From a virus: DNA of 42,512 nucleotides. Of this stretch, positions 1 through 42,512 are shown piece by piece. The position numbers and the translations under genes were made by a program. Below the pieces are notes generated by a model. It was not told the DNA's origin, made no database searches, and saw nothing but the letters and a program-made list of their open reading frames with translations. How positions within the stretch are numbered: position 1 is the stretch's first letter; each line of letters begins with the position of its first letter. The stretch covers positions 1-42,512 of IMG/VR virus record IMGVR_UViG_3300038701_001089; one strand, 5' to 3'.

Positions 1-126
1 TATCTTGCTTTGTGGATCCTGAATATATTTATACGTACATCTGATACCGTAATGTCATTATCAGATACAAACTGTATTTTGCCACCGTTGGCCTCCCATG
101 TGTCTAACGTATAAACTGTTGTCGTT
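1..126. repeat. Terminal overlap, left copy
   Basis: The first 126 bases recur exactly at 42386-42511. The repeat lies inside the coding sequence of the fibre-like gene, and joining base 42385 to base 1 completes that gene with a stop codon. This is best read as the overlap of a circular assembly rather than a biological terminal repeat. The unit genome is then 42385 bp. Confidence 0.9.
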
Positions 127-1397
127 TTGTTGTAAGCTTGGCTGTTCCCGTTACCCTTATCTACTTGGTATGTTGTTGGGTAAATAGCCCCTACAGCTCC
201 ACCGATGTTTATCCAATATTTAAACTCTGTAGCGGACGGACTATTTTGGGTTATTGTCCAGTCTAAGCTAATGTCGTATGCGTCCCCTTCCAAACCTATT
301 ATGGTGCTATCGGTTACGTTGTACAAGCTATCTATACCGCAAGGTAACTGCGAGTTCAATACAACCTCTCTATTTATTAGAATGGTCTGCGTATCGCCCG
401 CACCTATTGACCATGTACTCGTAGCATCGTAAATGCTTTCCCATCCTGTTATACAGTTAGGGTCTTGCCATGTGGCGTTGCCTGTGGCATCGCTTGTTAG
501 TACGTAGCCGTCTGCTTCAGTGCCGTCGGATATGAGCATCCCACCTGTGGTTGAGATAGCTATTTCATTAGGGGTAATATCAATTGTAGATATGTCAACA
601 CCATCACTTGATTTTAGGTTTACCTTATCTTTCCTTACATAAATATATTCTTCTGCACCCAACCCTTCGGTCGTATCAATTACAACTAAAGAAGCCTCTA
701 ACGCCTCTACATCTTCATTAAAGGTAACCCCACCATAACCCTTTATATTTGTTTGGGCTATATCAGTGCCTTTTATTACCATTCCTGAATTATACTCCCC
801 ACTTTCGTTCAAATACAGGTCTGATCCACTTATCAACTCTGATGTAACAAAATCGTCTATACTATCGTGGTATACATTTATTGAACCCACAACATGCAAA
901 GCCGCACTAGGGCTTGTAGTACCTATACCTACATTAGCAGTAGTATCAGTTAATATAACATCTAATGAGTCGTTACACGTCCACGGTAAACACCTGTCAA
1001 CAGCAACTACGTTGCTTGTATCTCTGTAGATCGTACCTGTATTGGTTACACCCGCGCTTGTAGGTTGCCTTTGCGTTACTGGATAGTTTATGTAATTGCT
1101 TGTTATACTGTCTATTGATATTGGAGCGGGAAAGTCCACAAACCCCTCAAAGCGTATCGTATCACCTGCTATAATAAGCGTATCGCCAAAAGCAAAGATA
1201 TAGCTTGTATCTGTACCGCTTACCATGCGATAACCCGCACCGCCCTCTGTATTGGCTATAGAGGTAACTACTACCGTGTCGTTCTCGTACGACCTATCGT
1301 ACGCACCGCCTACACTTAAAAACGTGGAGCTATCCACTACCTGTCCAAATGCCGTAAAGCTAACGGCTACCAATACTAATGTTATCAACTTTCTCAT
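1..1397 (-). CDS. Fibre-like virion protein with signal peptide
   Basis: A 465-codon frame opens with ATG at 1397, directly after the stop of the preceding gene (TAAATG). It stays open to base 1, and its TAA is completed by base 42385 across the circle junction, overlapping the next ATG (TAATG). The N-terminus is a classical Sec signal peptide of about 19 residues ending AFGQ, a cleavage context typical of Bacteroidota. Near residue 150 it carries NVGIGTTSPSAALHV, a motif common in tail-fibre and surface adhesin proteins of this phylum and its phages. The rest is Thr/Ser/Asp-rich and beta-strand-like. Its position after the terminase and before the tail genes suggests a fibre or adhesin that contacts the host. 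The signal peptide is odd for a virion protein, and an exported phage-encoded adhesin is the alternative. Confidence 0.75.
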   Translation of the reverse strand, partial: MRKLITLVLVAVSFTAFGQVVDSSTFLSVGGAYDRSYENDTVVVTSIANTEGGAGYRMVSGTDTSYIFAFGDTLIIAGDTIRFEGFVDFPAPISIDSITSNYINYPVTQRQPTSAGVTNTGTIYRDTSNVVAVDRCLPWTCNDSLDVILTDTTANVGIGTTSPSAALHVVGSINVYHDSIDDFVTSELISGSDLYLNESGEYNSGMVIKGTDIAQTNIKGYGGVTFNEDVEALEASLVVIDTTEGLGAEEYIYVRKDKVNLKSSDGVDISTIDITPNEIAISTTGGMLISDGTEADGYVLTSDATGNATWQDPNCITGWESIYDATSTWSIGAGDTQTILINREVVLNSQLPCGIDSLYNVTDSTIIGLEGDAYDISLDWTITQNSPSATEFKYWINIGGAVGAIYPTTYQVDKGNGNSQAYNKTTTVYTLDTWEANGGKIQFVSDNDITVSDVRINIFRIHKAR

Positions 1398-1967
1398 TTA
1401 TACCTTGTTTATCGTGAATTTTAAATCCCAATTCCCATCCTCTCTGTAGTAAGCCCCTAAATTACCTTCAGGCGTAACCTCCCACTTCCAATCCTCATTC
1501 TGCGCAACAGATGCCGTATTACCTATGCCCTTATAACCTGTGAACGTAAAGAAGTCGCCCCCTAACGTAGGTGCGGTGCTCGCGGTTTCTAACACTACGT
1601 TCTGTGAGCTATCGCCTACAATATTGCCTGCGTTATCATAAACCCTTACAAACTTAACCTTAATAGCATTATAACTACCACCAACAACACTTACTGTCAA
1701 TGGCGTATTAATGTCATCGGTTTGCAGCGTTGCCCATATCTTATAGTCGTTATCGCCTGTAAAGAAGTCGGCAGAAGCCATATCGAACGTGATAGTTCCT
1801 GAACCGTCTGTGGTGGTCTCAAACCTATATATCGAGCCTTGTGTATTCTCTCCGTACACGTAAACATCAGTACTTAAACTAGCACACGTGCCTAGCGTTA
1901 GGTTTTGTGTGCTTCCTGTTTTGGGCTTCGTAAGCCTACATGCTCTTACTGGGGTTATACACGCCAT
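1398..1967 (-). CDS. Putative virion protein downstream of the terminase
   Basis: 189 residues. ATG at 1967 follows a well-formed Bacteroidota-type promoter (1988-2019), so this gene can be transcribed independently of the terminase operon. The sequence is Thr/Gly/Asp-rich, has no hydrophobic segment and reads as beta-sandwich-like (for example TDGSGTITFDMASADFF). I recognise no named domain. A dedicated promoter together with a fibre-like gene immediately downstream fits an abundant structural protein, such as a capsid decoration or fibre-associated protein. The structural role is inferred from context only. Confidence 0.6.
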   Translation of the reverse strand: MACITPVRACRLTKPKTGSTQNLTLGTCASLSTDVYVYGENTQGSIYRFETTTDGSGTITFDMASADFFTGDNDYKIWATLQTDDINTPLTVSVVGGSYNAIKVKFVRVYDNAGNIVGDSSQNVVLETASTAPTLGGDFFTFTGYKGIGNTASVAQNEDWKWEVTPEGNLGAYYREDGNWDLKFTINKV

Positions 1968-1987
1968 TGCATTGCTATTTAGTTACT

Positions 1988-2019
1988 CAAAGATACAAAT
2001 TATATCAGACTACGCTCAA
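1988..2019 (-). promoter_or_regulatory. Bacteroidota-type promoter for the 1967 gene
   Basis: On the minus strand, TTG (2019-2017) is followed by 21 bases and then TATCTTTG (1995-1988). This matches the flavobacterial consensus TTG-N17-23-TAnnTTTG. The -7 box lies 21 bases before the ATG at 1967, and the -33 box overlaps the end of the large terminase gene. Confidence 0.65.
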
Positions 2020-3279
2020 TATTTTTGGTAGTCTTGTATTGATAAATGTTCTGTGGTGTGTCCAGTCGTTATACCTCAGTGTGTCAAGCAGGTGCGTTAG
2101 CCTGCTATCGCCTGTTTTATCTATCTTGCCGTCTTTCATGCTTACAAGCCTACAATCCTCTATCAAGTACTCACAGCGCGGGTGTATCTTTCTGTTAGGG
2201 TAATGCTTTAATAGCACGTTAGACACGCCCCTACTGTCTTCTAACGATGGGTTTTTACGTGGCACACGTATAACTGGGTTCAGCTTGTTCTTTATTATCT
2301 GCCAGTCTGTTAACCTAGAACCCGATCGCCTTGCATTACCACTAGCATCGCCCGTGGCTATTATTTGCATATGACCGTACTTAGCTTGTATTAGGTCGCA
2401 TAATTCCTCTGTGTTTGAGTTGCTTATTCTGAACTCATCTAAGGTGTAGTAGTAGTCGTGCCCGAACTGATGCACACTAGCTGTCATCGGGTCTACGTTG
2501 AAGTCAAACGACACGTACAGCGGTTGGTTTGGCTTAAATTCGATAGTGTCATCTATCAAGCTTTCATCCCAGTTGAACATAAACGGGTTCTCTACTGAAG
2601 GTATACCCCACTCCCCTAAGAAGTACACGCGGTAAAAGTTCGGGTCTAGTTCGGCCTTTAGCTGCAATGCCGCGATGTCTTCATCAGTAAGCCACGCATT
2701 ATCTTTAAAGGTGGTTTCAACTATTGTTCTGTTTATGACCGTATTCCCGAACACTTTAGGCCATTCCCCATCAAAGAAAAAGCCTTTTACCCAACTGTTT
2801 ACATTGGTAGGGTTAAACGTTAGCATTATCTGCTTATAGTTAGGTAGCGTTCCCCTTATACGTGTGTCCAGCTGGTTAAAGTCTTCACGACTTAGCTCAG
2901 TTGCCTCTTCTATCCATGCACCAGTAGGTGAACTAATGGATTTTATTTTTTCTGGGTCATCAATACCTATGCAAATGATCTCATTGCCTGTATGGGTGTG
3001 TTTAATTGAGTGTAGCGTTTGGTTAAAGGTAAATTCGTTGCGTAAGCCCATTTCCTCAATGCGTGCCTTTAGCTCCTTCCATATCGAATTTTCGATCATT
3101 CGAGCTACCTTCCTAACACACAAAAAACGATGCCCTTGCTCGGACACCGTTCGTAGTATTATCTTTTGAGACGCGAATACGGATTTACCCGAACCAGCTG
3201 AACCCTTTAGTGCTAGATACCTATCTGTGTTATCTAGTAAAACTACATAGGTCTCATTTATGTGTACTTTGGCTTTCAA
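2005..3279 (-). CDS. terL: Terminase large subunit (DNA packaging ATPase/nuclease)
   Basis: 424 residues, the usual TerL length. The ATPase domain shows Walker A GSAGSGKS at residues 26-33 and a Walker B-like AWIEEA at 121-126. The C-terminal RNase H-like nuclease shows SFDFNVDP near 257, GDASG near 310 and DSRLTHLLDTLRY near 391-403, supplying the expected acidic metal ligands. TerL docks on the portal, drives DNA into the prohead and cuts the concatemer. The start appears to be TTG at 3279, which overlaps the HNH stop (TTGA), because no in-frame ATG precedes the Walker A motif at a sensible distance. It forms a packaging operon with the HNH and small terminase genes just upstream. Confidence 0.93.
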   Translation of the reverse strand: MKAKVHINETYVVLLDNTDRYLALKGSAGSGKSVFASQKIILRTVSEQGHRFLCVRKVARMIENSIWKELKARIEEMGLRNEFTFNQTLHSIKHTHTGNEIICIGIDDPEKIKSISSPTGAWIEEATELSREDFNQLDTRIRGTLPNYKQIMLTFNPTNVNSWVKGFFFDGEWPKVFGNTVINRTIVETTFKDNAWLTDEDIAALQLKAELDPNFYRVYFLGEWGIPSVENPFMFNWDESLIDDTIEFKPNQPLYVSFDFNVDPMTASVHQFGHDYYYTLDEFRISNSNTEELCDLIQAKYGHMQIIATGDASGNARRSGSRLTDWQIIKNKLNPVIRVPRKNPSLEDSRGVSNVLLKHYPNRKIHPRCEYLIEDCRLVSMKDGKIDKTGDSRLTHLLDTLRYNDWTHHRTFINTRLPKILSVV

Positions 3280-3980
3280 ATGTCTTTATCAATACTGTCC
3301 ATAAATTCCTGCACAACGTCAATAATAAACTGTTCGCGCTTGTCTTTTAATATCTTGTGAGCGACCTGTGATCGAGTGCCTAACCTCTCAGTGATACACT
3401 CCACGTCATCACTAACGACCTTTAGCGTCCTTCCAGTTGTTAACTGGACTTCAAACCAAATATGAGAGTCGTTTACCTTTACGTCACTTACCGCCTTTAC
3501 TTCGTGTGCCGTGAATTTGTGTGCTCCTACTTGCATTGTGTGTTTTTTTGGAAGTCTAACGTGTTTTGTTGATACATCAACTTTAGTCTTGGCTTTGTGA
3601 CATCCCTTACAAAGCCCTTGGTAATTCCACATACCCATTCCACCGCCACCCTTACATACGGGTATAATGTGATCAGCATCAACCCAATCATTATTGCATA
3701 ACTTACACTTTTGTCCCTGCGTTTTTCGTAGCTCATCCCTTATGTCAGACATGTACCCCTTAGCTATATAAAAAGCTTTACTTAAACTGCCCGAACATTC
3801 TTTACTTGCCCACTTTGTTCTGCGACCAGTTAGCTCCACACCACACCCACATGCACACTTGTTATCTACCACTTTATACTGAAAGTGGGAAGCCTTTACT
3901 TTCTTTTGTATACGGCTATAAGGCTCAATAACCCCCATAGAAAGCAACTCCGCGTACTTCTCTTTAGTGTACTCGATCAT
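3276..3980 (-). CDS. HNH endonuclease of the packaging module
   Basis: 234 residues. An N-terminal zinc-knuckle-like segment (CACGCG, residues 42-47, with another Cys near 62) is followed by a clear HNH core: CKLC at 92-95, DADHIIP at 101-107, an Asn near 119, and CKGCH at 124-128. HNH proteins encoded next to TerL are known in many tailed phages to assist terminase cleavage, and that role fits here because the gene sits between the two terminase subunits. The C-terminal 100 residues (Asp/Val-rich) are not recognised. ATG at 3980 lies two bases after the small terminase stop. A homing-type HNH is the alternative. Confidence 0.82.
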   Translation of the reverse strand: MIEYTKEKYAELLSMGVIEPYSRIQKKVKASHFQYKVVDNKCACGCGVELTGRRTKWASKECSGSLSKAFYIAKGYMSDIRDELRKTQGQKCKLCNNDWVDADHIIPVCKGGGGMGMWNYQGLCKGCHKAKTKVDVSTKHVRLPKKHTMQVGAHKFTAHEVKAVSDVKVNDSHIWFEVQLTTGRTLKVVSDDVECITERLGTRSQVAHKILKDKREQFIIDVVQEFMDSIDKDI

Positions 3981-3982
3981 AA

Positions 3983-4444
3983 CTAAATATCCTTTTTAGG
4001 CACTGACACCACCTCAATAGTTTTAATACTACCCGACACCTCCTGTTCGCTCTTATCTTTCAGTCCTAGATCACGAGCTATTATGTTGCTATTGAATAAA
4101 CCAGCAGCCGCACCAGTGAACTTCTGATTGTAGATAATATTACCTATATGTGTAATGATTTCAGAAAATGCTTCTTTGGTTTTGTAGTGCTCAAGGTTGC
4201 AAACGCCTAGATGAACATATAAACCCTCCCACGTGTATGGCACTCTGTGTTGTGTTTCCTTCTTCTCGGTGTTCCTATCAGTACGCCTTGTTTCAGTCGA
4301 CACTAAAGGGCTATTATCACACGTATCAAAGTAACCTTTTACATCGTCCCATAGCTCTTCAGGGCTTCTGTACTTAGGGTTCCTGCCTAAGTCTTTCGGG
4401 TCTATATTCCTCCAAAACTGGTTTCCTTTACGTTTGTCTTTCAT
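3983..4444 (-). CDS. terS: Terminase small subunit (gp3-like)
   Basis: 153 residues resembling the DNA-packaging gp3/small terminase family: a start with NPKYRSPEELW, then PYTWEGLYVHLGV, a central helix-rich part, and a C-terminal block (FNSNIIARDLGLKDKSEQE) often seen in these proteins. It should bind the packaging start site and load the large subunit. ATG at 4444 overlaps the stop of the upstream membrane peptide gene (ATGA). It begins the terS-HNH-terL cluster. No packaging site could be identified by eye. Confidence 0.7.
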   Translation of the reverse strand: MKDKRKGNQFWRNIDPKDLGRNPKYRSPEELWDDVKGYFDTCDNSPLVSTETRRTDRNTEKKETQHRVPYTWEGLYVHLGVCNLEHYKTKEAFSEIITHIGNIIYNQKFTGAAAGLFNSNIIARDLGLKDKSEQEVSGSIKTIEVVSVPKKDI

Positions 4445-4575
4445 AACCCCTGTGTTGCTATTACGTAATACGCCTTGAGCTTAACGTAAGCTCCGAAACA
4501 TGCTAGCCCCAACATGGCTATTATTGCTATAGTTAGTACTGAGAAAAGTCCTGCTGCTTTTATTTTATCTTTCAT
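4441..4575 (-). CDS. Small membrane peptide, 44 aa
   Basis: A short frame with ATG at 4575 and a stop overlapping the terS start (ATGA). One transmembrane helix spans residues 8-33 (AGLFSVLTIAIIAMLGLACF and following residues). Function is unknown. The tight overlap with terS supports it being a real gene. Confidence 0.55.
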   Translation of the reverse strand: MKDKIKAAGLFSVLTIAIIAMLGLACFGAYVKLKAYYVIATQGL

Positions 4576-4649
4576 GGATTCCTTTTACCTTGTTCTATTC
4601 GCTCACCCAATTTCTATCCCATACATCCCGCCTTTACGAAATAGGCTCA

Positions 4650-5051
4650 TTATCGCTCTAGCTTTATTTCAGTTACATCTCCATCGGGCACTATGCTTAT
4701 TGTTTTGAAGTCACCAACAAGTAACGTTACCCATACAGAAAGGTAATGATTTATGTTAAGTACACTGAATACTGGTGCTATTTTTATGTTTGACCCGTCA
4801 TCTAAGCCGTTATCTATGTACACTGCACCCCACTTAATATATTTAATATGGTAAGTAACATCATCCCCATTTATAGATACTTGGCTTGTGTTAGTGTATA
4901 TCACAGCATCACTTGTCCTTACGTGGTAAAGGTGCGTGCCCACCCCGAATATGGTTGCTAGGATGATGAAGATGGTTACGTAATTTCCTATGCTTGAGAT
5001 AGCGTTCAGTATGTCCATGCCTGTTATTTCTTTTTCTATTTTAAATTCCAT
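4650..5051 (-). CDS. Membrane-anchored protein of unknown function
   Basis: 133 residues. A transmembrane helix near residues 20-42 (YVTIFIILATIFGVGTHLYH) is followed by a soluble, probably beta-rich domain of about 90 residues (SDAVIYTNTSQVSINGDDV and onward). The topology suggests a short cytoplasmic tail and an exported domain, or the reverse. No family recognised. It lies alone between small early-type genes and the terminase cluster, with a 43-base gap upstream. A superinfection-related role is possible but not shown. Confidence 0.6.
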   Translation of the reverse strand: MEFKIEKEITGMDILNAISSIGNYVTIFIILATIFGVGTHLYHVRTSDAVIYTNTSQVSINGDDVTYHIKYIKWGAVYIDNGLDDGSNIKIAPVFSVLNINHYLSVWVTLLVGDFKTISIVPDGDVTEIKLER

Positions 5052-5094
5052 GGTTAGTAAAGTTACTCAATTTTTATGCCTGTCAAAATACTCG

Positions 5095-5304
5095 TCAAAT
5101 ACGATCCAATCGTTTACGTTCTTTAAAAATAGCCTCTCCTTTGGCTTGCATCCCTTGTTCACTCCACGCCTTGTGGTACTCTGTGTGTTCTTTCGGCACT
5201 TCAATTACTGGCATACCACCAGCAACGCGCCACATGTTAGTAGCTAGCATGCAGCTTTGCGCGTATGGGCTTAGGTCATTGTAGTCTTCTTTACTTCTTT
5301 CCAT
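5095..5304 (-). CDS. Hypothetical protein, 69 aa
   Basis: Soluble 69-residue protein with a charged C-terminus (KGEAIFKERKRLDRI). Not recognised. Its ATG at 5304 lies 34 bases inside the upstream gene, a longer overlap than most here, so the start is less certain. Confidence 0.5.
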   Translation of the reverse strand: MERSKEDYNDLSPYAQSCMLATNMWRVAGGMPVIEVPKEHTEYHKAWSEQGMQAKGEAIFKERKRLDRI

Positions 5305-5453
5305 ATTATCGTAGTCCCTAGTTTTGATGCTTTAGCAGTTTGCTGTGCTTGCTCTTTCGTTGCAAACTTTACCGCCTTTTTTCGATCCGTCATTACATCC
5401 CCTTTACCGTAAAAAAGGTTTGTATCTGTGTACTTTAGTATGTAGCACCTCAT
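5271..5453 (-). CDS. Hypothetical protein, 60 aa
   Basis: Small basic protein beginning MRCYILKYTDTNLFYG, with a KKAVKFATKEQAQQTAK helix. The pattern (compact strand, then AVKFATKEQA) resembles small phage proteins that read as a beta-beta-alpha unit. No function assigned. ATG at 5453 overlaps the upstream stop. Confidence 0.55.
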   Translation of the reverse strand: MRCYILKYTDTNLFYGKGDVMTDRKKAVKFATKEQAQQTAKASKLGTTIIWKEVKKTTMT

Positions 5454-5752
5454 AATAGACCGTACTTAATGCAGTTAGCTTCGAGGGTATCATCTATAGC
5501 ATATCCGTTGATTTGCCTTATTAGACTGCAACTGTTTGTGTCGATAGTGCATACGAAACCTACAGTCCCGTAGTAATCAACTACTTCACCAGCTGGCGAC
5601 ACTTCAGGGTGTAACCCGTAACACTCTCGCATCATTTTATCAAGTGGCATTTCTATGTTCGGGACATCTATGTCCTTAACATCACTCAAAAGCCATTCTG
5701 CTTGTTCAGGCGTTATTACCTTTGCTGCTACTGCTTCTAGTATCTTTCTCAT
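5450..5752 (-). CDS. Hypothetical protein, 100 aa
   Basis: 100 residues. An N-terminal helix with AKVITPEQAEWLL resembles a short helical oligomerisation segment, and the remainder is mixed. No known family recognised. ATG at 5752 overlaps the upstream DUF551 stop (ATGA), so it is translationally coupled. Confidence 0.55.
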   Translation of the reverse strand: MRKILEAVAAKVITPEQAEWLLSDVKDIDVPNIEMPLDKMMRECYGLHPEVSPAGEVVDYYGTVGFVCTIDTNSCSLIRQINGYAIDDTLEANCIKYGLL

Positions 5753-6087
5753 TGCTTACCTGTTTTTGGTATGTACATCCATTCTGTTACTAGGTTGGTA
5801 TAGCCGAGCCCAGTCACAGACCACCTACCATTATCCTCATATTCACCAACGGAATAGCCTAAGTCCTTATCATCAAACTGAACTAATACCTCCTCAGAAT
5901 AACCATCTTCCTTAACAGGTGGCAAGCCGTCCTCCACCTTAGTCCAAGGGTTGTGTTCTTCTACTAGTTCAATAGCTTTCTCTATGGCATGGGTATGCGA
6001 CTCTTCATCTAATGCCCTTAATTGCGCAGCTGGCTCTTTGCTATTGTAATTATCAATAAGCCCTTCTAATTTCTCTATCAGTGTCAT
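5749..6087 (-). CDS. DUF551-domain protein, copy 2
   Basis: 112 residues from ATG at 6087, chosen because it overlaps the upstream stop as ATGA; the frame is open for 24 more codons upstream. The C-terminal half has the DUF551 layout: NPWTKVEDGLPPVKEDG, then VLVQFDD, GYSVGEYEDNGRWSVTG, and a closing VTEWMYIP. The N-terminus (MTLIEKLEGLIDNYNSK) is helical and matches the upstream neighbour in plan. DUF551 proteins are common small phage proteins of unknown function. The two adjacent copies look like an old duplication. Confidence 0.7.
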   Translation of the reverse strand: MTLIEKLEGLIDNYNSKEPAAQLRALDEESHTHAIEKAIELVEEHNPWTKVEDGLPPVKEDGYSEEVLVQFDDKDLGYSVGEYEDNGRWSVTGLGYTNLVTEWMYIPKTGKQ

Positions 6088-6455
6088 ATCTTTGTATTTA
6101 TATATATAGGCATTGGCATCCAATGAGTTATCTCCTTGAATGTATTGCCAATATTCCAAAAAGCAGGTATGTAGCCCTTGTCTTTATCATACCATCCTAT
6201 TGATGTCTCAACCTGTCCAGTGCTATGCTTTGATGAGCTTACACCGCTTATGAGAATATCTTCACTTGTTCCGCTTTCATCTATATCAGGTGGTTTATCG
6301 ACGCTTACCCAAGGGCTGTAACTTTTTACTATCTCCGCCGCATCGTTAATAGCATTCTCATAAGTAGTTTGATCGCTCAACATCTCATTTACTGAGCCCC
6401 CTTTGGGTAGGTACGCATTAGGCAACCTTTGTATTTTTTCTATTAGTATACTCAT
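6084..6455 (-). CDS. DUF551-domain protein, copy 1
   Basis: 123 residues from ATG at 6455, which overlaps the stop of the 26-aa peptide gene (ATGA). The N-terminal helix MSILIEKIQRLPNAYLP parallels the downstream paralogue. The DUF551-type half reads SPWVSVDKPPDIDESG, SEDILISG, then ETSIGWYDKDKGYIP and ITHWMPMP. Function unknown; probably soluble and cytoplasmic. Confidence 0.7.
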   Translation of the reverse strand: MSILIEKIQRLPNAYLPKGGSVNEMLSDQTTYENAINDAAEIVKSYSPWVSVDKPPDIDESGTSEDILISGVSSSKHSTGQVETSIGWYDKDKGYIPAFWNIGNTFKEITHWMPMPIYINTKI

Positions 6456-6532
6456 ATCTTCCTTTTTAACCACCACATAAACAGCTCTGTTGCTGCTAGT
6501 GGTATGCCTATGTAAATGAAAATTAGTGTCAT
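6452..6532 (-). CDS. Membrane micropeptide, 26 aa
   Basis: ATG at 6532 and a TGA that overlaps the next ATG (ATGA). The peptide is a single hydrophobic helix (MTLIFIYIGIPLAATELFMW) with a basic end (KRK). It fills the gap between two genes exactly, which is the main argument that it is real. Confidence 0.45.
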   Translation of the reverse strand: MTLIFIYIGIPLAATELFMWWLKRKI

Positions 6533-6544
6533 GCTAGTGTGTTT

Positions 6545-6994
6545 TTAATGTGGTAACGGTCTCCCGTAATCATAATGATCATATACTTGCTGCCAAAAAT
6601 CATCAATACTCGGAATACCTAAGTATATCGCATCGGTTAAACTGCTACATTTATCAGCCCTGTTAACCATAATTTTCATTGCCATGTCCTTGTAACCATC
6701 AGGAAGGCATTTTAACCAATCTTCAACAGTTGAGTTTACTCTAATTGAAACTTCTTCACCTCTACACATTGAAAAAAAGTCGTTAGCCGAAATTTCAGTT
6801 AGCTCGTTTACGTAGGCTCTTTTATATCGGGCGCTATCACAATAAACCTTACCGCCACCTTCAATTGATATAATTGGAGACCCGCATTCATAATCACATC
6901 CACTTAACATTCCTGCCGAAATCGCAGCATCAAACATTCTCCTCCCTTCATCGTCACCGTCAGCTATCGCAAATACTTTTTTAATTATTCCCAT
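6545..6994 (-). CDS. Hypothetical protein, 149 aa
   Basis: Soluble acidic protein, probably alpha/beta, beginning MGIIKKVFAIADGDDEGRRM. The KVFAIADGDDEG start loosely recalls Toprim-like or nucleotide-binding folds, but no catalytic set is visible and I do not assign it. First gene after the tRNA-like locus; ATG at 6994 is preceded by an A-rich leader. Confidence 0.6.
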   Translation of the reverse strand: MGIIKKVFAIADGDDEGRRMFDAAISAGMLSGCDYECGSPIISIEGGGKVYCDSARYKRAYVNELTEISANDFFSMCRGEEVSIRVNSTVEDWLKCLPDGYKDMAMKIMVNRADKCSSLTDAIYLGIPSIDDFWQQVYDHYDYGRPLPH

Positions 6995-7016
6995 TGTTTA
7001 GTTTGTTTAAATGTGT

Positions 7017-7156
7017 GGACGGGGCAGGACTCGAACCTGCAAAGTGTAGTGATCATTCCACCTAGGTAGCTGGCATCGAACCAGTCTTTCTGATGGTGTT
7101 CTCATGAGTACCAATCGAGCCGAACCTTAGCGTCTATCCAATTCCGCCACCCGTCC
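7017..7156 (-). tRNA. tRNA-like locus, leucine-type ends, enlarged centre
   Basis: Minus strand, 140 nt. A perfect 7-bp acceptor stem (GGACGGG at 7156-7150 with CCCGTCC at 7023-7017), a class II leucine-like D-arm (TGGCGGAATTGG then TAGACGC) and a perfect T-arm (GCAGG-TTCGAGT-CCTGC) are all present. The centre between D-arm and T-arm is about 50 nt too long for a leucine tRNA. An AGGT/ACCT stem could be an anticodon stem, but it encloses 56 nt that themselves contain a second T-arm-like hairpin (CTGG-TTCGATG-CCAG). I cannot assign the anticodon. It could be an intron-containing, nested or decayed tRNA gene. No 3' CCA is encoded. Confidence 0.55.
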
Positions 7157-7230
7157 ATTTAGATTACTAAGTTAAGAAACTTAACCCAAACGTGCAAATA
7201 AAGCAGGGGTTTTTACACCACAGCCGTTAA

Positions 7231-7590
7231 TTAAAGTCCGTTCTTAATAGCAGTTATCAAGCTATCAGATGTTGCGATCAGTTCAGCTTTCTGTGTTGTG
7301 GTTAAGTCGGTACGGGCTTCGATAATTGACTTGTACTCTTCGTACTCTTCCAGTATCCACCATGTTTGCTGTGGCTCGTAAGTCCCTTCAACACGGGACA
7401 CAAACTCATCGTAAGGTATACACGAGGGTTGCTCGTTCGTTCCGTAGAACTCATCATTTTCTTTGTCGTAAAAAACAAAGTCAGAACCGCTATCAATATC
7501 ATACGATAGGCTTTCATTGTCAAACAGCGTTTCTAGTGCTTCGATCTGCTCAGGTGTTACCTTTACAGCGTGTAAATGTTTTAGTTGCAT
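7231..7590 (-). CDS. Hypothetical protein, 119 aa
   Basis: Acidic soluble protein beginning MQLKHLHAVKVTPEQIEALE and ending in a helical segment. No family recognised. Its start is preceded by a 22-base leader (7588-7609 including the ATG) that is identical to the leader of the next upstream gene. Confidence 0.6.
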   Translation of the reverse strand: MQLKHLHAVKVTPEQIEALETLFDNESLSYDIDSGSDFVFYDKENDEFYGTNEQPSCIPYDEFVSRVEGTYEPQQTWWILEEYEEYKSIIEARTDLTTTQKAELIATSDSLITAIKNGL

Positions 7591-7610
7591 TGTTTATTGT
7601 TTAATGGTTG

Positions 7611-7898
7611 TTAAATGTATTCTAGTTCTAGTCGGTAGGTTTGTCCATCACGCGATGTTGACTCAACTCCCCAAAAGGTATCGGCCTCATTCAGTTCACC
7701 TTCAGTAAGGATATTATAATCTATTATGTAGTCGCATTTACGCATGTAACCCTCAACTATTTGCTCACAAGCCTCTTTTGCGTTTATGGTGAACGACATA
7801 TCCATCCTTCCGTTTTCATAGCCGCGCCATAGTACTAACCTGTCCTCAAATAAAGGTTCTAACTCTTTTGCTTTTTCTTCAATTTCTTCAATTGTCAT
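7611..7898 (-). CDS. Hypothetical protein, 95 aa
   Basis: Acidic protein with an N-terminal helix (TIEEIEEKAKELEPLFED) and a mixed C-terminal part. Not recognised. Its A-rich leader (7896-7917) duplicates that of the following gene exactly, and overlaps the stop codon of the nuclease-like gene upstream. Confidence 0.6.
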   Translation of the reverse strand: MTIEEIEEKAKELEPLFEDRLVLWRGYENGRMDMSFTINAKEACEQIVEGYMRKCDYIIDYNILTEGELNEADTFWGVESTSRDGQTYRLELEYI

Positions 7899-7901
7899 TG
7901 T

Positions 7902-8204
7902 TTATTGTTTAATGGTTAATAATTCCTTTAGGTCGGGTACGGCTTGTCCGTAGTTCAGTTGCGTGTACCTCAATACCCGCCAGCCATTCTTTATTGCTAG
8001 GTTATACTTCTCGCAATCCGTAGTAAAGCCTTTTACGGTCGTGTGACGGCTCTTCTTTGAAAATATACCCTCGTATTCAATTGCCACCTTTTCGTTCACT
8101 AGAGCTATGTCAAAGCGAAACCTACGCACCTTATCAAATCGATGTTCAGATACGAACGGTATGCCTTCGCTTTTTAGCTCTAGTTTAATTAGATCTACAC
8201 TCAT
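7902..8204 (-). CDS. PD-(D/E)XK-like nuclease (Vsr/DUF559-type)
   Basis: 100 residues with the layout of small restriction-endonuclease-fold proteins: RFRFDIALVNEKVAIEYEG gives an aspartate and then an E-x-E pair at the usual spacing, followed by H, D-x-EK, NLAIKNGWRVLRYT, a block typical of Vsr-like and DUF559 nucleases. A Holliday-junction, repair or host-DNA degradation role is possible. Substrate is not visible. It lies among small early genes, four bases after the preceding gene. Confidence 0.65.
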   Translation of the reverse strand: MSVDLIKLELKSEGIPFVSEHRFDKVRRFRFDIALVNEKVAIEYEGIFSKKSRHTTVKGFTTDCEKYNLAIKNGWRVLRYTQLNYGQAVPDLKELLTIKQ

Positions 8205-8208
8205 TAGT

Positions 8209-8418
8209 CTACTCTTTTAGCTCGTTTGCCCATTGTGGTAACCTACTGTTTATGTGATTATAAAAAGCATCCCTAGCAAATTCTACTTGATAAGATAACC
8301 TTCTTATAGTATCCACGTCTTCACCTTCGTAATCGTGGTATATCTTTTCAGCACGCTCTAGCTGGTCTCTTAGCCTGCCAGTTTTTTCGAAATGTGCTTT
8401 TTGCTGCTCGTAGGTCAT
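8209..8418 (-). CDS. Hypothetical helical protein, 69 aa
   Basis: Highly charged and probably all-helical (EKTGRLRDQLERAEKIYHDY and following). ATG at 8418 overlaps the upstream stop (ATGA). Not recognised. Confidence 0.55.
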   Translation of the reverse strand: MTYEQQKAHFEKTGRLRDQLERAEKIYHDYEGEDVDTIRRLSYQVEFARDAFYNHINSRLPQWANELKE

Positions 8419-8669
8419 ACCTCACGTTCTTTAAGTATCTCTCTAATAGTGTCGGCTACTGCTAAGATGTCGAATTCGTGCGCCTCATCAGATGCATTGT
8501 CTATTATTGCAAACATATTGTTACTCACATCGTAAGTCATGCTTTCGTAACCCCACGTATATACATATGATAACGTACCAAATGTACTATATGACTTTAG
8601 TCGATCCCCTGTATAAATCCCAGCAGCCTTAGCCACTCTTATCATCTCACTATCTGTGAATGCTTTCAT
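8415..8669 (-). CDS. Hypothetical protein, 84 aa
   Basis: Soluble acidic protein with a Tyr/Thr-rich middle (STFGTLSYVYTWGYESMTYD). Both ends overlap neighbours as ATGA, so it sits in a coupled cluster. No function assigned. Confidence 0.55.
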   Translation of the reverse strand: MKAFTDSEMIRVAKAAGIYTGDRLKSYSTFGTLSYVYTWGYESMTYDVSNNMFAIIDNASDEAHEFDILAVADTIREILKEREV

Positions 8670-8845
8670 TTCTCTATCGGTTTATAAGTTATTGTTGTGT
8701 CGGCTGTGTATGTGCCGTTTATGCAGTCGTGTAGTGCTTGGTCGTAGCCTTCCATACGCCCCTCTTTTTTTCTTTCAAAAGCTATAAGCTCTATAAGACC
8801 AATTACTATTCCAGCTATTAATATTCCTGATATGATTTGCTTCAT
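8666..8845 (-). CDS. Small membrane-anchored protein, 59 aa
   Basis: ATG at 8845 overlaps the HNH stop and its TGA overlaps the next ATG. An N-terminal transmembrane helix (MKQIISGILIAGIVIGLIEL) is followed by KKEGRMEGYDQALHDC, a charged tail often seen in small phage membrane proteins. Function unknown. Confidence 0.6.
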   Translation of the reverse strand: MKQIISGILIAGIVIGLIELIAFERKKEGRMEGYDQALHDCINGTYTADTTITYKPIEK

Positions 8846-9159
8846 TTGTTCAGTCGTTTATCCGAGTAGCCATTATCTTTAGCCCACTCAGGGTTTAATT
8901 CAATATGTGTGTGGCAGTCTCTACATACCGCCAAAAAGTATTCAGAAGCGTTTAACCGCCACCCGTCTCGGCCAATAGTATGGTGAACATCACATGACAC
9001 ACCACCACACACAGCGCAATAAGGATTAGCAGACATAAATTCGGGCTTTGTCTTTTCCCGATAGATACGTTCCTCTTTAGCGCGTTTCTTTGACCGCGGG
9101 GCTATTCGTTCAGGCTTTGCCTTTACGTTCTTTACGGGCTTTGGTTGTGGGTTAAACAT
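8842..9159 (-). CDS. HNH/NinG-like recombination nuclease
   Basis: 105 residues. A Lys/Arg-rich N-terminus is followed by a zinc-binding HNH-type core: C48 and C51 (CAVC), C56, D57, H59-H60 (DVHHTIGRDGWRL), then C79-R-D-C82-H83, and a closing NPEWAKDNGYSDKR. The pattern fits the NinG/Rap-like and short HNH group, which act on branched or packaging-linked DNA. It differs from the packaging HNH at 3276-3980. ATG at 9159 overlaps the previous gene by eight bases. Confidence 0.7.
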   Translation of the reverse strand: MFNPQPKPVKNVKAKPERIAPRSKKRAKEERIYREKTKPEFMSANPYCAVCGGVSCDVHHTIGRDGWRLNASEYFLAVCRDCHTHIELNPEWAKDNGYSDKRLNK

Positions 9160-9466
9160 CTTTCAAATTTATTGAAGGTAATAGCTCCGAAATAGCACAC
9201 CTATTTTTTATTTTCCCCACCTTCCCGCTCTTTAAAATATCTGAAGTCAAAGCAGAAAAAACTATCTTATCTTCAAGAATCCAAACATCGATATAATGAA
9301 CGTAACACTTTCCATACTTCGCCCATCTAGAATCTACAATATCTCCTTTTTTAATATCAAGTGAATTAGCTAGTTCGTGCTCAAGGCATTCAATATTCCT
9401 TCTCTCGTCCTCAATTCTTTGCAGCGCGTCCTTTATCTCCCTTGCGTACTCAATAGGCGTTTTCAT
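9152..9466 (-). CDS. Hypothetical protein, 104 aa
   Basis: The start at 9466 is chosen because it overlaps the upstream stop (ATGA); six more codons are open upstream. A coiled-coil-like N-terminal half (REIKDALQRIEDERRNIECL) is followed by KKGDIVDSRWAKYGKCYVHY, which reads like a small SH3-like beta domain. Function unknown. Confidence 0.55.
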   Translation of the reverse strand: MKTPIEYAREIKDALQRIEDERRNIECLEHELANSLDIKKGDIVDSRWAKYGKCYVHYIDVWILEDKIVFSALTSDILKSGKVGKIKNRCAISELLPSINLKDV

Positions 9467-9717
9467 GCTTTCTCTTTTATACACTTATCTAAATAGTCTA
9501 GGTACTCTGTGTAGGGTAGGTAGGTGGCTTCCTGATACCATTCTGACGTGCTCATATCTTTTTCTAAATAATAAGAAATGAACATTGGCATTTTACTGTT
9601 AAAGCCAAAGTAATTATCCCCGTCCCAATAACCCGCAACACCACCTAACTGGCGAGCCTTATCTCGCAATACCTCAAACTGCTCTTCACCTTTGAATGTT
9701 GTGTAGTGTGCTTTCAT
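9463..9717 (-). CDS. Hypothetical protein, 84 aa
   Basis: The start at 9717 (MKAHYTTFKGEEQFEVL) overlaps the upstream stop as ATGA. Central YWDGDNYFGF suggests a compact beta domain. Not recognised. Confidence 0.55.
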   Translation of the reverse strand: MKAHYTTFKGEEQFEVLRDKARQLGGVAGYWDGDNYFGFNSKMPMFISYYLEKDMSTSEWYQEATYLPYTEYLDYLDKCIKEKA

Positions 9718-9944
9718 GGCTCTATGGTTATGGTTATAGGAGATGTGATAGGTATTAATCTTGATGCATCCCAATTATCGGAATATTCCCCACACTTTGC
9801 GCCCAAGTCGCCTGTATGAATACAAGTACCTACCAGTCCTTCACCATTTCTCCTTGTAATTATACACAATCCGCCAAATGGAATACTTTCCATTAAGCAA
9901 GGGAATATTAAAGGCTTTCCTTTCTTTTCTGCTGTTATTTTCAT
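9714..9944 (-). CDS. Hypothetical protein, 76 aa
   Basis: Small, probably beta-rich protein with four Cys residues and a Gly-rich centre (PFGGLCIITRRNGEGLVG). The first gene after the ASCH gene, with a TAAAC-type A-rich leader. No family recognised. Confidence 0.55.
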   Translation of the reverse strand: MKITAEKKGKPLIFPCLMESIPFGGLCIITRRNGEGLVGTCIHTGDLGAKCGEYSDNWDASRLIPITSPITITIEP

Positions 9945-9954
9945 CGTGTTTCGT

Positions 9955-10260
9955 TTAGTGTGTTAAATTGCTTTTACTCAATACTTTACCTAGGCTAATT
10001 GTTACATAAACATCACAAGGAACAACAAGCCCGTTAGAATACACCTGAGTTGCAGTTTCAGTTACATCATATCCCAAGTACTCACACTCAAATGAGGGTC
10101 TATCAGAACCGTACCCGTTTACGAATTTAATAGTATCGTATTCCTTGCCCTCAAGCCTTGAGAATATCCAGTCTGATAACCCTCTATATTCCTTTGTCTT
10201 TTCGCCTGTAACCATTACGTCAAAGGCTTTCTTTTTTAGAGTTAAGTATAGTGTTGCCAT
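9955..10260 (-). CDS. ASCH-domain protein (PUA-like fold)
   Basis: 101 residues from ATG at 10260; the frame is open upstream but that stretch is the intergenic RNA element. It starts MATLYLTLKKKAFDVMVTGE, then KTKEYRGLSDWIF, and DTIKFVNGYGSDRPSFECEY, matching the ASCH pattern of K-x-x-F-x-x-I-x-x-G-x-K-x-x-E-x-R followed by a beta barrel. ASCH proteins are predicted RNA-binding PUA relatives, and one characterised branch hydrolyses N4-acetylcytidine. It directly follows a terminator/pseudoknot-like element and may be regulated by it. Confidence 0.72.
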   Translation of the reverse strand: MATLYLTLKKKAFDVMVTGEKTKEYRGLSDWIFSRLEGKEYDTIKFVNGYGSDRPSFECEYLGYDVTETATQVYSNGLVVPCDVYVTISLGKVLSKSNLTH

Positions 10261-10267
10261 AACGTTT

Positions 10268-10348
10268 AACTTAAAAAAGCCGATACCCGTCAAGATGTGA
10301 GGGTCTATCAGGGCTCGGCTTTCGATATTTTTAGATACGCCCCTCACA
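10268..10348 (-). terminator. Terminator-like element with interlocked inverted repeats
   Basis: Minus strand: AAAGCCGA (10322-10315) pairs with TCGGCTTT (10283-10276), and further T residues follow, as in an intrinsic terminator. A second pair, TGTGAGGG (10348-10341) with CCCTCACA (10303-10296), has one arm upstream of the hairpin and the other inside its loop, so the two stems interlock in pseudoknot order. The element ends about 16 bases before the ASCH start. It may end the DUF3127 transcript, attenuate ASCH expression, or both. Confidence 0.6.
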
Positions 10349-10406
10349 GCGTTACGTAAAAATACAACTTAGTTTTGAAACCGCCAAATTAAAATGGCAG
10401 GTCGTC

Positions 10407-10715
10407 TTAATACTCGTTACTATTTTCAATAGTAGCTGGCTTTGCGGTTTGTTCATTTGATAACTTCCACCCCGATAGTGTCGTAAAGTACTTATCGCTA
10501 GCTTCCCAATGCTTGCATCGAACGTTAGTATCTACTGTTACCTGTTGACCGACAGACACGCCTTCCAATAGCTTTACCTTGTCGTTAATGAACTCGATAC
10601 AGAAGATGTTAGTGTACTCTTTATCTTGTACCTCAATTATCAGCTCTTGCTTGCTGAATTTTTCAGACACCTGCTCGATGTCTTTGATCCTTGTTACTGT
10701 TCCTGTTAGTTTCAT
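10407..10715 (-). CDS. DUF3127 OB-fold ssDNA-binding-like protein, tip cut off by an ochre stop
   Basis: 102 residues with the DUF3127 pattern: MKLTGTVTRIKDIEQVSEKF, KQELIIEVQDKEYTNIFCIE, FINDKVKLLEGVSVGQQVTV and a Trp-containing last strand. This family in Bacteroidota is thought to bind single-stranded DNA, and members commonly end in an acidic tip such as DDLPF. Here the frame stops with TAA at 10409-10407, and the very next codons in frame are GAC GAC CTG CCA TTT TAA, that is DDLPF and a second ochre (ending at 10389). The tip is therefore encoded but separated by one stop codon. Nonsense mutation, readthrough or sequencing error are the options. ATG at 10715 overlaps the upstream stop (ATGA). 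Confidence 0.75.
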   Translation of the reverse strand: MKLTGTVTRIKDIEQVSEKFSKQELIIEVQDKEYTNIFCIEFINDKVKLLEGVSVGQQVTVDTNVRCKHWEASDKYFTTLSGWKLSNEQTAKPATIENSNEY

Positions 10716-11221
10716 TGCTTTGCTTTTTTGTGAAATGTTATAATTGTTGTGCCGTCAGGCTGCGGGTTCATTTTAATGTCAAAAATAGCTGTATCTATTA
10801 TCACCCCTTTACCTCGTGGTATCTGCGAACCATCCGAGAAATGTTGATATATACAAGCAGACCCACTGGCGAAAAAGGTATCAGCATTTGCAATTACAGT
10901 CAACGGCTGCGCCGCCTCTAATTCTGCTTTCTCTTTTAGCAGAGCGGCTACTTCTCGATCTATGTCCTCAATAGTGCGTTCGTTTATGATAGCCATTATT
11001 TCAGCGGCTGTTAGCACCTTGGGATTAACTTGGTAATATTTAGACGGCATACAAACAAAATAACCATACTCTACGCCATAAAAAAATTCACGAAGACTTC
11101 CGTCAAAGTCTCTGCCATTCTCTTTGATCCATTTAATATAGCTTTTAAATTCAGGGCTATCCTCCCACTTTACAGCGAAATTTTCGCCTACTACCGCTTG
11201 TACTTCTTTTAAATCTTTCAT
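10712..11221 (-). CDS. Hypothetical protein, 169 aa
   Basis: Soluble protein with an N-terminal helical part (EDSPEFKSYIKWIKENGRDF), a helical middle (DIDREVAALLKEKAELEAAQ) and a beta-rich C-terminus (DGTTIITFHKKAKQ). Not recognised. It overlaps the DUF3127 gene as ATGA, hinting at a DNA-metabolism context only. Confidence 0.55.
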   Translation of the reverse strand: MKDLKEVQAVVGENFAVKWEDSPEFKSYIKWIKENGRDFDGSLREFFYGVEYGYFVCMPSKYYQVNPKVLTAAEIMAIINERTIEDIDREVAALLKEKAELEAAQPLTVIANADTFFASGSACIYQHFSDGSQIPRGKGVIIDTAIFDIKMNPQPDGTTIITFHKKAKQ

Positions 11222-11232
11222 GTTGTTTATTT

Positions 11233-11430
11233 TTATCTACAAAATAATTTGTTCATTCCACCTTTATCAGCACAGCTATCTATACATGCTGTAGTGTGAT
11301 CAGCCTGTATCTTTGGTGCGTAAATGTTCCCGTTGTTACACATACAGCCGATAGGCTCGTAGGGATCACACTCCGTTTGCTTCGAACATCCAATTAAGGA
11401 TATTAGGGTTATTAGTGTTAGTGTTCTCAT
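11233..11430 (-). CDS. Small Cys-rich lipoprotein
   Basis: 65 residues. A signal peptide ends in the lipobox LIGC, so Cys15 would be lipidated. The mature part has six more cysteines (21, 29, 31, 49, 53, 64), enough for three disulfides, in a CMCNNG...AC...C...GG pattern that recalls small secreted CxCNDG-type proteins. It would sit in the host inner or outer membrane. ATG at 11430 overlaps the stop of the HTH gene. Phage lipoproteins expressed with a regulator often block superinfection at the receptor; that role is an inference here. Confidence 0.7.
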   Translation of the reverse strand: MRTLTLITLISLIGCSKQTECDPYEPIGCMCNNGNIYAPKIQADHTTACIDSCADKGGMNKLFCR

Positions 11431-11867
11431 GTTGTTTTGTTTAAGAATGAACCATAGGCATCACCCCTTGCAGGCATGTAAATACATTCGATGTTTATTA
11501 ATATAGACCCCCTCCTTTTTGATATGTGATCAAAAAAGTCAGACGTATAATTATCGTTATTTAAATGGATGACTTCACGCCCCTCTTCATATATCAATCT
11601 TAAAATAGTGCCTGCTGGTATTATAGGATAATCATTTTCAGGTGTTTCTTTCTCTAAGTCAACATTACACATATCCATAACATCTACATCAAAGTAGTTA
11701 GCTATCTTGTTAGCCGTTATTCTGCCTACATTTGCCTTTCCATTTAGCAAATTAGATATAATAGAAGCTTGCACATTTGCGCCTTCTGCAATATCACTTT
11801 GCTTTATCCAGCCCCTATGTCGTAGGTAGTTAAAGTTCTTTCTGAATAATTCTTGGTCAATATTCAT
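11427..11867 (-). CDS. HTH (XRE/Cro-type) transcriptional regulator
   Basis: 146 residues. The N-terminal 60 residues form an XRE-type helix-turn-helix (IKQSDIAEGANVQASIISNL, LNGKANVGRITANKIANYFD). The C-terminal 80 residues (ENDYPIIPAGTILRLIYEEG and onward) are not recognised and lack a visible Ser/Lys autoprotease pair of LexA type. It probably regulates phage or host promoters. Its operator was not located. It is co-transcribed with the lipoprotein gene. With no integrase in the genome, it need not mean lysogeny. Confidence 0.75.
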   Translation of the reverse strand: MNIDQELFRKNFNYLRHRGWIKQSDIAEGANVQASIISNLLNGKANVGRITANKIANYFDVDVMDMCNVDLEKETPENDYPIIPAGTILRLIYEEGREVIHLNNDNYTSDFFDHISKRRGSILINIECIYMPARGDAYGSFLNKTT

Positions 11868-11885
11868 ATCGTTTTATTTAGTGTG

Positions 11886-12551
11886 TTAATCAATTTTAGA
11901 TTGTGTTCCATATTGATCTTTTGGTGCGAATAAAGAACCTTGTGCTATGTGTTTCCTGAAGCGTTCAATAGCTGCGTTGTAATAGTCCGTGTCTAGTTCT
12001 GTCCATACGATGTCAAAGCCCATTTCATAGCATGCTATTAATATCGAGCCGCTACCCCCGTGCGTATCAAGTATCAGGTCACCTTCTTTAGCGTAGTTCT
12101 TTAGTAGCCATTTGTATAATGCTACGGGCTTTTGTGTGGGATGTATCTTGTCATTTGTTATATTGTTCATCGTAAACTTCCTTATCGCTCTATCAAAACT
12201 CGTCCATGCAAGCTCCCCGTCAGAGAACGACATACCAATAGGCGTGAGTTTGTCCCAAAAAATAACATGTTTCGTAGGAGGCAAGTTAAAGTAATTTCCG
12301 CCCCATATTATTCTATGTTTCGCAGATGCCTTTAGCATGTCAAAGAACTCATGATCAGGTGTGTACTTATCCCAAGACTTCTCCTTATGCCGCTTCCTTC
12401 TCCCCTTCGCTAGCCCCATATTTGAGTTGATATTTATCCCATACGGAGGGTCTACAATAGCAAGGTCAAAGTGCTTTTCAGGATAGCGGCTCATCACTTC
12501 CATACAGTCCTCATTAAAGACTTCTATTCGTGGGCTCTCACTTAGTAACAT
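11886..12551 (-). CDS. Beta-class DNA methyltransferase, copy A
   Basis: 221 residues from ATG at 12551. Catalytic motif IV DPPYG is at residues 34-38 and the AdoMet-binding motif I (LDTHGGSGS) is near the C-terminus: motif IV before motif I, with the recognition region between, defines the beta class of N6-adenine or N4-cytosine methyltransferases. No cognate restriction gene is visible, so self-protection against host restriction is likely. The first 38 and last 85 residues are almost the same as in the copy at 14786-15442, but the centre (residues about 40-135) is different and starts NINSNMGLAKGRRKRHKEK. An A-rich leader separates it from dnaB. Confidence 0.85.
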   Translation of the reverse strand: MLLSESPRIEVFNEDCMEVMSRYPEKHFDLAIVDPPYGININSNMGLAKGRRKRHKEKSWDKYTPDHEFFDMLKASAKHRIIWGGNYFNLPPTKHVIFWDKLTPIGMSFSDGELAWTSFDRAIRKFTMNNITNDKIHPTQKPVALYKWLLKNYAKEGDLILDTHGGSGSILIACYEMGFDIVWTELDTDYYNAAIERFRKHIAQGSLFAPKDQYGTQSKID

Positions 12552-12570
12552 AGTATTTTGTTTAGTGTGT

Positions 12571-13947
12571 TTAAAATGGTATATCCTCTTCAGGCAATTC
12601 AGCTCTAAATTTTGCAGGCTGCTCAAATGTATCTTGGTATGCATCTTCAAAGTCGCTCATGGTACTCGTTGCCCCGTCAAATTTTGCGCGTGTAGTCTCA
12701 AGTGAACCGCCTCGCGCCTTAGCTACGATAAACTCCACAAGTCCTTTTACGCTGTTATTGTTCTCGTCTACTTCAATGCCGTAATATTCAGGACGGTAAA
12801 TAAAAACTACGTTATCAGCATCTTGCTCTATTGCTCCACTCTCTCTTAAGTCGGATAGTATAGGCCGTTTATCACCGCCACGGGTCTCTACCGATCGGCT
12901 CAATTGCGATAAGGCTATTACGGGTATATCCAAGTCCTTAGCTAGCGTCTTACACCCTCTTGATATTGCTGATATTTGCTGCTCCCTGTTCCCTTCTTTG
13001 CCGCTCATTAACTGTAAGTAGTCCACTATTACCATATCAAGCTCGCCCTCAATATGCAAAGACTTTGCTTTGGCATGTATCCTATCAATTGTCATGCTTG
13101 CAGTGTCGTCAATTATCAAGTTATCCGTTGAGACCACATCGGTAATAGACTTCAATTCAGCGGATGTTAGGTCGCTTGGCTTCTTTAGCTTATTGTTATT
13201 TAGTTGAGCCTCGTGGCAGATCACCCGATTAGCTAACTCACTCTTTGACATCTCGAGCGAGAACAATAGAACCCGCTTACCTTGCTTTGCAGCGTGTAGC
13301 CCTGTCATTACCACAAAGGCTGTCTTTCCCATGCCTGGCCGACCTGCTACTACTGTTAGTTTACTACGTTGCCAGCCACCTAGGCATTTATCAAGCCCAT
13401 TAAAGCCAGTTGGAAGTCCTAATAACGCACCACCATTTTCTACCATTTCACAAATGGCTTTTTGCTCGTTCTCGACCGCTGTCTTTAGCGTTGTTCCTCT
13501 GCCATGCTTAATACTTGCATTGATGTTTATAACACCTGTACTTAGTTCATCTAATACCTCAAAGGCATCTTCACCGTCGTAAGCCTTAGATATTACGCCC
13601 ATACAAAGATCTATCGTTTGGCGTTTAATGGCATCTTGCTTGATAATGTAACTATGACTTTCAATATGCGCTGCACTTGCAACCCGTTCTGTTAGTTCGG
13701 ATATGTAAGAAACCCCTACCTGTGATAGCTTCCCTTTGTTTTTGAGCCACTTTGTTACCGTAAGCATATCTATGGGTGACCCCGACTTAGATAGCGCCTC
13801 AAACGCGCTAAAAATGGCTTTGTGTTTATTGTCGTAAAAGTCAGCTTCTGTTATTATCGAGCTAACAACAGCGTAAGCGTGTTTCTCTAGCATGATCGCA
13901 CCTAGTACCGCCTGTTCCGTTTCGTTGCTATGTGGTGCTACTTTCAT
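12571..13947 (-). CDS. dnaB: Replicative DNA helicase, DnaB family
   Basis: 458 residues, full family length. The N-terminal DnaB domain begins NETEQAVLGAIMLEK. The RecA-like motor has Walker A GRPGMGKT at 202-209, LFSLEMSK near 228, Walker B DMVIVDYLQLM at 304-314, ALSQLSRSVETR near 345, and DLRESGAIEQDADNV. It unwinds the fork ahead of the host polymerase. ATG at 13947 overlaps the stop of the DUF1376 gene (ATGA), the usual loader-helicase pairing. The last residues are LPEEDIPF, which closely resemble an SSB acidic tip and may recruit the same partners. Confidence 0.95.
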   Translation of the reverse strand: MKVAPHSNETEQAVLGAIMLEKHAYAVVSSIITEADFYDNKHKAIFSAFEALSKSGSPIDMLTVTKWLKNKGKLSQVGVSYISELTERVASAAHIESHSYIIKQDAIKRQTIDLCMGVISKAYDGEDAFEVLDELSTGVININASIKHGRGTTLKTAVENEQKAICEMVENGGALLGLPTGFNGLDKCLGGWQRSKLTVVAGRPGMGKTAFVVMTGLHAAKQGKRVLLFSLEMSKSELANRVICHEAQLNNNKLKKPSDLTSAELKSITDVVSTDNLIIDDTASMTIDRIHAKAKSLHIEGELDMVIVDYLQLMSGKEGNREQQISAISRGCKTLAKDLDIPVIALSQLSRSVETRGGDKRPILSDLRESGAIEQDADNVVFIYRPEYYGIEVDENNNSVKGLVEFIVAKARGGSLETTRAKFDGATSTMSDFEDAYQDTFEQPAKFRAELPEEDIPF

Positions 13948-14633
13948 ATGTATTTAGGTGTTTTAAGTTTAGTAGGGGTTTCTTTCGGCTCGTTCTTTGG
14001 CTCGTACATCTTTCGGTACACCGTCTCGTGGTTGCTAGCGATCATTGCGTACGCCCGCTTAATGTCTCCCTTAGCATACTTAGCGATAGCTTTTATAGCC
14101 GTCTGTATTTCCAAGTCGGCTAGTGGTTTATCGTTCTTTTGCAAATTCGCATCCGCCCACATTGTAACCCCTCGAATAAAGTCGGGTGTGTTTAGGTAAT
14201 CAGGAATTTCAAATTTATCGACACTTATTTTACTATTATCAACTTCATTTACATCTTCATTTTCATTTCCCATATGGTTATGCATATGGTTATCCTTATG
14301 GTTTTGTTTAGGTTTAGCTAGTGCTTTATTCTTTTTAGGTCTACCACCTTTAGAACCGTTGGCACGTCTACTCTCTGTAAAATTAGCCCTTTTAGATGCT
14401 TCAAATTCCAACCTCTCGTTATACCAAAGCCCTTCATTATCTATTTTGAATTTTGACTTTAGATTATCCGAGATTGAACCTACCAAAAAGCTAATGGTTT
14501 TATCGTTTAATCTGCCTTTCTGATGCATACTAGCTAACAGGTGCATATACTGTCCTTTCTCTTCAAAGGTTAAGTCCATAGTACCTACAAGCCAATCCTG
14601 TGAGTAAAATAAAAACGCGGGATCTTTTGCCAT
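13944..14633 (-). CDS. DUF1376 replication protein (initiator or helicase loader)
   Basis: 229 residues. The N-terminus has the DUF1376 signature DPAFLFYSQDWLVGT followed by LTFEEKGQYMHLLASMHQKG, a winged-helix-like domain of phage replication initiators. A basic linker (NGSKGGRPKKNKALAKPKQN) and a polar His/Asn-rich stretch connect to a C-terminal helical domain with ADLEIQTAIKAIAKYAKGD. Directly followed by dnaB with an ATGA overlap, it probably loads the helicase at the origin. The start lies 2 bases after an interlocked inverted-repeat element, so expression may be controlled by RNA structure. Confidence 0.82.
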   Translation of the reverse strand: MAKDPAFLFYSQDWLVGTMDLTFEEKGQYMHLLASMHQKGRLNDKTISFLVGSISDNLKSKFKIDNEGLWYNERLEFEASKRANFTESRRANGSKGGRPKKNKALAKPKQNHKDNHMHNHMGNENEDVNEVDNSKISVDKFEIPDYLNTPDFIRGVTMWADANLQKNDKPLADLEIQTAIKAIAKYAKGDIKRAYAMIASNHETVYRKMYEPKNEPKETPTKLKTPKYI

Positions 14634-14634
14634 G

Positions 14635-14693
14635 TTGCCGGATATTAAAAAACCCCTAGTCTACTACCTCCGGCAAGGGTTCAACTAGGGGTT
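14635..14693 (-). promoter_or_regulatory. Terminator/pseudoknot-like element before the replication genes
   Basis: Minus strand: AACCCCTAGT (14693-14684) pairs perfectly with ACTAGGGGTT (14660-14651), followed by a T-run, which is a terminator-like 10-bp stem. TTGCCGGA (14676-14669), in its loop, pairs perfectly with TCCGGCAA (14642-14635), which lies after the T-run and two bases before the ATG at 14633. The stems interlock in H-type pseudoknot order, and the loop also holds a GGAGG. It may terminate the upstream methyltransferase transcript and gate translation of the DUF1376 gene. Confidence 0.62.
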
Positions 14694-14757
14694 CAATAAG
14701 TTATCATTATAAGCTAAATGAAATGCCGGTCATTTAACTGTTATTTTCTACTGCTAA

Positions 14758-14782
14758 GGTAGTGCTTTACTCTGTAACTACC
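14758..14782 (-). other. Hairpin with shared TAGTTACAGAGTAA motif, copy 1
   Basis: Minus strand GGTAGT...ACTACC forms a 6-bp stem, four bases after the methyltransferase stop. The 14-base motif TAGTTACAGAGTAA (14780-14767) recurs exactly at 20901-20888, also just after the last gene of a transcription unit. It may be a processing signal or a protein-binding site; its function is unknown. Confidence 0.4.
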
Positions 14783-14785
14783 AAA

Positions 14786-15442
14786 TTACTCTATCTCTTT
14801 TTGTGTTCCGTATTGATCTTTTGGTGCGAATAACGAACCTTGTGCTATGTGTTTTCTGAACCGTTCAATAGCTGCGTTGTAATAGTCCGTGTCTAGTTCC
14901 GTCCATACGATGTCAAAGCCCATTTCATAGCATGCTATTAATATCGAGCCGCTACCCCCGTGCGTATCAAGTATCAAGTCGCCTTCTTTAGCGTAGTTCT
15001 TTAGTAGCCATTTGTATAATGCTACTGGCTTTTGTGTTGGGTGTATTTTATTAGTTTCAGCAGTTACAACGTGCTTTTGAAATATCTTTGCTGGCATCTG
15101 AATACTTATCCATGCCATTTCGCACATTGCAGAACTGAAATTAAATGGCTGTTTTTTATCCCAAACAATAAACCCTTGGCTTTGCGGCAATTGGAAGTAA
15201 TTACCCCCCCAGATTATTTGTTCGTTTGACTTATTAAATAGAAGTTGGAAATATAAATTATTTGGCACTTCACTGTCCCACCCCTTTTTAACTTGCTTGC
15301 CTCTAAATGAATTAGCCGACAATCCTATCCCATACGGAGGGTCTACAATAGCAAGATCAAAGTGATTTTCAGGATAGCGGCTCATTACGTCCATACAATC
15401 CTCGTTAAACACTTCTATCCGTGGGCTTTCACTTAGTAACAT
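14786..15442 (-). CDS. Beta-class DNA methyltransferase, copy B
   Basis: 218 residues from ATG at 15442, inside the end of the preceding gene. DPPYG is at residues 34-38, the AdoMet motif LDTHGGSGS lies near residue 166, and KIHPTQKPVALYKWLLKNYA precedes it, as in copy A. DNA of the C-terminal third (14811-15050 against 11911-12150) is nearly identical between copies and the N-terminal 110 bases are close, whereas the centre, expected to hold the target-recognition region, has diverged (GLSANSFRGKQVKKGW and onward). The two enzymes probably methylate different sites. The last gene of its unit, followed by the shared-motif hairpin and the terminator-like element. Confidence 0.85.
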   Translation of the reverse strand: MLLSESPRIEVFNEDCMDVMSRYPENHFDLAIVDPPYGIGLSANSFRGKQVKKGWDSEVPNNLYFQLLFNKSNEQIIWGGNYFQLPQSQGFIVWDKKQPFNFSSAMCEMAWISIQMPAKIFQKHVVTAETNKIHPTQKPVALYKWLLKNYAKEGDLILDTHGGSGSILIACYEMGFDIVWTELDTDYYNAAIERFRKHIAQGSLFAPKDQYGTQKEIE

Positions 15443-15938
15443 CGTATTTGCTTTTTCGTTTCTCAAATACACCCTTGTACGTTGGGTGGTTTTTCTCAAA
15501 CATCCGCGCTAAGCACGGGCTAACATGGTCGTTTACTTTATAGCCGCCGCCCTGCGTTAGGCTGGTCTCCATGCGTATTTTCCACACTATGAACCTAGCA
15601 GATAAGAACAGATTTTGACGTGTTCCAGACTTTACTTGTGACTGCTGTTTGTTAAGCACACGTAATGACATGCGTTCAAACTCTTCGCGTATCGGGCGCG
15701 GTATCTTGTTGTAGTCTCTCGCTAACATCCCGTCCGTGTCAATGTAGTCGTTGAAGTTATCGTAAATAACCCCCCATTTACTAGCACCACCATTCATCGC
15801 CCAATTGAAAGCCCGAATTAAAGCCTTATCTCCAGTACTTGTGATCTCGTTATTGTTCCCACTTTTCTTAAAAGCTTCTAAAGCTTCGGTGCGGTACGGC
15901 TCTTTTAGCATGTCGAGCCACTCTGTGATACTTTTCAT
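15429..15938 (-). CDS. Hypothetical protein, 169 aa
   Basis: Soluble basic protein. Segments such as EWLDMLKEPYRTEALEAFKK and ALIRAFNWAMNGG suggest a helical fold. The same general plan (short helical start, FNWAMNGGASKWGVIYDNF) occurs in phage proteins near replication genes, but I assign no function. It starts at 15938, overlapping the stop of the DnaA-like gene (ATGA), and ends inside the methyltransferase start. Confidence 0.6.
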   Translation of the reverse strand: MKSITEWLDMLKEPYRTEALEAFKKSGNNNEITSTGDKALIRAFNWAMNGGASKWGVIYDNFNDYIDTDGMLARDYNKIPRPIREEFERMSLRVLNKQQSQVKSGTRQNLFLSARFIVWKIRMETSLTQGGGYKVNDHVSPCLARMFEKNHPTYKGVFEKRKSKYDVTK

Positions 15939-16324
15939 GTGTTAGTGTTTTTATACTGTTTCATTATATGATCAATAGCATCGCGCGTATCTTGGTACAG
16001 GTCGATACCCTCTTTTATGTACCTTGAGTGATACATTACGGTAGCCCTATCAAGTTCTATTATTCTACCTGCGGCACGGAATGAATAACCCATCTGTTCA
16101 GTTAGCATGTACGATAAAACTCGCCTAGCTTCTACCAACTCTTTTTTGCGTGATATACCTAATACTTGGTGTTTAGGCACTTTGTAATACTGGCAAACGA
16201 TTTCGAACAGTTTATCGATGTTGCTCATTTCGTCGCGCCCTAATATCCTTTGTTCTGCGATCTCGACCAGTTCAGCATGTGTGAACCTGTACGACCCCTT
16301 TTTTGTGTTTACTGTATAGCTCAT
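15935..16324 (-). CDS. Free-standing DnaA domain-IV-like DNA-binding protein
   Basis: 129 residues. From about residue 38 it follows DnaA domain IV: KLFEIVCQYYKVPKHQVLG, SRKKELVEARRVLSYMLTEQ, then a helix and LDRATVMYHSRYI, corresponding to the HxTV-type DnaA-box recognition helix (here RATVMYH). There is no ATPase domain, so it would bind DnaA-box-like sites without ATP-dependent assembly. It could mark the phage origin, recruit host factors, or block host DnaA. The gene lies a few genes before the methyltransferase, DUF1376 protein and DnaB. Confidence 0.75.
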   Translation of the reverse strand: MSYTVNTKKGSYRFTHAELVEIAEQRILGRDEMSNIDKLFEIVCQYYKVPKHQVLGISRKKELVEARRVLSYMLTEQMGYSFRAAGRIIELDRATVMYHSRYIKEGIDLYQDTRDAIDHIMKQYKNTNT

Positions 16325-16414
16325 AGTGTTCGTTTTAGCAAGTTAAGACTTACTACCATTGGATAGCAGTTTCTATGTTTGCTGTTTTGTAATGCCAACT
16401 TATACGCATAACTA

Positions 16415-16594
16415 CTATGAATTACCAGCGATAGTCATGGACACCGTTACAAGGGTAATGAGGGAACTTGTATCGGCTAGCTGCGTATATAATTTACAAC
16501 CTTCATTGTTTGGCCAAGGTTGCTCATGCATTGCTGAACCCTGTATATCGTAGGGCGGCTGCTGCACAATTAGTCTAACACCAATAACCGCCAC
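16415..16594 (-). CDS. Possible small protein, 59 aa (GTG start)
   Basis: A frame from GTG at 16594 (five bases after the YopX stop) to TAG at 16415; an internal ATG would give 38 residues. Contains VQQPPYDIQGSAMHEQPWPN. Its fit between genes argues for it, and the non-ATG start and lack of a recognised family argue against. The 90 bases between its stop and the next ATG hold only an 18-codon frame (16353-16409), which I do not call. Confidence 0.35.
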   Translation of the reverse strand: MAVIGVRLIVQQPPYDIQGSAMHEQPWPNNEGCKLYTQLADTSSLITLVTVSMTIAGNS

Positions 16595-16599
16595 CCCGT

Positions 16600-16971
16600 T
16601 TAGTCGTGTATGTTACCGATTACTTCAATCACTCCCAGCAATGCCGCGCTATTGATATAGACTGTGTCGTTCTTATCCAAGATAAACCCAAACCTATTCC
16701 ACTCTATAGTAGTTTCATAATTTAGTGGCTTACCATTTAGCATTCCTTTCACTAAAACACGGTCTTTATGGAAAATCTTAACTCCGTTCTTTAAAGTTCT
16801 TCCAGTATACTGGCATACTGTGTTAGGGTCTACCTCTGTATGTTGGACAAGGTTATTCCCTTGCTTGTGGATAATAATTGCTTGGTTATGTTCTTTATAC
16901 TGAAGAACACCATACCCTTCGACCCATTTGCCGTTATCAAGTCGCTTTGCTTTAAATATGTAATCTCTCAT
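16600..16971 (-). CDS. YopX-family protein
   Basis: 123 residues with the YopX layout: an N-terminal MRDYIFKAKRLDNGKWVEGY, central VDPNTVCQYTGRTLKNGVKI then FHKDRV, and a final IEVIGNIHD. YopX proteins are common in phages and mobile elements. The fold is a small beta barrel and the role is unknown. ATG at 16971 overlaps the upstream stop. Confidence 0.85.
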   Translation of the reverse strand: MRDYIFKAKRLDNGKWVEGYGVLQYKEHNQAIIIHKQGNNLVQHTEVDPNTVCQYTGRTLKNGVKIFHKDRVLVKGMLNGKPLNYETTIEWNRFGFILDKNDTVYINSAALLGVIEVIGNIHD

Positions 16972-17294
16972 GGCTTTACTTTTTCAAGTTTATAAACGGT
17001 ACACCCGTCAACTACGCTAACATCTCCCAGTACGTACTTACCTTCCATAGCTTTTAGCTTTTTGGCGTGAGATGGGTAATAGTACTTCACAATGGCTTTG
17101 CGTTTCGGCAAAAAGCAGTACGAGTGAAACTCTTGTAATGGCTCAAACGATACGTGCATGAATAGCCCGTTATCCTTTACCAGCTTAATGTACACTTTTT
17201 TCCCATCTGGGTTGATGCGTTCGTGGCATCCGATAGATACACTCAAACCCTGTATGCTTATTCTTTTCCCTAATGGCTTTCGTCCTCTTGTCAT
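16968..17294 (-). CDS. Hypothetical basic protein, 108 aa
   Basis: Lys/Arg-rich protein starting MTRGRKPLGKRISIQGLSVS. The start resembles small phage basic proteins with an AT-hook-like GRKPLGKR, which suggests nucleic-acid contact. No family assigned. Both ends overlap neighbours as ATGA. Confidence 0.55.
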   Translation of the reverse strand: MTRGRKPLGKRISIQGLSVSIGCHERINPDGKKVYIKLVKDNGLFMHVSFEPLQEFHSYCFLPKRKAIVKYYYPSHAKKLKAMEGKYVLGDVSVVDGCTVYKLEKVKP

Positions 17295-17746
17295 GATTGC
17301 GTTTTTGATACACGCATTTCCGCGCGTCTGTTACTCATTATACTTTGTAAAATTGAAATCGTTTTATCTAGGTTATTATACATGCTTTGCAGCATCTTGT
17401 AGTAGTACTCTGCTATAGCTTCACCTTCAAACAGATCAGCACATTCCTGTTCTGCTTTCTTTTCCCTATCCTTTTGCGTACCCGTCAACTCAAAGTATGC
17501 TTTATGCAAACCTGTTCGCCTCATTAATACCGCGTTACTGTGTTCTAGTTTAGCATCGTTAATACATTCACTCAATGCAAAAAGATAAGTACTTAGATTG
17601 GCTGCTATCTGCTCCATTCGAGCGTTCTCTATTTTATCCCAGTCTATCGATTGTAGCTTAGTAACCACGTCCGCGATAAGAGCAAGTGTAGGGTTGCCCG
17701 CTTTTCGATCTGCTGCCAGTTCCTTAGCTCTACTTACCAGTTCCAT
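17291..17746 (-). CDS. Hypothetical helical protein, 151 aa
   Basis: Almost entirely helical and charged (ENARMEQIAANLSTYLFALS, QKDREKKAEQECADLFEGEA, YYYKMLQSMYNNLDKTISIL). It lies two genes after ERF, so it may take part in recombination, but no family signature is visible. ATG at 17746 overlaps the upstream gene by 13 bases. Confidence 0.6.
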   Translation of the reverse strand: MELVSRAKELAADRKAGNPTLALIADVVTKLQSIDWDKIENARMEQIAANLSTYLFALSECINDAKLEHSNAVLMRRTGLHKAYFELTGTQKDREKKAEQECADLFEGEAIAEYYYKMLQSMYNNLDKTISILQSIMSNRRAEMRVSKTQS

Positions 17747-17937
17747 TGGTCGTGTTTATTTGCGCTTTCCCTGCGTTCCTTTTCTAGCTTAGGGTCAAAG
17801 CCGCCTTGTTGCATCTGACAAGTGCCAGCGTTCCAAGTGCTGTGCTTTTTACCTTTGCCCTGGTGTTCGCGTTCGTCAAAGCCCGCTGGCAAGTTAGTGC
17901 CTGTGTTCGCCCAGTTGTCGTATCTGCTGTCTACCAT
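17734..17937 (-). CDS. Hypothetical polar protein, 67 aa
   Basis: Very polar protein rich in Asn, Gln, Lys and Trp (DSRYDNWANTGTNLPAGFDE, GKGKKHSTWNAG). Probably partly disordered. It overlaps the 35-aa gene upstream. Not recognised. Confidence 0.5.
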   Translation of the reverse strand: MVDSRYDNWANTGTNLPAGFDEREHQGKGKKHSTWNAGTCQMQQGGFDPKLEKERRESANKHDQWNW

Positions 17938-18038
17938 TCTAACATGTATAAAAGGTTAACTAATTCGGTTTGCTCTGTCTGTGGCTCGTTAGCTTGCTTT
18001 TCGGCTAATTCCAACGCCTTATCTCTGTTACTTAGCAT
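17931..18038 (-). CDS. Small protein, 35 aa
   Basis: ATG at 18038, 11 bases inside the end of the ERF gene, and a stop overlapping the next ATG (ATGGTAG). A single amphipathic helix with many Glu/Gln residues (RDKALELAEKQANEPQTEQT). Overlaps at both ends suggest translational coupling. Confidence 0.45.
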   Translation of the reverse strand: MLSNRDKALELAEKQANEPQTEQTELVNLLYMLEW

Positions 18039-18606
18039 TAAACTGTTGTTTGTAAGCGTTAACAAATCGAGTACTTCTCTTTACATTATCGGGTAACGAG
18101 TTCGCATAAGCCTTAGCGCCATCCGATTCAACATCCATTAACCCAGCTATGGCGTTATCGATAGCGGTATCTAGTTTCGATTGTACCGTGTGGCTTTCGC
18201 TGTCTGCATCAATTTGCCCTTCGTAAGGTATTGTAAAGACTTGCGTCAGTGCGTACTTGTGAGCCGCTGCCATTGCCTTATTGGTGGACTTATCGCCGCT
18301 ATCCATGCCTTCACCTTCACAGATGCAAGATATAGTGCTGCCGTCCTTTGCGTAAAAAGCAAACTCAACCCTTAGCATCGTGTAAATAAGTGCCGACCCC
18401 TTAGATGTTACTCGGTCTTCTCGTCTAGCTTCCAAGACCCATGGCATTGTTACGACTTCGTGCTTAGCTAGTAACGGGTGTAATGCGTTGTAAACGTCAT
18501 CAACACCACGGAAGTTATACCGCTGACCTTGGTTGGTTTGGTTTTTTGCGATCGGGTCTATCTCTTTTTGGATAGCTGCCAATTTCTCAAATATCAGTGT
18601 GCTCAT
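18028..18606 (-). CDS. ERF-family ssDNA annealing protein
   Basis: 192 residues with the ERF pattern: LAAIQKEIDPIAKNQTNQGQ, then YNFRGVDDVYNALHPLLAKH, and GEGMDSGDKSTNKAMAAAHK followed by YALTQVF. ERF proteins pair complementary single strands and support phage recombination and circularisation. The C-terminal region is more variable, as usual. ATG at 18606 is separated by one base from the repeat-protein gene upstream. It defines the recombination part of the early region. Confidence 0.9.
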   Translation of the reverse strand: MSTLIFEKLAAIQKEIDPIAKNQTNQGQRYNFRGVDDVYNALHPLLAKHEVVTMPWVLEARREDRVTSKGSALIYTMLRVEFAFYAKDGSTISCICEGEGMDSGDKSTNKAMAAAHKYALTQVFTIPYEGQIDADSESHTVQSKLDTAIDNAIAGLMDVESDGAKAYANSLPDNVKRSTRFVNAYKQQFNAK

Positions 18607-18607
18607 G

Positions 18608-18988
18608 TTACTTTTTTATCTTTAACTTATCGACTGGTATTCCGAACTTTTCTGCAATCTGGTCAAGCGTTAACTCTGTAGTTTGAGTTCTTGAAATAAA
18701 CTCTTGATACGTTAGCTTTTCACCATTTAAGTACCACTCTTTAGTGCCGTCAGCCCACTCAACGGCCGCTCCATCTTCCCGATGTAACTGCCCATTTAAG
18801 TACCACTTATTAGTGCCGTCAGCCCACTCAACGGCCGCTCCATCTTCCCGATGTAACTGCCCATTTAAGTACCACTCTTTAGTGCCGCTAGCGTACTCAA
18901 CGGCCGCTCCATCTTCCCGATGTAACTGCCCATTTAAGTACCACTTATTAGTGCCGTCAGGGTAAACATTTACTGTGTAACTTTTCAT
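18608..18988 (-). CDS. MORN-like repeat protein (WYLNGQLHREDG repeats)
   Basis: 126 residues. Residues 1-95 are successive 23-residue repeats of the form W-Y-L-N-G-Q-L-H-R-E-D-G-A-A-V-E plus a variable ADGT/ASGT linker, three complete and one partial, then a 30-residue tail (LTLDQIAEKFGIPVDKLKIK) that reads like a small helical domain. Related repeats occur in phage and giant-virus proteins and resemble MORN or YwqK-type beta-hairpin repeats; no function is established. The copies are nearly identical at DNA level, which suggests recent expansion. Confidence 0.75.
   Translation of the reverse strand: MKSYTVNVYPDGTNKWYLNGQLHREDGAAVEYASGTKEWYLNGQLHREDGAAVEWADGTNKWYLNGQLHREDGAAVEWADGTKEWYLNGEKLTYQEFISRTQTTELTLDQIAEKFGIPVDKLKIKK
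18724..18962. repeat. 69-bp tandem coding repeat
   Basis: The string AAGTACCACT begins at 18729, 18798, 18867 and 18936, giving an exact 69-bp period (23 codons). The copies differ mainly in the linker codons (CAGCCCACTC against CTAGCGTACTC and similar). The period and reading-frame conservation show a coding repeat that can gain or lose units by slippage, not a CRISPR array. Confidence 0.9.
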
Positions 18989-19006
18989 GTCTTTATTTTT
19001 TGTGTA

Positions 19007-19099
19007 CTACGAATATAACACTAAGTTTTTAAAAAACCAAACAAAGCCCAAAAATAAAATGCAAATGACCAATAAAAGTATGTTCGCTGTGCGTTTCAT
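19007..19099 (-). CDS. Membrane micropeptide, 30 aa
   Basis: ATG at 19099, stop at 19007. A basic start (MKRTAN) then one transmembrane helix (ILLLVICILFLGFVWFF) and a short tail. It fills an otherwise empty gap between two genes. Function unknown. Confidence 0.45.
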   Translation of the reverse strand: MKRTANILLLVICILFLGFVWFFKNLVLYS

Positions 19100-19111
19100 G
19101 ACTGTTTGTTT

Positions 19112-19402
19112 TTATGGTCTATAACTTCCACTGCACATGTCTCTCGTTCCGCCTAATCGAGCGTACTGACATAAGGTACACATCCCTACTCCGTGCATCT
19201 CTGGTGTTGTGCAATCTAAACAAGCCCCGTGAAACTCGTGTGTTAGCTCACGCTTATCGGGGTTTGATTGCAACTCGTGTAAAATTGACTCGCGTTGCTG
19301 GTCTTGCGCCTTTACCCTTTCTGATATTAACGCATCCGCCCTACGCTCCCATTTTTGCTTATCGAATTTTGGCGTTTCTTTTTTCCTTTTAAATATGTTC
19401 AT
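19112..19402 (-). CDS. Zinc-ribbon-like protein, 96 aa
   Basis: A basic helical N-terminal half (NIFKRKKETPKFDKQKWERR) precedes a Cys-rich C-terminus with HEFHGACLDC and MCTLCQYARLGG, that is two CxxC pairs that could hold one zinc ion. Possibly a DNA- or protein-binding adaptor. ATG at 19402 overlaps the upstream stop. Confidence 0.6.
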   Translation of the reverse strand: MNIFKRKKETPKFDKQKWERRADALISERVKAQDQQRESILHELQSNPDKRELTHEFHGACLDCTTPEMHGVGMCTLCQYARLGGTRDMCSGSYRP

Positions 19403-19752
19403 AACTTTTCAAATTTAGCTATTGCAGTTAATGCTTCCGAATGGTTAATTGCTTCTGTGATTGTGTTGACAATATGCCTTGTAAACCCTTTAATATGATA
19501 CTTATGGTCTACCGTATAGGTGGCGTTCCTTTGTATGAATAATTCGGTTTCTGAGTTAGCAAAGTACAATTCGTTACCTGTTACATGCCACCCTTCGGGT
19601 TTCATTACTTCATTAAAGTATTCGGCTTCTGTTCTCACTCTATAAGAACCATCTTGCACCATTTGATAGAGCTTTTCGCGATCCATCTTTTCTGTTACAA
19701 TAAGCCTCTCATGCGATCTGCTTATTATTGGCAATCCTATTGGTAGTTTCAT
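19399..19752 (-). CDS. Hypothetical protein, 117 aa
   Basis: Soluble mixed alpha/beta protein (SRSHERLIVTEKMDREKLYQ, WHVTGNELYFANSETELFIQ). No family recognised. Coupled to its neighbours: two bases after the upstream stop, ATGA overlap downstream. Confidence 0.55.
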   Translation of the reverse strand: MKLPIGLPIISRSHERLIVTEKMDREKLYQMVQDGSYRVRTEAEYFNEVMKPEGWHVTGNELYFANSETELFIQRNATYTVDHKYHIKGFTRHIVNTITEAINHSEALTAIAKFEKL

Positions 19753-19754
19753 AT

Positions 19755-19934
19755 CTATATGTTTAAGTCACTTATAAGTTCGGCTTCCAAATCGAAAAGC
19801 CCAAACCTTTTAGCTAGTCTGATAATTGTTTTCGGTGTCTCCGTATCTAACGGGTCGATGCTGTGGAACTCTTTTTGCAGCATCTTGTACATTAGCTGCT
19901 GTTCCTGTTCTGTTGACTTTATTGCTAAGCTCAT
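19755..19934 (-). CDS. Small helical protein, 59 aa
   Basis: ATG at 19934 overlaps the upstream stop (TAATG); TAG at 19755. All-helical and charged (TEQEQQLMYKMLQKEFHSID, ETPKTIIRLAKRFGLFD). Function unknown. Confidence 0.55.
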   Translation of the reverse strand: MSLAIKSTEQEQQLMYKMLQKEFHSIDPLDTETPKTIIRLAKRFGLFDLEAELISDLNI

Positions 19935-20161
19935 TAGTTCAGTTGTTTAGCTTTATGAATATCCTTTAAGCACCTGCGAGCGATCAACGGTAACTGCTGC
20001 TGTATGTCGTCTGATTTGATTACGTTCTGACCGTCCATTTCTACAATGTAAACGGTAACCTTATCTTGATCGTGGCGTTTACCGAACAGTACGTTAATCG
20101 GTGTTGTTGTCCCGATAGTTAGTATTGCGGTTGTTTCTAGTGTGTATAGAAACTCGTACAT
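19934..20161 (-). CDS. Hypothetical protein, 75 aa
   Basis: Probably a small beta domain followed by a helix (LYTLETTAILTIGTTTPINV, DQDKVTVYIVEMDG, LPLIARRCLKDIHKAKQ). Not recognised. Three bases separate it from the upstream stop. Confidence 0.55.
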   Translation of the reverse strand: MYEFLYTLETTAILTIGTTTPINVLFGKRHDQDKVTVYIVEMDGQNVIKSDDIQQQLPLIARRCLKDIHKAKQLN

Positions 20162-20164
20162 GGT

Positions 20165-20389
20165 CTATTGTTTTAGAAATTCGGCTACTGATACTTCGTT
20201 TCCTTGTAGCCACCAAGCAGGTTCTAAAGTATTATAGATTAATCCGCCACCATGCATAATACCAACATAAGGATGACATGTAGATGTGTTCCCGCTTAAA
20301 CAAGCCTTATGCTTCTTATACCCTTTACCCTCTAAATGAGCTACCATATCTAGTAGTTCCTGCTCTGTTGTTGCTTTTGCGTAGTTCAT
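20165..20389 (-). CDS. Hypothetical protein, 74 aa
   Basis: Starts with a helical ATTEQELLDMVAHLEGKGYK, then CLSGNTSTCHPYVGIMHGGG with two Cys and two His residues, and a Trp-rich end. No family recognised. Confidence 0.5.
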   Translation of the reverse strand: MNYAKATTEQELLDMVAHLEGKGYKKHKACLSGNTSTCHPYVGIMHGGGLIYNTLEPAWWLQGNEVSVAEFLKQ

Positions 20390-20441
20390 TGTGTTCTGTT
20401 TTTTTTGTGAATGCAGTGTAGGATGCTGCGCCCCGTGTGGT

Positions 20442-20723
20442 TTATTGTTGTGAGATCATCCAGTTAGCAATTGTATCTACTGCTTCCTCCATATTATCGT
20501 CACAATCGTAGAACTCTTCACCAAAAAGATCTGTAAGCTGCTCTGAACTTACAGAAACTACATAACCTTGGTTCATGCGCCCCTGCACCCTGTCGTTCCT
20601 AACGATCGAAAACTCTTCCTTTTTTTTGTGAAAAAGAAGTGAGTGGTTAGTGTCAAAGAAGCCACAATCCAATCCTTCGGTCAATGCTTCTTTTAATTCG
20701 TTAATGTTGTTTAAGATTTCCAT
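20442..20723 (-). CDS. First gene of the early unit, hypothetical, 93 aa
   Basis: Acidic 93-residue protein (FGEEFYDCDDNMEEAVDTIA at the C-terminus). It is the first gene after the late terminator and follows a TATCTTTG promoter box 32 bases upstream, so it is probably expressed early and strongly. The acidic nature would suit a host-takeover or inhibitor protein, but there is no direct evidence. Confidence 0.6.
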   Translation of the reverse strand: MEILNNINELKEALTEGLDCGFFDTNHSLLFHKKKEEFSIVRNDRVQGRMNQGYVVSVSSEQLTDLFGEEFYDCDDNMEEAVDTIANWMISQQ

Positions 20724-20754
20724 GTGTAATTGTTTTTTGTTGTTATTGATAAAT

Positions 20755-20786
20755 CAAAGATACGCATTCCATTTATAACTTGGTAA
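20755..20786 (-). promoter_or_regulatory. Early promoter
   Basis: Minus strand TATCTTTG (20762-20755) is a perfect TAnnTTTG -7 box. A TTA (20786-20784) lies 21 bases upstream as a weak -33. The spacing matches the promoter at 1988-2019. It lies between the late terminator and the first early gene. Confidence 0.55.
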
Positions 20787-20820
20787 TATTTGTAGGGTTA
20801 TTTTACATTTATTTTCAAAT

Positions 20821-20859
20821 AAAAACAAAAAGCCCCGTAAACACTAGGCTTACGAGGCT
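20821..20859 (-). terminator. Intrinsic terminator of the late transcript
   Basis: Minus strand AGCCTCGTAA (20859-20850) pairs with TTACGGGGCT (20840-20831) with one mismatch and a short loop, followed by a T-rich run (CTTTTTGTTTTT). It lies just after the spanin-like genes and before the early promoter. Confidence 0.8.
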
Positions 20860-20869
20860 CAAACACACA

Positions 20870-20903
20870 CATAGAGAAATACCGCTATTACTCTGTAACT
20901 ATG
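20870..20903 (-). other. Hairpin with shared TAGTTACAGAGTAA motif, copy 2
   Basis: Minus strand CATAG...CTATG flanks the 14-base motif TAGTTACAGAGTAA (20901-20888) also found at 14780-14767. It lies between the last late gene and the terminator, the same position as copy 1. Confidence 0.4.
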
Positions 20904-20912
20904 TAAATATAA

Positions 20913-21347
20913 TCAAAGTTTACCAAACCCGTAACCGATAAGCGCACCACCTATGCCAGTTGCAATAGGTAGCCATATAGCACGCCTTTTAGTTCGTCTA
21001 AGCTGCTTTTCAAGATGTTTGGCATATTCTATCTTAATTTCGATTTGCTCGTCCCTAATTGCAGCTAACGCGTTATATCCGTCAACTACGCTATTAAAGT
21101 CTTTATTAGCCTGCTCCAGTTTGGCAATATAGATAGTTTTAATTGTGATAATGCTATCCTTGTACGTTACCATTTTACGTAGGTGGTCTCGTTCGTACAC
21201 AGCTTTTAGTAGCTCTTTAGCCTGTATCGGCCAAAACGCCATTACACTATCTGCTTTGTGCTGTATCAATTTCGGATAGCTGCTCTGTGAGTAGCAGTAA
21301 AAGGCTGTCGTTGCTAATATGAACAAGCTGGTCGTTAAGTTTTTCAT
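20913..21347 (-). CDS. Spanin-like protein, signal sequence plus C-terminal TM
   Basis: 144 residues. An N-terminal signal sequence (NLTTSLFILATTAFYCYSQ) has a Cys at 18 but no proper lipobox. A long charged helical region follows, probably coiled coil, then basic RRTKRR and a glycine-rich hydrophobic C-terminal helix (WLPIATGIGGALIGYGFG). This bipartite plan is that of unimolecular spanins, which bridge inner and outer membranes to finish lysis. It overlaps the previous gene by 101 bases in another frame, like Rz/Rz1. The basic flank before the last helix is awkward for that topology, so the call is tentative. Confidence 0.45.
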   Translation of the reverse strand: MKNLTTSLFILATTAFYCYSQSSYPKLIQHKADSVMAFWPIQAKELLKAVYERDHLRKMVTYKDSIITIKTIYIAKLEQANKDFNSVVDGYNALAAIRDEQIEIKIEYAKHLEKQLRRTKRRAIWLPIATGIGGALIGYGFGKL

Positions 21348-21636
21348 AATTCCTTTGATTAACTGATAAAGTGTAGTATATCGCGTTCATTTGGGTACTA
21401 TGCCTTAGCCCTGCTATCTCTAACGTGTCGTTAATAGCCTGTATAGACTTCGTTAGTCCCGTGTACGCGCTATCATATTTGCTTTCTAGTTCGTTGTATC
21501 GCTTCTCCAATACATTACTTGAAGCTTTCTCGTAGCTTATACGGGCTTGTCTTTCCTGAAACCATAGAACACCTAGCGCTGTAGTAGAGATAAGCCATAA
21601 GGCTATTAAAGCGATCGTTAGGCTATTTGCTTTCAT
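21247..21636 (-). CDS. i-spanin-like (Rz-type) protein
   Basis: 129 residues. One N-terminal transmembrane helix (LTIALIALWLISTTALGVLW) then a periplasmic coiled-coil-like region (QERQARISYEKASSNVLEKR, YNELESKYDSAYTGLTKSIQ). Type II membrane topology with a helical ectodomain is the i-spanin plan. It lies after endolysin and overlaps the next gene extensively, as Rz and Rz1 do. ATG at 21636 overlaps the DUF3310 gene by 14 bases. Confidence 0.55.
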   Translation of the reverse strand: MKANSLTIALIALWLISTTALGVLWFQERQARISYEKASSNVLEKRYNELESKYDSAYTGLTKSIQAINDTLEIAGLRHSTQMNAIYYTLSVNQRNYEKLNDQLVHISNDSLLLLLTEQLSEIDTAQSR

Positions 21637-21829
21637 GGTGTGCTATTAGCTTATCAAGATATACTCGGGCTTTCTTTAAGTCCTCAACAGCTGACCCTTT
21701 GCGACCCGCTCTAAATAGGTACTTTACTATATTGGCTTTACACGCGTGTTCAGTCCATCCCATTCGGTCGTAAACTTCAAACGGTTCTAAGTCTAATCCT
21801 TTGTAGTGTTCGGGGTTTTCCGCGCTCAT
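21623..21829 (-). CDS. DUF3310 protein
   Basis: 68 residues matching DUF3310 almost throughout: PEHYKGLDLEPFEVYDRMGW, KANIVKYLFRAGRKGSAVED, LKKARVYLDKLIAHHE. These small helical proteins are common in phages, sometimes described as nucleotide-kinase-like, but without proven activity. It is unusual to find it between endolysin and spanin genes. Confidence 0.9.
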   Translation of the reverse strand: MSAENPEHYKGLDLEPFEVYDRMGWTEHACKANIVKYLFRAGRKGSAVEDLKKARVYLDKLIAHHESK

Positions 21830-21861
21830 GTTGTGTGTGTTAGTGAGCTACTAAATTACAA

Positions 21862-22272
21862 CTATTTCACCAACTCAAAATGTGGTAAGTCGATAAATCT
21901 TTGATCGTTCGTTTGCGTATCTTTATCCCAGTCACCGCCCCAACGAACGGTATGCGTGATCTTTCCTTGTTCTTTCAGAAGTGCAGCGATACCCATCACA
22001 AACCCTGAAAAGTATCTCATGCGATCGGTGTCGTTCCAGTTGATAGGATAAGGCACTACATCTGCAGCCATGCTAGGTAGGCTATTATGCTTGCTTAACG
22101 GGAACTTCAGCTTGGACTTACCCGCCTTAAATGCTGCGTTCTGCTCTGCCTCTAGTCGATGTCCCTCAATAACCGAGCAATCAAAGTGATTTATCACTTC
22201 TTTGAAAATGACTTGCAGGTCTATATGACACTCACTCAGGTTGTTGATCGATCTTTTACTAAACCTTGGCAT
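21862..22272 (-). CDS. M15-family peptidase endolysin
   Basis: 136 residues from ATG at 22272, which overlaps the upstream stop (TAATG); the open frame begins 14 codons earlier. Zinc ligands of the M15 (L-alanyl-D-glutamate or VanY-like) fold are visible as H62 in SKHN, D71 in MAADVVP, and H131 in LPHFEL; SVIEGHRLEAEQNAAFKAGK supplies the substrate-side arginine region. It should cut the peptide stem of peptidoglycan at lysis. It lacks a signal peptide, so export depends on a holin, probably the small membrane protein immediately upstream. Confidence 0.9.
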   Translation of the reverse strand: MPRFSKRSINNLSECHIDLQVIFKEVINHFDCSVIEGHRLEAEQNAAFKAGKSKLKFPLSKHNSLPSMAADVVPYPINWNDTDRMRYFSGFVMGIAALLKEQGKITHTVRWGGDWDKDTQTNDQRFIDLPHFELVK

Positions 22273-22445
22273 TACTTCTTTATTTCTTTGTATTTCGCGT
22301 AAATGGAAAGACATAACAACACTATACCTAACGTAGCGCCGATCGCGCCAACTACGTCATTAAATGTAGCCAATGACGGTAATACAGATACAAGTACGCC
22401 TGTAGCTCCCGCGCCTTTCCAATGTTCGCTTAAAAAATGCTCCAT
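22272..22445 (-). CDS. Holin candidate, 57 aa
   Basis: 57 residues from ATG at 22445 (a GTG at 22463 would add six). Two hydrophobic segments (TGVLVSVLPSLATF and VGAIGATLGIVLLCLSIYA) are separated by a short turn, with a basic tail KYKEIKK. Size, topology and the TAATG coupling to the endolysin are typical of a small class II-like holin. Confidence 0.65.
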   Translation of the reverse strand: MEHFLSEHWKGAGATGVLVSVLPSLATFNDVVGAIGATLGIVLLCLSIYAKYKEIKK

Positions 22446-22514
22446 TTTATTGATGTACACCACTTCTTAATCCCTTTAAAGTTCTAAAATACACAAATCC
22501 CCCGAAACGCGCTA

Positions 22515-22688
22515 TTATATTACTTCTAAGTAAATGACAGGTAAGTCGTCTAGTAACCCATCTATCAATTTAGCTTCATGATCCTTTTGGTAATGTTCTA
22601 GTAATTTCTCTATGTCTCTTATTCCGTTCACCAACTCTTTGAATGGTGGGGTGTGCTGGTTTATAAATAGTTTTGCCTCGTTAGTCAT
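22515..22688 (-). CDS. Small acidic protein, 57 aa
   Basis: ATG at 22688 overlaps the stop of the lectin-like gene (TAATG) and TAA ends at 22515. Helical and acidic (FKELVNGIRDIEKLLEHYQK, DGLLDDLPVIYLEVI). Last gene before the lysis cassette. Function unknown. Confidence 0.55.
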   Translation of the reverse strand: MTNEAKLFINQHTPPFKELVNGIRDIEKLLEHYQKDHEAKLIDGLLDDLPVIYLEVI

Positions 22689-24019
22689 TATGCTGCATTT
22701 TTTGGTCTATAATACAAGCATCTTTTTAGCGAGTCAGCACCACTTGTACCTATTCTGCCTCGTGTTTGCGCGACAGCATACAATCCTCCTTGTATTAGGA
22801 AAGATGCAATTCCATTGTTTCTCGGGTCTTGATTGCTAGTCACTAAATACATTAATCCGCTACTTGTGGCATCGTAATTTATCGGAGCATAGTTCAGTGG
22901 GTTTGCGGTGAACTTTAATATAGTGTTGATCACCTTCTCATTAGGAACATACCAATTGCTATACCCGTCAACTGTTAATGCAGCAGCATCAGAAATGTAA
23001 TCGGCTAATGACTTAGCACCTATAATGTTGTTGTACCAAAGTAGGTTTGTTAAGCAGTCGTGAATAACGTTTGCTGTTAGGCTGACGAACCTGTCTAACG
23101 TGCCGTACTCATTCGGTTCATCAAGCGTTGTCCATGTGTCGCCGCGCCCAAATTGTAGATCGCCATCGTCTCCAGGCTCAATGCTCGTAGTCTGTCCCGT
23201 TACAATTGGGTGAACGCCCGTAACAAGTCCAGTTGTATTAGCAGGGAAGCTTATAGTGTCGGACATCCCATTTATGCTTACCGATTGGGCGGGTATTACT
23301 TGTTCGGCTGTACCGCCACTAGCAACTGACACGCTGTATAGCTCTGCATCGTCTGTGTTGACAATAGTAACAACACCACCAGTACACTCTACATCTTCAC
23401 AGTACTTGTCACGTATAAGTGTTATTACGTCCGTTGTGTCGTCGTTGCAATCGTAGACATCAAAGCAATCAATATTACCAGTTACAGTTACATCGAACTC
23501 GATCTGAAAAAACACCTTATCGAAAGGTATATTTATAAACGATGTATCCCCGCTTACCTCTTCATCGAGCACAGTCTTTCTACGTAGTTCAGTTGATGTT
23601 GCTGATATTTCTACAAAGTCCGCCTTTAATGACGCAGATAGTGTTTCCGCTTCCGTTTCGGAAATAAGCAGGCTTACATTAGACGCTACCTTCTCGTCTA
23701 TATAATTGTCGTCTGTATTGAAAACATCCTTACCGCAATAACCTACCAACTTTAGCGGGTACGTCCTTACGCGTTGCGTAACCCCACCTATTGCGTCATC
23801 TTCGCTATTGGCTTCATTATACGCCCCCGTTAGCCTAAAGTAACAAAAGCTAGCTTGGTGGTCAAAGTCTGTTAGCTTTTCATATTGACCAGAACTGAGG
23901 TATAGGTTTGGGGATGTTCTATTCTCCTCTACTACCAGTTCACCTAGTCCGTATATCTTATCAAAGACACCACCTGCATCAACTTTCGCTTCTAAGTATG
24001 GAATTATTGTACTAAGCAC
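22688..24019 (-). CDS. Connector-region protein with C-terminal DUF1566/Lcl lectin-like domain
   Basis: 443 residues from GTG at 24019, overlapping the preceding gene by 16 bases. The N-terminal 150 residues (YLEAKVDAGGVFDKIYGLGE, FCYFRLTGAY) have the plan of a tail-completion protein. A Ser/Thr/Val-rich middle is beta-like. The last 130 residues fit a DUF1566/Lcl domain: LTNLLWYNNIIGAKSLADYI, ALTVDGYSNWYVPNEKVINT, then GLMYLVTSN and a closing QTRGRIGTSG, LYYRP. Such C-type-lectin-fold domains bind host surface ligands and in some phages are diversity-generating-retroelement targets. No reverse transcriptase is present here. The likely product is a virion protein with a ligand-binding tip. 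Confidence 0.6.
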   Translation of the reverse strand: MLSTIIPYLEAKVDAGGVFDKIYGLGELVVEENRTSPNLYLSSGQYEKLTDFDHQASFCYFRLTGAYNEANSEDDAIGGVTQRVRTYPLKLVGYCGKDVFNTDDNYIDEKVASNVSLLISETEAETLSASLKADFVEISATSTELRRKTVLDEEVSGDTSFINIPFDKVFFQIEFDVTVTGNIDCFDVYDCNDDTTDVITLIRDKYCEDVECTGGVVTIVNTDDAELYSVSVASGGTAEQVIPAQSVSINGMSDTISFPANTTGLVTGVHPIVTGQTTSIEPGDDGDLQFGRGDTWTTLDEPNEYGTLDRFVSLTANVIHDCLTNLLWYNNIIGAKSLADYISDAAALTVDGYSNWYVPNEKVINTILKFTANPLNYAPINYDATSSGLMYLVTSNQDPRNNGIASFLIQGGLYAVAQTRGRIGTSGADSLKRCLYYRPKNAA

Positions 24020-24531
24020 TTCGTAAATGTTTTCGTTAAGGTACTCAATTCTTCTGTAGATAGCCTAAAAACACCAGCACCGTATTTCTCAATAGCACCA
24101 TTAAGTTTGCCAACATTAACATTGTTTTTGACCCCTGAGACAAAACCATTGCCGTTAGGGCTTAACGAAGAAGCGTAGTCGCGAAACAAAACGCCTGAAT
24201 AATTCAGGTCTACTTTATTAGAGCCACGTCCTTGTTTACTTCTAAACGCTTTATAGTTATCAAAGTACCCTGTTTTATGTGGTTTCCCGTTTTTAAACAC
24301 CGTATCTCCATACTTGCCAGCAGGCGGGAATGATTTTACTGCTTTGTTAGGGTTCACATACAGATCACTTTTAGTGTCGTAATTGCCGATAGGTTGACCG
24401 CTTGCATCCAAACCCTCTGAAAATATCCTTTGTGTTTGCTCTGCATGAGTGCTCACAACGGCTTTACTGAAACACTTATCCGCGTTCTTTATTAATGCCT
24501 GTTGCTTTCGTATCCATTGTTCAGGTGTCAT
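24004..24531 (-). CDS. Head-tail joining protein candidate
   Basis: 175 basic residues. A helical start (TPEQWIRKQQALIKNADKCF) and NYDTKSDLYVNPNKAVKSFP, GKPHKTGYFDNYKAFRSKQG suggest the HK97 gp10-like neck or tail-completion group, which has a similar size and location after the first connector. ATG at 24531 overlaps the upstream stop (ATGA). Assigned mainly from position. Confidence 0.5.
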   Translation of the reverse strand: MTPEQWIRKQQALIKNADKCFSKAVVSTHAEQTQRIFSEGLDASGQPIGNYDTKSDLYVNPNKAVKSFPPAGKYGDTVFKNGKPHKTGYFDNYKAFRSKQGRGSNKVDLNYSGVLFRDYASSLSPNGNGFVSGVKNNVNVGKLNGAIEKYGAGVFRLSTEELSTLTKTFTKCLVQ

Positions 24532-25553
24532 GGCAAACCTGTTACACGGCTAACGCGCGGTTCACATGAAAAACATACGTCATTAGGCAATTGAATACCA
24601 TTTATTAGCGTGTCTAGGCTTTCACGGTACTTCATTTCGTACCAGCTTTCTCGCTCTTGGTAATATTCCGCGGGCTCAAGTCGCGCCTTGGAGTTATTCC
24701 GTTGGCTTATTGCTGCTGCGTTCATTACTAATGAAGCGGTTTTATAAAGTATAGGCAATACAAGCCCGTTCTTTATCGAGCATATAAACGGCTCTATATC
24801 GCATTCTAGGTTGTACGTAACACTTAGTCCAGATGTAACACTTGGAGACCCTTTAAGGTTGTTACGTGTAACCGATGCAGTGTCACTTACCTCTACACCT
24901 TGCAACGTACAGTATTTTGTATTGTGCTTAAACCCTGAACAGGAACGACACCCGCGCTTGTTTGCTGCGAGGTCTGTTTTGTAAGTGGCGTTCGCCCCGT
25001 CAAAAAGGAAAGCCAACTCTAAACGTTGCCCGTTGCTTTTGTATGTCTTATTAACTACTGTGGTGCTTATTTCGCCTGCAATAGCCTCAATGGTAATAGT
25101 GTCAAGTAGCTTGTTTTGGATAGCGTCATAAACCTGAACATCAATATTGCCTGTTGATAGTGCCATTATAGACACGCTCGTTACACCTACCTTCACATAA
25201 GGATAGTTGTTTAAGTACATGGCAACACCGCGCTTTTTAGAGCTGTTAGCGTTAACTGTTTGCAAGTTCTCACTGTACACGCCTGCAACACCTTGTTCTA
25301 GGTACGAGTTCGTTTGAAATACGCGTCTACTTTTATTGCCCGCCCTTACAGCGTTAACAAACATGTCACCCGCCTCATACTGAGCGGTACTTAGCTTCTG
25401 TTCCAATAACTGCCTGCCTGACCCGTGGTTAACGTTGGCGATACTATCTGCTAGTTCGCTCGTTACCTCGATGTCAGAAAGGTATCGACCGCTTTCGCTC
25501 GTGTCCGAGTTTCTGCGATCGATACCGATCAGGTTATCTAAACATTCGTACAC
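24528..25553 (-). CDS. Head-proximal structural protein (connector candidate)
   Basis: 341 residues from GTG at 25553, two bases after the capsid stop. No domain recognised. It has a Cys-rich patch (RGCRSCSGFKHNTKYC, near residue 205) and C-terminal FSCEP, which may form a zinc or disulfide site. Its position right after the capsid gene implies a head-completion or adaptor protein. Confidence 0.55.
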   Translation of the reverse strand: MYECLDNLIGIDRRNSDTSESGRYLSDIEVTSELADSIANVNHGSGRQLLEQKLSTAQYEAGDMFVNAVRAGNKSRRVFQTNSYLEQGVAGVYSENLQTVNANSSKKRGVAMYLNNYPYVKVGVTSVSIMALSTGNIDVQVYDAIQNKLLDTITIEAIAGEISTTVVNKTYKSNGQRLELAFLFDGANATYKTDLAANKRGCRSCSGFKHNTKYCTLQGVEVSDTASVTRNNLKGSPSVTSGLSVTYNLECDIEPFICSIKNGLVLPILYKTASLVMNAAAISQRNNSKARLEPAEYYQERESWYEMKYRESLDTLINGIQLPNDVCFSCEPRVSRVTGLP

Positions 25554-25555
25554 TA

Positions 25556-26599
25556 TTACGAGTTGCTAATTTCAAACTCAGATACATAGTTAACACCCTC
25601 CAAGCGATCGCCTGTCTGGAACATATCCGGTGGCATTCCGAACACTTCGTGAGCCAAACCAAGCGAGAACGTCCAAACGCCACAATCATACTTGGCTTCG
25701 TAATCGAACATTACACCAGTTTCGGGATCCATAATAGTGGCCGATTTATATGTATCATCATCTGCTACAGCAGCACCACCATTAGCATTAAAGCTAACTA
25801 ATTGTAAAGCACCAGGCACGATCATATATACGCTACCTGCACCCCATTGTGTTTCTGCTCTGTAGTCAAACACAGGCGCAACACCTACGGCACGATTGTA
25901 CTCGTTCAGGTCAAAGTTCAATGCGCTAGTACAGCAAGTGTATCCCAATGCATTTTGAAGGCGTTGCCAGTCTTGAGAACCACCAACGGCAAACGGTGTA
26001 ATACCTTCCACTTCCATCATTGACAAGTCGTATGTCATTTTAGAAATAAGGTCATCACTCAAATTACCGTTACTGTCCTTAGTAGCACCTGTAATAGCTG
26101 TTGCATTGCCAGTTGAGGCGTGGTTACCCACTAAAGCAGATATTTCCGCAAAAGACTTAGTAGCCATAGAGCGGTAAACCGCATCCATTAGGCTTCTTAT
26201 CTTCTGTTGAACGTAGTACTCATGTGGGAATACCGCATCTACTAGATCGGTCTTTACATCAATAGTGCCTTTAGCCCACGAACCGCTGTTTTTGTCGATG
26301 TCGTAGCTAGTGCTAAGGTCACCATTCTTATCGCCTGTAGAACATGCGTCAAGCGGGGTTGAAGATACCGAGCTTTCTAGTAACCTTGGTTGATAAATAA
26401 GGTCAACGGACGCTTTCTGTCCACCGCCCCTTGCTATTTGTCGCTGTATAACACCTGTGGTGTTAATAGAGCTTGTTAAAATACGTATCAATGGTGAAAT
26501 TGTACGTTTTGCTGTTGGGTCGAACTGAACGAACTTATTGTTACTCAGTGCATCTTGAACCGCAACCGCGCTTGTGTAAACTCCTAAATTTACTGACAT
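25556..26599 (-). CDS. Major capsid protein
   Basis: 347 residues, normal size for an HK97-fold capsid subunit. It directly follows the scaffold gene and precedes connector genes. The DLVDAVFPHEYYVQQKIRSL and FAVGGSQDWQRLQNALGYTC segments and a closing FSLGLAHEVFGMPPDMFQTG are typical of Bacteroidota phage capsid proteins. The fold is assigned from context and general pattern, not from a conserved motif. ATG at 26599 follows a 74-base leader. Confidence 0.75.
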   Translation of the reverse strand: MSVNLGVYTSAVAVQDALSNNKFVQFDPTAKRTISPLIRILTSSINTTGVIQRQIARGGGQKASVDLIYQPRLLESSVSSTPLDACSTGDKNGDLSTSYDIDKNSGSWAKGTIDVKTDLVDAVFPHEYYVQQKIRSLMDAVYRSMATKSFAEISALVGNHASTGNATAITGATKDSNGNLSDDLISKMTYDLSMMEVEGITPFAVGGSQDWQRLQNALGYTCCTSALNFDLNEYNRAVGVAPVFDYRAETQWGAGSVYMIVPGALQLVSFNANGGAAVADDDTYKSATIMDPETGVMFDYEAKYDCGVWTFSLGLAHEVFGMPPDMFQTGDRLEGVNYVSEFEISNS

Positions 26600-26673
26600 G
26601 GTTATAGGATTAAAAATTTAACCCTACCTATCTATAATGCCTCGGTAAGATACGGCACTACGTTTATTGCCCG

Positions 26674-27504
26674 TTAGGCACTTTGTTGCTTCAATCGCTC
26701 TAAGTGTTGATCCGCCTTAGATGCGTATTGAGGCTTAGCCGTCGTAGGTTCACCATCTTCTATTTTTGTGGTTACTGTACTAGGCTTTTGAGATCGGTCG
26801 ACCTTTTTGATTAGGTCGTGTTCCGATGCTAATTTAGTAATAATTTCAGAACCTTTCATAAAGTCCGTTCCGTTTACTGGTCTTTTCCCTGTGGATTTGT
26901 CAATAAAGACGATCCCATCGGGTGTGTTTTCGCCCTCTTCAGGTAAACGATACTCGTATTTTTCGCCAAGCTCCAACATAAACCCTTTCTTTGCTAGTTC
27001 GCTCGCGCCATCCGAGAACGGTACAGACTTTAGCACTTCGTTAAAGGCCTGTTTTTTAGTAAGGTCTGTTTTGTAGTTGGTAAACTCGCTAGCTACTTTA
27101 TCGCGTTCCTGTATAGCTGCTTCTTTCATTTTCTCGATCTCTTCCAACTGAGACTTTAGCCCTGTTAGTTGCTCATTAAGCTTAGGGTCTGTTTTAGTCT
27201 TATTGGCCTCTGCATACCCCTTTAACGCGTCCTCGATCGCTTGAGGGTACTCTTCTAGCTTCTTGTCCTTAAACACAGAAGGGTCTATATCTTCCAAGGT
27301 GTTTTTGAACGCCCTTTTTACAGCCGTATCAAACGTCCCTATCTTCCTACCTACTGCTGAATTTACAGCGTTCTCGAATTGCTCACTTTCCGTGACCAAT
27401 GCCACGGGTATAAACTTTTCCTTTACCGTTTCCTTTACTTTGTCGATCGTTAGGTCTTCACTTTGATCAATACCTAATACCTCTAATAAGTCCTTAACTT
27501 CCAT
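26674..27504 (-). CDS. Capsid scaffolding protein
   Basis: 276 residues, highly charged. A long central coiled coil (LTGLKSQLEEIEKMKEAAIQ, ERDKVASEFTNYKTDLTKK) and a basic C-terminus (ADQHLERLKQQSA) are the standard scaffold architecture; the C-terminus probably contacts the capsid shell. It lies immediately before the capsid gene. No protease domain is visible. Confidence 0.8.
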   Translation of the reverse strand: MEVKDLLEVLGIDQSEDLTIDKVKETVKEKFIPVALVTESEQFENAVNSAVGRKIGTFDTAVKRAFKNTLEDIDPSVFKDKKLEEYPQAIEDALKGYAEANKTKTDPKLNEQLTGLKSQLEEIEKMKEAAIQERDKVASEFTNYKTDLTKKQAFNEVLKSVPFSDGASELAKKGFMLELGEKYEYRLPEEGENTPDGIVFIDKSTGKRPVNGTDFMKGSEIITKLASEHDLIKKVDRSQKPSTVTTKIEDGEPTTAKPQYASKADQHLERLKQQSA

Positions 27505-27526
27505 TTTAACCTGATTTTATTAGTAA

Positions 27527-27850
27527 TTACTTTTTCGGCTTACGGCCGCGTTTCTTTGGTGCTGCTTTTGGCTTTTCAGTTGTCGCTTTCTCTTCTGCCT
27601 TTTCTTCAGGTATAGCGGCTTCTTTTTCATCAGCAGCAGCTTCTTCGGCTGTTGGGTCAAAGTTATCTTCTTCGGTTTCTTCAACCTTTTCTTTCCCTTT
27701 CAAAACCACTACACCAGTAGACGGCTTAGGTTCAAACGTCTCTACATTAACGTAATGCCAGCCACGTTGACCTACTAAGTGCTTTGCCGCGCTTTGTGTA
27801 ACCACTTTAATTTTTGCGCCTTTCTGAATTTCGACTCTCTCGTTATCCAT
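27527..27850 (-). CDS. Hypothetical protein with Ala/Glu/Lys-rich tail, 107 aa
   Basis: An N-terminal 50-residue folded part (KIKVVTQSAAKHLVGQRGWH) is followed by a low-complexity acidic then basic tail (EEKAEEKATTEKPKAAPKKR ending GRKPKK). Similar small proteins precede scaffolds in other phages of the phylum. The tail is probably disordered and may bind DNA or capsid. Confidence 0.6.
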   Translation of the reverse strand: MDNERVEIQKGAKIKVVTQSAAKHLVGQRGWHYVNVETFEPKPSTGVVVLKGKEKVEETEEDNFDPTAEEAAADEKEAAIPEEKAEEKATTEKPKAAPKKRGRKPKK

Positions 27851-27857
27851 CGTTTTA

Positions 27858-28742
27858 TCAATTTGGTTTATAATATCCTAAATCTATCGCCCTTTGTAAT
27901 TCGTCTGGCGGCACTCCATTTACATCTACTGGTATAAGTATGTGCAAACAGTTGTAACCACCTAACAATGTAAATATAGTGCTTTCATTAGTATTTTTCA
28001 CTTTACCCTGCCAATCTAAATTTGCCCAACTTGCTATCTCGTTTTTGTGGTAATATTTACCAGCCCTACTTAGACAGAATTTTCGACTATCCTTTATAAC
28101 GTTACCAGAATATAAATAAAATTGAATTCCGAGGTCTTCACCGATAAATACGTTTACTTGTCTATCGGCTGCACTAAAAGCGTCTCGACCTATCTGCTTG
28201 GTATATCTAAGTAATTGTCCGTCTACCTCGTCCGTTCCTTTTACAAAATCTCGTAGCGTGTTATTTAGTTGTGTTCTGCTTATGCCAGTAGTGAATGACT
28301 GGTTAAGTATGTTCTTTAACGGCTTATTGAAAGCTGCATCAACTGAGCTTTGCGTTAACTGGTCTATTGCCGACGTTGCTACGTTGCGTATTATCTGTTG
28401 GTAGGTATCTTTATCTGTATATCTACTAAACGCTGTTTTGTAGTACTCTTTTATAAGTGCGCCCTGTGTAACCACTTCCCCTGCATATGTGCTTATGGCT
28501 GTTAGATACGCTGCATTTTCACCAAATAAAACCCTGTTTATTTCAGCATCTATCAAACCTAATATACGGCTGTTGTTAGAGCTTGTGATCACCTTCCCGT
28601 CTGTGGTGTCTAATTGGTCGATAAGAGCCGTTAATGACCGTAATAGATCGTCCTGAACAACACCAACTGACTCGAATAGTACATCGGGTATTGTTTCTAT
28701 CCTATTATCTAAAGTGTCTCGTATGTCTTTAAGCGTTGCCAA
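27858..28742 (-). CDS. Head morphogenesis protein (SPP1 gp7/Mu F-like)
   Basis: 294 residues. A helical N-terminal two thirds is followed by the gp7/Mu F-type end: DSRKFCLSRAGKYYHKNEIA, SWANLDWQGK, LGGYNCLHILIPV. These minor head proteins act during prohead assembly and DNA ejection. The start is TTG at 28742, 14 bases inside the portal gene end; no in-frame ATG is near. Confidence 0.85.
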   Translation of the reverse strand: MATLKDIRDTLDNRIETIPDVLFESVGVVQDDLLRSLTALIDQLDTTDGKVITSSNNSRILGLIDAEINRVLFGENAAYLTAISTYAGEVVTQGALIKEYYKTAFSRYTDKDTYQQIIRNVATSAIDQLTQSSVDAAFNKPLKNILNQSFTTGISRTQLNNTLRDFVKGTDEVDGQLLRYTKQIGRDAFSAADRQVNVFIGEDLGIQFYLYSGNVIKDSRKFCLSRAGKYYHKNEIASWANLDWQGKVKNTNESTIFTLLGGYNCLHILIPVDVNGVPPDELQRAIDLGYYKPN

Positions 28743-30555
28743 CTATACCGTTTATTATAGTTTCGCTTGAGATAGTAGGGTTAACCTCGCTACTCAATTC
28801 TTTCGCCATAGCGACTAACTCCGCTTTTATGGTGGCTTTGTCGCTTTCTAAAAATTCGGGGTTCTCCTCAAGCTTCTGATCAATGAACGAACCGATCATA
28901 TCGTGTAATATTACCTGCCATTTAGCTATAACACCCGCGTTTAATCGGCTCATTATATCCACCTCATCCATGTATGCGAGCCCGTCAACATACTGTATAA
29001 TATCAAGCTCTTTTACGACCTTATCGTTATTAAAACGAGACGTAGCGTATTGCTTTTCTAGTCTACCTCTTAATATAGGGCTTACCTTACTGTCCGCTGC
29101 TTCTTTTAGTTCAGCTGTAAGGTCTGCGCTTGTGGATATATTAAACTCGTTAGGGCGTGTTAATACGTGCCCTGTGTAGTTTGTTCCATATCTCATGTAC
29201 CCTATGTAATAAAGGCACTTGTCTAGTAGGTCAAAGTTCTGTTGCGCTTCAAGCATCAAAAACGACATCATTTCTTCACGGTCAATAAATCGGCCTGTTG
29301 CTGTTTCCGTTCCCGTTGCCTGTCCAGTCATATCAATATTGACCATCTTAAAGGCATCGTCTTTAGCTTGCTGGATAAGCCCGCTAAGGAACTCCAATAT
29401 CTCTGTTGGCTTAGTTATGTACCCGCCTGGTGGTATTTTGACGTTATCGTCTTCACCTATCGTGTCTGTTGGGGTTTTTACCTGAATAACATTCATTGGC
29501 CCCAATTTATTAACAGTGCCACGACCATTACAAATATCACATCCTACCTCTTCTCCTTCATGCAGAACCTTACCCATCCCGTTACACGTGGTACACTCAT
29601 TTACATATTCCCACTTCTCAAGGAACACGTGGCTAGCAACGCTTATGTTTAGGTTGCTATTATTGTATAGAGCGGTGTTTAAGGTAGGTACAGCATCGTA
29701 AAAAGGCGACTTGTATAGTTGACGGCCTTTATTGTCGTCCATGCCTATCGGTACGCCTGTAAGCTTTTCAGCAGGCAAATACCCTATGTTATGCGTAAAT
29801 ATCAATTCGTACTCAAATCGGTATTCGTGTTTTTCCCCGATCTGGCTAATACGCCAAATATTATCGTTATCATAGAACTCAAATACAAGACCTTCGTTTC
29901 TTTTTATGCCACCAACGCTCACTACGCTTTTATCTTCCATTAGAATAAGCGCGTACTCGTCATCTACGTAGTCTATTACCCTACTCGATGGGTACACAAA
30001 AGCAACTGGCTTTGGCAGCTTAGTATCGTCTTCTAATTTACGCCCTTGGTCGTCTGTTATATACCTTCCGTTCTCATCTACACGATACTCAACAGATGGG
30101 CGTATAACAATAACGCTGTTCGGGTCATTGTCTTTTTGCTTGGAAACCTTCGTAACAAAGTACTCTATAAAGCTCTGTCCACGTGGATAGTCTTCATAGA
30201 TGTATTTAGCCATACCTTCCCCTTCGTTCACTAACTTAGGCTCTTTAAAGGATAGCGACCAGTTCTGCTTATTCCATATCCTGTTGACCATTGATAACGC
30301 CCTGTTCCAATACTGAGACGTATTGTTAGCGTACGAGTCCATTCGGTATTGGTGCTCTTTCTGAGTTTCGTTAGGGGCTTTTTTGGCGAATAGCTTTACA
30401 GGCTTTACGCGCGGGTCGGCATGTACACGTATCTCTTGTGCCATATCAGCCGCCTCGTGGTATATAGGGTTCGGATTGGTGAACCTATCGCCCGCCTTGT
30501 CGTACCCTTTTAGGGTATTCTTCAATATAGCCTGTATGCTTTCCTTTTCAAACAT
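28729..30555 (-). CDS. Portal protein with inserted CxxCxGxG zinc motif
   Basis: 608 residues, longer than many portals. The body is portal-like (ALSMVNRIWNKQ, FVYPSSRVIDYVDDEYALIL, THNIGYLPAEKLTGVPIG, SPFYDAVPTLNTALYNNSNL and a long helical C-terminus), and it is followed by the gp7-like protein as expected. Residues 321-346 hold two DnaJ-type knuckles, CTTCNGMG and CDICNGRG, which should bind zinc. This insertion falls in the part that precedes the stem and crown helices. The portal forms the vertex dodecamer through which DNA passes. ATG overlaps the small upstream gene (TAATG). Confidence 0.85.
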   Translation of the reverse strand: MFEKESIQAILKNTLKGYDKAGDRFTNPNPIYHEAADMAQEIRVHADPRVKPVKLFAKKAPNETQKEHQYRMDSYANNTSQYWNRALSMVNRIWNKQNWSLSFKEPKLVNEGEGMAKYIYEDYPRGQSFIEYFVTKVSKQKDNDPNSVIVIRPSVEYRVDENGRYITDDQGRKLEDDTKLPKPVAFVYPSSRVIDYVDDEYALILMEDKSVVSVGGIKRNEGLVFEFYDNDNIWRISQIGEKHEYRFEYELIFTHNIGYLPAEKLTGVPIGMDDNKGRQLYKSPFYDAVPTLNTALYNNSNLNISVASHVFLEKWEYVNECTTCNGMGKVLHEGEEVGCDICNGRGTVNKLGPMNVIQVKTPTDTIGEDDNVKIPPGGYITKPTEILEFLSGLIQQAKDDAFKMVNIDMTGQATGTETATGRFIDREEMMSFLMLEAQQNFDLLDKCLYYIGYMRYGTNYTGHVLTRPNEFNISTSADLTAELKEAADSKVSPILRGRLEKQYATSRFNNDKVVKELDIIQYVDGLAYMDEVDIMSRLNAGVIAKWQVILHDMIGSFIDQKLEENPEFLESDKATIKAELVAMAKELSSEVNPTISSETIINGIVGNA

Positions 30556-30656
30556 TACGCTGCTTTTGGTAACCTCAATACCTTAACTGTAGGCATCTGG
30601 GTGAAATAACAACCCCTGCGACCTTTGCCGCAACTCAATTTAACCACCTTACCCAT
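30555..30656 (-). CDS. Basic small protein, 33 aa
   Basis: ATG at 30656 overlaps the glycosyltransferase end and the TAA overlaps the portal ATG. Strongly basic with two Cys residues (VVKLSCGKGRRGCYFTQMP). Exact fit between coupled genes supports it. Function unknown. Confidence 0.5.
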   Translation of the reverse strand: MGKVVKLSCGKGRRGCYFTQMPTVKVLRLPKAA

Positions 30657-31515
30657 TGCTCATGAATTTATCCTGCATTAACGTATGTATCTTAAAGTGG
30701 TGGTTACCGCCTCGTTCCTTCATGAATTTACGCATCTTTAAGTCGTACAACCGATACGCTTCTCTGTGGTTTGTTGTCTTATTCCCAAACAAACCAAACC
30801 CGTAATAATCTGTCGTTAGCTTGTAGTTCGGGACGTTAGCTAAATGGAAATACAATAGCTTGTCAGCGGAAGTAGGGTCTATGCCTAATTGAGCACATGC
30901 CACGTTCATATACAGCTCATCGGGTTGCCTGCGATCTTCTTTCTTCCCCCACCCTGCGTTTAGTTCACGCGCTGGTATAGCGTTTGATAGGTTCGCTTTA
31001 GCTTGACCAAACAACGCCTTTACAGTGTCGCACTTTTTAAAGTATTGCCACGAGCTATTTACGAACGGTATCTTTGTTTCAGGCTCTAGTCCGTAATGGT
31101 CAACTATCTGTTTTCCAGTAGCCCAAACCATTGCTGAACCGTAATCCGTTTCGTTTAACGAGCCAAAACGCTGCACCATACTTTCGTAATCCTTACGGTC
31201 TCCATTAAAGTACTCGTTCAAGTCTTTAATGATAAGCCCGTCAACGTCTAGGTAAAGCGTTTCATAAAACACTGATAGGTCATACATAGAGAGCTTTGTA
31301 AGTGCGGGGTATGTTTTCCCGTTCAACTTACAAATACTCTCTGGTATGTTCGTAACGTGGTCAAAAATAGAGGTGTCTATACTATTCGTGTTGCCGTCGG
31401 TGGCTAACTGAATAGCAATATCGGGGCTTGTGCTTTTTATCGACACTGCCATATTGTAAGCAAATCTCGCGTACGCGGGCTTACCTATGGATATTAATAA
31501 AACACCTCTATTCAT
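30649..31515 (-). CDS. GT8-like glycosyltransferase
   Basis: 288 residues with a GT-A fold layout: N-terminal RGVLLISIGKPAYARFAYNM, a helix with YPALTKLSMYDL, and the sugar-nucleotide/metal motif LYLDVDGLII (D-x-D at 90-92). The C-terminal part has ELYMNVACAQLG and a late HLAN, as in family 8-type enzymes. It probably moves a sugar from a nucleotide donor to a phage virion protein. It sits between the tail tube gene and the portal gene, coupled to the first by TAATG. Confidence 0.75.
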   Translation of the reverse strand: MNRGVLLISIGKPAYARFAYNMAVSIKSTSPDIAIQLATDGNTNSIDTSIFDHVTNIPESICKLNGKTYPALTKLSMYDLSVFYETLYLDVDGLIIKDLNEYFNGDRKDYESMVQRFGSLNETDYGSAMVWATGKQIVDHYGLEPETKIPFVNSSWQYFKKCDTVKALFGQAKANLSNAIPARELNAGWGKKEDRRQPDELYMNVACAQLGIDPTSADKLLYFHLANVPNYKLTTDYYGFGLFGNKTTNHREAYRLYDLKMRKFMKERGGNHHFKIHTLMQDKFMSNG

Positions 31516-32057
31516 TACACTGTAAATATGCCTGCTGGTGCTGTTACGCGCATTGGTAACACATCTACATCACTTTCCCATGTGGCGTTAACCGTGTAGC
31601 CTTGACGCTCGCTCTCGCCCTCTGGAATAAATGGTGTACAGTTCCAGCTCACAGCATCAACAACATTTACTTGAATGGTGTTGGACTTTGGCATATACCA
31701 TGCTAAATAAGTCTTACGAGGGTTCAGTTGCTCGTAAAACTCGTCATTAGCAGCAAGCGCGTTGTAGTCATTACCAGTAAAGGTGTGAGTATAACCGTCT
31801 GTTACATCTGCCGTTTCACCACCTACAGGGTTTGTGCCTGTTATGGCTGACGCATCGGGATAGTTCATTTTAACCTGCTTCACGACCTTTGCTTCACCAG
31901 CCGCAATAGCTGCTTCCCATTCCGCTTGGGATGTAAAGTCTTCAATACCGTGATCTTCGGTTAATACAGCATAAGCGGAAACACCGCCTTTTGCATAATT
32001 ACCACACTGTACTAGCGTGTGGTCTGTTAATTCGGCTTCGCAATATTCTAGTGCCAT
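31515..32057 (-). CDS. Probable major tail tube protein
   Basis: 180 residues, beta-rich with a conserved-looking ITGTNPVGGETADVTDGYTH, then TFTGNDYN, and AVSWNCTPFIPEGESERQGY. Size and style match Bacteroidota siphovirus tail tube proteins. A strong promoter (32120-32150) just before it fits a protein needed in many copies. It lies away from the chaperone and tape-measure genes, with sugar-transfer genes on both sides, so it is a candidate acceptor for glycosylation. Confidence 0.6.
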   Translation of the reverse strand: MALEYCEAELTDHTLVQCGNYAKGGVSAYAVLTEDHGIEDFTSQAEWEAAIAAGEAKVVKQVKMNYPDASAITGTNPVGGETADVTDGYTHTFTGNDYNALAANDEFYEQLNPRKTYLAWYMPKSNTIQVNVVDAVSWNCTPFIPEGESERQGYTVNATWESDVDVLPMRVTAPAGIFTV

Positions 32058-32119
32058 TGTAGAAAAGATTAATGTTTAGTCCAGCTATTTTCTTGCCTTG
32101 CGGACTTGCGGCACTGTTG

Positions 32120-32150
32120 TAAAGATACTAATGTTACTTTTATTTTCAAA
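32120..32150 (-). promoter_or_regulatory. Promoter for the tail tube gene
   Basis: Minus strand TTTG (32150-32147), 19 bases, then TATCTTTA (32127-32120): one mismatch from the Bacteroidota -33/-7 consensus. The -7 box lies about 63 bases before the ATG at 32057, leaving a 5' leader. Confidence 0.65.
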
Positions 32151-32340
32151 GGTGTAACGAGTGCTCCTTTTCTTTTGATAATTCCATATCGTACATAACG
32201 GTATTTAAACCGTTCCTAGATACGTGATAGAGCACATCCTTGCTAGTGACTTCTAAGCTAGTTACCATGCATGGTAGTTGATCCACATCAGTAACGATGT
32301 AAACTATATCGCCAATATTGTACTTGTTATCTATTACCAT
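32146..32340 (-). CDS. Small protein of the glycosylation block, 64 aa
   Basis: ATG at 32340 overlaps the FkbM stop (TGATG). The sequence IGDIVYIVTDVDQLPCMVTS then VLYHVSRNGLNTVMYDMEL reads as a small SH3-like barrel, a pattern frequent in short Bacteroidota phage proteins. Function unknown. Confidence 0.6.
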   Translation of the reverse strand: MVIDNKYNIGDIVYIVTDVDQLPCMVTSLEVTSKDVLYHVSRNGLNTVMYDMELSKEKEHSLHL

Positions 32341-32948
32341 CACTTTACCAATATAAGGTTTTCGTTATTCTCATGCAATATCTTGTAGTCGTGGCATATC
32401 CTTAGTATCTCAGACCTGTTTACTGAGTTGCTATTATGCTCTATACATATACAATGTACATCAGTTAGGTCTAGCTGTTTTAGTATCGTAACATCTTCAC
32501 CTTCTGTATCAATACTTATAAAGTCGAATGTGTCATAAATAGACAGCTCCATTAATGTTGGCACGTCAACAACCTCTATCTCTGACTTTGTGAAATTATC
32601 GAACCTACTACCTTTCCACCGTTTTAACTCGGACTGGTGTATAGTGCTTATCAGTGAATGGTCGTCTTTAGTGATATGACTACCACTTTCGTAAAAATCC
32701 ACAGTCCCACATTTATCTGATACCCCGAACGGGATTATCTGAATATCTGTCCTGCTATCGTATAGGTCGTGTAGCTTAATAAGGCATTTGTCATTAGGCT
32801 CAACTAATACACCACTCCACCCATTATCTAGCAATAGCTTTGAGTTAGATAGTGTAACACCATCGTTCGCGCCTATCTCCATTAACGTACCACTATATCC
32901 GTTAAAGTAGTGCTTTATTAATTGGTCTTCATTATTCTGACTATACAT
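32340..32948 (-). CDS. FkbM-family methyltransferase
   Basis: 202 residues. AdoMet motif I is EIGANDG at 24-30 and the FkbM hallmark IDTEGED is at 146-152, with SGVLVEPNDK between. FkbM enzymes O-methylate sugars and other hydroxyl groups. Placed at the end of a run of three glycosyltransferases, it probably caps the transferred sugar. ATG at 32948, with one base after the previous stop. Confidence 0.88.
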   Translation of the reverse strand: MYSQNNEDQLIKHYFNGYSGTLMEIGANDGVTLSNSKLLLDNGWSGVLVEPNDKCLIKLHDLYDSRTDIQIIPFGVSDKCGTVDFYESGSHITKDDHSLISTIHQSELKRWKGSRFDNFTKSEIEVVDVPTLMELSIYDTFDFISIDTEGEDVTILKQLDLTDVHCICIEHNSNSVNRSEILRICHDYKILHENNENLILVK

Positions 32949-32949
32949 A

Positions 32950-33627
32950 TCACATGCCTCTCATTGTGAAAATTACGCTTTCCGGTTGCTTAGATTGGTA
33001 GTACGAGCTATAAATATTCTGTTCGTGCTGATCCATACCTAATTGATACATTATTAACGAAGCCGCGCTTTGGTCTTGCCTATGGAACATAAACCGCGGG
33101 TCTTCACTTTGTCCGTCATGATCTCTGCTACCCTCAAACACACCGTCTTTCATTGCCTTTATCCAAAGTTCAGCAAAAGCCTTCCCTTTCGGGTGCTGAA
33201 GGTTAAGCCCTAACATTGAGCTTGAACAATCGGGTATCGTTTCCGCAATATCTCTACTTATGCCAAAGTATTCTAGTGCTTTATCTGAACACGTTTGAGC
33301 ACAATTAAACCCGCTTGTCCATGCGTAATAGCCTTGTTCGTTAATAATGTCGAATAGCTCGTTAGGGTCTTTTATAGCCCAAACAGAGCAATCAAGCCAA
33401 AGTATATGGGTGTAACCTAAGCTAATAGCGTACTCTAACATGTATGCCTTTAAGTTGTACGGGCTTCCAAAGTCCTTTGGACAATTAGGCGGCAATTCAT
33501 CTTTGAAAGAAACAAAGTCGCCATTAAACCCGTGATACTGTAATGATTTGAGCAGTCGGTCTGTTCCTTTAGCGTACCATCCACCCCATCCAATATTAAT
33601 AATGCAGTTCTTTATGTTAGCGTCCAA
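32950..33627 (-). CDS. Glycosyltransferase-like protein (GT-A type)
   Basis: 225 residues. The plan NIGWGGWYAKGTDRLLKSLQ, then YNLKAYMLEYAISLGYTHIL and LWLDCSVWAIKDP matches GT-A enzymes with a modified D-x-D-type motif (DCS, residues 79-81). A conserved late HRQDQSAASLIMYQLG is like the C-terminal His region of family 8-type relatives. The start is TTG at 33627; it overlaps the upstream gene by 11 bases. Probably the second sugar transferase of the cluster. Confidence 0.68.
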   Translation of the reverse strand: MDANIKNCIINIGWGGWYAKGTDRLLKSLQYHGFNGDFVSFKDELPPNCPKDFGSPYNLKAYMLEYAISLGYTHILWLDCSVWAIKDPNELFDIINEQGYYAWTSGFNCAQTCSDKALEYFGISRDIAETIPDCSSSMLGLNLQHPKGKAFAELWIKAMKDGVFEGSRDHDGQSEDPRFMFHRQDQSAASLIMYQLGMDQHEQNIYSSYYQSKQPESVIFTMRGM

Positions 33628-34192
33628 TTCCGTAACGTTTATTGTGTGGCTCGTTATCTATTCTAGTGTAAAAGTACAAAGGCTTTTTAATAAATTCCTC
33701 TGTATTTAAGTATGGCTGCAATGCCATGCTATATTCGTAATCCTCAGCGTATCTCTTATCCTGAAATCCGACCTTTAAAGCTATAGCCCTTTTTACTGGT
33801 GTCTTATGGTATATTGACCTGTTGTATCTATAGCCGTCCTTCTTCTCAGTCCACGACCTGTATTTAAGGGACGATATGGCTCTCGTTTTTACCCCGTCAA
33901 TATCGCAATCTATCTCAAACCCAACACAATCAGGTTCACTCTCAATGGCTTTCAATATGTCTTTTACGTACGTTGGTGCTATCATGTCGTCGTCGTCGAT
34001 AAAACACACGTAATCCCCTGTAGCGGCTTCCAACAACCTTTGCCGTTTAACCCCTACTGATACTTGCTTATCGTCCTTAATTGACATCACTTCAATATCT
34101 TTAGTGTATTGCCTATCAAGTTCCTTAATCAACTTATCGAAAGAAGCTTCACGCCCATATATCGTGCAAATAAGTATGCTTAGCTTCGCCAT
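33617..34192 (-). CDS. Glycosyltransferase family 2
   Basis: Start set at ATG 34192 (MAKLSILICTIYGR); a second ATG two codons upstream is equally possible. The family 2 pattern is clear: an N-terminal LSILICTIYGREASFDKLIK, RLLEAATGDYVCFIDDDD with the metal-binding Asp cluster near residues 66-69, then MIAPTYVKDILKAIE. The C-terminal part has YAEDYEYSMALQPYL, the usual (E)D catalytic-base region. Soluble, with no membrane helices. Confidence 0.85.
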   Translation of the reverse strand: MAKLSILICTIYGREASFDKLIKELDRQYTKDIEVMSIKDDKQVSVGVKRQRLLEAATGDYVCFIDDDDMIAPTYVKDILKAIESEPDCVGFEIDCDIDGVKTRAISSLKYRSWTEKKDGYRYNRSIYHKTPVKRAIALKVGFQDKRYAEDYEYSMALQPYLNTEEFIKKPLYFYTRIDNEPHNKRYGIGR

Positions 34193-34842
34193 TTCCATCT
34201 ATTTTCTCGCGCCCGCTTTTTGAATACCTTTTCCCCCTGCTTCCAGTTAGCTTGACTTTGCCTGTACGTTTCATCGATACTAGACTTCCCGTTGCTAAAA
34301 TGGTTGTGTGTAAATGAAATTTTATCACGGACATCAACCATGCACTTCAGATCTAAGCAGGTAAAGAATAAATCATTATCAACCCACATCGACCTATACA
34401 ATGGGTTCCAAAAATATCCTAAGTGCCTATAAAGGGCTTTAGACATTATTGGTATGGTAAGTATTGCCCTATCTGATTGGTAGTTATCGCCAACTTGCAA
34501 TAGGTACATTCCACCTTCTATACCCTTATTTCGTATAATATCAGACAGCATTACGTCCCACCCTTTCGGTGCTTCAAAGTCATCTGACATGTAAATAATC
34601 AACTCCCCCTCACAAAATGGGGCTGCATCGTTTGTAGCCGCTACGACACAATCACCACCCGATTGTATTATAGTTATATCTTCGTTGGCGTACAACTCTA
34701 AATAAGCATCCTTGGTAACATCCCTTGCATCAAGCGATAGTATGTATTGAAACTCCCCTTCGGAAGCGTTACGCCATTGCTGATACGCTGCATGAGCCTG
34801 CTCAGGCCTTTTGTACGAAGGGTGAAGGACACTGATCAGCAT
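34180..34842 (-). CDS. Glycosyltransferase family 2-like
   Basis: 220 residues. Begins LISVLHPSYKRPEQAHAAYQ as in family 2 enzymes, with a YMSDDFEAPKGWD motif giving the D-x-D-like metal site at 86-88. DNDLFF further on may be part of the acceptor region. First gene of the glycosylation block; the ATG at 34842 overlaps the preceding tail gene. Confidence 0.8.
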   Translation of the reverse strand: MLISVLHPSYKRPEQAHAAYQQWRNASEGEFQYILSLDARDVTKDAYLELYANEDITIIQSGGDCVVAATNDAAPFCEGELIIYMSDDFEAPKGWDVMLSDIIRNKGIEGGMYLLQVGDNYQSDRAILTIPIMSKALYRHLGYFWNPLYRSMWVDNDLFFTCLDLKCMVDVRDKISFTHNHFSNGKSSIDETYRQSQANWKQGEKVFKKRARENRWKWRS

Positions 34843-36227
34843 AGTTGGTTTTTCTTATTCTCTTGCTTTAAAATAAACTCCGTTACACTTGGTGCATTCG
34901 TAGACGACCTACGCCATATCGGTTCGTAGGCGTCACTTACAGCAACATACTGATCGCCATTTATAGTAAATGTGTGGTGTATTATGCCGAACGCTAACGC
35001 CCTATGCATGTGTTCGGGCATATCAGCGACAATAAGCTGTTTAATTGTCTCCCTACGCGCTGTGAGTAGCGTTGTAATGCCTGTTGAGCCTAGTGTGGTC
35101 TCTTGGTTTAACCCAAAACTACTGTTCTTTAATTCCCCTTTCACCCACATAGTCTGCGTGTATTCCGTTGCTACGTAGCCCAGCCCACCTATGTTATGGT
35201 CGTTAGTCCACTGTAGCTTTATATTGCAATCCCATTGCCCTACTTGTAAAAAATCGGTAGTGCCCACGGCCAATGAGTCGCTTTCGTCCACTACGATTAT
35301 ACGATAACACCCCTCGTCAATGTTTAGGTCATCAAAGTTTATTGAGAACTTCACGTAATTGCCGTAATACGTTATCGGGCTTGCAGGGTCTCCGTTGTTT
35401 GTGGCATTTGAGTTTGCGTATATTGTATTATCGCCCTTATCTCGTATTTCCATTTCAACTCTTGATAGCTCGTAAATAGCTATATCTTTTAAAATGAAAC
35501 TTGCATCATTTTCTGTAGTCAACGTAAAATCTCCAGTCGCATCCGACAAAAACGAGTATTCAATAACTCGGTTGCCGTCCTCATCTAAGGTGTAATTATC
35601 AAAATCAATATTCACAAAATTACCTTCTACGTAATCCTTTATAGTCAACACTACCTTATATACAGTTCCAGAGCTCGTAAAGTCAACCTTTTCTAATACT
35701 TGATCATCTTCGTAGAACATAATACCCCATTGTCCATTAAGTGAAGATGTTAGCCATATAGGCGCGGCATTAGTGGATGTGTGATATGTTAGCCAGTTCA
35801 ATAATAGATACTCGTTACCTATTGCAGGGAAATAGGACATTGCTGTCGTTGGTGCTGAAGGTTGACCGATGTATGTATTTATTGTTGTAGCTGTAGTGCC
35901 TGCTGAATTACCAAAACACTGCAAATTCGTTGATCCGTTCTTTATTGTAAACCCATCATCAAGTCCTAACCCAGTAAAATTAGCCCCACTATCAATTAAT
36001 TGAGTTGCGTTAACTGATGTGGTTTCTCCATCACCACCAACAATAGGGAAAAACTGCGTGTCTTGATCACTAAGAAGGTTGCCAGTTATTTCGCTTGTGT
36101 AAACCTCAAACTCTATTGTTTCATCATGCACAACGCGCTGCGAGAAGTGACCGCCTGTATTTGTACAGTTATATTCCTCGCTTCCGCAAATGTTTATCGC
36201 TTGATCTGGTAAACAGGTTATAGCCAT
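34836..36227 (-). CDS. Tail or baseplate protein, unknown
   Basis: 463 residues, beta-rich and acidic with Asn/Thr/Gly stretches. It begins MAITCLPDQAINICGSEEYN and contains four Cys residues early. Downstream of the large tail protein and coupled to it (TAATG), so probably part of the distal tail. No named domain. The C-terminal LKQENKKNQLC is basic. Confidence 0.6.
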   Translation of the reverse strand: MAITCLPDQAINICGSEEYNCTNTGGHFSQRVVHDETIEFEVYTSEITGNLLSDQDTQFFPIVGGDGETTSVNATQLIDSGANFTGLGLDDGFTIKNGSTNLQCFGNSAGTTATTINTYIGQPSAPTTAMSYFPAIGNEYLLLNWLTYHTSTNAAPIWLTSSLNGQWGIMFYEDDQVLEKVDFTSSGTVYKVVLTIKDYVEGNFVNIDFDNYTLDEDGNRVIEYSFLSDATGDFTLTTENDASFILKDIAIYELSRVEMEIRDKGDNTIYANSNATNNGDPASPITYYGNYVKFSINFDDLNIDEGCYRIIVVDESDSLAVGTTDFLQVGQWDCNIKLQWTNDHNIGGLGYVATEYTQTMWVKGELKNSSFGLNQETTLGSTGITTLLTARRETIKQLIVADMPEHMHRALAFGIIHHTFTINGDQYVAVSDAYEPIWRRSSTNAPSVTEFILKQENKKNQLC

Positions 36228-38488
36228 TATACTACTGGTTCATAAGCTCTTAATAATACAAAGGTAGCTAAACTGCGATTAGGTTCGTAGTCAACGCTTC
36301 TAATATACCCTTTTTTATAGTTAGTTGCATCTTCCGAGAACCGAATAACGCCCTTTGATGTGCTTTGTAGAGTAATAAACTGGTCAAATGTTAGCTTATA
36401 CTCAAAGGTGTATATTTCAGGGATCCATAACGGGGCTGTATCGATAGCATTGTCGTCATCCCATAGAAAGTTTTGGTTTTCTACAAGTGAGCTGCTTTTA
36501 GCGCCTTGTGCGTAGTAACTGCCAACACATCCGCTTGCAAACTCTCCCGTGTTGGTTATGTTACCTTCGCCACTTTGGAATGTTATTTGCGCTGTACTGT
36601 CCTTGTGTAGTCCACCATTCAACACATTAATATGCCTTAATAGCAGCCTAGCAGGCGTGTGTTCGTAGTTGTAAACAGTATCACTTTTAAAGATACCTGT
36701 GATGTCCGTAAATTCATCGGCTATTGAGGGGGTAGTTAGGCTACCTTTATTAAGCTCAATTAAAAACTTATCATTGTCGTATTTAAAATCTATCGTAGCA
36801 CCATTTGTTCGGCTCAAATTGCGCCTAGTAAGCTCAATAGCATAGCTTGATGTGATATAAGGTGATAGCTCGGTATATCGTTGCTTACGTGGCACGGTAG
36901 GTATTGCGTACACGTGATTGGTATTACACTCGTCCAGCCCGCCTGTTTCTTCGCTTTCCCATAGCTCATAACCTACCTGAGCCTCATTGAAATACAGGTC
37001 GTCAGCTACAGTCATTTCAATTCCCTCAACGTCGTCAAACGTCAATATGACTGTATCGGGGTCGTAAAAATAGTTCTTTCGCTCTATGCGTGCGACCGTT
37101 TGCCCGTTAACAGTTTCAAAGCCTAATCCTATATTCCACATTGCGTTTAACGACTGGAATAGCTCAGATAATGGAACGGATATAGGTTTGTCTATTTGAC
37201 GTATTTTAAGGCCGTTAGTTAACGCTAAAAAAGCACCGCAACCAGCTTCATCATAATTAATAGGCTGACTGTCTGTGCGCCCAAATAACTCCGAATAAAA
37301 AGCATTGCCCACTTGGTCACTTATGCTCTCGCATACTAGGGAGCAGGCTTCGTGTATTGCCCACGATTTAGCAGTACTAGGTTCTGTTGTTGTTGTTGAT
37401 TGCCAGCTTATATTAGCGGCTGTATAGTCCCACTTCCATGTTACTTCACCTAAGAATGGCCCTGTTGTAATATTGTAGCCAGCACCACCAACACGCCAAA
37501 CAAGCCACATGTTGTCTGATTTATTCAAAGTTACAGACACGGTGCCAACTCCTGAAAACGGAGCGGCTGGATTGTATGTACTTAATGTCGTTGTGTAAGA
37601 AGGTATTACTGCTATTGTTTGAACCTTCCCATTATCTATAGCGTCCTTTAATGTGCTACCCCAGTATAGGTTCAGACTTACATTTCCGCTTGACCTTGTA
37701 GGAGCTATGGGGTTAACGAAGTCCGTAAATACACCAGCAAAGTTATAATCAACATCAAAAGTGTCTGTGTTCGGGGCTATTCGGTCGGTCATTGTAAAGA
37801 ACGGCTGCACAACAGAGTTTTCGATAGGCAATGAACCGCCTGTTTGCAAGTCCATTTGATTAACAGACCCATTAAGCGTTTTATAAGAACCATCTAATAC
37901 AGGGAAGGAATGTGTTAAAGCATACCCATAAGACTGTACGTTATCTAGTTCGTTAGTAGTTTCTTTTACTGGAATTGACGCGCCACTCTCATAACCCATT
38001 TCGGCTGTTAACAAGATAGCCCTACTGTGCATGTCTAAGTTATAACCGGCAAAGGTATAGCTATTCATTGCCGATCCGTCAAGCGTTTCAGTAGCTTCTA
38101 ATGGTATAGGCGTGTCTATCCTATCCATCATTTTCTTTTGTACGTTATTTTGGTCGAACCTAAGCGATATTAATGTACTGGTACGCGTTATACTTGCTAA
38201 GTCTCCCTTACCTTCAAATAGCGTAGTATATCCACCTGTATCGCCGCAACGGGCTTCTACAAGTATCACTATATTGGTATTAATGCCATTGGCTTCATAA
38301 CGAGTATTAATAAAATCGTACCCGCCACCGTCCTTACATAAAAAGTCTAGAGAGAACGTATAAGACTTCACTACCCCGTGGTAAACTTCATCACGCTCAA
38401 GTCGTACAGCGAACTGTTCCCATCCTTTAGGGTTTAGCGTTAATAACTCGGTGCTTACACCGTCCGACAATGTGAACTTATACTCCAT
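36227..38488 (-). CDS. Large tail protein (distal tail/baseplate hub candidate)
   Basis: 753 residues. Follows the tape measure directly (TAATG overlap), the usual place for distal tail or hub proteins. It starts MEYKFTLSDGVSTELLTLNP and GWEQFAVRLERDEVYHGVVK, a style shared by Bacteroidota phage baseplate proteins, and is beta-rich throughout. No catalytic motif seen. Confidence 0.7.
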   Translation of the reverse strand: MEYKFTLSDGVSTELLTLNPKGWEQFAVRLERDEVYHGVVKSYTFSLDFLCKDGGGYDFINTRYEANGINTNIVILVEARCGDTGGYTTLFEGKGDLASITRTSTLISLRFDQNNVQKKMMDRIDTPIPLEATETLDGSAMNSYTFAGYNLDMHSRAILLTAEMGYESGASIPVKETTNELDNVQSYGYALTHSFPVLDGSYKTLNGSVNQMDLQTGGSLPIENSVVQPFFTMTDRIAPNTDTFDVDYNFAGVFTDFVNPIAPTRSSGNVSLNLYWGSTLKDAIDNGKVQTIAVIPSYTTTLSTYNPAAPFSGVGTVSVTLNKSDNMWLVWRVGGAGYNITTGPFLGEVTWKWDYTAANISWQSTTTTEPSTAKSWAIHEACSLVCESISDQVGNAFYSELFGRTDSQPINYDEAGCGAFLALTNGLKIRQIDKPISVPLSELFQSLNAMWNIGLGFETVNGQTVARIERKNYFYDPDTVILTFDDVEGIEMTVADDLYFNEAQVGYELWESEETGGLDECNTNHVYAIPTVPRKQRYTELSPYITSSYAIELTRRNLSRTNGATIDFKYDNDKFLIELNKGSLTTPSIADEFTDITGIFKSDTVYNYEHTPARLLLRHINVLNGGLHKDSTAQITFQSGEGNITNTGEFASGCVGSYYAQGAKSSSLVENQNFLWDDDNAIDTAPLWIPEIYTFEYKLTFDQFITLQSTSKGVIRFSEDATNYKKGYIRSVDYEPNRSLATFVLLRAYEPVV

Positions 38489-41004
38489 TACAAAGTCCTT
38501 GTTAGTTTAGCCGCCCTGCTTTGTTTACCCATTATGGCTGTTGCCAGTTCGTCCGCGTTGCTTATCTTAACGTTTTTGTTTTTGCGTATTGCAGTAACTA
38601 TCCCAAGGTCATCGAATGAGTTGTTTACCTGAACTGTTGCTGCCAATTGCTTGATAACAGGGTTTAGATACTTCTCGTTTATCAATTCAGGATATTTACC
38701 AGCGTTCATAGCTTTTAGTTCTTCATGAAATTGCTTTGTTGCTTTTGCCGTGATAACGCTTTCACCTTTCGATAACATGGCCGGTATGTCATCACTTGTT
38801 TCTGTTCCCGCGCCTTGTAGCCCTACCACACCTTCCGCAAATTCAGGTATCGGTGTTGCCGCTGCCGTGGCGAATGCTATCGCTGCTGGGGCTAATATAG
38901 CAGGGATTGCTGCGGGTGCTGCAATCCCACTTTGCCCTGTTACCTTAGCTATAGCCTGTTGAGTGCTCAATATAATGTCAAATATAACAGCCGCTTTGTT
39001 AGCTATTGCCGCCTCACGAGCCGCTTCTTTTTCTGCTTTTAGGCGTTCGTCCGTTAGGTTGTTAAGGTCGGAATTTAGCTGCTCTTGTTGGGCGATAAAC
39101 TCTTCATCTGAGATTTTCCCTAATGCCAGTTGATTGGCCAAAATCTCCTCTTGTATCGATTTGCGCTGGTCTGCTTGTGCTATTTGCCTATCAAGGTCGT
39201 CTAGTTCCTGTTGGTTGCGAATATCGCTAAATGCACTTGACAGATCTAACAGTCCGTTAATTGCTGCATCAAAAGAACCAACTATCGCTTTCTTTGTGTT
39301 CTCTGTTCGCTCTTCAAGCTTCTTCATATCCTCGGCAACCGCCTTAAAGAAATCACCTGATGCGCTTTCTTCTTTTAGCGTGCCTATAAACTTATCTAGG
39401 TCGTCTTGTGCTTTCTTTATCTCTTCATCTGTACGTGAAATGCCGTCGGCAAAATTAGCGTCAATGGATAGGTCTACATTCAATTCAGCTTCACTTACAC
39501 CTAGCTTAAATAGTTCTATCTTTCTAGTTACAGCTTCTATTCTATCCTCAAGCCTTTGAAATTCCTGTTCGTTTGAGCGAATATTAACATCTAAGTTCTC
39601 CTGCTCTTCACGAAGCCTTTTTATTTCTTCGTTAAGCGTTTTAATTGTTTCTGCGGTGCTTTCGTCTGTCTTTTCAAGTGTAGACCTGAATTTTTCAAAT
39701 TGTTGCGTTACATACGCTATTATCTGAGTTAGCGTTCCGTATGCTACGGAGTTGTTATTTACCTGTTCACGCATTTGCGCCAACTCGCCTATAAGCTCAA
39801 TAAAGCCAGCTTCGTCTGTTATGGCGTTAATGCGTTCCCTTAGCTTATCGGTCAATGTTATTGCATCACCTAACTGCTCATTTAAGAATGCAGCAAACCC
39901 GCCATCAAACCGACCCGATTGAACGCCACTCAGTATAAGCTCCAATTCTAAAGCTTTGTCTGTTACGTTTTCTAATGTTTCTACATATTGCTTTCCGTAT
40001 GCCTCTAACTCTTCTGTTGTTAAGTTCCTCTTCAGCACTAGGTCAATATCCTCTGCTTTCTTTAACACGTCATTAAAGTAGCTAATAGCACCGCCGCTTT
40101 CGTTTAATATTCTTTCTCCAAGCCTTATTTTTAAGTTCTCATAACTAGCTGAAACCCTATTGATTGAGTCTATTTGATCATCAATAACAATAGTAGCATC
40201 TTTCATGCTACGTTCAATGACATTACCAGCCGCTTCAGCAAAGTCTCCAGTCTTCTTGAACTCCGCCTGTAGGTCTGTTGCGGATATGCCTAAGTTGTCA
40301 AGGACTAAAGACGACTTACGCCCTATACCGTCTACTATGTTACCTACCAACTGTTCGGTACTTACACCTAGCTTGTCCGATTGTATTTTAGCGAACTCGA
40401 ATAGCTTAGGCAGTTCTTCCAGCGCAATATTAAACTCGTTAGCGCGTACAGCGGCCGACATTAACGTAAGGTCACTTACTGTACCTCTTACGCTTTCTCT
40501 TAGGTTACGTAATAAAGAAGGGTCGTTAAGGTTCTCGAACGCCCTACGAACAGTGCGTGCTTGCTTTGCAAGTTTCACACTCTCTCGGGCAAAAGCTATT
40601 ACCCTATCCGCAGAGAAGGCTACAAAAATAGCAGATCCTACCTTAGCGAACGCACCACTTAGTAGGCTTGTTTGCTTTTGTAGTTTCCCTTCCGCACTAC
40701 CAAGGGTCTCAATGCGTTTCTTTGTTTCGCTTATCCTGCTATTATATTCGTTAATTTCTTTAACAGAATACGCTTGCTTGCGCCTTTGTTGCAGTTCCCT
40801 AAGGTCTTGCTTCTCTTCATTGATAAGCTTAGCCCGCTTTTGGGCTGCTGTCTGTTGATCTTTGACAATGGCATTTTCAGTGGTCTTTGAAGATTGCTGT
40901 ATCTTCTTTTGGTTTTTGATAACATCGTTGGTCAGTGAATTAAGGCTTGCTTTCGCCTTGTTCACCTCTAAGTCGTAATCAACTACTACCTTCTGTACTG
41001 CCAT
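38488..41004 (-). CDS. Tail length tape measure protein
   Basis: 838 residues. Long alpha-helical regions with coiled-coil character (KKIQQSSKTTENAIVKDQQT, LREEQENLDVNIRSNEQEFQ) and a hydrophobic Ala/Ile/Pro-rich segment near residues 700-735 (IAAPAAIPAILAPAAIAFAT) are typical of tape measures. The C-terminal GAGTETSDDIPAMLSKGESV is a widespread tape-measure-type ending motif. It sets tail length and leaves the tail with DNA. ATG at 41004 is overlapped by the frameshifted chaperone frame. Confidence 0.93.
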   Translation of the reverse strand: MAVQKVVVDYDLEVNKAKASLNSLTNDVIKNQKKIQQSSKTTENAIVKDQQTAAQKRAKLINEEKQDLRELQQRRKQAYSVKEINEYNSRISETKKRIETLGSAEGKLQKQTSLLSGAFAKVGSAIFVAFSADRVIAFARESVKLAKQARTVRRAFENLNDPSLLRNLRESVRGTVSDLTLMSAAVRANEFNIALEELPKLFEFAKIQSDKLGVSTEQLVGNIVDGIGRKSSLVLDNLGISATDLQAEFKKTGDFAEAAGNVIERSMKDATIVIDDQIDSINRVSASYENLKIRLGERILNESGGAISYFNDVLKKAEDIDLVLKRNLTTEELEAYGKQYVETLENVTDKALELELILSGVQSGRFDGGFAAFLNEQLGDAITLTDKLRERINAITDEAGFIELIGELAQMREQVNNNSVAYGTLTQIIAYVTQQFEKFRSTLEKTDESTAETIKTLNEEIKRLREEQENLDVNIRSNEQEFQRLEDRIEAVTRKIELFKLGVSEAELNVDLSIDANFADGISRTDEEIKKAQDDLDKFIGTLKEESASGDFFKAVAEDMKKLEERTENTKKAIVGSFDAAINGLLDLSSAFSDIRNQQELDDLDRQIAQADQRKSIQEEILANQLALGKISDEEFIAQQEQLNSDLNNLTDERLKAEKEAAREAAIANKAAVIFDIILSTQQAIAKVTGQSGIAAPAAIPAILAPAAIAFATAAATPIPEFAEGVVGLQGAGTETSDDIPAMLSKGESVITAKATKQFHEELKAMNAGKYPELINEKYLNPVIKQLAATVQVNNSFDDLGIVTAIRKNKNVKISNADELATAIMGKQSRAAKLTRTL

Positions 41005-41278
41005 TGTTATTCATTTTTACCGATATGAAATTCATGTATTCCTTTATCGAGTAGTATCTTATTATTTCTGCGTGTGCAGGGTTACCGTTAGCTAGTGATA
41101 GCACCTTTTCAAACCTCTCCAGCTCGTTACTCCAAAGCTCGTAAACTATGCGAGTTGGCTCACTGCTTTCATTGTCGCTTCCCTCTGTAAGTCCATCCCG
41201 CCCAGTAATCGACTGAAGCCTTTTTCCAACTGTGGTAAGAAAGGTAAATATTCGGTCAACCCTGCGTCTACAAAAAAA
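40979..41278 (-). CDS. Probable -1 frameshift extension of tail assembly chaperone
   Basis: The -1 frame of the chaperone gene is closed by stops (TGA and TAA) just before a perfect slippery T_TTT_TTT heptamer at 41278-41272, and then stays open to TGA at 40979-40981. Slippage there would replace the last 41 residues of the 190-residue protein with 97 new ones (total about 246). The later part reads as a real protein (IVYELWSNELERFEKVLSLA, then EIIRYYSIKEYMNFISVK) and runs over the tape-measure start. This is the lambda G/GT arrangement, and there is no usable start codon in that frame. Confidence 0.75.
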   Translation of the reverse strand, partial: FFCRRRVDRIFTFLTTVGKRLQSITGRDGLTEGSDNESSEPTRIVYELWSNELERFEKVLSLANGNPAHAEIIRYYSIKEYMNFISVKMNNNGSTEGSS

Positions 41279-41718
41279 TCGTATTCCTTATCAATATTGT
41301 CTTTCCTAAACAACCTTACCTTTTCCGAGTGTATCTCTGCATCAAATTTAACGGGGCTCTCATCCTCTCTAACGTAACACACCGAAGCCACATCATACAT
41401 CAATTCAGAGTGCAGGATATTATCTTTACGGGTGTTCATTTCCTCTAACAATACGCTGATCTTTGCCAGTGGCTTGTAATAGTTCTCTTTGTCGTGTAAG
41501 GCTTCTTTCACCTTTTTCTCAATAGCCTCGATAAAGCCTTCTAGCTCCGCATTGGATAGTTGCCTTTGTAGCTGCAGAACGTACTCGTTAAGCTTTCCGA
41601 ACCGCTCTAACGGGATGTCGAACAGGTCTTTGTGCGCGTAGTAGTGCGCCCCGTTGCTATCCGTGAACTTGTACTCTAGCTTCTCAAAGCCTTTCGGTTT
41701 TTTTGGTTTTTTACTCAT
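41146..41718 (-). CDS. Tail assembly chaperone (short form)
   Basis: 190 residues from ATG at 41718, which overlaps the upstream stop as ATGA. It starts basic (MSKKPKKPKGFEKLEYKFTD) and is then mainly helical. It precedes the tape measure gene, the position of the G-type chaperone that coats the tape measure before tube polymerisation. A T-run heptamer at codons 147-149 (GAT TTT TTT) allows the long form. Assigned by position and frameshift architecture. Confidence 0.75.
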   Translation of the reverse strand: MSKKPKKPKGFEKLEYKFTDSNGAHYYAHKDLFDIPLERFGKLNEYVLQLQRQLSNAELEGFIEAIEKKVKEALHDKENYYKPLAKISVLLEEMNTRKDNILHSELMYDVASVCYVREDESPVKFDAEIHSEKVRLFRKDNIDKEYDFFVDAGLTEYLPFLPQLEKGFSRLLGGMDLQREATMKAVSQLA

Positions 41719-42035
41719 GTTAACCTGATCAGTATCGTGTTTAAAAATGCAATAGCCAATATCGCTATCGGCCATAATATTATGTCTGTGTATTGAAAGC
41801 CGTCTAACAGGCTTACCGTAAACCAGCCTATCGTACCCCATATGGAAGCCATGCAAGTAACACAGTCAAATAAGGGCTTTTGTAGCCATATCCAAAACCT
41901 TGGATAACCATACTTAGCTACTTTATAATCATAGTAATCAACCAATGGGCGCAATAGCATACCTTCTTCAGTACTTAGCCAAAGCCCACAAATAGCCATT
42001 GATATGAATACGCATGTTAGTACTAGATCGATCAT
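41715..42035 (-). CDS. Membrane protein with CxxC motif
   Basis: 106 residues with three hydrophobic segments (residues 2-22, 60-78, 83-105). Between the first two, KPLFDCVTCMASIWG holds a CxxC pair at the entry of the second helix, a layout also seen in DUF1360-like proteins. Coupled to its neighbours by ATGA on both sides. It may belong to a second lysis or membrane module together with the preceding gene. Confidence 0.6.
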   Translation of the reverse strand: MIDLVLTCVFISMAICGLWLSTEEGMLLRPLVDYYDYKVAKYGYPRFWIWLQKPLFDCVTCMASIWGTIGWFTVSLLDGFQYTDIILWPIAILAIAFLNTILIRLT

Positions 42036-42385
42036 TTGCCCTTGATTTGGTTTGGTACAAAGTTCTGCTTGCTTGCAATAGCGTCCGCTAACTTACCGCT
42101 TGATAAGCCTATTAGGATGCCGCTAAACGCATTTATCTCCATGTTCATTAGATCGGGTAAGAACTTCAAAGCAATAGCCATAGCTAGTACAGCAATGCCA
42201 CACCTTAACCAGTTTTTAGGATTTAAGGCTAACTCCCTAAACGAAAACATGTTAGTCGTTCGTTCCGACTTTTGCCACCCTTGGTAGATGTTATACAAAG
42301 CCATAAACAAAGCCCCGATAAACGCCCACACGACCGCGTCTAATGTGGGGTTCATTATTGTTAAGTATATTTCTGTTTCGTCCAT
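42032..42385 (-). CDS. Holin-like membrane protein
   Basis: 117 residues with hydrophobic segments near residues 12-33 (LDAVVWAFIGALFMALYNIY), 58-77 (CGIAVLAMAIALKFLPDLM) and 84-97. The central part is basic and polar. Size and topology fit a phage holin, but the gene is far from the endolysin at 21862-22272, so its role in lysis is uncertain. ATG at 42385 overlaps the stop of the fibre-like gene across the circle junction. Confidence 0.5.
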   Translation of the reverse strand: MDETEIYLTIMNPTLDAVVWAFIGALFMALYNIYQGWQKSERTTNMFSFRELALNPKNWLRCGIAVLAMAIALKFLPDLMNMEINAFSGILIGLSSGKLADAIASKQNFVPNQIKGK

Positions 42386-42512
42386 TATCTTGCTTTGTGG
42401 ATCCTGAATATATTTATACGTACATCTGATACCGTAATGTCATTATCAGATACAAACTGTATTTTGCCACCGTTGGCCTCCCATGTGTCTAACGTATAAA
42501 CTGTTGTCGTTC
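42386..42512. repeat. Terminal overlap, right copy
   Basis: Bases 42386-42511 are identical to 1-126. The next and last base (42512, C) differs from base 127 (T). It encodes the last 42 codons of the fibre-like gene on the minus strand, so it is a second copy of the left end and not a separate gene. Confidence 0.9.

Follow-up and report, generated by a model that had tools for sequence, protein, structure and literature searches.

An in-frame ochre codon directly before the DDLPF tip of a phage DUF3127 gene: a probable nonsense allele of a single-strand DNA-binding protein

The closest described proteins and the phage gene

Through its last nine residues the Escherichia coli single-strand DNA-binding protein (SSB) recruits more than 17 partners (PMC7913777). 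In vivo, the SSB of phage HK620 stimulated its cognate annealing protein 10-fold less when its last six residues were removed (PMC5928155). Protection of ssDNA is retained by pneumococcal SsbB after truncation of its tip (PMC3128108). The E. coli and HK620 proteins are composed of an OB fold, a disordered tail and an acidic, PF-ended tip (MDFDDDIPF and NDYPPF, respectively), and both tips bind partners (PMC7913777, PMC5928155). The phage gene described here encodes the same succession of elements, but it belongs to a different sequence family and its tip is untranslated unless a stop codon is read through. Nearer to it are the DUF3127 proteins of Bacteroidota phages (Flavobacterium phages hemulen6-1, Fpv5 and FL-1, Cellulophaga phage phi13:2 and Tenacibaculum phage Gundel_1), which have the same domain, a similar length, a variable linker and a DDLPF-type tip in frame. 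None of these relatives examined has a TAA between the linker and the tip; in this respect the gene described here differs from them.

The gene is located on IMGVR_UViG_3300038701_001089, an uncultivated virus contig in IMG/VR, of which positions 1-42,512 were analysed (referred to as the window). It occupies 10407-10715 on the minus strand and consists of 102 codons (10410-10715) followed by TAA. Read on the minus strand its end is ...AAC GAG TAT TAA GAC GAC CTG CCA TTT TAA. Thus the encoded protein of 102 aa has the C-terminus ...PATIENSNEY, the open reading frame is closed by an in-frame ochre codon (10407-10409, minus strand), and the frame then continues with DDLPF (10392-10406, minus strand) and a second TAA (10389-10391, minus strand). 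Besides the codon at 10407-10409 the gene has no in-frame stop of any kind before the tip. An earlier note on this DNA had drawn attention to the arrangement at 10389-10415 and had considered a five-residue match in frame very unlikely to arise by chance. The arrangement is exactly as it had been described, and a dinucleotide model of the window gives a probability of 5e-9 for DDLPF-stop directly after a given TAA, or 2e-7 for the looser pattern [DEN][DEN][LIVM]PF-stop. The sequence behind the TAA is therefore not a chance match. In the whole window stop-DD[L/I/M/F]PF-stop occurs only once, and in 100 shuffles it did not occur at all.

The assignment of the gene to DUF3127 and to proteins of the ssDNA-binding type, which also goes back to the earlier note, held as well. 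The product matches Pfam PF11325 (DUF3127) with an E-value of 4.5e-20 (score 72.1 bits, gathering cut-off 27) and phrog_4932, annotated as 'single strand DNA binding protein', with an E-value of 1e-21. An AlphaFold model built from 36 aligned homologues (mean pLDDT 87.2) shows five strands and one helix. Foldseek related the model to PriB (1woc) and several SSBs with a probability of 1.00 and TM scores of about 0.6-0.7; PriB and many bacterial SSBs were its best matches among solved structures. An OB fold like that of SSB and PriB is predicted on these grounds. Solved structures were matched weakly by sequence profile (SSB, E 0.43), so that the fold assignment rests on the comparison of the model. 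Residues 90-102 have a pLDDT below 50. Since this low-confidence tail begins before the stop, the DNA-binding domain should be untouched: in the model the OB domain (approximately residues 1-87) is whole and the stop falls within a disordered tail.

The C-terminal tip in homologues and the search for a second case

That DDLPF is the tip with which these proteins usually end was borne out by a survey of homologues. The 185 homologue loci from IMG/VR were grouped into 96 clusters at 90% identity. A strict pattern detected a canonical tip in 75 of the clusters, and by eye an acidic, aromatic-ended tip was recognised in approximately 84. All 12 phage relatives from databases possessed a tip (DDLPF, NDLPF, GLPF, DDVPF or similar), the weakest being DPLF in P12024S (L010). 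As about 84 of 96 clusters end in this way, the pentapeptide downstream of the stop appears to be the ancestral tip of the gene. The TAA at 10389-10391 is most likely the ancestral stop codon. With the stop read through, the protein would extend 25 residues past the conserved tryptophan; in tipped homologues this stretch mainly measures 20 to 45 residues. An acidic, aromatic-ended tip, which is usual but not universal in DUF3127, is thus absent from the window protein as translated and encoded beyond the TAA.

About 12 of the 96 clusters consist of short forms that lack both a clear tip and a long linker. It follows that loss of the tip seems to be tolerable in the DUF3127 family, yet rare. 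These natural short forms end approximately 3-13 residues past a conserved GW; the window gene ends 19 residues past it. Behind those short tipless homologues that were checked no tip remnant was found in any frame. Tipless and nearly linkerless proteins, ending about 3-9 residues past GW, are encoded by L023, L046, L071, L167, L190 and L205, and in such lineages the tip appears to have been lost cleanly. The survey provides a tip census for the DUF3127 viral SSBs, in which the tip is common and missing from roughly one cluster in eight.

A stop followed by an in-frame tip was seen in none of the 185 DUF3127 homologue loci from IMG/VR. The collections were also scanned for D-D-[LIMF]-P-F-TAA preceded by a stop codon, which was TAA throughout and additionally TGA in IMG/VR. 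Three stretches matched in IMG/VR, and in 84,980 genomes, scanned with TAA, there were 31 matches; neither collection yielded a second standard-code DUF3127 gene with a stop before the tip. Taken together, the homologue loci and the scans suggest that the arrangement is isolated to the window gene in the collections searched. Single-protein queries with DUF3127, DnaB and terminase found no close relative, and no relative above approximately 42% identity was found; this absence of close kin applies to the collections searched, which may omit near-identical records by design. No match in IMG/VR was obtained with the terminal 36-mer when the codon at the stop was left free. All relatives examined therefore lack stop-then-tip, the closest of them being only about 42% identical.

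One of the IMG/VR matches could have been taken for a second truncation. L249 (IMGVR_UViG_3300033146_004341) contains a DUF3127 gene at 104-424 (Pfam E 1e-17) in which, much as in the window, a stop-like codon immediately precedes an in-frame DDFPF and a final TAA closes the frame. This candidate was rejected, since the gene has six in-frame TGAs which are read as glycine under code 25, and the last of them, directly before DDFPF, gives SDGDDFPF. Judged by its codons, L249 is a UGA-recoded phage (SR1/Gracilibacteria-type code) carrying a DUF3127 SSB. Its TGA encodes glycine at six sites, whereas the TAA of the window is a genuine stop, and L249 thus represents a clean contrast case in which the same pattern comes from genetic recoding and not from truncation. 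Another match, L250 (IMGVR_UViG_3300028832_003198, approximately 11194-11214, minus strand), has several in-frame TGAs and the end LPFD-TGA-DDLPF-TAA; this frame, too, is probably UGA-recoded, with a doubled tip-like end. The third match was discarded, as its upstream frame has just 7 codons. Among the 31 genome matches 29 had short or unrelated upstream frames and were attributed to chance. In the other two, L224 (approximately 3250-3295, a Bacillota MAG) and L239 (approximately 1285-1330, a Desulfosporosinus MAG), the SSB-like frame ahead already ends in DDDIPF, and the sequence reads ...DDDIPF-TAA followed by an in-frame DDIPF-TAA. They were not counted as truncations and look like near-perfect tandem duplications of the tip beyond the stop.

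Origin of the stop codon

The earlier note had not considered that TAA might encode an amino acid in this phage, as TGA does in the look-alike L249, where it stands for glycine six times, including right before DDFPF. Such a reassignment is effectively refuted. Among 57 gene-like open reading frames of the window 29 end with TAA, 24 with TGA and 4 with TAG, which shows that TAA is a genuine stop here; no in-frame TAA lies inside the long genes of the window, and its DUF3127 gene contains no further in-frame stop, against six in the recoded gene. Programmed or suppressor-assisted readthrough would leave most SSB molecules tipless and a small tip-bearing fraction that regulates partner recruitment. 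The frame, the tip and the second stop are perfectly kept past the TAA, as this would demand, and the base after the stop is G, which gives UAAG where UAAU would be the tightest context (PMC5289835). On the other hand UAA is the stop codon least prone to readthrough in bacteria (PMC5289835), and the local fold is merely mildly stable (z = -1.9). No tRNA gene was found in the phage and no Rfam element near the stop. More generally, no leaky stop, stimulatory context or suppressor tRNA was detected among the phage genes and by Rfam. Conservation of stop and extension across relatives, the hallmark of programmed readthrough, was seen in 0 of 185 loci and nowhere in the collection scans. Readthrough conserved in a lineage should appear in homologues and did not, which makes it quite improbable here. 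The more specific idea that low-level ochre readthrough supplies two SSB forms, the minor tipped one setting the number of partners recruited per SSB oligomer, is if anything slightly less probable still.

A better explanation may be that an ordinary phage DUF3127 SSB gene recently acquired one nonsense substitution, in the codon that directly precedes its tip, and this we consider probable. Conserved coding sequence, namely DDLPF and its stop, continues in frame beyond the premature stop, as in a nonsense allele, and since neither shows decay we infer that the event was recent or that the base is an error. Against this reading, the closest relatives, at about 42% identity, are too distant to show the sense codon at the site directly or to date the event. 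Moreover, DUF3127 proteins rarely lose the tip, so that relaxed constraint or a hitchhiking variant would be needed for a nonsense allele to appear in a consensus genome. Alternatively, the base is a consensus error or a minority variant called in the metagenome assembly, and the real population has a sense codon there and a protein with the normal tip. Most DUF3127 relatives do retain theirs. The contig comes from an uncultivated virus, and directly after the 126 bases shared by its two ends there is a conflict at one base (T at 127, C at 42512). The assembly thus contains at least one single-base conflict where it covers a sequence twice, which may reflect a mixture of strains. Yet base errors are rare in short-read consensus sequences, the one codon preceding the tip is a small target, and the assembly seems otherwise clean, as the long genes are uninterrupted; we regard such an error as unlikely, although it clearly deserves more weight than the remaining alternatives. 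One of these is that loss of the tip was selected, for example because it ends the recruitment of host partners or yields a pure ssDNA-coating protein. Tipless forms do persist in about 12 of 96 clusters without clear tip and long linker, and the truncated pneumococcal SsbB still protects ssDNA (PMC3128108). However, homologues that are naturally short stop about 3-13 residues past GW without any remnant, and here the gene ends 19 residues past GW with an intact one; furthermore, the 10-fold lower stimulation of recombineering by the HK620 SSB lacking six residues (PMC5928155) leads one to expect a cost. Adaptive removal is accordingly improbable. Of the three origins proposed in the earlier note the nonsense mutation is thus preferred, regulated readthrough has lost ground for want of a homologue, a suppressor tRNA or a known signal and because TAA is the tightest stop, and a sequencing error keeps a lower but appreciable probability. 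Between a real nonsense allele and a base error we favour the former.

If the stop is a real nonsense allele, translation would end at 10407-10409, and the TAA at 10389-10391 would be the original stop. The product would retain the OB-fold domain (approximately residues 1-87) and the disordered linker without the partner-recruiting DDLPF tip. By analogy with the truncated SSBs it should still coat ssDNA but be a poor recruiter of partners, and partner recruitment would either pass to the host SSB, which could supply tips, or be lost. The phage would then tolerate the loss or suffer slightly from it. A plausible tip-dependent partner affected by the change is the Erf-like ssDNA annealing protein encoded at 18028-18606 on the minus strand (phrog_155, E 2.2e-29), by analogy with Sak4 of HK620. 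The kind of lesion is shared with pneumococcal SsbB-delta7 and HK620 SSB-delta6, in which the OB domain is kept and the last residues are gone. Those were engineered, whereas the nonsense allele in the window is of natural (or artefactual) origin and its tip is still encoded downstream. If real, it would be a natural phage counterpart of the laboratory tip-deletion SSBs and would bear on whether a phage can survive when the only SSB recognised in it lacks the tip that recruits partners. In either case the gene looks like an isolated truncated allele of a known family, or like a base error, and not like a new mechanism.

Genome context

The window is a tailed phage with genes for terminase, portal, DnaB, a primosomal-protein-like product, the Erf-like annealing protein, endolysin and others, nearly all of them on the minus strand. 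Its long genes for terminase, DnaB, portal and tape measure show no interruptions. Bases 1-126 recur exactly at the end of the window (1-127 compared with 42386-42512), and the adjoining base is the one that conflicts between the copies. A terminal repeat of 126 bases followed by a one-base mismatch indicates that the genome is probably complete; the conflict itself is probably a branch of the assembly graph at that place.

Past the tip of the DUF3127 gene, at a distance of about 70-115 nt, RNA folding revealed a GC-rich hairpin with a run of T behind it (10274-10322, minus strand). This is a probable transcription terminator, a reading based on the fold because the loop is too long for a simple terminator scanner.

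The DnaB-like replicative helicase (12571-13947, minus strand; Pfam E 2.8e-86) carries an SSB-tip-like C-terminus of its own, ...LPEEDIPF. Four DnaB homologues were inspected: that of L246 ends in DGPLPF, and the remaining three have no such end. On either side of the DnaB and primosomal genes there are two DNA methyltransferase genes (11886-12650 and 14786-15499). Their N- and C-terminal parts are almost identical and the middle is divergent, which suggests that the target-recognition part may have been exchanged. Finally, a conserved leader, AACACACTAAA(C/T), is found immediately upstream of three ATG starts on the minus strand (9963, 11886 and 12570); it may serve all three in ribosome binding or regulation.
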